Virus record (IMG/VR): IMGVR_UViG_3300025102_000053
Coordinates: 1 to 49,630 of that record
DNA length: 49,630 bases
Strand: one strand, 5' to 3'
Origin: a virus
The translations under genes were made by a program, and so were the position numbers. The notes beneath the pieces are model-generated. The model was not told the origin of the DNA, did no database searches, and was given only the letters and a program-made list of their open reading frames with translations. Each line of letters starts with the position of its first letter. The stretch's first letter is position 1. This document shows positions 1 to 49,630 of the stretch, piece after piece.

Positions 1-132
1 TAGTTTATAATTTTTTAAATATTCTTGTACTACTCTTTGTACTTCCAAGTGCTTATCCTTGTTTCCAAATGCTTCGGCTAATACCTTGTTTAAGTTTTGT
101 ACTTGTTGATTCTTTTTTTTAGTTTTTATCAT
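1..132 (-). CDS. Partial small hypothetical protein, cut by the left edge
   Basis: An open frame of 44 codons starts with ATG at 132 on the minus strand and runs off the left end without a stop. The visible protein starts MIKTKKKNQQVQNLNKVLAE and is lysine- and glutamine-rich, probably helical. The spacing fits it being the last visible member of the minus-strand gene row at 284-2274. No family is recognised. About 150 bases of AT-rich sequence (133-283) separate it from the next gene, and I found no match to the -7 box there. The frame could be chance, but its even codon use and position make a gene more likely. Confidence 0.5.
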   Translation of the reverse strand, partial: MIKTKKKNQQVQNLNKVLAEAFGNKDKHLEVQRVVQEYLKNYKL

Positions 133-283
133 TGTTTAAAGTTTTTTAATTAATACTATTGACTTTGTTATTTTTTTCTTGTACCTTTCCCATCTTTGAG
201 TCAAAGAAGTAAGAATCTTATTATAAAAATATAACTCTCTATACTACTACTCCTACTTCTTCTCCTCTTCTACAAACTACAAA

Positions 284-697
284 CTAATTTCTTGTATTAG
301 GGCTACCTATATCCTTTCGTAACTCAAGTTCTTCATTTATATCAAAAATCTTCTGATGTAACTTGTTAGTGTATTTTGTTTTAAAGATTTCGTTACATTC
401 TTCTAGCATTTGTTTAAGAACAGAGGTCTTATATCGCATGTATGGTCTGTCTTGCGATAGCGAATCTGGATCAAATGACACTTCTTTTTTTAGTTCTTCT
501 ATTAGTTTACATAATTCATTACCATTGAATATATGATTCTTGAAGTCTGACTCTTCTGTATCCTCTTCGTATACCATATCCTTTAGTTCTTTGTCTTCAA
601 GGATTATGCAATCAGTTGTATATTGTAGGTTGCTATCCCATAGTGAGTGAGTATTATGCTCTAATAGTTCTAATAGTCTTTTTACTTTTGCTTTCAT
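284..697 (-). CDS. Hypothetical acidic protein, 137 aa
   Basis: A complete 137-residue frame, rich in Glu, Lys and Leu and probably mostly helical. It starts with a leucine-rich segment (MKAKVKRLLELLEHNTHSL) and has an acidic middle around residues 38-52 (YEEDTEESDF). No signal peptide or membrane segment is visible. It lies 13 bases downstream of the 711-1307 gene and is likely co-transcribed with it. Its leader (ACTAAAAACTATAAACAAATG) differs a little from the leader shared by the other genes of the row. Function unknown. The small size and position away from the structural genes suggest an early, host-directed or accessory role, which is inference only. Confidence 0.65.
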   Translation of the reverse strand: MKAKVKRLLELLEHNTHSLWDSNLQYTTDCIILEDKELKDMVYEEDTEESDFKNHIFNGNELCKLIEELKKEVSFDPDSLSQDRPYMRYKTSVLKQMLEECNEIFKTKYTNKLHQKIFDINEELELRKDIGSPNTRN

Positions 698-710
698 TTG
701 TTTATAGTTT

Positions 711-1307
711 TTAGTTAGTAATATTTAATTTATGTTTCTTTAGTAGCTTGATAATCTCTTGAGTTATCATTTGAAAGTAATAATTACTAAAAAGGTTTCC
801 CTTTCCGATTGATTGACTTACCATCTCAAATAGATGTTTTCTTATATTATTCTCATTATATGAATTATGTTCTTTGCCACTTATTTCTCTATGCCCCCCC
901 TCAAATTCTAATGATTCATCTATATCTCCAAATTTAATATTGTGAAACTCAATAGCTTGTTCAGTTTGACTATGATATGTGTAAGCAAAGTTATAAGCTA
1001 GTCCTAGTAGATAATTCTCTATTCTTATACGGAGTATAGGGTAATCTCTTTTATTATACGGATGATTAAACTCGCTTTCAAATCTACTAACAAAGTGACT
1101 CATTATTTCTTTTTCACCAGTATTTTTAATACCATATGAGTCCTCTGCATCTTCTTTAATTATATTTAAAATATAGTTCCTTAAATTTTTCATATAAACT
1201 TTATTGCCTTTAAAAGTTCTAAGGTTTAAATAATTTAGTGCTGGTAATTTTCTACCATATATATTTATTTCTTGTTGAGTTATGCCCACTTGTCCTACTT
1301 GAATCAT
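711..1307 (-). CDS. Hypothetical protein, 198 aa
   Basis: The protein has a helical centre (residues 35-110) with many aromatic and charged residues (YLLGLAYNFAYTYHS) and a lysine-rich C-terminal helix (QEIIKLLKKHKLNITN). There is an internal Met at residue 39. I keep the first Met because it is preceded by AAAATTATAACTATG, almost the same leader as two genes upstream in this row. No catalytic motif, signal peptide or membrane segment is seen. Soluble phage accessory protein of unknown function. Confidence 0.65.
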   Translation of the reverse strand: MIQVGQVGITQQEINIYGRKLPALNYLNLRTFKGNKVYMKNLRNYILNIIKEDAEDSYGIKNTGEKEIMSHFVSRFESEFNHPYNKRDYPILRIRIENYLLGLAYNFAYTYHSQTEQAIEFHNIKFGDIDESLEFEGGHREISGKEHNSYNENNIRKHLFEMVSQSIGKGNLFSNYYFQMITQEIIKLLKKHKLNITN

Positions 1308-1384
1308 AGTTATAATTTTAAGTTTGTAATAGACACTACCGACTTGCGATAGTGTTTCGCTTAATCAAAGCTCATCAGTATTAC

Positions 1385-1654
1385 TTATATTCTCGGCAAG
1401 AAGTGTTCATCACTACTCATCAATCCACCTATGTCGTGCATTAATGTTTGAGTTATCATTGTCTTGTACCCAAGTCCTTTATATAATTCAGTATCACCTT
1501 CGTGAGTCTCTACAAATCTAACCATTTCTTTAGTCCAATTTTCATTGTCCAATATTATTTGTAAGATGTTCCATTTGTAGTTTTTAGAGTTAAAAAAGGT
1601 AGGTATATAATTTTCCATTATAATTATTGCTCTGTCTATTGTTGTTGCGTTCAT
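1385..1654 (-). CDS. Hypothetical small protein, 89 aa
   Basis: An 89-residue protein. A helical first half with several Trp and Asn residues is followed by a C-terminal segment with His, Asp and Gly (LMHDIGGLMSSDEHFLPRI). The ATG sits directly after AAAAATATATAACT, and this 19-base leader plus ATG is identical to that of the 1693-1977 gene. That supports both starts and shared translational control. No family is recognised. The HD pair near the C-terminus is too weak a signal to call an HD-type enzyme. Confidence 0.6.
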   Translation of the reverse strand: MNATTIDRAIIIMENYIPTFFNSKNYKWNILQIILDNENWTKEMVRFVETHEGDTELYKGLGYKTMITQTLMHDIGGLMSSDEHFLPRI

Positions 1655-1692
1655 AGTTATATATTTTTAAGTTATTAATTTATTAATTTAGT

Positions 1693-1977
1693 TTATCCGT
1701 ATTGTATATTCTTATCTATAATGTCTTCAAGTTCACTTATTTTACTTATCGCTTTTGCTACAATTAAAGCTTTATCCAAGTTGCTCATTATATATTCTAC
1801 CTCAACATTATTAATGGCATTACCCTCTGCAAGAATATCCTCAAGATTATAATAATCCTCTGAAGCCCCTTGTCTATTATAATAATGAGTATCATTATAA
1901 TCTCCACCATTATCGCCTATAGTCCATATATCACTTAATATTTTTTTATATTTTTTTAATATCTGTTTGTTAGTCAT
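1693..1977 (-). CDS. Hypothetical small acidic protein, 94 aa
   Basis: A 94-residue protein. The N-terminal helix is lysine-rich (MTNKQILKKYKKILSDIW), and an Asp/Asn/Tyr-rich stretch follows (residues 22-45). The C-terminal half looks helical (LDKALIVAKAISKISELED). The leader is identical to that of the downstream 1385-1654 gene. The first codons (ATGACTAACAA) match those of the next gene upstream (ATG at 2268), so the 5' ends of these genes may be duplicated. Function unknown. Confidence 0.6.
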   Translation of the reverse strand: MTNKQILKKYKKILSDIWTIGDNGGDYNDTHYYNRQGASEDYYNLEDILAEGNAINNVEVEYIMSNLDKALIVAKAISKISELEDIIDKNIQYG

Positions 1978-1989
1978 AGTTATATATTT

Positions 1990-2274
1990 TTAATTATTAA
2001 TTAGTCTAGTTTTATTAACGTCTACCCAAAATAAATCATCATCTTCAAGGTGTAGATAATCTATCATCATCTGGTGTCCTTCTAATGTATCCTCATACCA
2101 GTTGGCTCCAGACAAACTACCTCTTGTACTCATACCTATTGAATTATATTCTTCATCAAAATAAAGGTCTATTATGTAATTCCCGTACCCATTATTTAAA
2201 GTGAACTCTATTGCTATTGAATTACTCTTAATATCTTTAAGAAGAGTTAGTAATAAATTGTTAGTCATGGTCAT
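1990..2274 (-). CDS. Hypothetical small protein, 94 aa, first gene of the minus row
   Basis: The open frame extends up to 2358, but the extra 28 codons would encode a hydrophobic stretch that overlaps the promoter-like sequence at 2304-2311. I therefore place the start at MTMTNN (ATG 2274, or 2268 for the second Met). The protein contains an acidic, aromatic C-terminal part (HLEDDDLFWVDVNKTRLI) and a beta-looking centre (IDLYFDEEYNSIGMSTRGSL). No family is recognised. It is the promoter-proximal gene of the row running down to position 1. Confidence 0.6.
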   Translation of the reverse strand: MTMTNNLLLTLLKDIKSNSIAIEFTLNNGYGNYIIDLYFDEEYNSIGMSTRGSLSGANWYEDTLEGHQMMIDYLHLEDDDLFWVDVNKTRLINN

Positions 2275-2303
2275 AATTATAAAGTTTAAATTATTAATAC
2301 ACA

Positions 2304-2311
2304 CAAATATA
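2304..2311 (-). promoter_or_regulatory. Bacteroidota-type -7 box for the minus-strand small-gene row
   Basis: CAAATATA on the plus strand reads TATATTTG on the minus strand, a full match to TAnnTTTG. It lies about 30 bases before the ATG at 2274. A TTG-type upstream box is less clear: the nearest TTTTG is about 24 bases away. Confidence 0.5.
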
Positions 2312-2405
2312 AAAACAAATAAATTTAATATCCTACAAAAAATGTAAGAAACTTTCATTCTCTTGAGGAAAATAATTTAATAATAATTTGTGAACAGAGG
2401 TGTCA

Positions 2406-2420
2406 ATCTGTTTAACAGAT
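2406..2420. promoter_or_regulatory. Perfect 15-base palindrome, candidate operator
   Basis: ATCTGTT-T-AACAGAT has perfect 7-base arms around one central base. It sits about 95 bases upstream of the minus-strand -7 box inside the divergent region. The form suits a homodimeric regulator. In an AT-rich region one such palindrome could be chance. Confidence 0.35.
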
Positions 2421-2910
2421 AATATATTTAATTAGTAGGGAGGTTGTCTCACTTTCTATGTTGTTTCTTCTTGAGGGAAAACTTGTCTAATAAACTTTCT
2501 CGCAGTACCAAATGGTATTATATCAAAAAGATATTGAGTGCTTTAAATCGCTTTAAATAAAGCCCTGTAATTATTTTAACATATGCAAGTAATTAGTTAA
2601 TTATATTTGCTAACATGTTATAAACATTATGGTTGTTAATAAATAAATATATATTATTGTTTGGATATGTATAGTATATGTATATATTAAAATATAATAT
2701 AATATTATATAAGGTATATACAAATAATATGTATAAAAGTTTTAAAGAAATTGATGTTGAAAAACGAAGGTTCAAAATCCTAGCACATTAGATAGTTAGG
2801 TTTTATGGTTTTGGCAAATCAGTTACGGTACACCCCACCCCCCTAAAAAAATTCGCTTTGGTCGGCAATCGTAACCCCCATCCTATATATAGTTATCCCA
2901 TACCTTTGCA

Positions 2911-2935
2911 TATCTCACTTTTTTTTATAACTTTG
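2911..2935 (+). promoter_or_regulatory. Tandem -7 boxes immediately before the 2940 gene
   Basis: TACCTTTG (2911-2918) and TAACTTTG (2928-2935) both match TAnnTTTG and are both followed by CAT. The second ends only four bases before the ATG at 2940, so a transcript starting from it would be leaderless or nearly so. The first would leave a leader of roughly 20 bases. Confidence 0.5.
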
Positions 2936-2939
2936 CATC

Positions 2940-3206
2940 ATGGCTAAACGAGACTACAAACAGGAGTACAAGGACTTTCAGAAAGATAAGATCGGCTACA
3001 GGGTTGAATTAAAGAAAAAAGATAAAGCTCTAGGTGGTAAGGTTGGTGATGGTAAGGATGTGTCACACAAGAAGGATGGAGGTGTTGTATTAGAGGAGTC
3101 TTCTAAGAATAAAGGCCGCAAGGAAAAGTCTAGAAAGAAGGGTAGTAAAAGAAAGCCATTTGCTTTTTGGAAAAAGAAATCTAAAAAGAAGAAGAAGAAA
3201 AAATAA
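2940..3206 (+). CDS. Small very basic protein with poly-lysine tail
   Basis: An 88-residue protein dominated by Lys and Arg, with glycine/lysine-rich repeats in the middle and a C-terminal run of lysines after KPFAFWKKKS. It has no membrane segment or signal peptide. Such composition suggests binding to DNA or RNA, or electrostatic packing with the genome inside the head; this is inference. Its stop overlaps the ATG of the next gene (TAATG), so the two are translationally coupled. It is followed by two further basic proteins, forming a distinct cluster. No family is recognised. Confidence 0.6.
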   Translation: MAKRDYKQEYKDFQKDKIGYRVELKKKDKALGGKVGDGKDVSHKKDGGVVLEESSKNKGRKEKSRKKGSKRKPFAFWKKKSKKKKKKK

Positions 3207-3493
3207 TGGCAGCAACTATAAAGAAAACAACAAAAGGAAAAGGGGCTAATTATAGGCCGACCAAGTCTGGGGCTGGTATGACTAAGAAGGGTGTGGCTGC
3301 TTACAGAAGGGCTAACCCAGGATCTAAGTTAAAGACCGCTGTTACTGGTAAGGTAAAAAAGGGTAGTAAGTCCGCCAAAAGAAGAAAATCATATTGTGCT
3401 AGAAGTAAGGGTCAAATGAAGATGCACAATGTTAATTGTAAAAAGACTCCTAACAAAAGAATATGTCAAGCTAGGAGGCGTTGGAAATGTTAA
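3206..3493 (+). CDS. DUF6321-like small basic protein
   Basis: A 95-residue protein with the sequence style of a small basic family common in marine phages (remembered as DUF6321). It has a GMTKKGVAAYRRANPGSKLK core at about residues 24-43, then AVTGKVKKGSKSAKRRKSYC and a C-terminal CQARRRWKC. Four cysteines in the second half might bind a metal. Function in the family is unknown; nucleic-acid binding is plausible from the charge. The start overlaps the stop of the previous gene. The family name is from memory; the core pattern is seen directly. Confidence 0.65.
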   Translation: MAATIKKTTKGKGANYRPTKSGAGMTKKGVAAYRRANPGSKLKTAVTGKVKKGSKSAKRRKSYCARSKGQMKMHNVNCKKTPNKRICQARRRWKC

Positions 3494-3512
3494 TTAATAA
3501 ATTATATACAAA

Positions 3513-3833
3513 ATGAGTTTATACGAAAATATAAATAAAAGAAAAAAAGCTGGTAAAAGTAGATCTAAATCAAAATCTACAATTAGTCCAGAATCTTACG
3601 CTGCTATGCAAAAAGGGTTTCCTAAAGGAAAGTCAGGAATGCGTGTTAATAAAAAATCTTCAAAAATGTCTTTTATAGATAATTCTGATATGTCAGAAAG
3701 ACAAAAGACTACCATGAAAAAACACGCAGAACATCATACTATAAAGCATATGAAGATGATGGTTAAACTAATGGGGGAAGGAAAGTCTTTTACAGAGGCT
3801 CACAAGATCGCTATGGATAAGGTGGGTAAGTAA
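3513..3833 (+). CDS. Small basic hypothetical protein, 106 aa
   Basis: The N-terminal half is basic and disordered (MSLYENINKRKKAGKSRSKS) with a lysine/serine-rich run and GFPKGKSGMRVNKKSSK. The C-terminal half looks helical and His/Met/Lys-rich (TMKKHAEHHTIKHMKMMVKL), ending with a segment resembling a short helical hairpin (GKSFTEAHKIAMDKVGK). Similar small proteins occur near packaging genes in marine phages, by recollection only. Third member of the basic cluster 2940-3833. Function unknown. Confidence 0.6.
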   Translation: MSLYENINKRKKAGKSRSKSKSTISPESYAAMQKGFPKGKSGMRVNKKSSKMSFIDNSDMSERQKTTMKKHAEHHTIKHMKMMVKLMGEGKSFTEAHKIAMDKVGK

Positions 3834-3834
3834 A

Positions 3835-4248
3835 TTGAAATATTCTAAGTTAACTAATTCTAAAAAAAAGAAAAAGGAACAATTAGGAATGGATCCAGGC
3901 ACGGCAGCCAACAGGCTTCGTAAAGCTATATTGTTTTCATTCGCTAAAAGGTTAGATCTAAACTGGTGTTATCAGTGTGGATGTGAGATAGAGGATATTC
4001 ATAGATTTACTATAGAGCATAAAGTTCCTTGGTTGGACTCAGAGGATCCTGTGGATCTGTTTTTTGACATGGATAACATATCGTTCTCACACGCATCTTG
4101 TAATTATAGAGCATCTAGGGGTAGAATAGGAAAGCCATGTCCATCTGTTACAGCTTATAGAAAGGGTTGTAGGTGTGAGGGATGTTTAGAAGCTAAGCGT
4201 AGATATAGAGAAAATAAAAAGAAATATAAAGATTCTAATAATATTTAG
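3835..4248 (+). CDS. HNH endonuclease-like protein
   Basis: A zinc-type HNH nuclease pattern is visible: CYQCGC (residues 45-50), TIEH (59-62) with the His expected in the active site, DNISF (80-84) giving the Asn, and HASCN (86-90). A second Cys group (GCRCEGC, residues 111-117) follows before a lysine-rich tail. HNH proteins in tailed phages often assist terminase cutting during packaging or act as free-standing homing nucleases; which applies here is not shown. The frame starts with TTG at 3835, right after the previous stop. An ATG at 3889 is a possible alternative start and keeps the whole nuclease domain. Its stop interlocks with that of the convergent gene. Confidence 0.75.
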   Translation: MKYSKLTNSKKKKKEQLGMDPGTAANRLRKAILFSFAKRLDLNWCYQCGCEIEDIHRFTIEHKVPWLDSEDPVDLFFDMDNISFSHASCNYRASRGRIGKPCPSVTAYRKGCRCEGCLEAKRRYRENKKKYKDSNNI

Positions 4249-4694
4249 TGACAACCGCAATCTTCATCATCCATAATCTCTTCTGTAGAGATCTCAACTA
4301 CTTTTAAAATATGATCTGGCATAAAGTCAAATAAAGACATTATAGTCTCGTCCCCTGCTTCCATAGCAAAGGCTCCTAAGTTATAAAAAGCTGAGTTACC
4401 CATATCTATCATCTTTCTTGTGTTAGCCATATCGGTACCACCTTGTTGCATAGCCATGACCTCTATTCCTAAGTAATCATCAACCAACATAGCTATTTGT
4501 GATAACATCTCAGCCTGATCTCCTCTAAAACCTCTGTTTACAAGTTCTGAAAAAGCTGTAGTTGCTGAAGGGCATATATGAAAATTTTGAGTTTTATAAC
4601 CCATGACATTCATTTCACCACCCTTACCATCTCTTTGCATATCCATAGAGTGATCGCTAACGCCCTCTATTATTATAACCATTGACTCATTCAT
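4245..4694 (-). CDS. Hypothetical acidic protein, 149 aa
   Basis: A methionine-rich, acidic protein with a beta-like start (MVIIIEGV), helical centre and acidic, Cys/His-containing end (EIMDDEDCGCH). Residues 60-85 (RGFRGDQAEMLSQIAMLVDD) look helical. No enzyme motif is seen. It is the last gene of the minus-strand group 4245-7758, three bases after the 4698-6029 gene, so co-transcribed. Its TAA overlaps the TAG of the convergent HNH gene (shared TTAG), leaving no space for a terminator between them. Function unknown. Confidence 0.6.
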   Translation of the reverse strand: MNESMVIIIEGVSDHSMDMQRDGKGGEMNVMGYKTQNFHICPSATTAFSELVNRGFRGDQAEMLSQIAMLVDDYLGIEVMAMQQGGTDMANTRKMIDMGNSAFYNLGAFAMEAGDETIMSLFDFMPDHILKVVEISTEEIMDDEDCGCH

Positions 4695-4697
4695 ATC

Positions 4698-6029
4698 TTA
4701 AAGACTTTTATGTTTAAATAAAAAGTTATACTCCTCATCACTAAGTTGAGTTTGAGGTTTTTTCTTAAGTGTCTTTATTCTATCTTGTATGACTTTTCTA
4801 GTATATTCCCCTAATTTTTTAAAACCATCTCCAGTTTGATTTTTATCATCTGTCACGCCACCCATATCGTATTTTGGAGACCTACCTCCCATTAAGTATG
4901 CCATAAAAGGTTTAATTCTACCTCCTGTATTATAATACTTATCCATTTCATCACCCTTAAACTCTGGATAATCCTGGTTATCACCCTTATTCTTTTTCTT
5001 ATTTTTTCCAACTAAATTCTTAAAGAATTTTTTTATCTTTTGTTTACCAGCACCTTTCTTTTTACCTTCAGGTAAATTACCTTCAATAAATTGATCAACC
5101 AACTCCTGTTCCTCTCTTTTTTCTAGAGCCTCTTTTCTTTCTTCATCAGTCATAGCGTCTGCTGTAAGAACTATATCATCTTGAAAAACATCAAGATTAG
5201 TTCCAGCAAAAGGATCTCCATGACCCCCTTCTTTAGTAATAGTTTCATCTGTATACTTAGCGTCTGAAGTGTCTATTCTATCTTTAGGCTCAAATGGATC
5301 TACGATTTGAGAAGGAACTACACGTAACATATCCTCAACAGCATTTTCTTCTGAGTCTATAAAAACAGGTGTAGAACTACCAGCAAATGGATCACTAGAA
5401 CCTTTTTGTTGACTTGCATCAAACTCATCAACAAGTTCTAATTCTTTAGTTAAATCGGGATTACCTTTTTTGTTTAAAGAATCTATAAAATCTTGTTTCT
5501 TTTTATCTGAAGCCTCATCAATAAGGGTATTAATTTCAGATGCTGATGGAATCACGTCACCCCCCCCTATCGTAGTAGAGGCACTCCCCTCTGGTGCAGA
5601 AACATTAGAGTCGGTTTTAGGCCTTAATTGTGAAACTAACTTACCAGCCATCTCTGGCCCATAAGCATTTTCAAACATTTTCATATCACGATCAAATCCA
5701 GATCCACTCATATTACCACCATAAGTATCTATCATCGCTTGAGCAGACTTTTGAAGTTTAGACGTAGCCTTCTCATCTCCCTCAATATTAAATTCCATTT
5801 TAGTTTCAACATTTTTTTCTCTAAGTCTATTGTCTAACTCCTTTACAGGCATGCCCAAGTCTCTAGCGGCCTCAGCCTTTTCCTTTTCTGACATTCGCTC
5901 CCAATCATAAAGCTTTATATCCTTAACGGACATTTTTCTTTTTCCTTTACCCTGAGCCGTAGGATCTTCAGAGAGTGATATTTGATCTAAAATTTCTTGT
6001 AATTCGTTTGGATTTAAAATTTCTTCCAT
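4698..6029 (-). CDS. Hypothetical acidic, largely disordered protein with linear repeats, 443 aa
   Basis: Low-complexity, acidic protein with short helical parts. Residues 213-217 and 272-276 repeat DPFAG in similar acidic surroundings, with a related VDPFEP at 243-248. A basic stretch (about 322-350) is followed by glycine-pair motifs YNTGG (366-370), LMGG (379-382) and YDMGG (387-391). Near the C-terminus PQTQLSDEEYNFLF (425-438) is nearly identical to a segment of the neighbouring 6041-7420 protein. No enzyme domain is visible. The glycine-pair motifs recur in likely virion proteins elsewhere in the window, so a role in or on the particle is possible but unproven. Confidence 0.6.
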   Translation of the reverse strand: MEEILNPNELQEILDQISLSEDPTAQGKGKRKMSVKDIKLYDWERMSEKEKAEAARDLGMPVKELDNRLREKNVETKMEFNIEGDEKATSKLQKSAQAMIDTYGGNMSGSGFDRDMKMFENAYGPEMAGKLVSQLRPKTDSNVSAPEGSASTTIGGGDVIPSASEINTLIDEASDKKKQDFIDSLNKKGNPDLTKELELVDEFDASQQKGSSDPFAGSSTPVFIDSEENAVEDMLRVVPSQIVDPFEPKDRIDTSDAKYTDETITKEGGHGDPFAGTNLDVFQDDIVLTADAMTDEERKEALEKREEQELVDQFIEGNLPEGKKKGAGKQKIKKFFKNLVGKNKKKNKGDNQDYPEFKGDEMDKYYNTGGRIKPFMAYLMGGRSPKYDMGGVTDDKNQTGDGFKKLGEYTRKVIQDRIKTLKKKPQTQLSDEEYNFLFKHKSL

Positions 6030-6040
6030 AATTTATTTAT

Positions 6041-7420
6041 TTATTTATTTTTTTTCTTTTTTAAAGTTATTCCACCTTTTTTATATCCAGGAATCTTCAT
6101 ACCACTTTTACCAAATAAATACTCATACTCCTCATCACTAAGTTGAGTTTGAGGTATTTTCTTTAAAGCAGCCTTAGCCTCTTCTGCATTATCATAATCC
6201 TTTCCTCCCACACTAACACCTGTTGTTGTTTCTTTAGTTGTTGTTTCTTCTTTTCCTTTACTACCTCCAGCATTAGCATCACCACCAGTGCTTGAAGGAA
6301 CCGTTCCAGTATCACCACCACCACCTTCAGTACCTGAGGAAACTGTCTTATCATCATCCATACCTAAAGGATCAGAATCATCGAATCTATAGGCATCCAT
6401 ACCCCCTTTACTAGGATCTTTTTTATCTACCACCTCAACAGTTGGGCCTACATAACTTTTAACAACATCATCATCCTGCTCTACAAAAGAAGGAACGTTT
6501 CTTATTTTATTAATTTCAGCATCCATATCTAACCCTGTAGTAGAAAGTGGTTTTGTTTCTAATTCACTTGCTATTTGAGCACCCCTTACGTTTGTAGCGT
6601 ACTTCTCTAAATCTTTTCCACTCTTTCCTTGAGTAATATAATTTTCAAAAACCTGGTCTTTAAAATATTGATTTAGTTGATTTTTCTCATCATCAGAAAG
6701 TTTTATGCCTGTAGACGTTCCGCTATCAGAAAGAACATTAATCACTTCACCCTTACTATTAAACACAAGTTGCTGGTTAGAGCCTAACCTAATTCCCTTA
6801 TCACCCTTATCAAAAATCTCTCTAGTAGGATCTAGCTTTTTCATATCGTCATTATTTAATGTATAACGTATATCATAACTCTCAACCTCTTCACCCTGTT
6901 CATTTTTTTTAGTGAAAGTATTTTTACGGAAATTATTCCCACGGGTACTAATACCATCATCTTCACCAATCATAGAATATAATTCTGATGGGTTATTATA
7001 TAGACTACTAAGGCTATCAGCCGTCATAGGTGTATCTGACCCTGTTCTTGGAGAAATTAAATCTTTGTTAATTCTATTATATAAATTAGCATACTGATCA
7101 AACCCTTGAGCCATACTTAACCTGTCTTTCGTTCTTCCTTGCTGATCGCCTTGAAAAAATAAACTACCAGAACCAAATCTATCACTATATCCTATATCTG
7201 GTAAATAACCAGGAGATCCTTCTCTGGTAATTTGACTTCCACCTGATCCCCCTAAGCCTGTATAAGATGTAGGGCCATAAATATCACTATAAAGCATAGG
7301 TGATGATTTTATATTAGTATTGACTCCTTCTGTTTCAGATGGTACTACAACTCCATTTTGAGCATATGTCATAGGTTTTTTCATTTTACCCCCAGCTCTG
7401 TATTTCTTTTTTAATCTCAT
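6041..7420 (-). CDS. Hypothetical protein sharing motifs with its downstream neighbour, 459 aa
   Basis: The frame is open to 7465, but I start at ATG 7420 (MRLKKKYRAGG) because this ATG overlaps the TGA of the upstream winged-helix gene (ATGA), a common coupling arrangement. The protein begins with a basic YRAGG segment and GVVVPSE (about residues 23-29). A Ser/Gly/Thr-rich body follows, with a low-complexity glycine/threonine region at about residues 360-405. It ends with PQTQLSDEEYEYLF (423-436), GYKKGG (445-450) and a poly-lysine tail. Function unknown. The shared C-terminal module with the 4698-6029 protein suggests a common partner or destination. Confidence 0.6.
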   Translation of the reverse strand: MRLKKKYRAGGKMKKPMTYAQNGVVVPSETEGVNTNIKSSPMLYSDIYGPTSYTGLGGSGGSQITREGSPGYLPDIGYSDRFGSGSLFFQGDQQGRTKDRLSMAQGFDQYANLYNRINKDLISPRTGSDTPMTADSLSSLYNNPSELYSMIGEDDGISTRGNNFRKNTFTKKNEQGEEVESYDIRYTLNNDDMKKLDPTREIFDKGDKGIRLGSNQQLVFNSKGEVINVLSDSGTSTGIKLSDDEKNQLNQYFKDQVFENYITQGKSGKDLEKYATNVRGAQIASELETKPLSTTGLDMDAEINKIRNVPSFVEQDDDVVKSYVGPTVEVVDKKDPSKGGMDAYRFDDSDPLGMDDDKTVSSGTEGGGGDTGTVPSSTGGDANAGGSKGKEETTTKETTTGVSVGGKDYDNAEEAKAALKKIPQTQLSDEEYEYLFGKSGMKIPGYKKGGITLKKKKNK

Positions 7421-7758
7421 TTTAATAAGTTTTTTATAAGTACCTCCTCTTGTAGTGTGGTACAAAATTTTGTCACAATAATCTTACCTCTTTGTGATAT
7501 AACATATCTTCTCGCCCTGTTGTGTGATCTTTCTAAATATATGCTAATATAACCATTTTTTACTAGATCTGGTAAGTTTCTGGTTATAAAGGTTAAAGAG
7601 CATTGATAGTCTTTTTTTATAGTAGTACCAGTAAAATACCTTAAGTCGTAAATAAAAAACAAGAACTCAAGATCAGAAACTTTTAGTTTATAATGATCCC
7701 TAAAAGAAAACAGTATTTTTCTGTAATTCTTTAGACAGCTCTTTAGGTCTATTTGCAT
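7417..7758 (-). CDS. MarR-like winged-helix regulator
   Basis: 113 residues with the layout of a small winged helix-turn-helix protein. An N-terminal helix is followed by LEFLFFIYDLRYFTGTTIKK (about 32-51), a recognition-helix-like segment (SLTFITRNLPDLVKNGYI) and a basic beta-wing (YLERSHNRARRYVISQRGKI), with a further helix at the end. MarR-family proteins usually bind palindromic operators as dimers; here the protein is at the short end. It is first in the minus-strand group and lies across a 96-base gap from the plus-strand virion genes, with promoters facing both ways, so it may regulate itself and the late genes. Family assignment rests on pattern only. Confidence 0.65.
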   Translation of the reverse strand: MQIDLKSCLKNYRKILFSFRDHYKLKVSDLEFLFFIYDLRYFTGTTIKKDYQCSLTFITRNLPDLVKNGYISIYLERSHNRARRYVISQRGKIIVTKFCTTLQEEVLIKNLLK

Positions 7759-7778
7759 TGATTTAAATTATAGTAAAG

Positions 7779-7786
7779 CAAATATA
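7779..7786 (-). promoter_or_regulatory. Minus-strand -7 box for the regulator operon
   Basis: CAAATATA on the plus strand is TATATTTG on the minus strand, about 20 bases before the ATG at 7758. It probably drives 7758 to 4245. No clear TTG box was found at the expected distance. Confidence 0.5.
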
Positions 7787-7818
7787 AATAAATATTTCTT
7801 ATATTGAAAATAATTACC

Positions 7819-7826
7819 TATATTTG
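7819..7826 (+). promoter_or_regulatory. Plus-strand -7 box before the 7855 gene
   Basis: TATATTTG lies 28 bases before the ATG at 7855. It faces away from the minus-strand box at 7779-7786, giving a compact divergent promoter pair next to the winged-helix gene. Confidence 0.55.
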
Positions 7827-7854
7827 TGAATCATTAAATTTAAAAAATAATAAT

Positions 7855-8259
7855 ATGGCAATATCAGGAACAAAAGCAACGGAAGCTGCTTTCGGTCAAT
7901 ATGGAAGCACATACCTTACTGGAGATGGAGCGAAGATGGATTTTAAAACAAGTGGTAAGTCTCCTAAGTTTATATGTGCAATAACAATACTTACTGCTGA
8001 CACTTCATTTCAAACTTTAACTAACCACAATAGTACAAGGTTGGATAATGCTTGCATAAGTACGGTAGATGGAGAAGATGAAATAGATGCTGAATGGCAG
8101 TGTGCTACAGCTAACACAAGTAACTTTGCAACAGTAATAACAACTTCTCATACGTTTCCTGCGGGAGTAACTATATATGGAGCTTGGAGCTCAGTGGAAT
8201 TAAATGCGGGATCTTGCATTTGTTATTTAGCTCCAACAGGTAAAACAGTAGAAGTTTAA
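7855..8259 (+). CDS. Small virion-type protein, 134 aa
   Basis: The frame is open from 7804, but the start is most likely ATG 7855 (MAISGTKATEAAFGQYGSTY). The upstream codons cover the -7 promoter box, and the A-rich leader directly precedes this ATG. The protein is Thr/Ala/Gly-rich and beta-looking, ending TFPAGVTIYGAWSSVELNAG and an ICYLAP segment. I remember similar small proteins beside structural genes in marine phages, so a minor capsid or fibre-associated role is likely. No enzyme motif. It leads the group 7855-10552. Confidence 0.6.
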   Translation: MAISGTKATEAAFGQYGSTYLTGDGAKMDFKTSGKSPKFICAITILTADTSFQTLTNHNSTRLDNACISTVDGEDEIDAEWQCATANTSNFATVITTSHTFPAGVTIYGAWSSVELNAGSCICYLAPTGKTVEV

Positions 8260-8268
8260 TAATATAAT

Positions 8269-9153
8269 ATGTTAGGTTTAGGAAATAGTATAACTTCAGG
8301 TAGCGTTAGCTCCTTACCATTCTCACCAGAGCAAGTATCTGGACTGGTTGGTTGGTATGACTTTACTGACGCTGACACTGTGTTTCAACCAGATGGACCT
8401 ACTCATAGTCCTATCACAATAGGTAAACCAATATCAAAAGTAACCAATAAGGCTTATGATGGTTTAGGAGCAAGCTCTGTTTCGTTAAATGCTTTTCTTC
8501 AACAACCAGTTTCTGGCCGAAGACCTGACTGGAAAGTGGGAACAAATGGTTTAAATTGTGCAGAATTTACTGTTAATCTTCAAAGCTTATATTCAATGTA
8601 TTCAACCCCAACAGGTGCTGCATCAGCAAATAGAATGGGAGGGTTTACACTTGATCATGATAACGTAAGTATGTTTATTGTTTTTAAAACTGATCAAAGC
8701 ACTATATCCACAGCTAATGACCAAGGACTTGTTTGTTTTGTAGACAGTTCCAGGCTAACTTCTCAAATTTCTTTAGAGGCGGTTTCAGATCAAATAGAAT
8801 ACCAATCGAAAGATGGTACCCAAAGGGTTGTGAGTAACACAGCTTGGGCTTCTCCAGATTTTGAGGCTTGGAGCTTTGTTAATAATAGCACTAATAGTAG
8901 GATATGGAATAGCGTAGGCAGCCCTGTTGCTACAGAGGCCGCTTTGGATGACACCCATAATAGAGATATGACCGCAAATAGTTCCCGTATAATGTTTCTT
9001 GTTGGAGCTAGAGACGGGGCCAACTCAACACTTGGTGCTAGTGCGGATTCAGGTACTGGTGCTATACATGAAGTTCTTATTTACAATAATGCTGTTAGTG
9101 ATTCTAATTTAAGCAAAATACAAAAGTACCTTCATGATAAATATGGTTTATAA
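8269..9153 (+). CDS. LamG/concanavalin-like lectin-domain protein, likely fibre or receptor-binding
   Basis: 294 residues with a GLVGWYDFTDADTV segment (about 25-38), a long beta-rich middle and a C-terminal AIHEVLIYNNAVSDSNLSK followed by QKYLHDKYGL. This start/end pattern is typical of LamG-like jelly-roll domains, in which the last strands read EV-L-YN and are followed by a short helix. Such domains bind carbohydrates and are common in phage fibres and head decorations. The gene is 9 bases after the previous one and 16 before a fibre-like gene, supporting a virion surface role. Sugar specificity cannot be inferred. Confidence 0.65.
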   Translation: MLGLGNSITSGSVSSLPFSPEQVSGLVGWYDFTDADTVFQPDGPTHSPITIGKPISKVTNKAYDGLGASSVSLNAFLQQPVSGRRPDWKVGTNGLNCAEFTVNLQSLYSMYSTPTGAASANRMGGFTLDHDNVSMFIVFKTDQSTISTANDQGLVCFVDSSRLTSQISLEAVSDQIEYQSKDGTQRVVSNTAWASPDFEAWSFVNNSTNSRIWNSVGSPVATEAALDDTHNRDMTANSSRIMFLVGARDGANSTLGASADSGTGAIHEVLIYNNAVSDSNLSKIQKYLHDKYGL

Positions 9154-9169
9154 TAAATAATAAAATAAA

Positions 9170-10552
9170 ATGAGCTCATTAACAGGACAAAAAATAAAAG
9201 ACAGTTATAAAAGTTTAATTAAAACTGAAGCAACAACAGGCTTTAACTCTACCACGCCAACAAGAATAGAGGATGGGGATGGGGTAAAAAGTGCTATTCA
9301 TTTAGGTAAATCATCTTTACACGTGTCTGGCAGTGTGGCTGTTAATGTTTCAGAAACTTCTACGCCATCAGCAAATTTACATATTATAGGAACCTCTACT
9401 AAATCTATGTTAGTAGAAAACTCAGATGGTTATGATAAATTTTATATAGGTGACACAAATGGATCTTACAATGTAAAACTTGGTGATATAGACGTAACCT
9501 CTCCAGGTAATAATAATTACATGTGTATAGAGGATAATAACAATAGATCTTTCTTTAAAACTACAAGCTTTGGTATAAATAATACAGTTCCTACATCAAC
9601 ACTACATGTTGGTAATTTTTCTGGAACAGCAAACTTTTCACTAGGATCTGACACCAGTGCGTTTAAAGTAGGTAAGAGTGGTAATACAGAACTACTTAAA
9701 GTTGACACACAAAATGAAAAGGTTGTGGTTAATGGAGATCTAGAGATGACGGGCACTGGATCTTTTAGAAAAAGCACACAAAGAATAGAGCTAGAAGAAT
9801 ACTTTAAAAAATTACCAGCTGTTAACCTTACTATGGTTATAGACCCTGATGCGGATGACGCAACTCTTCTAGCTAATTACGTTAGAGCAAATAAAGATTT
9901 TGAAGTCCTTGGAACAGATGTGGCAAATGCTACTATTAGGTTTGATACTGGGTCTTATGGTGGTATGGGCTTAATAACTCACAATTCAGCTAATGATCAG
10001 GTTATTGTTTTGCCTCACGCAGATGCAAATCAAACTATGTGGAACTCCAGTAGTTGGTTAACTCAAAAACAAGTTGTTTGGGAGGGTGCTATTCAAACAG
10101 GTGATTCTATAGCAGACGCTTCTTTTTGGGCTGGTATAAAGAAAACTAATGACGCTGCTTACGCAACAGATGATGATCAAGCTTACTTTTTGTATTCAAA
10201 AGATGATACTCAAGGAGCGTTAACAACAAATGCTAACTTACATTTTATTTATTCTGTTGGAGGAACTGACTACATAACGGACTTAGGTCTTGCGGTTGCA
10301 GCAGATACTGTTTACAGATTAAGGATTGAGATAGATATAAATAGACAAGTTTCTGTATTTGTTAATGACGCTCAATATGGGCTGGTTACATCAGCTACAG
10401 CAGGTGGTGCTACACAAAGTGATTCTACCACAAAATCTTTAGCTTTAACAAGCGGAGTTCCTTTATTTCCTTTTGTTGGAATAGAAACCCTTACCACTGC
10501 CTCTAAATCAATTATTTTATTTTACGAAAGAATTAGTAGAATTATAGGCTAG
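9170..10552 (+). CDS. Tail- or head-fibre-like structural protein, 460 aa
   Basis: The N-terminus (MSSLTGQKIKDSYKSLIKTE, then TRIEDGDG) has the look of the attachment part of many marine phage fibre proteins. Residues 45-200 contain beta repeats of the type found in fibre shafts (IHLGKSSLHVSG; STLHVGNFSGTANFSLGSD). The C-terminal 230 residues look like a jelly-roll lectin fold, with WAGIKK, FLYSKDD, LRIEIDINRQVSVFVND and a final strand near ILFYERISRIIG. It probably contributes to host recognition. The distinction between tail fibre and head fibre is not possible from sequence alone. Confidence 0.6.
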   Translation: MSSLTGQKIKDSYKSLIKTEATTGFNSTTPTRIEDGDGVKSAIHLGKSSLHVSGSVAVNVSETSTPSANLHIIGTSTKSMLVENSDGYDKFYIGDTNGSYNVKLGDIDVTSPGNNNYMCIEDNNNRSFFKTTSFGINNTVPTSTLHVGNFSGTANFSLGSDTSAFKVGKSGNTELLKVDTQNEKVVVNGDLEMTGTGSFRKSTQRIELEEYFKKLPAVNLTMVIDPDADDATLLANYVRANKDFEVLGTDVANATIRFDTGSYGGMGLITHNSANDQVIVLPHADANQTMWNSSSWLTQKQVVWEGAIQTGDSIADASFWAGIKKTNDAAYATDDDQAYFLYSKDDTQGALTTNANLHFIYSVGGTDYITDLGLAVAADTVYRLRIEIDINRQVSVFVNDAQYGLVTSATAGGATQSDSTTKSLALTSGVPLFPFVGIETLTTASKSIILFYERISRIIG

Positions 10553-10583
10553 TTGTATTAATAAAAAATTTTTACTATATTGG
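10553..10583 (+). promoter_or_regulatory. Near-consensus promoter before the 10606 gene
   Basis: TTG (10553-10555) lies 20 bases before TATATTGG (10576-10583), which differs from TAnnTTTG at one position. The ATG follows 22 bases later behind an A/T leader. Confidence 0.4.
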
Positions 10584-10605
10584 TAGAAATTTAATTTAAT
10601 ATAAC

Positions 10606-10998
10606 ATGAAAACCGAAAAACTAATCGAAAAGGTCTGTGAAGACGTTAAAAATCTACTTCTACAAAAAAATAGAGACTACGGAGATTCCGCTCTAAATCC
10701 ATCAGGTGTATTTTCAAAAGGAGATGTTTTTGAATCATTAGGATCAAGAATAGATGATAAACTTATGCGTATACAAAACGTAGGGGTTAATGATGAAACA
10801 GAGGATACTATATCTGACTTAATAGGGTATCTTATTCTTTATAAAGTTGCTATGATAATGGAAAAAGATGGGGAATATAAATCAGAAAAAGAAATTATTG
10901 AGAATGGTGGTTACGTGACGATAAATGGTAGAACGATTGGCGAGGTGGATGATTTAGACTTTTATTACTCAGAAAAAAACGAAAAAAATGGAAATTGA
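10606..10998 (+). CDS. Nmad1/DUF1599-like protein
   Basis: 130 residues. The signature KNRDYGDSALNP (about 21-32), then RIDDKLMRIQNV (47-58) and DTISDLIGYLILYKVAM match my memory of DUF1599, also called nucleotide modification associated domain 1. That family is found in phages and in modification gene clusters and is thought to act on nucleotides; its reaction here is not established. The gene overlaps the next by 11 bases and begins a row leading to the large terminase. No other base-modification gene is visible in the window. Confidence 0.6.
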   Translation: MKTEKLIEKVCEDVKNLLLQKNRDYGDSALNPSGVFSKGDVFESLGSRIDDKLMRIQNVGVNDETEDTISDLIGYLILYKVAMIMEKDGEYKSEKEIIENGGYVTINGRTIGEVDDLDFYYSEKNEKNGN

Positions 10999-11269
10999 AT
11001 CAATAAATCCTATAATAAGAAAAATAACAATAGGAGACTTAAAACAAGGATTAACTTATAAAGTTGGTCAAAAAATGTTAGGAGGAACTGTAGAGGTGAC
11101 TGCTATAATACAGGATGAGGCAGCTTGGTTTAAGCATCAACAGGTTGTTTATGATGTATATATAAAAACGGAGGGAGACGAGTTTTCAAGGCCTTGGAAA
11201 AGGTTTTTTGATCAGCCGACAGCTATAGAATTTGATGTTCAGGAAAGAGACTCTTACGAGGTGCAATAA
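10988..11269 (+). CDS. Hypothetical small protein, 93 aa
   Basis: Its start lies inside the end of the previous gene (11-base overlap), so the two are likely coupled. Beta-rich with three central strands (ITIGDLKQGLTYKVGQKM; EVTAIIQDEAAWFKHQQVVY) and an acidic end containing SRPWKRFFDQP. No catalytic motif, signal peptide or membrane segment. It lies three bases upstream of the co-chaperonin-like gene. Function unknown. Confidence 0.6.
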   Translation: MEIESINPIIRKITIGDLKQGLTYKVGQKMLGGTVEVTAIIQDEAAWFKHQQVVYDVYIKTEGDEFSRPWKRFFDQPTAIEFDVQERDSYEVQ

Positions 11270-11272
11270 TAT

Positions 11273-11854
11273 ATGAGACCAATAAAAGATTATTTTTTTG
11301 TTAAGGTAGAAAAGAGAACCGAAGACACTACTAATGTTGGTGACACAGAATTAGTAATAGATACCAGTTTTGATCCATTAGTGTTAGCTAGGCAGTATGG
11401 GGTTGTGGTAGAAACGCCAGGGGTATTAACATGCGGAATAGACCTTGATATAAAAAAGGGAGATATTGTTTATTGTCATCACTTTTTAACACAGGATGAA
11501 AATGAGGTTAAGTTTTATGAAGAAGACCTTGTTTATAAGATTTTTTGGAGTGACGTTTATTGTAGGGTTAGAAATGGTAAATTAAAGATGTTGCATTACT
11601 GGAACTTTGTGGAGCAGAAAATGGAAGATGAAGATGATTTTAAAACAAAATCAGGTATACTAATTAAGCCTGAAATGGAAGAAATCCAACTTCATGGGTA
11701 CGTAAGACATTTAAATAAAGAGTTAAAGGAGTTAGGGGTAAAGAAGGGAGATGAGGTTGTTTTTTCAGAAAATTCAGAGTATGATATGGATATTATGGGA
11801 AAAAAATTGATGAGGATGAGAAATTTTGATATATTAGCTAAAATAGAAAAATAG
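11273..11854 (+). CDS. Tandem GroES-like co-chaperonin
   Basis: 193 residues made of two GroES-like halves. The first (about 1-95) starts RPIKDYFFVKVEKR and continues with ELVID, QYGVVVETPG and KKGDIVYCHHFL. The second (about 115-193) contains KSGILIKP, HGYVRHLNKELKELGVKKGD and EVVFSENSEYDMDIMGKK, and ends MRNFDILAKIEK. The second half closely follows the GroES order of GGIILP, a gene-specific loop, KVGDKV, and the RESDILA end. Phage co-chaperonins such as T4 gp31 replace host GroES to fold the capsid protein, and the position just before the terminase/capsid genes suits that. Whether it forms a ring with GroEL is inference; a structural relative without chaperone activity is possible. Confidence 0.65.
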   Translation: MRPIKDYFFVKVEKRTEDTTNVGDTELVIDTSFDPLVLARQYGVVVETPGVLTCGIDLDIKKGDIVYCHHFLTQDENEVKFYEEDLVYKIFWSDVYCRVRNGKLKMLHYWNFVEQKMEDEDDFKTKSGILIKPEMEEIQLHGYVRHLNKELKELGVKKGDEVVFSENSEYDMDIMGKKLMRMRNFDILAKIEK

Positions 11855-11855
11855 T

Positions 11856-12158
11856 ATGGAGGACAATGAAATCTTAGACTTATGTATGGAAAACTCTTAC
11901 GACCTTATCATGGGTAAAAAGTCCTTAGATGAAATACTAGAATCAAGCGAAGTTCCTTATCTTTTATGGAACGTGGTTAGCGAAAAGGACCTTAAAAGCT
12001 CTATCTTTAATGACGTTTTAGATCTTATGATAAAATATTACGAGGACACCGAAGAATACGAAAGGTGCTCTAAATTATTAAATTTAAAGAAAAATGAAAA
12101 ACTTAGACGTAAAAAAAAGATTAGAGGAATTAATAGAATCGGGGAGGCAGGCGTTTGA
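11856..12158 (+). CDS. Hypothetical acidic helical protein, 100 aa
   Basis: An acidic, helical protein (MEDNEILDLCMENSYDLIMG; LMIKYYEDTEEYERCSKLLN) with a basic end. The last 65 bases lie within the next gene in a different frame, and its C-terminal KLRRKKKIRGINRIGEAGV is the overlap-encoded part. The helical body and pre-terminase location resemble small helper proteins, but there is no recognised family. It starts one base after the co-chaperonin-like stop. Confidence 0.55.
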   Translation: MEDNEILDLCMENSYDLIMGKKSLDEILESSEVPYLLWNVVSEKDLKSSIFNDVLDLMIKYYEDTEEYERCSKLLNLKKNEKLRRKKKIRGINRIGEAGV

Positions 12159-12384
12159 TTTATTATTAGAGGAGGTTAAAAAACCCGTAGACCCAGAGTT
12201 ACAAGACGATAAGGCTAGAAATGCTATGAAGGCTAAAAAAGAATGTTTTATGGATGCTCAAGAAATTTTAATGTCTATAAATAAAATTCAGAAACAAATA
12301 GAGGGGGATAGTACAGAGGAAGATATAGATAAAGAGGAAAATTCATTTCAAGCTGGCTTCTCAGAAAAATACGCTAAAAAATAG
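12094..12384 (+). CDS. Small helical protein, candidate small terminase
   Basis: A 96-residue protein with lysine/glutamate-rich helices (MKNLDVKKRLEELIESGRQA; NAMKAKKECFMDAQEILMSI). The middle contains a DPELQDDKA turn and the end is acidic then basic (FQAGFSEKYAKK). Its location immediately before the large terminase is that usual for TerS, and size and helical content fit, but no helix-turn-helix is evident, so the call is contextual. It overlaps the previous gene by 65 bases and is followed by a promoter, so terminase expression may be partly independent. Confidence 0.5.
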   Translation: MKNLDVKKRLEELIESGRQAFDLLLEEVKKPVDPELQDDKARNAMKAKKECFMDAQEILMSINKIQKQIEGDSTEEDIDKEENSFQAGFSEKYAKK

Positions 12385-12403
12385 ACAGTACAATTTATTT
12401 TAC

Positions 12404-12411
12404 TATATTTG
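12404..12411 (+). promoter_or_regulatory. -7 box before the large terminase
   Basis: TATATTTG matches TAnnTTTG and lies 21 bases before the ATG at 12433. A TTG box at the usual distance is not apparent. Confidence 0.5.
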
Positions 12412-12432
12412 CATAATTGGTAAAAATTTCTT

Positions 12433-14460
12433 ATGGAAGGAAAAATAAGAGTAAATGGATTAGAATTTAAGCTCCCTCCTAAGCCCAAGAAAAAAGATAT
12501 ACTTTTTTCAGATCTAAAAAAGAAAGATCAAAAGTGGACGAGGACAGAGCTTCCAGATACCCTTTCAGAAGAAACAGCAGCCAGTCATTCAAAATTTATA
12601 AACAAAGAGTTCGACAGAAGAAAGAATGGTGTTTGGTTTATGAATAATGGAAAACCTACATATATAACGGGCGAACATTACTATTATTTAAACTGGTGCA
12701 AACTAGATATAGGTTACCCTGAATATAGAGATAGGGATAGAAGGTTCTTTATTTTTTGGGAAATATGTAAAAATGATCCAGAGTGCTTTGGAATGGTTAT
12801 GGTAAAGCATCGTAGAGAAGGGGCTTCTTATAAGGGTGCCGCTATGCTATTACATGAAATAACATCTAGATATAATTCACATGGTGGTATTATAAGTAAA
12901 ACAGGTGTAGATGCTAAATCATTATTTACTGATAAGTTGGTTTATATGTTTAGGCATTTACCTTTTTTCTTTCAACCTATTATAGATGGTAGTGATAATC
13001 CTAAAAGTACATTAAGCTTTAATGCTCCAGGACAGAAAATTTCTAAAAATTTTAAGAAGATTGTAAAGTCAGAGGCTTTAAATAGTAAGATAGACTGGAG
13101 GAATACAAAAGACAACTCTTATGACTCAGTGAAGTTAATTAGATATTTATGTGATGAGGGTGGTAAATGGGTGGACGCTAATGTAGAAAAGAATTGGCAA
13201 GTTGTTAGATCCTGCTTAACACTAGGCGATAGAATTATAGGAAAATGTTTTATGCCAACTACAGTTAATGAAATGGCTGACTCAGGTGGTGAAAGATTTA
13301 AAAACATATGGGACGATAGTAGTATAGAAGAAAGAGATGGAAATGGCAGGACTAGATCTGGTATGTATAGTTATTTCACTCCAGCTTACGATGGGTATGA
13401 AGGATTTATAGATGAGTACGGTATGTCTGTTATTAGTAATCCTACAAAAGAACAGGCTAAGTTTATAGGAAAAAATATAGGATCAAAAGAATATCTTCAA
13501 AACGTAAGAGAGGGGTATAAAAAAAATACAACAAAACTTTCTGAAGAAAAAAGACAAAGACCTTTTACTGTTGAAGAGGCTTTTAGAAGTGATTCAAGAC
13601 ATAGTCCTTTTGATGTAGAAAGAATCTATCAACAAATGGATTATAATGAAGAGTCGGAAGGATTAATAGTAAAGGGTGATTTTATATGGAAAGATGGAAT
13701 GAAGGACACTAAAGTTGTTTGGAGACCAGGATCTACAGGTAGATGGAGAATATCTTGGTTGCCTCCAGAAGATAGAAGAAATAGTATAAAAATGAAAGGC
13801 GTTAAAAAATGCCCAGGAAATGAAATAGAAATGGTAGCTGGATGTGACCCTTATGATCATGATACAACAACTGACGGAAGGAGATCAGACGCTGCTTGTT
13901 ATGTGTATAAAAAATTCACAATGATGGATGATTTTTCTAATGTGTTTGTTTGTGAATATATAGCTAGGCCACCTAAGGCAGAAATGTTTTATGAAGATGT
14001 TCTTAAAACTTGTGTTTTTTATGGTTGCCCTATATTAGTAGAGAATAATAAAATAGGTATTATAAAGTATTTTGAAAGAAGAGGTTATTATGAGTATTTA
14101 ATGGATAGACCAGAATCAACTCATACAGACAGTAGCAGAAAGCAAAGAACAAAAGGAATACCATCAACAGGTGTTGCTGTATTAAATGCACAAACGGAAG
14201 CTATTGCTTCTTATGTGTATGATTATATAGGCATACTTGATATAGAAACAATGGAAATGGGTAAATGTTATTTTAATAGACTACTAGATGATTGGAGTCG
14301 ATTTGAACCAGATAATAGAACAAAGTATGATGCTTCAGTAGCATCTAGCTTAGCTTTACTTGGTGCTCAAAAACATGTTACAAAAAAGAAAGTTAAAAAA
14401 ATAAGTATTAACTTTATAAAAAAATATAATAATTCAGGATTAATATCTAAGAGAGTATAG
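12433..14460 (+). CDS. terL: Terminase large subunit
   Basis: 675 residues, the DNA-packaging motor and genome-cutting nuclease. The N-terminal ATPase has a nonstandard Walker A-like loop (VKHRREGASYKG, residues 124-135) after a WEICKNDPECFG segment, and a Walker B YLCDEGGKW (238-246) with D241/E242. The C-terminal RNase H-type nuclease shows the acidic set AGCDPYDHD (D472), LVENNK (E537) and KYDASVAS (D633). Length and motif style fit crAss-like and related marine phage terminases. It ends TAG directly followed by the portal ATG, showing TAG is a real stop here. Preceded by its own -7 box. Confidence 0.9.
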   Translation: MEGKIRVNGLEFKLPPKPKKKDILFSDLKKKDQKWTRTELPDTLSEETAASHSKFINKEFDRRKNGVWFMNNGKPTYITGEHYYYLNWCKLDIGYPEYRDRDRRFFIFWEICKNDPECFGMVMVKHRREGASYKGAAMLLHEITSRYNSHGGIISKTGVDAKSLFTDKLVYMFRHLPFFFQPIIDGSDNPKSTLSFNAPGQKISKNFKKIVKSEALNSKIDWRNTKDNSYDSVKLIRYLCDEGGKWVDANVEKNWQVVRSCLTLGDRIIGKCFMPTTVNEMADSGGERFKNIWDDSSIEERDGNGRTRSGMYSYFTPAYDGYEGFIDEYGMSVISNPTKEQAKFIGKNIGSKEYLQNVREGYKKNTTKLSEEKRQRPFTVEEAFRSDSRHSPFDVERIYQQMDYNEESEGLIVKGDFIWKDGMKDTKVVWRPGSTGRWRISWLPPEDRRNSIKMKGVKKCPGNEIEMVAGCDPYDHDTTTDGRRSDAACYVYKKFTMMDDFSNVFVCEYIARPPKAEMFYEDVLKTCVFYGCPILVENNKIGIIKYFERRGYYEYLMDRPESTHTDSSRKQRTKGIPSTGVAVLNAQTEAIASYVYDYIGILDIETMEMGKCYFNRLLDDWSRFEPDNRTKYDASVASSLALLGAQKHVTKKKVKKISINFIKKYNNSGLISKRV

Positions 14461-16872
14461 ATGAAAACACAATTTGAAACTATAGGAGGGTACCCTACTA
14501 TCTTTGTTAGTAACGAAGATAAAGCTAAAAATGAATACGGTCTTCAGTATTTTAAAAAAATGTATCACGACTGGAAAAATAACAGTCAAATGAACTACCA
14601 AGACAGAAAAAGAAGATTTGAAAAAATGAGATCTTATGCCGAGGGAACACAAAGTGTTGGTAAGTATAAAGATTTATTAGACGTTCAAGGGGATAGTTCT
14701 TATATGAATATAGATTGGACCCCTGTCTCTATTATACCTAAATTTGTTGATGTTGTTTGTGGGAGTATTATCAACCAAGAGCATAGTGTAAAAGCAAACG
14801 CTATAGACCCTATATCAATAGATGTTAGAAGAAAAGATACTAAAAAAATGGTAGCTGATATGTTATTGGGCCCAATTAGATCTATAATGACTCAAAAAAC
14901 AGGAAGAGCTTATGATAAGCCTGGTTTTGTAGCCAAAGATTATGATGAAATAAAGATATTTATGTCTTTAAATTACAAACAAGCTCAAGAAATAGCTATA
15001 GAGAATGGAATTACTTTTGTTTTACAACAAAATGATTTTGAAGAAATGAGAAGAAAGTTAATAAGAGATATGGTTGTTATTGGAACAGCTTCTATAAAAA
15101 CTTATATAGACCCTTCTTATGGAGTGAAGATAAGATATGTTGATCCATCAAACTTAATAACATCTCACACAAATTATCCTGATTACAAAAATATACAGCA
15201 CGCTGGTGAAGTTTACACTATATCTATAGCTGAATTAAAACAAATGGCTGGTGATCAGTTTACCGAAGAACAATATAAAGATATAGCAGAAAATTATGCA
15301 AAGAAAACAGAAGATACTGATTATATGAATAATGGTAGGTTTTCTGGAATAGGGGATTATAACCATGAGTACGATAAGTTTTCTATAGAAATAATGGATG
15401 CTGAGTTTATATCTACTTATGACATGAAGTATGAGAAGAAACAAAATAGTTATGGCGGATACGCTGTAAACAAAAGGGGTTATAATTATAAGACTCCAAA
15501 AAAATCTAAAAATAAAAGAGAAGTAATACAAAATTCTGTTAAGGTAGTTTATAGTGGTAAGTATATTGTGGGAACAGATTTTATATTTGATTATGGTCTT
15601 GCTAAGAACATGTCTAGAAAAAAATCAAAACTATCTGAGGTTTCTTTATCTTATATGGTTTACACCCCAAACATTCATAAAATGCAGAATGTTTCCTTAG
15701 TTCAAAGAATGATTCCATTTGGCGATCAGATACAATTAGCTCATTTAAAAATGCAACAAGTAATGGCTAAAGCTAGACCAAAGGGGGCTGCTTTTGAGGT
15801 AGGGTCTTTAGAGAATGTTTCCAAAGGTGATGGCGGAACATTTACCCCACTTGAGCTTCAAGAGATATTTGATCAAACAGGTAATATATACTACAGAAGA
15901 ATGGATGATGAAGGGGCGGCTTCAAACGCTGTTCCTATACAAGAGTTAGAAAATGGCATAGGTAGGGATATGATGCAGTTGATTCAAATATATCAACACA
16001 ATCTACAAATGGTTAGGGATGTAACGGGTGTTAATGAGGCTAGAGACGGGACAAAGCCATCTAGTGAAGCTTTGGTTGGTGTTCAAAAAATGCAACTACT
16101 AGCTTCTAACAATGCCACTAGAAGTATTAACGATGGGTTTTTAAAAATATTTAAGAATTTATCTGAGTCTATATGCTTAAAGTTACAAGACATAGTAGAG
16201 TATGATAAAGCTATTGATGGTTATATATCAGCCATAGGTAGTTCTACTATAGAGACTATAAAAGTAAATAAAGATGTGTCCGCTAGAGATTTTGGTATAT
16301 TTATTGAAATAGCTCCTGATGAAGAGGAGAAAGCTAGGTTAGAGCAGAACATTCAGGTATCTATAGCACAGAAAGAGCTTCGTATAGAGGATGCCATAAT
16401 GATTAGAGATATAAAAAATGTTAAACTAGCCAATCAATTACTTATACTTAGAAGAAAGAAATATCAAGAAGAGCAAATTGGCATGCAAAAAGCTGCTTCA
16501 CAGGCAAACGCTCAACAACAGCAACAATCTGTAATGGCCGCTACACAAGCAAAGCAACAAGAGTTACAAATGGAGGCTCAAATAGACATGCAGAAAATGC
16601 AGGCAGAGGCACAGATACAAAGTCAAAAAATGCAGTTAGAGTTTCAGTTAAAGAATCAATTTGAAGAAGCTTCTCATAAAAGAAGAATGAATGAAATTCA
16701 TTTAACAAATCAAGCTAAGGTTGCTGCTGGCAAAATACAAGGTGATTCTAGAAAAGATACTATAGAAAAAAGTGCTCATTTTCAATCAAGAATGATAGAG
16801 CAAAGAAAAGGTAATCAACCTCCTATAGAGAATCCTGATCAAGAGTTTGGTGCTTTGCCAGAAATGGAATAA
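14461..16872 (+). CDS. Portal protein
   Basis: 803 residues, forming the dodecameric gate at the capsid vertex through which DNA enters and leaves. Evidence is position directly after terL without a gap, the length, and the usual portal layout. An N-terminal region with DWTPVSIIPKFVDVVCGSI is followed by a long mixed domain (VRYVDPSNLI, around 220) and a helical stem/crown region with SSEALVGVQKMQLLASNNAT. The C-terminal 140 residues (about 663-760) form a Gln/Met-rich coiled coil of alternating QMEAQ/QMQAEAQ elements, as in the barrel of long podovirus portals. The conserved layout resembles crAss-like portals. Confidence 0.8.
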   Translation: MKTQFETIGGYPTIFVSNEDKAKNEYGLQYFKKMYHDWKNNSQMNYQDRKRRFEKMRSYAEGTQSVGKYKDLLDVQGDSSYMNIDWTPVSIIPKFVDVVCGSIINQEHSVKANAIDPISIDVRRKDTKKMVADMLLGPIRSIMTQKTGRAYDKPGFVAKDYDEIKIFMSLNYKQAQEIAIENGITFVLQQNDFEEMRRKLIRDMVVIGTASIKTYIDPSYGVKIRYVDPSNLITSHTNYPDYKNIQHAGEVYTISIAELKQMAGDQFTEEQYKDIAENYAKKTEDTDYMNNGRFSGIGDYNHEYDKFSIEIMDAEFISTYDMKYEKKQNSYGGYAVNKRGYNYKTPKKSKNKREVIQNSVKVVYSGKYIVGTDFIFDYGLAKNMSRKKSKLSEVSLSYMVYTPNIHKMQNVSLVQRMIPFGDQIQLAHLKMQQVMAKARPKGAAFEVGSLENVSKGDGGTFTPLELQEIFDQTGNIYYRRMDDEGAASNAVPIQELENGIGRDMMQLIQIYQHNLQMVRDVTGVNEARDGTKPSSEALVGVQKMQLLASNNATRSINDGFLKIFKNLSESICLKLQDIVEYDKAIDGYISAIGSSTIETIKVNKDVSARDFGIFIEIAPDEEEKARLEQNIQVSIAQKELRIEDAIMIRDIKNVKLANQLLILRRKKYQEEQIGMQKAASQANAQQQQQSVMAATQAKQQELQMEAQIDMQKMQAEAQIQSQKMQLEFQLKNQFEEASHKRRMNEIHLTNQAKVAAGKIQGDSRKDTIEKSAHFQSRMIEQRKGNQPPIENPDQEFGALPEME

Positions 16873-16889
16873 AAATACATAAGTAAAAT

Positions 16890-16920
16890 TTTGTTTTAAC
16901 AAATAAAATAATTACTTTTG
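16890..16920 (+). promoter_or_regulatory. Full promoter before the scaffold and capsid genes
   Basis: TTTG (16890-16893), a 19-base spacer and TACTTTTG (16913-16920) match the Bacteroidota -33/-7 pattern. The start of the next gene is 32 bases downstream behind an A/T-rich leader. It gives the scaffold/capsid genes a promoter separate from terminase/portal. Confidence 0.65.
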
Positions 16921-16952
16921 CAAAAATATTGTTTAATTAAATTTAATTTATT

Positions 16953-18086
16953 ATGAGTGACGAAATGGGAGAAATCATCGCAGAACAATTTAGCGGTGAG
17001 GTAGTATCTAATGACAATTCACAAGCTGCTGAGGTAGTTGATTTAACAACTCCAGCACCAGAACAACCAGTAGAAGCTACTCAAGAAGCTCCACAACAAG
17101 TACAACAGGAGGAGCCTGTGCAAACAGAAAATCCTGTAAAAGAAAATAATGATCGTTCTTTAAATACTGAATCTAGCAATCAACCTGCACAAGAGGATCA
17201 AGAACCTACGGAATCTGAAGTAAATGAAGGCTTTGTGAATTACATGAACGAGAAGTTCGGCACAGAGTTTTCATCTGTTGATGATGCCAAAAACGCTCTC
17301 TCTCCAAGAGAACTTAATTTTGCTAACGAACAGATAGCACAAATGAACAAGTTTGTAAGTGAGACTGGGAGATCGGTTATTGAATATCTTCAAACTCAAG
17401 CGATTGACTACAATAAAATATCTAATGAGGATGTAATGAAGGTTTATATGAAACAAAATAACCCTGACCTTACAACTGAGGAAGTTAATTTATTAATTAC
17501 CTCTAAATACAAATTAGGAGATAAAAGTGGTAATGAAGCTGAGAAGAAGCTTGGGCAGATTGAGCTTAAAAGAGATGTTGCTAACGCCAGAAAAGATCTT
17601 ACAAATATGCAAGAGCAATACAGAATGCCAGTAAAAAATGAAGGCATGAGTAATGAAGAAGCAAATGAAATAAGGGAAAATTGGATTAACAGCATGAAGA
17701 CCGAAGTTGATGATGTAGAATCTCTATCTTTTGATATAAATGATAATGGAGAGGTTTTTGATTTTCAATTAAACGATGACCATAAAAAGTCATTAGTTGA
17801 ATCAAACTCTAATCTTAATAATTTTTTCGATAGATATGTAGAGGAATCAGGCGACTGGAACTTTGACAAATTAAACATTGATATGTTTGTCTTGGACAAT
17901 TTTCAAGATATTATAAGAAGTGTTGCGAGTCAATATAGATCCAAAGGCACCGAGCAGGTGGTAAGGGATATAAAAAATCCATCGTTTAACAACGAGCCTA
18001 AAAGTAATATATCAAAAGACAAGTCTATTATTGAGCAGTTAGATGATCAGATACATGGAGGAACGGGATCATTATGGAATAGATAA
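16953..18086 (+). CDS. Scaffolding protein (probable)
   Basis: A 377-residue acidic protein lying between portal and major capsid genes, the usual place for a scaffold. The first 90 residues are disordered and rich in Glu, Gln, Pro and Asn (PAPEQPVEATQEAPQQVQQE). The middle is helical with coiled-coil-like stretches (about 150-230, EVNLLITSKYKLGD), and the C-terminus ends with charged helices. Such proteins guide capsid assembly and leave or are cut from the finished head. No protease is visible nearby, so loss may be by exit rather than cleavage. Assigned by position and composition; no motif is diagnostic. Confidence 0.6.
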   Translation: MSDEMGEIIAEQFSGEVVSNDNSQAAEVVDLTTPAPEQPVEATQEAPQQVQQEEPVQTENPVKENNDRSLNTESSNQPAQEDQEPTESEVNEGFVNYMNEKFGTEFSSVDDAKNALSPRELNFANEQIAQMNKFVSETGRSVIEYLQTQAIDYNKISNEDVMKVYMKQNNPDLTTEEVNLLITSKYKLGDKSGNEAEKKLGQIELKRDVANARKDLTNMQEQYRMPVKNEGMSNEEANEIRENWINSMKTEVDDVESLSFDINDNGEVFDFQLNDDHKKSLVESNSNLNNFFDRYVEESGDWNFDKLNIDMFVLDNFQDIIRSVASQYRSKGTEQVVRDIKNPSFNNEPKSNISKDKSIIEQLDDQIHGGTGSLWNR

Positions 18087-18116
18087 CAACAAATATTAAT
18101 TTAAAATTTATAAAAA

Positions 18117-19568
18117 ATGGCAACAGTAAATATACCTAGTGGTATGCTGATAAAGCCTTCAGCGGTTCAAGTTGCAACTAACGAGAACTATGTAAGTGCT
18201 TTAACGGCTACTTCGGGTCAATTTAGACAAAGAGATGTCTCTGAAAAACTTGTTAAGCGTTATGGTGAACAAGGTATTACAGGACTTCTTGAATTAATGG
18301 GGTCGAAAGCTCCATGTTCAAACACTTCATTTGAACACTATGAGGAAACTTATAGACATCACAGTATAACTGCACAATTTTCATCTGCTTCAGCAAACAA
18401 TGCTACTGAGGTAACTCTTACGCTTCAATCAAGCTCTTATAATGAAAACTTTATAGGGGGTGACGATTATTCAGCAGTAAGACCAGGTGATATCTTAAGA
18501 GATAAAGATGGTGACATGTGGTACGTGATTAGTTCACAAATGCCTAGTGCATCTACAAGAACTGTTAAAGTTCACTCTATAGATGGTGCTAACCAGGCAA
18601 AAACAGGTACAGGTGATGATTATGAGTTCGCAATCATTGGTAACGCTCACCCTGAAGGTGGGATACAGCCAGATGGTTTATCTCCATTAGTACATGAATA
18701 CTCTAACAAGTGTATGATCTTAAAAGAATCTTTTGAGGTAACAGGTTCTGAGGCTACAAACATTGTATATGTAAAAGTTGACAATGAAAAAATGGGCTCA
18801 GGGTATGTATGGTACTTAAAAGGTGAATCAGATACTTATAAGAGATTTATGGATTATTCTGAGATCATGATGATGCTAGGTGAGGATATCACTAACGCTA
18901 CTTTAGAAGGTGTTAATACAACTTTTGAAAGTGGTACGGCACAAAGTAACTCAGGTCTTAGAGGAACTCAAGGTTTACTTCCTTGGATAGAAACAGATGG
19001 ACAGTCTATGGACTTAGGATCTGCTTCTATTACAATGGCAGACTTTGACGCTATAATCAAATCATTAGATAAATATAGAGGTGCTAAAGAATACGCTATG
19101 TATTCAGGTATCAATCTATCTTTAGATATTGATGATTTATTAGCATCTCAAGGAGCTTATGCTGCTGGCGGTGCTAACTATGGTGCTTTCCAAAATAGTA
19201 AAGATATGGCGTTAAACTTAGGTTTCAACTCATTCACTAGAGGAGGTTACACATTCCATAAGAAAACTTATGATTTATTTAACCACCCTAGATTATTAGG
19301 AGCTACTGGATTCAACTACAACGGATACGGTGTTTGTATTCCTATGGATATGCAAAAAGACGCTAAGTCTGGTGATAGCATTCCATCGTTAAGAATACGA
19401 TATAAAGCTGCTAATGGTTATTCTAGAGATATGGAGCACTGGTTAACTGGTTCTGCTGTTCTAGCAAACAAAACTAACACTAAAGATGTGCTACAATCGC
19501 ACTACAGATGTGAAAGAGGTTTTGAAGGCTTTGCGGCTAACAGATACATGTTAATCAAGAAATCTTAA
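18117..19568 (+). CDS. Major capsid protein (HK97 fold)
   Basis: 483 residues. The N-terminal arm contains LVKRYGEQGITGLLELMGSK (about 42-61), typical of long HK97-fold capsid proteins of crAss-like type. A beta-rich core follows with DDYSAVRPGD, an E-loop-like segment and GYVWYLKGESDTYKRFMDYS. The last part has GLRGTQGLLPWIETDG, YRGAKEYAMYSGINLSLDID and RYKAANGYSRDMEHWLTGSA. It is the right length and sits right after the scaffold, followed by small repeated head-accessory genes. It builds the icosahedral shell. The 31-base A/T leader lacks a Shine-Dalgarno sequence. Confidence 0.75.
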   Translation: MATVNIPSGMLIKPSAVQVATNENYVSALTATSGQFRQRDVSEKLVKRYGEQGITGLLELMGSKAPCSNTSFEHYEETYRHHSITAQFSSASANNATEVTLTLQSSSYNENFIGGDDYSAVRPGDILRDKDGDMWYVISSQMPSASTRTVKVHSIDGANQAKTGTGDDYEFAIIGNAHPEGGIQPDGLSPLVHEYSNKCMILKESFEVTGSEATNIVYVKVDNEKMGSGYVWYLKGESDTYKRFMDYSEIMMMLGEDITNATLEGVNTTFESGTAQSNSGLRGTQGLLPWIETDGQSMDLGSASITMADFDAIIKSLDKYRGAKEYAMYSGINLSLDIDDLLASQGAYAAGGANYGAFQNSKDMALNLGFNSFTRGGYTFHKKTYDLFNHPRLLGATGFNYNGYGVCIPMDMQKDAKSGDSIPSLRIRYKAANGYSRDMEHWLTGSAVLANKTNTKDVLQSHYRCERGFEGFAANRYMLIKKS

Positions 19569-19595
19569 TTATTAACCTTAAAAGTTTTATAACAA

Positions 19596-19994
19596 ATGGA
19601 AAAAAACGAAGAAAAGTTTTTATACTTTCAAGAAGCTAAAGCGGGGGCTAATGTAGACGCTGATGAGGTGGCTATGTACCCATTATCATCCTTTTTAGGA
19701 TTTGATACACAAGCTGGCGACACAAATGGAACAACTTTAACTATGCGATTCAAGCCGATGAGAAGATCTGCTCTTGTTACTGACGAGGGTGCTGTTGGTG
19801 AAGAAACAGATGCTATGGTTTTAACTGTTGTTGCAAATAGTCAAAAGTCTGTTATGGCTAGTATTCTTGATAAGATGAACGAACCTTTTTCCAGGGATAA
19901 TGGCTTTATTGTGGTTGCTAATGTAGTTGACTCTGAGTTTTTAAATTCAAACATAACAAGTGTTGTTGTAACCGTAAGGGCTGCTACAGCGTAA
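19596..19994 (+). CDS. Head-accessory (decoration-like) protein, paralogue A
   Basis: 132 residues, beta-rich: FLYFQEAKAGANVDADEVAM followed by YPLSSFLGFD, LTMRFKPM and a C-terminal MNEPFSRDNGFIVVANVVDS. It shares the order LYF ... YP(L/M)S.(L/F).G ... helix ... NEP ... NGF..V with the next gene, so the two are duplicated copies. Small paired proteins following the capsid gene are often head stabilisers or cement proteins, which is the likely role. The N-terminus is acidic and hydrophilic. No enzyme signature. Confidence 0.55.
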   Translation: MEKNEEKFLYFQEAKAGANVDADEVAMYPLSSFLGFDTQAGDTNGTTLTMRFKPMRRSALVTDEGAVGEETDAMVLTVVANSQKSVMASILDKMNEPFSRDNGFIVVANVVDSEFLNSNITSVVVTVRAATA

Positions 19995-20021
19995 TATTAA
20001 CTTATAAAAAATTATATAGAT

Positions 20022-20402
20022 ATGAAAATGTTATATTTTATGAATGCCTCAGATGGGAACTTCAATTCAAGCACATCTACTGCACCAGATGCAGTATGCT
20101 ATCCAATGTCTAAATTAAAAGGCATGGTATCTAAAGATGCTGATGAACTTTATATGTACTTTGATTCTGCTCAAGCAGCGGGTACAGATGAAGCTAACAA
20201 CACTTCAGGTACTGATTTGATAACAATAGAATTTCTTACTAACGATGCTCACAAGGCAGCGTTTAGAGATATTGTAGAAGTTATCAACGAGCCTAATATG
20301 AAGAACAATGGATTTGCTGTTATTATGGATGCTGCCAACTCTGTCAAGCCTAGCAACGACATTGTAGCTGCTTTCACAATACTGACTGATAACCCTGCGT
20401 AA
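20022..20402 (+). CDS. Head-accessory (decoration-like) protein, paralogue B
   Basis: 126 residues, the second copy of the previous type: MLYFMNASDGNFNSS, then CYPMSKLKGM, LYMYFDSAQ, and INEPNMKNNGFAVIMDAANS. Divergence from copy A is large, suggesting different roles (for example hexamer centre against pentamer, or occupying different lattice sites), which is speculative. It is followed by a GC-rich hairpin, possibly ending most transcripts from the capsid group. Confidence 0.55.
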   Translation: MKMLYFMNASDGNFNSSTSTAPDAVCYPMSKLKGMVSKDADELYMYFDSAQAAGTDEANNTSGTDLITIEFLTNDAHKAAFRDIVEVINEPNMKNNGFAVIMDAANSVKPSNDIVAAFTILTDNPA

Positions 20403-20452
20403 ATAGGTAGCTGTCTTGAAATGATATATAGGCAGTCTAAAGAACACATTAA

Positions 20453-20475
20453 GGAGGGGGAGCTTATCCTCCTCC
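20453..20475 (+). terminator. GC-rich hairpin after the capsid group
   Basis: GGAGGGGG (20453-20460), loop AGCTTAT, CCTCCTCC (20468-20475) form an 8-pair stem including one G-T pair. T-rich sequence follows, but without a pure T run, so a terminator or mRNA-stabilising hairpin are both possible. Confidence 0.45.
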
Positions 20476-20514
20476 AAGATGTTTTAATTTTAATTTAATT
20501 TAATTTTTAATACA

Positions 20515-21438
20515 ATGAAAAAAGCAAAAAAAGTAATAGAGGTAAAAGAAAATATTAACATACCTCCATACCAAGAAAAAAGTGTTGAGGACACTATTGT
20601 GGCAGAAAAGCCAGTTAAAAAAACAAATACTCACGGAATAAAAAACCTAAATAAAGGTTTTATAAAAAATCCTAAAGAAGCTACCACGTATAGATTAATA
20701 AAAGAAAGAAGAGATCGTAAAGGTCATATTAAATTTCCTATTGTTTATATGTTAAAAGCTGAGGATATTATATTTGATGAAGAAAAAGGTGTTAATAGAA
20801 AAATAAGATACATACCTGGGGAGTCATCTATATTTGAAGATGAGCAAAAAGAAGATGCAAAAGTAAAATCTCCTATTACATTTAGTAATGGATTCTTAAG
20901 AGTGGATTACACAAACCCTACTTTAAAAAAGTTTTTAGATATGTGTAACTCTAATTCTAGTAACCCTAATAGGGTAGCTACATCACCTGCATCATTTAAA
21001 CTTATGGATTACGCTAAACAAGCTCAGGAGAGGTTGCAAAAAAGTGTTAAATCTATGGATGCCTTAAAGTTAGTTTTTGAACTTCCTTTAGATAAGCTTT
21101 TAGGATATGCTCAAGTATTAGGAGTAAGGGTTGATAAATCTACAGATGAGATTAGATATGATATGAAAGTTTTAGCTGAGAAAGATCCTGAAAAGTTTAT
21201 AACAGGACTTGATGATCCTAAGATGGAAATCAAACAATCATTACTTAGAGCTAAAGATTTTGGAATTATAGATTGGAACGCTCAACAAGTTATGTGGGTC
21301 CAGGGAGATACAAGGCCTGTAATAACAAAAGTACCATTGGGAGTTAAGCCAGTGGACTTTCTAGCTGATAAATGTATGACTGATTCTGGTAGTTCTATTA
21401 TGGATCAGATAAAAATACACTTATCTAAATACAATTAA
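20515..21438 (+). CDS. Hypothetical structural-region protein, 307 aa
   Basis: 307 residues. A basic disordered N-terminus (about 1-60) is followed by a compact region with FRV-like strands: ITFSNGFLRVDYTNPTLKKF (about 120-139), LDMCNSNSSNPN, and a helical C-terminal half with MDALKLVFELPLDKLLGYAQ. No recognised domain. The position between capsid and neck genes suggests a head-to-neck assembly role. It is preceded by a long A/T leader (TTTTAATTTTAATTTAATTT), as are several strongly expressed genes. A terminator follows it directly. Confidence 0.5.
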   Translation: MKKAKKVIEVKENINIPPYQEKSVEDTIVAEKPVKKTNTHGIKNLNKGFIKNPKEATTYRLIKERRDRKGHIKFPIVYMLKAEDIIFDEEKGVNRKIRYIPGESSIFEDEQKEDAKVKSPITFSNGFLRVDYTNPTLKKFLDMCNSNSSNPNRVATSPASFKLMDYAKQAQERLQKSVKSMDALKLVFELPLDKLLGYAQVLGVRVDKSTDEIRYDMKVLAEKDPEKFITGLDDPKMEIKQSLLRAKDFGIIDWNAQQVMWVQGDTRPVITKVPLGVKPVDFLADKCMTDSGSSIMDQIKIHLSKYN

Positions 21439-21458
21439 CATTACTTTACATTAACAAT

Positions 21459-21494
21459 AAGGGGGGTACAAGTTTGTTGCCTCCCTTTTTTTTT
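21459..21494 (+). terminator. Rho-independent terminator, overlapping the next promoter
   Basis: AAGGGGGGTA (21459-21468) pairs with TGCCTCCCTT (21478-21487) through ten pairs, two of them G-T. Nine T's follow the stem at 21486-21494. The loop contains the TTTG box of the next promoter, so termination of the capsid transcript and start of the neck transcript share DNA. Confidence 0.65.
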
Positions 21495-21504
21495 GCTATA
21501 TTTG
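21473..21504 (+). promoter_or_regulatory. Promoter of the neck/tail gene row, inside the terminator
   Basis: TTTG (21473-21476), 20 bases, then TATATTTG (21497-21504), a full match to TAnnTTTG. The ATG follows 16 bases later at 21521. Confidence 0.65.
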
Positions 21505-21520
21505 TTGAAAATGTTTAGAT

Positions 21521-22444
21521 ATGACGATTGATGAGTTATATAAGTTTATACAATTTATAGCAAATAAAGAACAAAGAGGGTTTATAAAACCTTCTGAGTT
21601 TAATATGTTAGCTGAAAGAGCTCAAATTGATTTAATACACGATAGGTTTGCTAGGTATAAGGCTAAGGATAGACCATCACTAGCTTTAGAGCAAAATAAT
21701 TCTGTTATAGATGATATACACACTCTTGTGACACAAAAAAGGTTAAGTTATAATAATATACCTATACCCCAAGATGATGTTGACAACTGGAATACTGCTT
21801 ATCCAGGGGAGCCTTTTCCTTATCAATACCTTATAGATCAATTTAATGAAGAAAAGTATGGTGTTGGATCTTGGCAGACTCCAGATGATTATTTACATTT
21901 TATACAATTAAAAAGATCTACAAGTAATCCTGATGACCTAACGTTTAACCAATTTAATACTTTATTTGCAGATCTTCCTTACGACAATATTGAACTATTA
22001 ACACACGATCAGTATCTTATGAGAAAGGAAAGTGTTTTAAATCCTATTGACGCTATGAATCTAACTGGAATGGGCGGTAAGGCTGTGGCTGTTGTTGTAG
22101 AGGGTGGTTTTAGGATTTATAAAAGCGATTCTTACATTACCGCAAAGCAGACTTGGACATCAGTAACCTCTCCTTCATATTCAACTTTCCCTGGAACTGT
22201 TTCTAGAAGCGATTATTTTTTAGAATATATACGAAAACCAAAAAAACCTCATTGGGGATATACTATGGTTAACAATATGTATGTATTTAATCCATCTAGC
22301 CCTAATACAGTTGAATTAGAATTATCTGAAAAAACACATAGTGAAGTAGCTCAAAGAATGCTTTCTTATATAGGTATATCTCTTAGGGATCAAGAACCTT
22401 TAGGATATGCAGAGGCAAAAGTACAAGATCAAAAAAAATCCTAA
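21521..22444 (+). CDS. Neck/ring (connector) protein 1, crAss-like type
   Basis: 307 residues with features I associate with the ring proteins of crAss-like and marine podoviruses. An N-terminal helix-rich part has FIANKEQRGFIKPSEFNMLA (about 13-32) and ERAQIDLIHDRF. The end has a beta domain reading DYFLEYIRKPKKPHWGYTMV, VELELSEKTHSEVAQRMLSY and IGISLRDQEP. These proteins stack below the portal and link it to the tail. It is followed four bases later by a related neck protein gene. Role is by analogy; no search was possible. Confidence 0.55.
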   Translation: MTIDELYKFIQFIANKEQRGFIKPSEFNMLAERAQIDLIHDRFARYKAKDRPSLALEQNNSVIDDIHTLVTQKRLSYNNIPIPQDDVDNWNTAYPGEPFPYQYLIDQFNEEKYGVGSWQTPDDYLHFIQLKRSTSNPDDLTFNQFNTLFADLPYDNIELLTHDQYLMRKESVLNPIDAMNLTGMGGKAVAVVVEGGFRIYKSDSYITAKQTWTSVTSPSYSTFPGTVSRSDYFLEYIRKPKKPHWGYTMVNNMYVFNPSSPNTVELELSEKTHSEVAQRMLSYIGISLRDQEPLGYAEAKVQDQKKS

Positions 22445-22447
22445 AAA

Positions 22448-24049
22448 ATGGCAACAAGAAGAGGTATAGCGGAACAAATATTAAGAATAATTAGCGGGGG
22501 GCAACCTACCACTGAAATAGATATTAGTATAAGAGAAATAATGTTTTTAGTTGACCAGGAAAGGGACGCCATGATTAAAGCTGAAATATTAGACTCTATG
22601 TACACTAAAGGGGTTGCTAACTCAAAAGCGGAATTAGAGATTTTAGGCCAATACCTTATAGAGAAATCTATAAACTTAATTGGGGGAATAAAAGGGGGTT
22701 CAGGAGTTGGTTTGTATGGACTTCTACCTGGCTTAATGTCTTTACCAAAAGATATGGCCGTGCAACATGTTCGTGCATCTGGTGCAGCTTTTTCTCAACA
22801 TGATCACGATGATGACAATCTAGGTGAAGTTAATATACCCACAAATAGACAAAGAAGGGTGGTAGAGGTTTCTGTAGACGAAGGTCTTGTCTCAAACTCA
22901 ACTGGAGAACTTCTTTTTTTTGGGTTCACAAACGGCCCTTTAAAAATGGATGATAATTATATAATATCATTTACACTTAACACAGGAGATGATTATACTG
23001 AACCTAAAGAACATAATATAAGTTTTAATATTAATACAAAAAAATATAAAAACACTATATATAGTTGGCAAGGATTAGCTCAAGCGATTAAAGCTAGTAA
23101 TGATTTTAAGAAGTTTTTAAAAGATTTTAAATTAAAACATGTATCAGGTGGTAGTGACACAACGCAATCTGATATAATAATAAGTGGTTTATATAACTTT
23201 TCTATTTCAAACCTTCAAATAAATTCAGCAGATTCTGGCGGGGACCACGGTTTTGTTTATACTTTTACTGACACAAATGGGTTTACTCAAGATCAAATAT
23301 CTGACACTTCTTTAGAGATTATAATAAATAATACTCCATACACAGTAGATTTTTCTAACGAAGATTGGGGTGACGCTATATCAGCGGATGGGATAAGCTT
23401 TATAAATGCTCTTACAGCTGCTCAGTATGTAGCAAAGGCGTTTGTTTTAAAAAATGCTGACAAAATAGCTAAAGAACAAAATATTGCTGTTACAGCAAAA
23501 GCACCATTAAGTACAAATTATTTTGGACAAGATGGGGAGGGTGGACCAAATAATTTAATATGGTTTGTAGAAATGACTCAAAGAGGTGGTTTTAATATAA
23601 ACGTTAGTTCACCTGGAATAATCACCCCAACCATATTAGGGAACACTCAGGCTTATATAGCAGGGTATGATGAGGCAACAGGAAACCCTAACCAATGGGG
23701 GGCCTATAACCAACAAGGGTATTATCCAGCTAGGTTTAAGAAAAACAAAACTTTTACAAGAATGCCTAGTAATGGTCAATATAATACTTTATATAACAAA
23801 GCCGTTACAATGAGTGGTAGGGATTATTATTATATACAGGGTAATAAAATATATTTATATGAAAAATATAATACAGATGATTTCGATCAAATAGTAGTTA
23901 CTTTTCTATCAAACTCATCATATCTTAATGATAACGACCCTTATCCAGTACCTTCTGATCATGTTAATATTATTATTAAAAACGTTATTCAGATACTTGG
24001 TGTTATGAGGCAAGCTAAAAAAGATATGACTAATGATAACCTTAAATAA
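22448..24049 (+). CDS. Neck/ring protein 2 with large inserted beta region
   Basis: 533 residues. The N-terminal part (ATRRGIAEQILRIISGGQPT; FLVDQERDAMIKAE) and C-terminal part (MSGRDYYYIQGNKIYLYEKY, QIVVTFLSNSSYL, VNIIIKNVIQILGVMRQAKK) look like one connector domain. It is interrupted by an inserted stretch of roughly residues 130-430 rich in Ser, Thr, Asn and Asp. The insert has strands such as FFGFTNGPLKMDDNYIISFT and may project from the neck. Context (between ring protein 1 and the adaptor-like gene) supports the neck call. Confidence 0.5.
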   Translation: MATRRGIAEQILRIISGGQPTTEIDISIREIMFLVDQERDAMIKAEILDSMYTKGVANSKAELEILGQYLIEKSINLIGGIKGGSGVGLYGLLPGLMSLPKDMAVQHVRASGAAFSQHDHDDDNLGEVNIPTNRQRRVVEVSVDEGLVSNSTGELLFFGFTNGPLKMDDNYIISFTLNTGDDYTEPKEHNISFNINTKKYKNTIYSWQGLAQAIKASNDFKKFLKDFKLKHVSGGSDTTQSDIIISGLYNFSISNLQINSADSGGDHGFVYTFTDTNGFTQDQISDTSLEIIINNTPYTVDFSNEDWGDAISADGISFINALTAAQYVAKAFVLKNADKIAKEQNIAVTAKAPLSTNYFGQDGEGGPNNLIWFVEMTQRGGFNINVSSPGIITPTILGNTQAYIAGYDEATGNPNQWGAYNQQGYYPARFKKNKTFTRMPSNGQYNTLYNKAVTMSGRDYYYIQGNKIYLYEKYNTDDFDQIVVTFLSNSSYLNDNDPYPVPSDHVNIIIKNVIQILGVMRQAKKDMTNDNLK

Positions 24050-24056
24050 ATAAAAG

Positions 24057-24827
24057 ATGGCTTATAATCAAAATTGGTACGAATATAACAATAATATAAA
24101 TTCAGCACAGTTTGTTTCTGTTCAAGAGGTTATACAAGATCTTATTGTAGAAGAAGGAAAATCTAGTGAGCATGATTATTTAAGATATTTTAAAATGGCT
24201 TTAAGTGGATTAAAAGAATTAAGTTTTGATACAGTAAGGCAAATAAAAACAATAGAGTTATCTCTAGATCACAAAAATACAGTTAGACTTCCCCTTGATT
24301 ATGTTTCTTATACTAAGATAGGCGTTGTTGGGGGTAATGGGGAAATGAATTATTTAGGACAAAAAACTGAAATAAATTTTGTTCACGGATCTAAATCAAC
24401 TACTGATGATAATGAAACAGACCCTCCTATATTTACAGATAATATTCCTGGAGACGGTATACATGGTAGATTCGGACAGGGTGGAGGTAATAACGCAAAT
24501 GGTTATTATAGAGAGAATTTACAAGAGGGAACCATAGAGTTTTCAAATACAAAAGGATCTATAATATTAGAATACATTTCAGATGGGTCTACAGGTCTTT
24601 CTGGAGATGAGATAAAAATACACGCTTTTGCTGAAGAGGCTTTAAAGGCTTATGTGTACTGGAAATCTATATACAGAAAAAGAGCAATTAATATGAATGA
24701 GAAGATGATTGCTAAGAAAGAATTTTATAATCAAAAGAGACTTGCTAGAGCTAGAATGCAGTCATTCAATAAAGAAGAGGCTTTACAGACTACAAGAAAA
24801 GCATTTAAGCAGGCTCCAAAACTTTAA
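24057..24827 (+). CDS. Neck/adaptor-like protein 3
   Basis: 256 residues: a first helical region (SAQFVSVQEVIQDLIVEEG, LRYFKMALSGLKELSFDTVR), then strands ending in TVRLPLDYVSYTKIGVVGGN (about 75-94) and a Gly/Asn-rich loop. The final helical region has EEALKAYVYWKSIYRKRAIN and ARARMQSFNKEEALQ. The PLDYVSYTKIGVV segment is the familiar landmark of the third connector protein in crAss-like phages. Probable role: joins neck to the tail hub encoded next (four bases downstream). Confidence 0.55.
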   Translation: MAYNQNWYEYNNNINSAQFVSVQEVIQDLIVEEGKSSEHDYLRYFKMALSGLKELSFDTVRQIKTIELSLDHKNTVRLPLDYVSYTKIGVVGGNGEMNYLGQKTEINFVHGSKSTTDDNETDPPIFTDNIPGDGIHGRFGQGGGNNANGYYRENLQEGTIEFSNTKGSIILEYISDGSTGLSGDEIKIHAFAEEALKAYVYWKSIYRKRAINMNEKMIAKKEFYNQKRLARARMQSFNKEEALQTTRKAFKQAPKL

Positions 24828-24831
24828 ATAA

Positions 24832-27800
24832 ATGCCTAGCCAACAATTAAAAAGAGTATTTATAGGTGGACTAGACAAGGACACTGATCCTAGACTATTG
24901 AAGAATGGTGATTATCACTATGCTTTAAATATAAGAAATATATCTTCTGAGTCAAACACAGAAGGTGTTATAGAAAATATAAAAGGTAATAAAATAGTTT
25001 CGTATGAATTTCCCAATCTAGTTGGAAAGTGCACGCCTCAAAGAACTGTTCTTTTTATGCCCTCTAATAATTACATATCTAATTATTCTAACTGGCCAGA
25101 AGCTTATGATTACGTTATACAACAAAATCCTTCAGCGTATTTTAATGGACAGCTTATAGATAACCCTATATCTACTTATGTTTCAGATACAGAGCAGGGT
25201 TATTATCCAGCAAATTTTAATATAGGACTTACAAGTTCTTTATCAAATGTAAACACTCCAGAAATACAGGCTCCTATAGAATATGAAGGGTCTACTGCTG
25301 AAAATCAATTACTTTACTTAACAGCTTTTGTAGAAACTTATGGGCCAATGTTTTCGAATGCTGGGGTAACAGTTACTGTTATAAATAATAATTCTGAATA
25401 CTGGAATGACGAAGACTGGTTTGAAAACACTAATCTTATAACAAGTAATCCTAATTATACTCCTGGTCAAATTTATGCCTATGCTTTATTATTTGAAGGT
25501 ACTTGTAGCACCTCTGCTGAACAGTTTCATATAAATATATTAACTCAAGGAAGTCCTGATGTTAACATTGTAAATGGTCCGTATGGAGATAGTGATCAGT
25601 TATTAATACCTGAGAATGGTTTTGTTTCAATGGGATGGAATGTGGTTGATGAGGCAAAAAAAAACTATATGGAAGGTGGCTTTACAGCCTTAACTAATTT
25701 AGGTCAACATCCAGAAATAACCCCTGTAAACTACACTTGTATAGGGACTTATGAGGATACTAAAAATGATCATATATACTATATGGTGGCTAGTGATCCT
25801 GGAGCTGGGCTTCATCATATATTAAGATATAACTTACAATCTAATAATATAACCACAATTTTTAGAGACAGTGGTAATCCAGGAACAAGTGTATTTAATT
25901 GGAGAAAGGAGTTTTTAATAAATGATATTGATAAAGTAGGAGATGTTCTTTACTGGACCTCAAGGCAATATGGGGAGCCAAATGCTCTTAATGTTATAAA
26001 GTCTAGATCTAGTATGGCTTTGATTGATGGTATAGTAGGGGATTATCAAGTAAACGAAGAGGGAGTTGTTACTGGTTATTCATTAAGTGATTATTATCCA
26101 TATCAATTATATAGCCCAACTTATCCATCGGCAGATAAAAAACAATATGTAGAGCTAATTAAAAGACCTCCTCTTGATTATCCTGTATATACATATTCAA
26201 CAGATCCAAATTTTAAAAAGAATAACCTACATGGTCACATGTGGCAATTTAAATATAGGTATCATTTTTATGATAAAGAAGTAAGTGCATGGTCCCCTAT
26301 TAGTGATATTGTTCCCTCTCAAGTTAGTATGAATAATATACCTCAAGAAAACAATCAATCATCTGATAATAAAATAGAGGTAACTATAAAAAACTCATCT
26401 GGAATTGTTGAGTTTATTGAAATAGCTGTATTAAAATGTAAGGACCTTGGAAATTTTCCAAAAGGAAATAGAGGTGACTTTAAAAGTATGGCTAAAATAA
26501 AAAATGATTACGGTGCTTGGTTAACAAATGAAGATTCAACACAAACAGTTAATTTTTATAATGATAAAATGTACACTAATTTAGATAGCGTAGAGAGCAC
26601 AAAGTTGTTTGATAACGTTCCTAGATCAGCTACAACACAAACTGTTTTATCTAATAATAGATTAGCTTTTGGTAATTATACAGAAGGTTTTGACGTTCCT
26701 TTAACAAATACATCATTAACCCCTCAATATGGGTTTACATCTAACCCAACAGCCCTAACAGGGCAAGAGGCTCAGTCTATTGTTTTATTTCCTTACTGGA
26801 CTAATAATCAACAGTCCAGCACAAATGATTTAGCTTATACGCTTGGTAGTATTTTAAACACAACTAACGCACCAACTTTAACTATAGATCCTAGTTTAAA
26901 TCAAGGTGATGAAGATACTATAAATGCTTGGTGGGGATCTGATCCACTAGGTCTTGGTAACCCATTAGGTACTGATACTGATTCAGATGGTTTTGTGGAC
27001 ACTATAGCTAGTGATAGTACAGCTAATATAGCTTTTAATTCTCACAGTTTAAACACAGTAGGTCAATCAACTCAAGTTGTTATTAATGCTAGCGACCCAT
27101 CATTAGTAGAGTCTTCCACGGACAACCCTCTTGGAAATGGTGTTTATACGGGATCTAATGCTGGCGGTGCAGAAGGTTTTCCTAGAGTTAAATTGTTATT
27201 TAATTTTGGTTTAGTTAATTGGGGAGATGGTGCTACAATTAATATAGATCTTAGTTGGAAGTTTAAAGTAAGAAGAGAGTTTAATCAATTAGGGACAGCT
27301 AAGTCTCAAGACTCTCAAGAGCACGTTTGTAGATTTAATTATACAATACAAACACTACCTGGAGAGACAGATGTAGCTACACAAATGAGTCACGTTGCAG
27401 AGCAGTTAAGAGCTGCGATAAATCCTACTACATCAAATGACATACCTTCATATAATGACGAGTCAGATATAGATGGGCTAGGTACAGATAAACCAGAACA
27501 AGCGAGTGATTATGATTTTTCTTGGCACAAAAGACCTATTGTAGATGGCAGTACGTTAATATTAGAATGGGTAGCACCAAAGAAGAACGTATTTCCTTCA
27601 GCACCTCCTAATTTAAATCTTTATGAATATAGAATGATTAGCTCTAATGGTGGTAACGTTCCTGGATATAGTTTTTTAATTAATAACATCAATGCTAATC
27701 AACCAGGTTCTAATAATAACTTTAAAAACACAGCACAACTTACTTATGGTACAACGCCTTATAATCAATATGGCGGTGGAATAAACTCTGTATCATCTTT

Positions 27801-30411
27801 TAAAAGTGGAGCCTTTCATAATTTTGGACTTGTTTATTACGATGAAAAAGGCAGATGCTCTACAGTTCTTGTAGATGATGAATCAAAAACTTATGTTAAG
27901 TTTCCAACAGAAAGAACAAATGCGGATGTGGATATAGAGAATGATCTTATAGATGAAAATAATATAGATATAAATGGACCTGTAAGTATAATGTGGAAAA
28001 TAAATCATCAAGCTCCTGATTGGGCTAGTCATTATAGATGGTTTTATTCTAGAAATAATACTGTTGATGAATTTGTTCAGTTTAGATCATTAAAGGCTCA
28101 TGTTAATCAAAGTGATGTTGTTGATGATGATCGTATATATATAAGTATGGCTGGCTTAAAGGGTAGAGATGATTCTTATATACCACTTGATGCTGTTAGT
28201 GAAGAAGGTATTCCTAACCCAGATGTTAATATATTTGACTATAGGTTTAAAAAAGGGGATAGAGTTCGTTTTATAACAACGGGTAGTCAATCAGCTTTAA
28301 GCCCAGGTCAAGAACAAAATGAACTTATTTCGGATCAATATATAGACGTTCACGTTTCAGGATTTAAATATTATAGTGCGTTTGATGAATCGGCACCAAT
28401 ACAAAACAATCAAGAGTTAAATGCTTTAAACTCTGATGGGTCAGAAGATGGGTATTTTTTAATTGTACGTGAAGTTAAAGATGCTCAAGGCAATCCAATA
28501 CCTGGATACTCTAAGCAAGATGTTATAAATGGAACGGATAACTTTAGACAATCTGTTATGGAAATATACAGAGCAAAAGAAGAGACAGGGCCTGAGGAAA
28601 CATTATACTATGAGTTTGGAACAAAATATAAAATAGACCAAGCCTCTAGAAGACATAGAGCTCCTATTGCAGATCAGGGAGGCTCCTTTACAGAAGATGT
28701 TTTTGGTAACGTTACGTCAAACACTCCAGCAGTGGGTCAGTTTACAACAGGTGATATTTATTATAAATCTAGAATAATGCAACAGGTAACAGGAAATGAT
28801 ATTCCTTTTAATGTAGAGGATTATTATTTAAACGATTATCAAGAAACTAATCACTTTAGTATAGGTAGAGCGAATATATATTCTGTAAACTATAAAGAGG
28901 ATAATAGAGAAGCTTCTATCACTTATTCAGATGTTTATCAACCAGATACGGATTATAACGGATTAAACTCATTTAACTTATCTTTATTTAATTGGGAGGA
29001 TTATGATAGAATAGATGGTGGTATACAAAAAATAGAATCTAGAGACACCGATCTTATAATGATTCAAGAAGACGAAACGTATAGAATACCTGTTGAGAAG
29101 GATGTTATTTTTAATGCTAAAGGTGAGGCTAATGTTGCTTTATCTAATAAAATACTTGGAACAAGAACTTTCTTTTTTAGTAAATATGGTATAAGTAAAA
29201 ATCCAGAATCATTCGTAAAGAATGGAAATATTTTCTACTGGACTGATATAAAAAGAGGTGCTGTACTAAGATTATCTAGAGATGGTATTACGGTTATATC
29301 AGACCTTAAAATGTCAGATTACTTTAGGGATAGATCAAGTGATTATGATAAGTACGATCCACAATATAACTGGGACACAAATTACGGAACTATTACGGGT
29401 GCTATGTTAATGTCTGATAATAAACACTTTAGAATTAAGGGTGGTTGGAATCCTAAACACAATGAATACATTGTACAGTTTCCTGAGATAATGCAGAATC
29501 AAGATGAGTGGGAGTATTATGAAAGTGTTTTTGAAGGCTCTGATGAGGAGTGGGAGGATTATATAGCTGATCGCACAACAATAACAGAAGGTTCTGTAGT
29601 TTCTTTTGCTGAAAAACAAAAAAGATGGATGACGTTTTATTCTCATGTTGCAGATTATTATGGTAAAATAAATAGAAAGTTTGTGTCATGGAAAGATGCA
29701 GGGCTTTATGTTCACGATGAGGATGAGGAAAACTATAACACATTTTATGGGGATCTATATCAAACAATGTTAGATTTCTATTTTAACAAAGGCCCATCAA
29801 CAGTAAAGGGGTATAAAACAATTACCTTAGAATCAACACAAAAAACGGATGTAGGTTTAACTACAGATCTATCTTCAACATCTATAAATCAAAACAATTT
29901 TGACGAAAGAGAAGGTAAGCTTTATGCACAAATACCTTTTGTAACGCAAAATGGGGTAGGTGGGGACATAATTGGCGTTGGTACAGGGAGCACTGTTGCG
30001 GACGAGGATGGCGTGCTTACATCTACTATAACTGGCTTAGGAACAAATTTTACTAATTCTAATCTTATAATAGGAACTTCGGATGACCCTACTTCAAATG
30101 AGTATGGAGATCAATTATTTTACTTTGATGAAGATACTCAACAAAACGTTTTAGTTGGAACAATATCTACTATAATAAGTGACACAGAATTAACATTAGT
30201 AGCACCACCAACAACACTTGATGAGGATGGCAATATTATTGATTTAACTTTTGATGGGTTGTTTTTATTTGTTATTAGAAATGCTTTTGCAGAAGGAGAT
30301 AGAATGAAGGGTAGGTATATGGAAACAAAACTTAGTAAGCTAACTAATCAACCTATGGAAATATTTAGTGTGGGATCTACTGTTTTTAACAGCGAACTTA
30401 GTGATGATTAA
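24832..30411 (+). CDS. Giant tail hub / muzzle (stabilization) protein, 1859 aa
   Basis: The N-terminus contains IGGLDKDTDPRLLKNGDYHY and ALNIRN (about 12-37), the start signature of the large 'stabilization' or muzzle protein that closes the short tail of crAss-like phages. Around residues 1452-1500 the second landmark appears: YGISKNPESFVKNGNIFYWT, then RGAVLRLSRDGITVISDLKM. Near 1640 a third follows with FYGDLYQTMLDFYFNKGPS and VKGYKTITLES. The protein is beta-rich, contains propeller-like stretches and no signal peptide. Residues 590-760 are an Asn/Thr/Asp-rich elaboration. It likely forms the tail's distal end and may carry P22 gp10-like function. Annotation by pattern, not search. Confidence 0.7.
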   Translation: MPSQQLKRVFIGGLDKDTDPRLLKNGDYHYALNIRNISSESNTEGVIENIKGNKIVSYEFPNLVGKCTPQRTVLFMPSNNYISNYSNWPEAYDYVIQQNPSAYFNGQLIDNPISTYVSDTEQGYYPANFNIGLTSSLSNVNTPEIQAPIEYEGSTAENQLLYLTAFVETYGPMFSNAGVTVTVINNNSEYWNDEDWFENTNLITSNPNYTPGQIYAYALLFEGTCSTSAEQFHINILTQGSPDVNIVNGPYGDSDQLLIPENGFVSMGWNVVDEAKKNYMEGGFTALTNLGQHPEITPVNYTCIGTYEDTKNDHIYYMVASDPGAGLHHILRYNLQSNNITTIFRDSGNPGTSVFNWRKEFLINDIDKVGDVLYWTSRQYGEPNALNVIKSRSSMALIDGIVGDYQVNEEGVVTGYSLSDYYPYQLYSPTYPSADKKQYVELIKRPPLDYPVYTYSTDPNFKKNNLHGHMWQFKYRYHFYDKEVSAWSPISDIVPSQVSMNNIPQENNQSSDNKIEVTIKNSSGIVEFIEIAVLKCKDLGNFPKGNRGDFKSMAKIKNDYGAWLTNEDSTQTVNFYNDKMYTNLDSVESTKLFDNVPRSATTQTVLSNNRLAFGNYTEGFDVPLTNTSLTPQYGFTSNPTALTGQEAQSIVLFPYWTNNQQSSTNDLAYTLGSILNTTNAPTLTIDPSLNQGDEDTINAWWGSDPLGLGNPLGTDTDSDGFVDTIASDSTANIAFNSHSLNTVGQSTQVVINASDPSLVESSTDNPLGNGVYTGSNAGGAEGFPRVKLLFNFGLVNWGDGATINIDLSWKFKVRREFNQLGTAKSQDSQEHVCRFNYTIQTLPGETDVATQMSHVAEQLRAAINPTTSNDIPSYNDESDIDGLGTDKPEQASDYDFSWHKRPIVDGSTLILEWVAPKKNVFPSAPPNLNLYEYRMISSNGGNVPGYSFLINNINANQPGSNNNFKNTAQLTYGTTPYNQYGGGINSVSSFKSGAFHNFGLVYYDEKGRCSTVLVDDESKTYVKFPTERTNADVDIENDLIDENNIDINGPVSIMWKINHQAPDWASHYRWFYSRNNTVDEFVQFRSLKAHVNQSDVVDDDRIYISMAGLKGRDDSYIPLDAVSEEGIPNPDVNIFDYRFKKGDRVRFITTGSQSALSPGQEQNELISDQYIDVHVSGFKYYSAFDESAPIQNNQELNALNSDGSEDGYFLIVREVKDAQGNPIPGYSKQDVINGTDNFRQSVMEIYRAKEETGPEETLYYEFGTKYKIDQASRRHRAPIADQGGSFTEDVFGNVTSNTPAVGQFTTGDIYYKSRIMQQVTGNDIPFNVEDYYLNDYQETNHFSIGRANIYSVNYKEDNREASITYSDVYQPDTDYNGLNSFNLSLFNWEDYDRIDGGIQKIESRDTDLIMIQEDETYRIPVEKDVIFNAKGEANVALSNKILGTRTFFFSKYGISKNPESFVKNGNIFYWTDIKRGAVLRLSRDGITVISDLKMSDYFRDRSSDYDKYDPQYNWDTNYGTITGAMLMSDNKHFRIKGGWNPKHNEYIVQFPEIMQNQDEWEYYESVFEGSDEEWEDYIADRTTITEGSVVSFAEKQKRWMTFYSHVADYYGKINRKFVSWKDAGLYVHDEDEENYNTFYGDLYQTMLDFYFNKGPSTVKGYKTITLESTQKTDVGLTTDLSSTSINQNNFDEREGKLYAQIPFVTQNGVGGDIIGVGTGSTVADEDGVLTSTITGLGTNFTNSNLIIGTSDDPTSNEYGDQLFYFDEDTQQNVLVGTISTIISDTELTLVAPPTTLDEDGNIIDLTFDGLFLFVIRNAFAEGDRMKGRYMETKLSKLTNQPMEIFSVGSTVFNSELSDD

Positions 30412-30412
30412 C

Positions 30413-30443
30413 TTGTTTAAATAATTTTAAAAAACTATATTTG
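30413..30443 (+). promoter_or_regulatory. Promoter before the internal virion protein genes
   Basis: TTG (30413-30415), 20 bases, then TATATTTG (30436-30443). The ATG at 30456 is 12 bases further on. It gives the 30456-45352 genes independent transcription, directly downstream of the muzzle gene. Confidence 0.6.
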
Positions 30444-30455
30444 TAAATATTTATT

Positions 30456-31610
30456 ATGAAAAACAAAAAAATATATAGACCAGGAGGAATGCCTACTTAC
30501 GGAAAAGGGGGTAAAACATACTCTACAAAAAAGTATAAAAAGGACCCTAGAAAGGCTGATGAAGGTTTTTTTCAGTCAATGACCAGTTTTCTAAACAACC
30601 CTTTAGTTTCTATGGGTGGAGACCTTCTTGGTTATGGTTTACAGTATGCCGCTACTCAACAACAACAAAATGCACTACAGGATGCTTTAGATAATGTTCA
30701 GGACCCAGGTCAGGTTATAAGTGGGCTAGAAGGTGTTACAGACGTTCTTACTCCAGATCCAAGTGCCTCAATAAAAGATAGAATTTCTGAAGTTGAAGGA
30801 AGAAGTACAGATGTAGAAATAGATACTACAGCTTTAGGTGATAAAAGAGATGCTGCGGAGCAATCGTCAGCAAATGTTTTAGCAAACTTAAGTAAGGGTG
30901 GAGCAAAAGGAATGGCTGGTATAAGTCAAGTTTTAGATGCACAAAATAAATCTGATTTAGGTATAACTGACCAAGCTTTAAATATAGAGGCACAAGAAAC
31001 CTCATTAGAGGAGCAGGCTAAAAAACAAAAAGAAGCTGATTTAACAGGATTAACAACTGCTCTTGGTGGTCAGGAGTTTAAAGCAGATGAAACGATGTCT
31101 GATATATATAAACAAGAACTTGAAAGTACCGCAGATTTAGAAACAGCTATAATGATAGCTCAATTACAAAATGTTGGTGCTGGATCAACAATGTTAGGAA
31201 ACATTTTAACAAGTAAAGATGGAAGCATAGTCCCTGAATATGAAGAGGGTGGTAAGAATGAAGAGGTAATGGAAGAAGGTGGAGACAGTGAGAATACAAT
31301 GGAGCCTGGTCAACCAGAAGTTTCTCCAGGAGAAGAGGAGCACGCAACAAATCCTATAGATCTTGTTAGAGATGGCGAGAAGATAGGGGAAATGACAGGT
31401 GGTGAGGTTATTATGCCATCTAAAGACGTGAAAGTTTTAGAGCAATTATTGTCAAATAAAAACTCTGATGGGGTTATGAGGTTAATGGCGATGTTAATGA
31501 ATAAATGGACTAAAGAGGCTGTAGAGCATCAAGAAAAACAAATAGGTGGAACTAAAAATGCTAGAGGTGGAATGAGAATGTACAAGCCTACGAGCAAAAT
31601 AAATTACTAA
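30456..31610 (+). CDS. Likely internal virion protein with glycine-pair motifs, 384 aa
   Basis: The N-terminus YRPGGMPTYGKGGKTYSTKK (residues 7-26) carries two of the motifs seen in the 4698 and 6041 proteins. The middle (about 60-235) is helical, alanine- and glutamine-rich, with TLGGQEF/GITDQALNIEAQETS-like repeats. Residues 256-266 read GSIVPEYEEGG, and near 328-333 GGEVIMPS. A helical region with LLSNKNSDGVMRLMAMLMNK follows, and the protein ends NARGGMRMYKPTSKINY. No enzyme domain. Position between the muzzle and the giant polyvalent protein suits an ejected cargo protein. Confidence 0.5.
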   Translation: MKNKKIYRPGGMPTYGKGGKTYSTKKYKKDPRKADEGFFQSMTSFLNNPLVSMGGDLLGYGLQYAATQQQQNALQDALDNVQDPGQVISGLEGVTDVLTPDPSASIKDRISEVEGRSTDVEIDTTALGDKRDAAEQSSANVLANLSKGGAKGMAGISQVLDAQNKSDLGITDQALNIEAQETSLEEQAKKQKEADLTGLTTALGGQEFKADETMSDIYKQELESTADLETAIMIAQLQNVGAGSTMLGNILTSKDGSIVPEYEEGGKNEEVMEEGGDSENTMEPGQPEVSPGEEEHATNPIDLVRDGEKIGEMTGGEVIMPSKDVKVLEQLLSNKNSDGVMRLMAMLMNKWTKEAVEHQEKQIGGTKNARGGMRMYKPTSKINY

Positions 31611-31614
31611 TAAA

Positions 31615-33585
31615 ATGGGTGTATTAACTGGATCGCCAAAAGGGCCGATACAACTTCCTGATTATAACCAAAACTTTATAGCTGTAAAGCAGCTTAGGTT
31701 AAAAAGAAAAGAGCTTGAGCTAAAAGAAAGGCTTGCTGAGCAACAATTAAACAAAGGTAAGACTAAGGGGCCACCTTTAGCTAAGTTTAGTAAAACTGAA
31801 GCCAACTTCCAAGATAGATTTCATTCAGTACATGATGAGGCGATGGATCAATTAGATCAATTTGCTATAAATAACGCTGATAAACTAAATCCAAACAGTG
31901 ATTTATATGATATAAAAACTGACAGGATTTTTCAAAACATGCAGAAAAGTGTAACAAGAGCTGCTGATCATAGTAATAGTTGGGTTACAAACGGAACTGA
32001 TTTTTTATCTTACATTAATGAAAAAGATGAATACGGAAATAGAAAAGTAGATGTTTCTAGCTTAGAACAAAAACCTAAATACCTAAATATAAACACGGTT
32101 CAGACTAGCATGGATTTAAGAAATGAACCATTTATTTTTCAAAATAGCTTTTGGACAAATGACGAAACTGTACAGCAGCAATTATCTTTAAAAGAAGGTG
32201 GGGACCCTAATAATATAAATGATTATTTAGTTGATGAAAATGGGTTCTTTTTAAGTAAAGGGGGAGGATTGGTAGTAGAACTTCAGTCAAATGGTCAAAA
32301 CGCCCAGTCAGGATTGTTTACGATAGATGATGTTTTTAATCAAGAAATTTCTGGAGACAGTATAAGGTTTGATAGTAACGGTAATTTAATGTATGGGGAA
32401 AAAATGTTTTTTGAGCATTTTGACACAGGGTTTTTTGATAAAAATAAATACCAAACATTAGATAAGCCTACAAACTTTATATACGAATTAGCTGGAAAAA
32501 AACTTAAGTTTAGTAATTTATTAAACCAAGTATCTGAAAATAAATACGAAATTGATAATGAAGCTATTGGAAAAATAAGACAACAGGGTATAGATTTATT
32601 TTCTTGGAACGGTCAAACGTGGGGTAATGACTATGGAGACGCTTTAGCTCTTCAGGTTGCTAGAAAATACGTTTCTGAAAAATATGGTATACAGGAAAGT
32701 GAAGTTGATCAGGCTCAAATAAATGCTGTTCTTCCTATGATAAAGAACAATGAGATATTAGCTGAGGAGTTTAGGTCTGAAGATGGTGGATTTATAAAAT
32801 CTGTATATGACCAAAAAGAAATTAAAACATTTAATGATTATGCTGGAGAGTTAATTTTAGAAAGCTACGCTAATCAAAATAGATTTAGTAAAGAGAAATT
32901 TACATCAAACCGTGCAGAGATAAAGGAGCAATTAAAAATTAATGAATATAAATGGGAGTCATCTCAAATGATAGGAAATATTGCTCACGTATATCCTACT
33001 CACGATAATTTTACTCAAAAAACAGCCTTTACTACCTATGGATATACAGGGGTTCAAGAGAACATAACAGGATCGGATTATTTAACTTTTCAAAATAACA
33101 CTAACTTTATTACTGTAGAGGATGTAGCTCAACAATATATAGAACAAAAGGCTGGTACATTTGTAGGTGCACAGCACGCTATGATACCTATTGACTCTAG
33201 AACTGGAAAGATAATGGAGGGTACCTGGATTGATAATAATAATCAATTTAAACCATTAACTGCTGAGGATGCTAAATATTGTGTTATTGTCCCAATGTTT
33301 AAAGGTCACTTTGAACCAGAAGATCCAGATGCTATAAAAAGAGCAATTTCAAATGATAATGCAGATGCTAAACCAAGTGAAATTGTTACAATAGACGGTG
33401 TTGAGACTTACGTACCTATGACTCAAATGAATACGATGTCATCGAACCTAAAGCTTTATTCTAAGTTTATAGAAAAAGCTGAAGAAGTTAATAACAATGG
33501 GGTTGTGGGTAAATCTGATAGTCCGTCATACGCAGAGGGTGGTATTGTAAGTAAAAAAAATAACTGGAAACTTCCAGGATCATAA
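31615..33585 (+). CDS. Likely internal virion protein, 656 aa
   Basis: The N-terminal third is helical with coiled-coil character (AVKQLRLKRKELELKERLAE, about 24-43) and DRFHSVHDEAMDQLDQFAIN. The rest is mixed, with aromatic-rich segments (RKYVSEKYGIQESEVDQAQI). Near the end DGVETYVPMTQMNT precedes the tail YAEGG (639-643) and IVSKKNNWKLPGS. The final YxxGG is the same kind of motif as in the 30456 protein and the minus-strand pair. No catalytic motif recognised. It lies 16 bases before the giant polyvalent gene and probably travels with it in the head. Confidence 0.5.
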   Translation: MGVLTGSPKGPIQLPDYNQNFIAVKQLRLKRKELELKERLAEQQLNKGKTKGPPLAKFSKTEANFQDRFHSVHDEAMDQLDQFAINNADKLNPNSDLYDIKTDRIFQNMQKSVTRAADHSNSWVTNGTDFLSYINEKDEYGNRKVDVSSLEQKPKYLNINTVQTSMDLRNEPFIFQNSFWTNDETVQQQLSLKEGGDPNNINDYLVDENGFFLSKGGGLVVELQSNGQNAQSGLFTIDDVFNQEISGDSIRFDSNGNLMYGEKMFFEHFDTGFFDKNKYQTLDKPTNFIYELAGKKLKFSNLLNQVSENKYEIDNEAIGKIRQQGIDLFSWNGQTWGNDYGDALALQVARKYVSEKYGIQESEVDQAQINAVLPMIKNNEILAEEFRSEDGGFIKSVYDQKEIKTFNDYAGELILESYANQNRFSKEKFTSNRAEIKEQLKINEYKWESSQMIGNIAHVYPTHDNFTQKTAFTTYGYTGVQENITGSDYLTFQNNTNFITVEDVAQQYIEQKAGTFVGAQHAMIPIDSRTGKIMEGTWIDNNNQFKPLTAEDAKYCVIVPMFKGHFEPEDPDAIKRAISNDNADAKPSEIVTIDGVETYVPMTQMNTMSSNLKLYSKFIEKAEEVNNNGVVGKSDSPSYAEGGIVSKKNNWKLPGS

Positions 33586-33601
33586 ATAAAATAATTAGAA
33601 A

Positions 33602-36600
33602 ATGGCAGTAATTTATCAAAAGGATAAGAACGCTATAAAGTTCATACAGGAATTTTACTCAAAATTGACAAAACATAAATTGTCACAATATGAGGTAGAT
33701 AGTATATTAGCTCAATATGATGGAGATTATCATAGCATGGTTAAGGATTTGTATGACAAGCTTTCTGATCACAATTTATCCGAAGAGGAACTTGACTCAG
33801 TAGTTAATCACTACGGGTTAAAAAAAAAAGACTCGGCAGATTCTACATCAGATTCGGAAGGTGGTACATCGGATTTATCCGAAACGAAAACAGATAAAAA
33901 AACCTTTAAAGCTGAAGAAGGTGCTGTTGTTCCAACCGAGGATCAAGACGTTTGGTTGTACAATGATTATATAGGTTATTACCAAAAAAATGGTAGAAAC
34001 GTTCCGCATTCAGATGTTCCTGAAAACATAAAAACAAAACTAAAAAACGAATACCTAGAAAAAACCAATCAAGAGAAAGTTAATATTAAAAATCAGAAAA
34101 TAGATAATGCTATATCTTCTTTAGGAGAAATGGTTGAGACTTCAGGTTTTGATGGAGATTACTCTAAAAGTTTTAAAATACCACAAACAAAAACAGGAAT
34201 AGAAACTTTAACAGGTTTATTAACAGATCCATCAGCAAGAGAGAAATTAGGATATGGATATATGAGTGAGTCTGAAGTAAACGATTATTTGGTTAAATTA
34301 AATAATGCTGAGAATAATCTTGATATATGGAAACAAAATATATCTGATGAGGATTATATAAATATACTTAAACAAGAAAATGAACAAAAAGGTAATAAAA
34401 ACACACCTAGGTTAGATCAACAAAATATAAACGAAAAGTTAGAAAAAAAACAAAAATACGACAACGGAGAGGCTGTTAATCTATATGCGATGCCTTCTGC
34501 CACAGACCCTACTCTTTTTAACCCAAGACCTATAAATGAAGATAATGTTGAAGCACTTTGGACAGGTACAGAAAATCTTTATAAGGTGCCAAAACTTGAT
34601 GATGAAACAACTAGAGAGGGATTATATGGAGCTGCAACATACAATACTCCAGGTTTACAACAGCTTCTTAATTTTAATAAACCTCCAGGTAGTAATGAAT
34701 ATCAGCACACAACAAAAAAAGGTCTTGATGCGTATAATTCTTTATTAAACTTAACCTATGAGGTTGATGATATTAATAAAGAAAAAGAATTAATACTAAA
34801 AGAAGGTGGCGTAAAAGACTGGAATAATTTACCAGATAATTTAAAAAATGAATATCAATTATTACTTGATAGAGAAAAACTTATTGGTAACACGTCTGAG
34901 CGTTGGGATATGGACGCTGAATCAAATGCTCTATTAACTATTTTTAACCAAGAGTTAAGTTTAAGTAAACAAAAAATAGCAGAGGGACAAACTGTTAGTC
35001 AAGATCCAATTTATAACGATAATGATGTGAATCAATTTTTGGTTTACAACTATGATGTTTTTTCAAATAAAAAAGTAGAAAACGCTAGATTTCCTCTTTC
35101 AAACCTTGATTTTAATGATGTAGATAAAGAGACGTTTCAAAGATTACAAATGGAGGCTCAAGAAAACGCATCTTATTTATATACCCCAGGATATATGTTA
35201 TATGGAGATGAAAGTGCATTTACATCAAATCAAGCTGGTCTTATAGATTCTTTACAGTTAGGTAGTGATCAAAAATACACACCAAAAGAAGCTACTCCTT
35301 ATGGCGACATATTATCTTTTAATACTACTTTTAGTCAAAAATATGGATACGGTAAGATAGTAGACATGTCTAAGGAGATTAGAGAACTTTCTGCTGGACT
35401 ATCTAATGAGGAGATATTTGCTAATCCTGAAATAGTAAGTAAAATAAACGACTATCATTACTTTAGTAAAAAAGTAATTTATGACAAAGTCACCGCTGAA
35501 TATGGATTAGATTATGAGGGCGAAATGTCTGCTTTAGGTGGCAATAGGACAATGAGTATGTTTAGGTTAGGGGAGTCTTATCAAAGATTGTTAAATGAAG
35601 AAAAAAGTATTTCAGAACAATTAGAAAATCAGGATCTAGATAATAAGGAAAGAAAAAAACTTGAAAACGATTTTATTAACGTAAGAAACAAAAAAACACA
35701 AAACAGATCTGTTTATAATAAAATTAAAGAAGAGGGTCTACCTGGTTATGATGAGTTATTTAATTTAGTTTCAGGGGATTATGACGATGAGGTTAAAATG
35801 GATCCAGAAAGTAAACTGCAATTTGATAATAGCGTTCAGCAAATAATGACTAGCAGAGAAAAATATTTAGCTTTATACGATCAATATATTCAGAGTTATG
35901 GGCCTGAAGCTGCTCTTAATAAAATGGAGGATCAGATGTTTAAGATAAATGGTAGTATGATGCACATGAATTATATGCACGACAATACCTATATAACATT
36001 ACCATCGGGATCAAAAATACTTGTAGGAGACATGATGAATTATGTTTATACTAATTCAAGAACTCCTGTTAGGATGGGGACTAAGGGTACACGTGAATTG
36101 TACTATAAAGAAGTTGATGAAAACCCTTATTTAGCCTCTGATCAAATAGGTCTACCTGATAATATGTATGGGACACCTGATCAAACTTATGAACAAGGAC
36201 CTTCTATGGGAGCCTCCTCTAAACCAGGACCTCTTTATCAAGGACCTGTTATAAAGTTGGATATGGATGCTTACGGAAAGCTTAATCCAAAAACTAATTT
36301 TCTTGCAAGAAGTGTTGATTATTATTTTGGAGCTAAATATGAAAAAGAAGATTTAAAGTTTATGTATGATCACGCAAAAAAGTTTGCTACTGACTATCAA
36401 TATCACTGGGCTGAGTTGGTTACTATATCAGAAATGATAGCGTGGAATTATGACCCAACCCAAGGGTATACTGAAAGATCAGGAGGAAGTCTTTTTGTAG
36501 AGTCTATGGGAACAGAATTAGGAAGGGGCCTTAAAAATATAAGTAGCAGTATAAGTGTTGCAACGGGGGGTATGGCTTATAAGCCAAATCAAGAATTATC

Positions 36601-39600
36601 AGAAATAGAGCAAAGAGATATGGTGCACAGTATTTTAGTGGGTGCTACTGGTGAGTCAACAGAAGATGCAAAAGCAGAATCTGAATTTGCTTGGTCTCAG
36701 ACATTAGGGTCTGGAACGGGAATGGTGGGTGTAATAATAGCTGAGTTGTTATTTACTAGAAAATTTTCTGTATCCGCTATAAACAAACTTGATAAAGCTT
36801 CTGACGCATTTAAGTCTATAGAAAGATATAAAAAAATAATTCAAAGCTCAAGGGTAGGTAAGGTTTCCTCAACCATACTTAATGACACTTTTGTTGGTGC
36901 CATGTCTTTTGAATTAACTTCTAATCCTGATGTTACTTGGAAAATGGGTGCGGCAGAAGGGTTTGTTCAATCAATTCTTAGTAATTTATTTTTTGGTAAA
37001 AGTAAATATGCTAAATTTTTATTAGGGGCATATAAAAAAGCTCCTAAATCAACAAATGCTGCTTACTGGACCACTAGAACTGCACTAGGGGGTACTTCTG
37101 AAATGTTAGCAGAATATGCTGGTGAATTTACACAGCAACTAAGCGATTTAAATGGAAATTGGAAAGAAGCTTGGATTGCTACATTTGGAGCTACTCAAGA
37201 TGAGGCTCTTCAAAAATTTGCTGTTACAGCTATATTGTGTTATGGAGCGTCTGGTGCTTTTAATTTAAGGACAGCAAAGGGAATGGAGCTCGAGTTACAA
37301 AGATTTGTTGACTCGGGAGTAGGCCCTAACGGACAGCCTTTGTCACCAGAAGCTGTAGCACAAGGTCAAGATTATTTAGATGCTATTGATGAGCATAAAA
37401 AAGGACCAATGGGAGAGCAGATTGATATGTTTGAAAACATGACTTGGGAAGACTCTTCTGAAGCAGCTTTATTTAAACTTGACCAAGAGGTAGATCCAGA
37501 TTTTGCATCTCCTGAAACAAAAACTGTGGTAATTGATGGTGTTCCCACAACTACTTTAGTTGAGCCAGGATCTCCAATTTATTCTGTAGACGGCAATAGT
37601 TTAAGTAAAAAAGATATAATTAAGTTTATAAACGAAGGTGGATTAAGTAGAAAGGATATTGAGGTTGTTATTGAAAATGATAAAGAAGTATCTGATTTAG
37701 CTGAAAACATATTAAATAAAACAACAGAGACAGAGGAGTTAGGAGTAAAGCCTACAGGGCAAAACATAATTTCTACTAAAGGTTCTAATACTAATCTTAC
37801 ACAAAAAAAAGAAACTTGGGATTATAAAAATGACGAAGGTGAAGATAAACGTGTTAATATTAATTATAAAGGAGATGGAACTGTAGAGGTAAAAATGCAA
37901 GATAAAATAGATGGTAAGTGGGAGACTGTACAACAACTTCATAAAATAAATAAAGATTTTCAAGAAAAACATGGAGAAAATTTTGTTCAAGAATGGATTA
38001 AATTAATGGATTATGTTGAAGGGACTCCTAAATTAACTGAATCAATAACAGATGTTAATAAACTATACAGTCAAAAAATAATAGAAAAACATGGTCTTGT
38101 AAACACAACTCCTACTGAAACTGATGATGGTAAACAATTAGATCTTTTTGAGGGAGAATCAACAAGAAGTTCTGCTGGTAATTCAATAAATGTTCCTGCT
38201 GGCCAAAGGGTATTTAACGATCCTAATCCAGGAACAGCTCAATCAACAAAAGATTATATAGCTAAAAACGGAAGTAATTTAGGTATAGATTACTCGCCTC
38301 CACAAGTAGATAATAAAAGAAATGAAGAAAGATCTAAAAGAATAGCTGATGCGTATGATTCTATGGAAAATAATCCTGAGGATCCTAAAACAAAAAGTGC
38401 TTATGAGTCTTTATCTAAAGAGGTTCAAATGCAGTACAATCAAATGATTAGCGATGGTGTTAATGTAGAGATATGGGAAGGGACGGGAGAACCTTATGCT
38501 AATAGTGACGAGATGATTAAAGATGTTAGAGATAACAATCATCTATATATATACTCAACAATAGAGGGTTATGGCGAAACTGAAATTTCAGAAAAAGCTA
38601 TGCAAGATAATCCTTTATTAAGACCAACTGAAAAGGTGGATGTAAATGGAAAGCCATTACTTGTTAATGATTTATTTAGAGCTGTGCACGATTATTATGG
38701 TCATACAGAACTAGGAAATGGATTTGGTGTTATAGGAGAAGAGATGGCTTGGCAAAATCACTCTAGAATGTTTAGCCCTAATGCTAGAAGAGCCATGACT
38801 ACAGAGACTAGAGGACAAAATTCTTGGGTTAACTTTAATAAAAACTTAAGAAACCCAGATGGAACAATACCTAAAAAGGGAGACAATAACTACGTTTCTC
38901 CTAAAGAAAGACCTTTTGCTGATCAAAAAATAGGATTACTTCCAGATGAATTTGTCTTTGTAGAAAGAAAAGGTGTGCAAAAAAACTCAGGCGATAGGGT
39001 GTTTAAGTTTGATTTAAATACAGCGACCTACAGAGGTGCTATAAATGGAAGGGAGATAGAAATTAAAAAGAACCCTTGGAAGAAAGAATGGACTGAGGTT
39101 TCTACAGGTCAGGTAATAGGTAGAACTTTTGGGGAGGCTATGGATAATTTAAGAAATGTTTTTAAAGGTGTTCAAGGTACTGTTTTTTCTTCAGACCCTA
39201 ATTTAAATACAGAATCTTTTCAAAATGCTAAAATTTCTTTAGAAGCCTCAACAAGTGAAACTAATGCTATTCAGCCAGATGTTGTTGTGAAGCCATTTGT
39301 AGATAGCGAAAGTATTATTAATAAAATTAAAAAAAGAAAATATACAAAGCCTCAACTAGAAGCTATTCAAAAAGCTTTAGTAAAAATACAAAAAGCTAAA
39401 GCTGATCCCACATCTATGCCACTGGAGATAGTGCTTGAAGATGGAGGTATTGTTATAAACGATAAAAATCAAGTTGTTTTTAAAACTTACGGATACAATT
39501 TTAGTGACAGCCCTTTACTTGAGGGAATGAATGATCAGCAGAAAATAGAAGTTTCTTCAGAAAGAATGATTCAAGATTTTAATTCAAAAAGATCTATTTC

Positions 39601-42600
39601 GGATCCAGATTTTGGATGGTATAGTAATACAAAAAATGCTATACAGAAAAAGTTTGGACCTAATGCTAATTTATTTATTGAGTTGTTAGGGGTTACATCT
39701 CCACAAGCCACACCCAAAGCTAATTTTCAAAAAGCATCTGAAGCTATACAGATGTATAGCCAAGGATATTTTGACGTAGCTTTAGAAAACTACAATACAA
39801 AAGTTCAGGAGATAATAGAAAAATTTGACTCAGGTAAACTAGGAAACCCAAACTTAGTTAAGACTAGGAATAAAATGATAACCATGGTAAAACAAGCTTC
39901 TGAAAATTCTGGTATAACAAAAATGAACGGAATGAGGTTTGGTATGCAGGGGGTTACGGGTCCTTTAACAAGGGTTTTATATGGTAACTGGATGAGTAAT
40001 AGTCCAGGATTAAAAACAAAACAATTTACAGAAAATCTTTCTGGAAGAAATAGAAGAGCTACTATAGATGTTTGGGCTGCAAGAAACTTAAAAAGATTAC
40101 TTTATGCTGATTCGGGTCTTCCTTGGAGGGCTAGATCTTTTCAAGAAAATGGTGTTAATCCAAAGGACTTTGCTTTTGCACAAAGTGTATACGCAAGAGC
40201 TGCTGAAAAACTTGGAGTCAATATAGATGATTTACAAGCTGCTATGTGGTTTATAGAAAAACAATTTTGGTTTGACAATAACTATGACTCTAATAAGTCT
40301 GGTTTTGAAAAGTCCACAATGTTAGATCAGGTAGAGGCTTCTAAGGCAACGGAAAGGATGGCGATTGGTGCTACTGCTTATATAGGTAATGTAACCGCAG
40401 AACAAAAAGCTAGATTAGATGCTGTTGTTTCAAAAGCTGGTGCAGACGCAAAAGCAAGAGGTGCTTCAGATATAGAAATAGAGGCTGCTATGATAGATGC
40501 TATGCAGGGTGAGTTAAGGTTAAATCAGGCTATTAAAGATCTTAATGATGTTATAGTAAAATTAAATCCAGAGGCAGGAAGAGCTTCTTTATCGGAAGGA
40601 GCATATATGGGCCAAGCAGAGCCTAATATAGATGCTGAAGTTGTATTTACTAAAGACACGGATATTACAAGTGTTGTAGATCAAGTTATAAAAATAGGAA
40701 TGGATAATAATCAAGAGTCTGTGTTTGTTTCTAAAACAACTGACTCAAACCATCCTAATGCTAGACCTTTTACAAGAATTGAGTTTACAGAATCTTTATC
40801 TGATTCTGAAATGGCTGAAGTTTCTAATATACTTACAAAAAATGGTATAACTGGATTTTCAATACACAAAAATCAACAAGGGCAAAATATAGGATTATCT
40901 TTTCAATTTATTCCTGAGTTCTTAATAGATCAAGGACTTACATTAGAAAATGTAAAAGAGTTTGAAAAAAAGCACTTAGAAAATACTGCTAAAGCATTAG
41001 CAGAAACACAATCAACACTTGGTGAAAATATTATAAACACCATAGAGAACGGACATGTTAACACTAAAATTTTTACAAATGGCGAATATGAAACAATTAA
41101 ACAAGAGCAAAAGTCGTTTAAGACTAACCTCCAAACAGAACTTACCAGAAGGCAAGGAGCGGTTGACCGTGGGGACACTTCCAAGGACATCATCGATAAG
41201 CGACAAGGAGATGTTTATGATGAGCGAGGCATTCAAAGATTTCACGTCTTAAATGAGTTTGCTGACAAATTAAAAGAATTACGTAAAGCTTTAGGCTCAA
41301 GGGTTTATAGTGATCCATTTATGATAACACCAACTATTAAGGCTGGTTTATTTGTTATGGAAAAAACTCTTAGAGCTACTTCTAATATAGCTACTTCAAT
41401 AGATGCTGGTATAAACTACATAAAAGCTAATTTAAAAGAAGGTGAAAAGTTTACAAAAAAACAAGAAGCTCAAATAAGAGATTACTTTAAAGAAGAAGTA
41501 GAATCTATTGAAAGACCTGGAGGTATTGATGCAAATAAAGACTCAGATCTAGAGGGTAATCAAGAGATTACTGAAGAGGAAATGGCTCAAAGAGAAATAG
41601 ATGAAGAGTCTGTACAAGAAGATGTTACGGAGGATGCTCCTTCTATAAATGAAAAACCTACTAAAGAAGAGTTGTCAGAAGAAAATATGGACAATATGTT
41701 AGATGATTTACAAACCAGAACAAGATCTAAAATGTCTGGTGGTAAGAGACAGAGCTTGCGTAGATTATTTGAGTATATTAAGTCTGGAAGATTCCGTAAT
41801 GATGCTATGATACAACTTGTTGAGCCTAAGTTTGTTATAAAGAAAAGGTTACAGCAATTAGCTGATCAGTATAATATGGGGGAGTCTGAGTTTGAAGCTT
41901 TATCTCAATTAACATTATGGCTACAAGCACCAGGTGCAGCTAAATCTGAAATAGATGAAATGAATGCTCGTTTATGGAGAGATGAAAATAATATAGTTAT
42001 AATTAAAGGTAAACTTAAAAAAGGTGGAAAAGCTTTAACTAAAGGGCAGATAGAAAATATAGGAATGTTAAATGCCCTAGAAAGAATTATTCAACTAGAT
42101 CAGCTTTCTGATCAAAATAAAGTTGTTATTGATGCGATCATAAAAGAAATAAACGCATCTAAAGATCCAGATCAAATAAAAGAACTAAAAGCTCAATTAG
42201 ATAAATTACTAGACCCTACTGTCTCTAGAATGGGTTATACTGTAGAGGACGGTAAATATAAATTAGTAGCAAAAGTTAATCCCGATGGAGACTTAGTTGA
42301 AGGTAATCTTGTAGAGATTCCTACAGGAATAAATTACAAAGGAGATCAGTATCATAGAAGAAAACACCCAAAAGCAAAAGATAATAAAACTGTAAATAAA
42401 GAATATGCAGAGGGTATGATTGAGGCTATGAAAAGAAAAGAGGGGCCTAAAGAGTTTGAGCTTTTAAAAAGAAAAAGTGATCAAGTTTTTGATGAATACA
42501 AAAGAATATTAAAAGATGATAAAAAAGAAGGTCTTATATCAGAAGAGCTTTATAATGAGTTAAAAGATATAAATTATTCACCTAGAAAGTTTATTGATTA

Positions 42601-45352
42601 CCTTATATTTTCAGAAAGAAATATACTAAACCAAAGAGGAGATGGCCAGTATAGAGTTGATGGGATAGATAAATACATGCAAACATTAAAACATGGTAGC
42701 GATGGTATTTTATATACTGATCCTGTAAGATTGTTACAACAGCGTATAGCACTTGCTCATAAATTAAGATTTGAAAATAAAGCTAGAAAAGGTATTTATG
42801 AATTTATTAAAAAAGTAGAAAACGCTGAAACAACACAAGATCCTGTTCAGAAAAAAAGATTTTCTAATTTATTTGGATTTAGAAAAGGCGAGCCTTTAAG
42901 TGTTAAAGAAACTATAGGTCACACTTTAAAACCTGGTGAATCCGTAAACCCAGAAACACATATAGAGGTTCAGGTTATGGAGGATGGTAAAAAAGTTAAA
43001 TTTGCTATGACTATTGATGCTTACAGAAGTTTTATAGCAACACCTCATGATACTAGCACTAAAGGGTCAAGTCAAAAAAGTATGCCCTTAAAACTTGCTG
43101 AAGGATTTTTTGGTATACCAGGAGGTATATTAAAAACTTTTGCTACTGGTGTGGGGGCTCCTACGTTTTTCTTGGTTAACCTTATTCTTGACTTTACTCA
43201 ACAAACACATTTTACAGACACTTATAGTGGTGGTAGATTATGGTGGAGAAGTATGTTGCCTATAAAATACGGAATGGCTTTTAGTGATTGGATGGCTGTT
43301 AGTAGAGATGCTTTTGTTGGAGGAGAAAGATCTAAAGAGTATGCTAGGTTAGGAGGTAACTTAGAGTTTTTTACTGATTACGGTTTAGGTGGTTATGGTG
43401 ATGTGATGGAAATGAGTCAAGGAAATATATCAGCTAGAGTAAAACAACTTATGGAAGAAAAGGGCATGAATGAGGCTGACGCTGTGGAACAAGCTGCTAG
43501 AGAAGAGGGTTCTGGAGCGTTATTAAAAAATGATTACGATCCTTTTACAAATCCAGAATCCAGGGGTGGTTGGAATACTTCTAAAAAGTGGATTAGTAAA
43601 TTAAACCAATGGTCAGAGACAATGGGTCGTTTGGCTAATATGAGAAGATGGGAGATAAGGTATATAAATGAATATAAAAGTAAGAATGGAGGTGCGGAGC
43701 CAACGGGTATTGATCTTGAAAGAATAAAGAAAAGGGCTGTTGCTAACGCTGTAGAGGCGGCAAACTTTAATAATGGTGGTAGAGCTATAAAAGCTATGGA
43801 TAAGGCTGGGTTCGCTTATTTAAATGCTGCTTGGCAAGTAATGTACAGGGGTGCTAAACATGTAAAAAGAAACCCTGGTATATTTATTTACGAGGCTACT
43901 CAATATGGACTTATGTTTGGTATGGCTTTAATGGCTTACAACCTTAGAAAATATAAATGGACTGGAGAAGAGGAAGAGGATGATATATTAGATCAATTAG
44001 ATAGAGCTAATGAAGAAGGTAATGAAGAAGAGGTTCAAAGGTTAGAGAGTTATTTACAAAAACATAAAGTTTCTTATTTAGATTATATACCTGATTATGA
44101 AAAAGATAGATACCATATAATAATAACTGGATGGAATAATGAAGAGGGTGAGCCTACATATTATAAAATACGTAAGGATGAAAGGTTAAGTTTTATTGCT
44201 AGCCCATTTGAAGCGTTAACTTATAAATCAATGACAGGTAAGCAATATGATTCACGTAAAAACAATTTATTTAATTACACTCCTATTATAGGTCTTAGAG
44301 GTGATGAAAGAGATTTTTATGGCAGAAGGTTCCAAAACGCTTTACCTCCAGGGTTAGGTGATTATAGAGATATATTAACCAGTTCGCCTATGTTAAATCT
44401 TGTCTCTAAAACTGTTTTTAATTACGATACTTGGAGGGATCAAAAAGTTTGGAGAGGAAGTGGGGACTTGAAAGGATTAAACCAATATGAAAAAGCTAAT
44501 GTGTCTGACGACAAATTACTTAAAGATTTATCTTATGGTGTGGATCAGATTTTTGGTAATGAAGGTTTTAATGTAACTCAATGGAAAGAAGGTCTTGGAT
44601 CTATATTTACAAATTTAGATAAAAACCCTTGGTATCAATTAATAGATAATGCTTATATATCTGTAACAGGAGGTTTAACAGATAGAGAAAAAATAGAGTA
44701 TGGGTCAATGTTTAATAAAATGTTAAACGATGCTATACCTGGTTTAGTTGAAACTAAATTTAGTGGAAGCATAGATTTAACAAGAAGGCTTGATTTAGAA
44801 GATCAAGAAGAAATAGATGATGTGGTATATAATGATAAACTTGACAATGCTAATTATCAAGCTGCTTTTAGAGAGGCTCTAAGACAATATGGATATAAAA
44901 TTGATAATAGTGGTTACTATGTAGATGTAGATGGAAATCGTGTAAAAGTTGGGGAGTATGAGGGTGAATATAGGGAGAGGTCATATCATGAAATAGCAGA
45001 AGCCACATTAGCGATTTATAAAATAAGAAACAGAAGATCTGGTTTACCTGAAGCTGAATTATCGGAAGATGATTATAAAAGTATTAAAAGAAGGGTTATG
45101 AACTCTTTTGAGTATGATTATTTAAAGCAACCAGAAGTAAAACAAATAATGTATCACTATGATAATGGTAATATAGAGGGGGCTGCACATATTGCTTTTA
45201 TTGAGTGGAGAAGATTAAAAGAAGGTGGGGATATACAAGAATGGAGAAGGTTTAATAACACAATGTATGATTTAAAGCTTTACGAAAATGAAGAGTTTAA
45301 TGATTATTATTGGGAGCAAATAGACTTCTATAACGAGGATGTTTCAAAATAA
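33602..45352 (+). CDS. Giant polyvalent internal virion protein, 3916 aa
   Basis: The largest gene. It opens with two similar 25-30-residue helical units (FYSKLTKHKLSQYEVDSILA; LYDKLSDHNLSEEELDSVVN), then GAVVPTED (107-114). Residues about 1030-1215 hold hydrophobic segments such as GTGMVGVIIAELLF and GGTSEMLAEYAGEFTQQL, typical of ejected membrane-crossing proteins. Residues 1696-1742 carry a conserved block HDYYGH ... HSRMF ... TTETRGQNSW followed by DQKIGLLP, known in polyvalent phage proteins. About 2029-2165 contains VTSPQATPKANF and ATIDVWAARN (2153-2162). About 2345-2445 contains QESVFVSK (2371-2378). The C-terminal third has an LPD38-like region with GAPTFFLVNLILDF (3185-3198) and AYLNAAWQ (near 3406). 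Polyvalent proteins enter the cell with DNA and carry several effector domains; the functions of these domains are not established. Confidence 0.75.
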   Translation: MAVIYQKDKNAIKFIQEFYSKLTKHKLSQYEVDSILAQYDGDYHSMVKDLYDKLSDHNLSEEELDSVVNHYGLKKKDSADSTSDSEGGTSDLSETKTDKKTFKAEEGAVVPTEDQDVWLYNDYIGYYQKNGRNVPHSDVPENIKTKLKNEYLEKTNQEKVNIKNQKIDNAISSLGEMVETSGFDGDYSKSFKIPQTKTGIETLTGLLTDPSAREKLGYGYMSESEVNDYLVKLNNAENNLDIWKQNISDEDYINILKQENEQKGNKNTPRLDQQNINEKLEKKQKYDNGEAVNLYAMPSATDPTLFNPRPINEDNVEALWTGTENLYKVPKLDDETTREGLYGAATYNTPGLQQLLNFNKPPGSNEYQHTTKKGLDAYNSLLNLTYEVDDINKEKELILKEGGVKDWNNLPDNLKNEYQLLLDREKLIGNTSERWDMDAESNALLTIFNQELSLSKQKIAEGQTVSQDPIYNDNDVNQFLVYNYDVFSNKKVENARFPLSNLDFNDVDKETFQRLQMEAQENASYLYTPGYMLYGDESAFTSNQAGLIDSLQLGSDQKYTPKEATPYGDILSFNTTFSQKYGYGKIVDMSKEIRELSAGLSNEEIFANPEIVSKINDYHYFSKKVIYDKVTAEYGLDYEGEMSALGGNRTMSMFRLGESYQRLLNEEKSISEQLENQDLDNKERKKLENDFINVRNKKTQNRSVYNKIKEEGLPGYDELFNLVSGDYDDEVKMDPESKLQFDNSVQQIMTSREKYLALYDQYIQSYGPEAALNKMEDQMFKINGSMMHMNYMHDNTYITLPSGSKILVGDMMNYVYTNSRTPVRMGTKGTRELYYKEVDENPYLASDQIGLPDNMYGTPDQTYEQGPSMGASSKPGPLYQGPVIKLDMDAYGKLNPKTNFLARSVDYYFGAKYEKEDLKFMYDHAKKFATDYQYHWAELVTISEMIAWNYDPTQGYTERSGGSLFVESMGTELGRGLKNISSSISVATGGMAYKPNQELSEIEQRDMVHSILVGATGESTEDAKAESEFAWSQTLGSGTGMVGVIIAELLFTRKFSVSAINKLDKASDAFKSIERYKKIIQSSRVGKVSSTILNDTFVGAMSFELTSNPDVTWKMGAAEGFVQSILSNLFFGKSKYAKFLLGAYKKAPKSTNAAYWTTRTALGGTSEMLAEYAGEFTQQLSDLNGNWKEAWIATFGATQDEALQKFAVTAILCYGASGAFNLRTAKGMELELQRFVDSGVGPNGQPLSPEAVAQGQDYLDAIDEHKKGPMGEQIDMFENMTWEDSSEAALFKLDQEVDPDFASPETKTVVIDGVPTTTLVEPGSPIYSVDGNSLSKKDIIKFINEGGLSRKDIEVVIENDKEVSDLAENILNKTTETEELGVKPTGQNIISTKGSNTNLTQKKETWDYKNDEGEDKRVNINYKGDGTVEVKMQDKIDGKWETVQQLHKINKDFQEKHGENFVQEWIKLMDYVEGTPKLTESITDVNKLYSQKIIEKHGLVNTTPTETDDGKQLDLFEGESTRSSAGNSINVPAGQRVFNDPNPGTAQSTKDYIAKNGSNLGIDYSPPQVDNKRNEERSKRIADAYDSMENNPEDPKTKSAYESLSKEVQMQYNQMISDGVNVEIWEGTGEPYANSDEMIKDVRDNNHLYIYSTIEGYGETEISEKAMQDNPLLRPTEKVDVNGKPLLVNDLFRAVHDYYGHTELGNGFGVIGEEMAWQNHSRMFSPNARRAMTTETRGQNSWVNFNKNLRNPDGTIPKKGDNNYVSPKERPFADQKIGLLPDEFVFVERKGVQKNSGDRVFKFDLNTATYRGAINGREIEIKKNPWKKEWTEVSTGQVIGRTFGEAMDNLRNVFKGVQGTVFSSDPNLNTESFQNAKISLEASTSETNAIQPDVVVKPFVDSESIINKIKKRKYTKPQLEAIQKALVKIQKAKADPTSMPLEIVLEDGGIVINDKNQVVFKTYGYNFSDSPLLEGMNDQQKIEVSSERMIQDFNSKRSISDPDFGWYSNTKNAIQKKFGPNANLFIELLGVTSPQATPKANFQKASEAIQMYSQGYFDVALENYNTKVQEIIEKFDSGKLGNPNLVKTRNKMITMVKQASENSGITKMNGMRFGMQGVTGPLTRVLYGNWMSNSPGLKTKQFTENLSGRNRRATIDVWAARNLKRLLYADSGLPWRARSFQENGVNPKDFAFAQSVYARAAEKLGVNIDDLQAAMWFIEKQFWFDNNYDSNKSGFEKSTMLDQVEASKATERMAIGATAYIGNVTAEQKARLDAVVSKAGADAKARGASDIEIEAAMIDAMQGELRLNQAIKDLNDVIVKLNPEAGRASLSEGAYMGQAEPNIDAEVVFTKDTDITSVVDQVIKIGMDNNQESVFVSKTTDSNHPNARPFTRIEFTESLSDSEMAEVSNILTKNGITGFSIHKNQQGQNIGLSFQFIPEFLIDQGLTLENVKEFEKKHLENTAKALAETQSTLGENIINTIENGHVNTKIFTNGEYETIKQEQKSFKTNLQTELTRRQGAVDRGDTSKDIIDKRQGDVYDERGIQRFHVLNEFADKLKELRKALGSRVYSDPFMITPTIKAGLFVMEKTLRATSNIATSIDAGINYIKANLKEGEKFTKKQEAQIRDYFKEEVESIERPGGIDANKDSDLEGNQEITEEEMAQREIDEESVQEDVTEDAPSINEKPTKEELSEENMDNMLDDLQTRTRSKMSGGKRQSLRRLFEYIKSGRFRNDAMIQLVEPKFVIKKRLQQLADQYNMGESEFEALSQLTLWLQAPGAAKSEIDEMNARLWRDENNIVIIKGKLKKGGKALTKGQIENIGMLNALERIIQLDQLSDQNKVVIDAIIKEINASKDPDQIKELKAQLDKLLDPTVSRMGYTVEDGKYKLVAKVNPDGDLVEGNLVEIPTGINYKGDQYHRRKHPKAKDNKTVNKEYAEGMIEAMKRKEGPKEFELLKRKSDQVFDEYKRILKDDKKEGLISEELYNELKDINYSPRKFIDYLIFSERNILNQRGDGQYRVDGIDKYMQTLKHGSDGILYTDPVRLLQQRIALAHKLRFENKARKGIYEFIKKVENAETTQDPVQKKRFSNLFGFRKGEPLSVKETIGHTLKPGESVNPETHIEVQVMEDGKKVKFAMTIDAYRSFIATPHDTSTKGSSQKSMPLKLAEGFFGIPGGILKTFATGVGAPTFFLVNLILDFTQQTHFTDTYSGGRLWWRSMLPIKYGMAFSDWMAVSRDAFVGGERSKEYARLGGNLEFFTDYGLGGYGDVMEMSQGNISARVKQLMEEKGMNEADAVEQAAREEGSGALLKNDYDPFTNPESRGGWNTSKKWISKLNQWSETMGRLANMRRWEIRYINEYKSKNGGAEPTGIDLERIKKRAVANAVEAANFNNGGRAIKAMDKAGFAYLNAAWQVMYRGAKHVKRNPGIFIYEATQYGLMFGMALMAYNLRKYKWTGEEEEDDILDQLDRANEEGNEEEVQRLESYLQKHKVSYLDYIPDYEKDRYHIIITGWNNEEGEPTYYKIRKDERLSFIASPFEALTYKSMTGKQYDSRKNNLFNYTPIIGLRGDERDFYGRRFQNALPPGLGDYRDILTSSPMLNLVSKTVFNYDTWRDQKVWRGSGDLKGLNQYEKANVSDDKLLKDLSYGVDQIFGNEGFNVTQWKEGLGSIFTNLDKNPWYQLIDNAYISVTGGLTDREKIEYGSMFNKMLNDAIPGLVETKFSGSIDLTRRLDLEDQEEIDDVVYNDKLDNANYQAAFREALRQYGYKIDNSGYYVDVDGNRVKVGEYEGEYRERSYHEIAEATLAIYKIRNRRSGLPEAELSEDDYKSIKRRVMNSFEYDYLKQPEVKQIMYHYDNGNIEGAAHIAFIEWRRLKEGGDIQEWRRFNNTMYDLKLYENEEFNDYYWEQIDFYNEDVSK

Positions 45353-45358
45353 AATGAT

Positions 45359-45366
45359 TATATTTG
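45359..45366 (+). promoter_or_regulatory. -7 box four bases before the outer-membrane protein ATG
   Basis: TATATTTG ends at 45366 and the ATG begins at 45371, so transcription from it would produce a leaderless or nearly leaderless message. No clear TTG box was found about 19-20 bases upstream. Confidence 0.45.
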
Positions 45367-45370
45367 TAAG

Positions 45371-46432
45371 ATGAAAAAATTAATAATAATATTATTAGTA
45401 TTACTAATATCATGTGCTACTCCAAAGAAATGCTGTGCACAAATAGAAGACTTTTTTAAATACTCTACTTTTTATACTTCAGTAACAGTTGGCACGCCCT
45501 TTACAGAAAGAGAAGATTATATAGCGGTAGATAAAGGTTATGAGGACATGACTTGGGTTAGTCCTTATGATTATAATTTAACAATAGGCCTGAGAAAAAT
45601 AGCAAGATTTGATTATGAAACAAAACGCCAAACATGGTATTATGGTACTGAAAGAAATACTGCAGACAACGTTACTATTGGTAACGCTCCTGGTTGGGAG
45701 TACCTTTTTAATTATTCTTTTATACGGAATAGGGGTGATAAGTTTACTGAGCAAAATTTCTGGCTTAGATACCTTGGAAATAAATTCGTTGTCAAAGCAC
45801 AATACACAGACAACCAAAGAGTAGGTTTAAAATATACTTCTTTAGATTATAGATTTAGATTAAATAAAGGTAATTGGGACTTAACTATTGGTAGTGTATT
45901 TAGAGTTCACCCAGCGTATGGGATAAATCCTATTGAGGACTTTTGGGTACCTGGAGAATCTACATTTCAAGATTTAGCAGAAGATTTTGGTTACACCTCA
46001 GAACAGTGGGTACAAGGATTTTATGTAGATCAAAACTGGTATGACGTTAGTAGTGGAGACTCTATATTGATAGCCACATCAAATGATGAATTTTATAATT
46101 GGTGGTTTGGTGATGCAGTCGCAAGATTTAATGAGCAAGAATTAGACAAGTTAGGTTTACAAAAAGAACTTAGTGCTGTAATAGGATTAGCTTATTATAA
46201 ATATACGCCAACAACATGGATACATGGTTGGTTTAATTGTTTACCTTATCATCACGGTTTGGATGAATACTCTTATGAGTATGAAGGTAGCTCTATAGAA
46301 TGGGATGCTGGTTTAGTTTTTGGAACTAGGATAACAAAGAACCTTGGGTTGTTCGTGGAAGGGACCCACATGAAATACTGGGGTAAGAAAATATATGAGA
46401 TGAAATTTGGGTTTAACTATTTAATATTTTAA
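45371..46432 (+). CDS. Phage-encoded outer-membrane barrel-like protein
   Basis: 353 residues. A signal peptide (MKKLIIILLVLLISC) ends in a lipobox-like LLISC with Cys15; cleavage after the CCAQ region by signal peptidase I is an alternative. Alternating aromatic/hydrophobic beta strands follow (TFYTSVTVGTPF, DYNLTIGLRKIARFDYE, GLKYTSLDYRFRLN, WDLTIGSVFRVHP). The last strand, MKFGFNYLIF, ends in Phe as outer-membrane barrels do. It begins a row of exported or membrane proteins. Possible roles are superinfection exclusion, receptor masking or help in lysis; none is shown. I recall similar proteins with the RKIARFDYE segment in other marine phages. Confidence 0.6.
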   Translation: MKKLIIILLVLLISCATPKKCCAQIEDFFKYSTFYTSVTVGTPFTEREDYIAVDKGYEDMTWVSPYDYNLTIGLRKIARFDYETKRQTWYYGTERNTADNVTIGNAPGWEYLFNYSFIRNRGDKFTEQNFWLRYLGNKFVVKAQYTDNQRVGLKYTSLDYRFRLNKGNWDLTIGSVFRVHPAYGINPIEDFWVPGESTFQDLAEDFGYTSEQWVQGFYVDQNWYDVSSGDSILIATSNDEFYNWWFGDAVARFNEQELDKLGLQKELSAVIGLAYYKYTPTTWIHGWFNCLPYHHGLDEYSYEYEGSSIEWDAGLVFGTRITKNLGLFVEGTHMKYWGKKIYEMKFGFNYLIF

Positions 46433-46434
46433 TT

Positions 46435-47139
46435 ATGAAAAGATATATTATAATACTATTTGCGTTTATAAGCTCGTTTGCTTACTCGCAATACGACTTC
46501 CAACAATTATGCTTAGACTGTGCTGAACAAAACGGTTTTTACTGTGGAGATGATCCAGCGAACTGGACACAGTACGCACCAAATGGCTGTGTACCTAATG
46601 GTCCAGACTTGTTTTATCTAAATGATGGTTGGGCAGATTGTGTAGATGAATCTGATGAATCCGAAGCTGCTCCAACGGTAGTAACTGATTGTGCTCCTCC
46701 ACCTCCACCTCCATGTGACACTGTCTATGTCGATGTTATACAATACGAAACTATATTTGATACTATAATTAATACAGAGTACGTATACGAAATTATTATA
46801 GACACCGTAGAGGTAGAGGTGTTTGTACCTGAATTTATATATGTAATTGATACGGTATATGTATATGAAGATATATTAGACACTTTATTTGTAGATGTAA
46901 TTGAATATGTAGATGTAATGGTATATGATACCATTATAGAAATAGAGTACATAGAGTTTATAGAATACATTACAGAGTATGTTGATTGCGAGACTGGATT
47001 GCCTTGTAACTCCAGCATACCTGAATTATTAGATAAATCTAAAAAAGATAATAAGTTTTATAACTTGTTAGGGCAGGCCATAAAAGAACCCAATGGTATT
47101 TACATTGAAGGTGGCCAGGTTAAATATAAACTAAAATAA
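46435..47139 (+). CDS. Exported surface protein with cysteine-rich head and T9SS-like tail
   Basis: 234 residues. A signal peptide (MKRYIIILFAFISSFAYS) is followed by a Cys-rich part (about 26-75, with CLDCAEQNGFYCGDD and DGWADCVDESDE) resembling an LDL-receptor class A repeat. A proline run (PPPPPP) leads to about 100 residues of Asp-Thr-Val/Tyr-Val beta repeats (DTVYVDVIQYETIFDTIINT). The last 27 residues FYNLLGQAIKEPNGIYIEGG, then QVKYKLK, strongly resemble the C-terminal type IX secretion sorting domain (pattern YN.LGQ ... P.GIYI). It starts three bases after the barrel gene and may reach the host surface through the host's T9SS. The function of the display is unknown. Confidence 0.6.
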   Translation: MKRYIIILFAFISSFAYSQYDFQQLCLDCAEQNGFYCGDDPANWTQYAPNGCVPNGPDLFYLNDGWADCVDESDESEAAPTVVTDCAPPPPPPCDTVYVDVIQYETIFDTIINTEYVYEIIIDTVEVEVFVPEFIYVIDTVYVYEDILDTLFVDVIEYVDVMVYDTIIEIEYIEFIEYITEYVDCETGLPCNSSIPELLDKSKKDNKFYNLLGQAIKEPNGIYIEGGQVKYKLK

Positions 47140-47146
47140 TTTTATA

Positions 47147-47374
47147 ATGAATATTTTTAAAGATAGTAATGATTGGAACGAAAAATCAATAGTTGGTTTT
47201 ATAGCGTTTCTTATAATGGTTATTGTAATGATAATCGATTTAGTAACTGGAGCTGTTGGATCAGATTTAGTTATTAACGAATTTGTATATGACTCATTTG
47301 TTTGGGTTGTATTAGGATGTTTCGGTATAAGTGGAATAGAAAAGTTTTCAAAATATACTGAAAAAAACAAATAA
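47147..47374 (+). CDS. Holin-like small membrane protein
   Basis: 75 residues with two membrane helices: KSIVGFIAFLIMVIVMIIDL (about 13-32), and FVYDSFVWVVLGCFGISGI (about 46-64). A short loop and a charged C-terminus (EKFSKYTEKNK) complete the protein. The size, two-helix layout and position ahead of a lysozyme-like gene suit a holin that permeabilises the inner membrane at lysis. I recall similar sequences in marine Bacteroidota phages. An unrelated membrane-anchoring role cannot be excluded. Confidence 0.55.
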   Translation: MNIFKDSNDWNEKSIVGFIAFLIMVIVMIIDLVTGAVGSDLVINEFVYDSFVWVVLGCFGISGIEKFSKYTEKNK

Positions 47375-47392
47375 CAACTATTTAAAAGATGC

Positions 47393-47411
47393 CCCCCCTT
47401 TATTAGGGGGG
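47393..47411 (+). terminator. GC hairpin between holin-like and coiled-coil genes
   Basis: CCCCCCT (47393-47399) pairs with AGGGGGG (47405-47411) around a five-base loop. The following sequence is A-rich rather than T-rich, so full termination is doubtful. It lies 18 bases before the next ATG and could instead limit its translation. Confidence 0.4.
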
Positions 47412-47428
47412 TGTTAAAAAGAAATAAA

Positions 47429-47773
47429 ATGGCAAAAGAATTATCAGAAGATAGCAAGTTTCAGGTTAGTGCTAAAACATTAATTGGTATTGCTGTGGGT
47501 ATAGCAACTGTTATATCTGCTTATTTTGGTTTAATGGGTAGTATAAACTCAAAGTTTCTTGATTTAGAAGATAAAGTTGAAGACGCCTTAGAAAAGCCTA
47601 AGCCAGGGACAGGAACATATACTATAGATATGGGAGATCCTGCCGCTTCACAAACATGGCCTCCAACAAGAATGGAGTTTAACATGAAAGATGAAATGGC
47701 TAGACAGAAAATTGATAATATAATAAAAGAACTAGATGAACTTAAGGAAGAGCTTAAAGACTTAAAGAAATGA
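47429..47773 (+). CDS. Single-TM coiled-coil protein, spanin- or lysis-related candidate
   Basis: 114 residues starting at ATG 47429; an upstream GTG at 47411 lies in the hairpin and is less likely. One membrane helix (TLIGIAVGIATVISAYFGLM, about 17-36), a short proline-rich part (KPKPGTGTY) and a charged C-terminal coiled coil (IDNIIKELDELKEELKDLKK). This order (TM, then periplasmic coiled coil) fits an inner-membrane spanin or an anti-holin; neither has a decisive motif. Its end overlaps the next gene by four bases. Confidence 0.5.
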   Translation: MAKELSEDSKFQVSAKTLIGIAVGIATVISAYFGLMGSINSKFLDLEDKVEDALEKPKPGTGTYTIDMGDPAASQTWPPTRMEFNMKDEMARQKIDNIIKELDELKEELKDLKK

Positions 47774-48171
47774 TAAAAAGAATAGATATTACAGGTTTTG
47801 TTTACGTATTATTAATGATATTAATATTCACCTGTAGTACCGCTTTTAGTCAGGAGTTTGTTTCTTCAGATAATTTTAAAAATAAAATAGCTAAAGACAT
47901 TGTTGTTGTTGAGTTTTGGGCTGGATGGAATGCTCAGAATGAATTTAAAGAATTAGAAAAATTAAAAGATTGTATGGTCTATAGAATAGATATATCAAAA
48001 CACATGGATATTCAAATGAATTATGATGTATCGGCTATACCTACAGTTATTATATTTGACAACGGAATACTTAAAGAAAAATTTGGAGCCACTGTTATGT
48101 TTCAGTTAGATGCTGACAAAAAAACTGTACAGAACTCCATTGATACATTATTACTAAATAAATTTAATTAG
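47770..48171 (+). CDS. Exported thioredoxin-fold protein without catalytic cysteines
   Basis: 133 residues with a signal peptide or N-terminal anchor (about 8-27, VYVLLMILIFTCSTAFS). The thioredoxin fold is seen in VVVEFWAGWNAQNEFKELEK, YRIDIS, then YDVSAIPTVIIFDNGILKEK with the cis-proline P91. The canonical WCxxC is replaced by W53-N54-A55-Q56-N57, so the redox cysteines are missing, which suggests binding or scaffolding rather than disulphide chemistry. It starts inside the previous gene (ATGA overlap) and ends in TAG overlapping the next GTG. In-operon position with lysis genes suggests action in the periplasm. Confidence 0.65.
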   Translation: MIKRIDITGFVYVLLMILIFTCSTAFSQEFVSSDNFKNKIAKDIVVVEFWAGWNAQNEFKELEKLKDCMVYRIDISKHMDIQMNYDVSAIPTVIIFDNGILKEKFGATVMFQLDADKKTVQNSIDTLLLNKFN

Positions 48172-48530
48172 TGAAAATTAAAAAAGAGTACATACCTCAA
48201 TCAATTTTACCTAAAAGAAAGGGGGAGATGAAAAATGAAGACAGTTCGGTATCAACTCACATCATGAGAAGAGAAAAGGTAGATGGTGAGTGGGTTGTTT
48301 TTCCTTCTTTATTTCAAAATGACGATGGAAAGTGGGTAGATATGTCTAAAGAAAAAAACTGGACTAACATTTATAGTGAAGCTAAAAGAAGGGGTGAAAT
48401 AATAAGTTTTGGTGAAGATGAGCAATCTGCTATAGAATATGCTGATAAAGGGTCTTGGAAAGAATATATACCACAAGCGGTAAAAAAAAGAAAAGAATAT
48501 ATACCGCAAACAGAATTAAATAAAAAATAA
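48171..48530 (+). CDS. Hypothetical protein with three KEYIPQ repeats, 119 aa
   Basis: Starts with GTG at 48171, sharing one base with the upstream stop. The motif KEYIPQ occurs at residues 5-10, 97-102 and 108-113, framing a compact domain with THIMRREKVDGEWVVFPSLF, NDDGKWVDMS and EAKRRGEIISFGEDEQSAIE. Similar domains occur in phage virion proteins, by recollection, but I cannot name one. The repeats may be binding sites for a partner. No signal peptide, so the protein is cytoplasmic or packaged, unlike its neighbours. Confidence 0.55.
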   Translation: MKIKKEYIPQSILPKRKGEMKNEDSSVSTHIMRREKVDGEWVVFPSLFQNDDGKWVDMSKEKNWTNIYSEAKRRGEIISFGEDEQSAIEYADKGSWKEYIPQAVKKRKEYIPQTELNKK

Positions 48531-48535
48531 ATATT

Positions 48536-48709
48536 ATGAATTGGATAAACTCTTGGAAAAAAGGAAATAAAAAAAACAAACTTGATATTAAATTAAGATT
48601 TGGAACGTTAACTATATTCGAGCTTTACCTTTGCTTTAACTCTTGTGAAAAAGATTGTGGGTGCAAAAGAATGAGGCTTATGATATTAAACTTTGGATTT
48701 GAATTATAA
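48536..48709 (+). CDS. Small cysteine-rich protein, 57 aa
   Basis: A 57-residue frame starting MNWINSWKKGNKKNK, followed by ELYLCFNSCEKDCGCKRMRL and ending ILNFGFEL. The SCEKDCGCK cluster (C-x3-C-x-C) plus an earlier Cys could bind a metal. It fills the gap between the neighbouring genes exactly (stop two bases before the next ATG), and its regular spacing and codon use support a real gene. I recall similar short proteins next to phage lysis genes. Function unknown. Confidence 0.6.
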   Translation: MNWINSWKKGNKKNKLDIKLRFGTLTIFELYLCFNSCEKDCGCKRMRLMILNFGFEL

Positions 48710-48711
48710 AA

Positions 48712-49419
48712 ATGTTATTAAACAAAAAAAATACAAACGGGCCAAAGGCTAATAAAAAAAAAGATAAGTCTGAAGAAGAGAGAAGGGATGAGATAATGAG
48801 TGCTATAAATCAGGTTGTTGAAAACGATGATACAAAAAACCCTGAGGCTTTACAGCAATTATTAATAAGCACAGCTTTTTTAGAAAACTCTTTAGGTGCT
48901 AACAAAAAGGCTTACAATAGAGACTACACAAACTCTCAATGGTCCATCGATGAAAACTTTCTTAATGACATATTAACTAAAAGTGGTTTTGCTGTAGATG
49001 AGCTTGGAAACAAAACAGATCAACTTAGAAACAATAATTACAATAAGTTTTTGACTAGAGCTGGTTATGATCCTGGTGATAGTGAAAGCATGAATCAATT
49101 TGTTGAGGATTTAAAAAACGACAATGCTTTGACTGGGGCTTATATGGCTAGATTAAAGTATTCTCTTAACCCAGATGCACCACTTCCTGATCTAACAAAA
49201 GAATCTATTTTTAACTCTTGGTATGGTGAGTATAATTCAGGAGGTATAGAGAAGGACTCTGAAGAGTATAATAAAATAATAAATACTTTTGATGGTTTTT
49301 ACGAAGATTTCTTTAAACAAGAGGTTCCTAGTCAAACTGAAGATGATGGTCCAACTGGAATGAGACCAGGATTTATAGATAAAGGAACTGATATTTTTAG
49401 CCCTGGATCTTTGATATAA
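48712..49419 (+). CDS. Lysozyme/lytic transglycosylase-like protein (endolysin candidate)
   Basis: 235 residues. A lysine-rich disordered N-terminus (1-25) is followed by ALQQLLISTAFLENSLGANK, with Glu58 in the place of the catalytic acid of lysozyme-fold enzymes. Then come YTNSQWSID (about 73-81) and ALTGAYMARLKYSLNP (near 147-162), which match the layout of soluble lytic transglycosylase-like phage proteins (E, QW-ID, and a Tyr/Arg-rich helix before a YN segment, here WYGEYNSGG). It is the last complete gene of the lysis row. It would cleave peptidoglycan; it could alternatively be a virion lysozyme used at entry. No signal peptide, so it would depend on a holin. Confidence 0.55.
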   Translation: MLLNKKNTNGPKANKKKDKSEEERRDEIMSAINQVVENDDTKNPEALQQLLISTAFLENSLGANKKAYNRDYTNSQWSIDENFLNDILTKSGFAVDELGNKTDQLRNNNYNKFLTRAGYDPGDSESMNQFVEDLKNDNALTGAYMARLKYSLNPDAPLPDLTKESIFNSWYGEYNSGGIEKDSEEYNKIINTFDGFYEDFFKQEVPSQTEDDGPTGMRPGFIDKGTDIFSPGSLI

Positions 49420-49440
49420 GATAAAAAAGGATTATATTTG
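49410..49440 (+). promoter_or_regulatory. Promoter before the final partial gene
   Basis: TTTG (49410-49413), a 19-base spacer and TATATTTG (49433-49440), a full -33/-7 match. The ATG at 49472 is 31 bases downstream behind an A-rich leader. Confidence 0.65.
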
Positions 49441-49471
49441 ATAAAATTATTAACAATTTAAAAAAAAATAA

Positions 49472-49630
49472 ATGGCAACAACGACTGCACAAATTACGTT
49501 AACATCTAACGATTTAACTTCTGATGCGTTAAGTTTAACTACTACTGCTACTTTAACTGATACTGGAAGTAAGGTAGGTGTTACCGAAACTAGCGGTTTA
49601 TCTAGAAAGATAACAACTGCTGTTGATGAA
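49472..49630 (+). CDS. Partial small structural-type protein, cut by the right edge
   Basis: 53 codons are visible and no stop is reached. The start MATTTAQITLTSNDLTSDAL and SLTTTATLTDTGSKV is Thr/Ser/Leu-rich and beta-like, then LSRKITTAVDE. This composition resembles small virion proteins of marine phages; the family is not identified. It has its own full promoter, unlike the lysis genes before it, so it probably starts another late transcript. Confidence 0.55.
   Translation, partial: MATTTAQITLTSNDLTSDALSLTTTATLTDTGSKVGVTETSGLSRKITTAVDE

Follow-up and report, generated by a model that had tools for sequence, protein, structure and literature searches.

The gene at positions 46435 to 47139 of the window, meaning the whole 49,630-base stretch analysed, probably encodes a phage cargo of the host type IX secretion system (T9SS), displayed on the host surface by means of a C-terminal sorting tail of the short CTD kind. 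Computation establishes the resemblance of this tail to short CTDs, the neighbourhood of the gene and the conservation of its product. The protein and its parts are the following.

46435-47139, plus strand: tailed, presumably exported phage protein (234 aa), an intact ORF with 86 relatives in viral contigs.
46435-46491, plus strand: signal peptide-like N-terminus recognised by eye, residues 1-19, ending in AYSQ.
46492-46713, plus strand: LDLa-like Cys-rich head, residues 20-93.
46714-46989, plus strand: beta-rich stalk made of DTV repeats, differing in length between relatives, residues 94-185.
47014-47136, plus strand: putative short-CTD-like sorting tail, residues 194-234, with predicted cleavage at 193|194, proposed from the alignment, profile comparisons and the published description of short CTDs.

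The window is a virus record carrying tailed-phage genes, among them those for the terminase large subunit, the portal and virion proteins, all with strong PHROG matches. The terminase matched 158 phage records; the best listed are 39-44% identical and belong to one member of the Caudoviricetes and then to Flavobacterium phages, and phages of Cellulophaga, Tenacibaculum and Maribacter are also included. Re-reading the ORF of the tailed protein confirmed the coordinates, plus strand and translation given for it in an earlier note. Its relatives, retrieved by a scan of viral contigs, form a conserved family of uncultured phages. Of the 86, 80 were kept, yielding an alignment of 81 sequences, 80 of them distinct; L064, whose tail is cut off, was left out of the tail counts, which use 80/81 sequences, and the residues ahead of the likely Met were trimmed from L013 and L026 before counting. 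A comparison with 50,697 phage records gave zero matches to the tailed protein at E<=10 and no match to the neighbouring barrel or to the tail, whereas PHROGs gave a single weak hit to the tailed protein, with a family of unknown function.

The N-terminus, MKRYIIILFAFISSFAYSQ, reads by eye as a signal peptide, as had been claimed, and the Gln19 closing it is found in 78/81 aligned sequences. Seven cysteines (Cys26, 29, 37, 52, 69, 86 and 94) are kept in 81/81 aligned sequences, and Cys185 and Cys191 are present in all 80 sequences reaching those positions. The LDLa-like head proposed from the first inspection has a real resemblance behind it, PF00057 being matched at E<=10 in 20 of 25 family members, but this resemblance is weak (best E 0.0033) and the window protein itself is unmatched. 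The head shares with the LDL-receptor class A domain (PF00057), whose model has six cysteines, a pattern of cysteines and acidic residues, NDGWxDCxDxxDE, and differs from it by these weak Pfam scores and by the fourth cysteine, replaced by Asn63 in 81/81 sequences. The full family profile gave four weak matches among solved structures, one of which is an LDLa fragment; the AlphaFold model of the protein (pLDDT 45, with 54-77 for the blocks of the tail) is too poor for a fold search. Searching species genomes with the family profile revealed similar heads in three bacterial proteins, one from a Crocinitomicaceae MAG and two from Marinimicrobiota MAGs. Both of those with a complete C-terminus (2/3) carry a T9SS CTD scoring over the TIGR04183 cut-off, and the third is truncated where its contig stops.

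The DTV-type beta repeats described earlier are borne out, each protein containing between 2 and 12 DTx units (n=80). The length differences within the family are due to the stalk, which varies from 28 to 170 residues and whose length follows that of the whole protein with r 0.99 (n=80). Such a repetitive beta-rich stalk, in a window where virion proteins are encoded elsewhere, could belong to a fibre or decoration protein of the virion, in which case the hydrophobic start and the tail would have a function in assembly. This origin is nevertheless very unlikely for a protein that keeps a signal-peptide-like start and its cysteines, and whose steady neighbours are a barrel and small envelope proteins.

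Calculated over 262 non-independent pairs of 75-95% identity, uncorrected pN/pS is 0.17 in the stalk, 0.21 in the head and 0.33 in both the signal peptide and the tail; purifying selection seems to act on every part. The equal relaxation of the signal peptide and the tail fits the expectation for two tags that are presumably both removed. That similar heads and tails occur in bacteria could also point to a host gene acquired by chance, without any benefit tied to surface display; conservation disfavours this origin, and pN/pS values of 0.17-0.33 in every part, the 86 viral relatives and the steady neighbours together render it highly improbable.

Short CTDs were described in Prevotella intermedia, in which 48 of them were reported as T9SS signals; measured from the cleavage site, the first 22 have 40-51 aa and the full set of 48 has 43-55 aa (PMC11969387). 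According to this description, the cleavage consensus is PT/GI, Ile being the most conserved residue and the sites having been determined for five short CTDs; motif B includes an invariant Gly and a strong Tyr, with R/K preferred after the Gly; motif D consists of GxY followed by Ile, its Gly being absolutely conserved; and motif E is basic. The cleavage motif lies 6-11 aa from motif B, and motifs B and D are separated by 1-6 aa (PMC11969387). The experimental proof of short CTDs concerns P. intermedia, stated in 2025 to be the only species reported with both CTD kinds (PMC11969387).

The phage tail fits most of the features of this short-CTD description. Like the P. intermedia signals, it stands at the extreme C-terminus of an exported-type protein and displays an Ile at +2, the Tyr and Gly of motif B, in most members a GxYI resembling motif D, and a basic motif E. 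From the predicted cut to the C-terminus, it measures 40-42 aa in 80/80 proteins, i.e. within the 40-51 aa range and just below that of 43-55 aa, the phage cut site being a predicted one, and a basic residue (K/R after the last Gly) is found at the end of 80/80. Around the predicted cut, Ile occupies +2 in 61/80 tails, a small residue +1 in 79/80 and Ser/Thr -1 in 70/80; the Pro of the PT/GI consensus is missing in the window protein. These counts, and that of GxY, come from tails parsed with a pattern that itself demanded the motif-B Gly and [YF]I. Gly213, Ile224 and Gly227 are invariant in the 80 complete tails, and Tyr209 and Tyr223 are each present in 79/80, with one Phe at each position. 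Judging from the alignment, the conservation of the tail is above chance.

Some positions depart from the P. intermedia signals. The residue after the motif-B Gly is mostly Gln rather than R/K, which occur in 4/80 phage tails, and the GxY of a motif D-like sequence, GIYI in the window protein, is found in 63/80 tails, whereas its Gly is invariant in P. intermedia. The distance from the +2 position to the motif-B Tyr is 13-14 residues, at or beyond the published 6-11 aa depending on where the motif limits are set; in 80/80 tails, six residues separate motif D from the residue that follows the motif-B Gly. In its low-confidence AlphaFold model, the tail comprises a single helix (194-205) and between two and four short strands, including 221-225 and 228-232, as well as short bridges. 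The fold of type A domains is a seven-strand beta-sandwich. The fold reported for short CTDs is a single three-stranded sheet with an occasional helix in a loop (PMC11969387). PorV-dependent export, sortase cleavage and glycan attachment also characterise short CTDs of the P. intermedia type, and for the phage tails they would be predictions drawn from sequence.

Against solved structures, the tail gave 17 weak matches, the best of which, HSH49, was judged to be due to chance; 4kca_A and 7jvi_A were matched near their C-termini with E-values of 0.036 and 1. The tail of 4kca led to a replicon of 567,798 bases from P. nigrescens, a close relative of P. intermedia. Over this whole replicon, the phage tail profile has three matches at E<=10 (5.3e-5, 0.043 and 0.19), and all three end five residues before the stop in proteins that were also found by a separate search for short-CTD proteins. 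Ten such proteins were collected by iterated search from four regex seeds, the regex having given five hits among 766 P. nigrescens ORFs, one of which was judged spurious; two of the ten, L334 and L344, were restored by hand after a crude signal-peptide test had rejected both.

Compared by hhalign with the ten P. nigrescens short CTDs, the tail profile reached a probability of 94% and a score of 34.1, a level attained by 0/200 shuffles (median 8.3, maximum 16.7); for comparison, host long CTDs, which are known to be related, reach 29.0 with the same ten. Four of the ten host tails had been picked by a motif common to the phage tail, so this comparison is not fully independent, and it was therefore repeated on the six tails not picked by the regex, giving 89% and a score of 29.4 (0/100 shuffles, maximum 15.3). 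Both alignments extend over 25 columns, from motif B to motif D, and leave the cleavage site and the end uncovered. Under a model built from the ten host tails alone, the window tail receives 9.9 bits, and the median over the 80 phage tails is 12.6 (1.0-19.6). The null sets excluded the phage family and these ten tails: the highest score among the 1179 remaining ORF ends of the phage loci is 5.1 bits, and five of 756 other P. nigrescens ORF ends reach 9.9, the top three of them being long-CTD-like by eye. Gln after the motif-B Gly is also found in 2/10 P. nigrescens tails.

The final residues had originally been labelled as a type A T9SS sorting pattern, with a TIGR04183 search suggested as a check. 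This search was run and returned no match in the window and, at E<=10, none in the protein or in 25 family members, and PF18962 matched neither the window protein nor 25 family members at E<=10. Membership in the type A sorting domain was thus rejected, the curated models being unmatched and the tail measuring 40-42 aa versus 69-82 aa for the long CTDs of P. intermedia (PMC11969387); its resemblance is to short T9SS CTDs rather than to those of 69-82 aa. That TIGR04183 finds no match is itself weak evidence against a sorting tail, because both models also miss the short CTDs of P. nigrescens. Indeed, TIGR04183 brings 0/8 of these sequences over its cut-off of 23, three scoring 13.5-16.1 bits and the other five being unscored, while PF18962 matches 0/5 short CTDs and gives 41 bits to a long CTD. 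A T9SS-type sorting tail on a phage protein, the core of the earlier claim, therefore finds its support in short CTDs, through the hhalign result and the replicon matches, and not in TIGR04183.

Likeness to long CTDs appears modest. In a model made from 40 host long CTDs, phage proteins score poorly, with 8.6 bits at most. The tail profile compared with the same 40 long CTDs gave a probability of 42.6% and a score of 19.9, above all column shuffles (0/100, maximum 14.0), and the aligned part is the motif-B region of the long CTDs; with other settings, the probability was 37.8% for the untrimmed alignment and 1.9% with -glob.

Tails of the phage kind are rare in hosts. Across 399 genomes of the order of the Crocinitomicaceae MAG, the tail profile matched 9 at E<=0.01, with 11 matches in total. 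The five best end at most seven residues from the C-terminus of signal-peptide-like proteins belonging to two protein families; among the other six, the five inspected lie further in, and L099 is the sixth. The host proteins at L094-L098, of about 190-215 aa and from two families, have short-CTD-like tails, two of which were checked against TIGR04183 and found unmatched. In a sample of the phylum, 3/395 genomes gave matches at E<=0.01, all partial, located 76-500 residues from the frame end and none C-terminal. A DNA pattern for the tail was found in 6/299 genomes, at seven places, with two matches for the reversed-pattern control, and in a phylum sample in 2/247 genomes, one being a long CTD (L236) and the other place having no such protein. 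The 4kca tail matched 1/296 genomes of a phylum sample, by a long CTD, and phage records at chance level only. SprA is present in 7/7 checked genomes with such tails and in 0/14 control genomes.

The tailed gene stands in a row with other genes for envelope or membrane proteins, recognised from models, families or sequence features.

45371-46432, plus strand: predicted outer-membrane beta-barrel (353 aa), the partner gene, assigned from an AlphaFold2 model and structural matches, in 78/80 loci.
47147-47374, plus strand: small membrane protein (75 aa), holin-like by eye, in 46/80 loci.
47429-47773, plus strand: protein with one TM and a coiled coil (by eye), of spanin-like topology, in 73/80 loci.
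47770-48171, plus strand: thioredoxin-fold protein (PF00085, E 2.2e-9) with an export-signal-like start and WAGWNAQN instead of a CxxC, in 71/80 loci.

The barrel gene, on which the earlier note is silent, stops two bases before the start of the tailed gene, which is a strong contextual clue. The AlphaFold2 model of the barrel has a pLDDT of 72 and a pTM of 0.70, and its best listed solved structures are Tsx (VIA-align Z 15.8, 186 aligned, 3.3 A), EstA (Z 14.3) and KdgM. PorV has a FadL-type 14-strand fold. Neither PorV nor FadL is among the 50 listed structural matches of the barrel, although families outside this list may still match, and a search of Pfam and NCBIfam at E<=10 gave 0 families, leaving PorV and PorP/SprF, the T9SS outer-membrane components, unmatched. 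An exporter role of the FapF or autotransporter type was considered for the barrel and rejected: such barrels are listed, but a common fold shows no function. A viral relative of the barrel, A0A516LKJ4, was found in BFVD (30% identity, E 2.8e-26).

The barrel is located upstream of the tailed gene in 78/80 loci, the other two being cut off 1 and 93 bases from the contig edge, and the gap between both genes is at most 50 bases in 48 of these 78 loci, 51-1000 bases in 28 and larger in two. Starting from the barrel, in a search whose contig set overlaps with that of the tailed gene, a family member is found within 2.5 kb downstream in 76/80 loci, and 2-70 bases remain in the other four. Two of these truncated cases, L080 and L142, are the two ends of one contig of 88,886 bases, with the tailed gene at its start and the barrel at its end, as in a circular genome cut between both genes. 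A pairing as complete as this in the near clade, with its short gaps, might mean that the tail is a module for binding to the adjacent barrel, which would keep the protein in place on the periplasmic or outer side without any T9SS. The tail search in viral contigs offers a further case: the 80 best loci out of 120 comprise 79 with the head motif of the family, a count that rests on this short motif, and one, L314, encoding another body (2590-3129, plus strand) that has the same tail, no LDLa head and still, at its locus, a fragment of a distant barrel. Such a module nevertheless seems rather unlikely, since similar tails are found on host proteins and since the barrel of a second, distant clade does not need the tailed protein, which is absent from 27/34 of its loci.

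This distant clade comprises barrels about 38% identical, among the matches listed, on contigs of up to 245 kb. A tailed protein is present in 7/34 of its loci, always without the LDLa head. One of these, at L367 (from 6209, plus strand, 207 aa), stands beside the distant barrel and has a lipoprotein-type start; such a start is unusual for T9SS cargo. A strict obligate pairing of barrel and tailed protein thus holds in the near clade and is broken in the distant one, and the barrel would be the more general element, with the tailed protein as a frequent companion. It has also been envisaged that both form a surface-display unit of the phage, in which the barrel would be both the phage's own receptor and the anchor for the short CTD and the host T9SS would be borrowed partly or not at all, an arrangement regarded as distinctly unlikely.

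Downstream of the tailed gene, the holin-like protein, the protein with one TM and a coiled coil and the thioredoxin-fold protein would be compatible with a lysis module in which the first two, the barrel and the tailed protein open the outer membrane late in infection. Their frequency at the loci speaks for this; however, the neighbours belong to no lysis family at a trusted score in Pfam or PHROGs, the 75-aa membrane protein having no PHROG at E<=1 and a sub-threshold Pfam match only. An LDLa-like head on a stalk is, to our knowledge, not a known lysis part, and a lysis function for the group is considered unlikely. The coiled-coil gene probably starts at the ATG at 47429 and not at the listed GTG at 47411, a relative beginning with MSKELSEESK. 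A hairpin-like stretch of a C-run and a G-run, gccccccctttattaggggggtg, extends over 47385-47430 (plus strand) and overlaps the listed GTG start. Further on, a 57-aa protein starting with MNWINSWKKGNKK (48536-48709, plus strand) occurs in 42/80 loci and in 25/34 loci of the distant barrel, at a varying position. On the other side of the barrel, a single ORF of 3916 aa occupies 33602-45352 (plus strand); its last 400 residues are matched in 6/80 related loci, and the cassette thus sits in varied backgrounds.

Returning to the tailed protein as a short-CTD cargo, we infer from the T9SS literature the presence of a T9SS in the host, as well as the timing of expression, export, cleavage, display and role of the protein. 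The tailed protein, encoded together with the outer-membrane barrel and small envelope proteins, would be routed by its signal peptide via Sec into the periplasm. Its last 40-42 residues, as a short form of T9SS CTD, would then be caught by the host translocon and PorV, and cleavage by the host sortase would follow residue 193, in the T/GI-like site, possibly with attachment of lipopolysaccharide to the new C-terminus. The LDLa-like head would then stay exposed on the outside of the infected cell, carried by its DTV stalk. The likeliest use of such a protein would be to alter this surface, for instance to exclude other phages; superinfection exclusion is a first guess as to its role, with lysis and adhesion as alternatives.

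T9SS cargo encoded by phages is, as such, already in print (PMC7468147, PMC6949934). Cryophage carries genes for proteins with T9SS sorting domains, and use of the host system was proposed for them (PMC7468147). The likeness lies in these phage-encoded proteins bearing T9SS sorting domains; as described there, however, the domains are of type A and are carried by an endoglucanase, a GH39 and a PA14 protein (PMC7468147), whereas here a putative short CTD ends an LDLa-like stalked protein encoded beside a barrel gene. Similarly, crAss-BACON phages have T9SS sorting domains in their genomes, upstream of the head section in one cluster, but these are gut phages and BACON domains are involved (PMC6949934). 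For short CTDs in phages, a literature search covering few subscription journals found no paper.

If the reading as short-CTD cargo is true, a phage group of at least 86 relatives carries a minimal T9SS sorting tag, and this suggests that short CTDs exist outside P. intermedia. Since the standard models TIGR04183 and PF18962 miss this minimal tag, the use of T9SS export by phages would then be under-counted. The tail would also provide a natural signal of 41 residues, conserved over 80 relatives, as material for asking what PorV needs. Finally, the barrel and the tailed protein would constitute a concrete gene pair in which to look for superinfection exclusion, or for remodelling of the cell surface, by phages that infect Bacteroidota.
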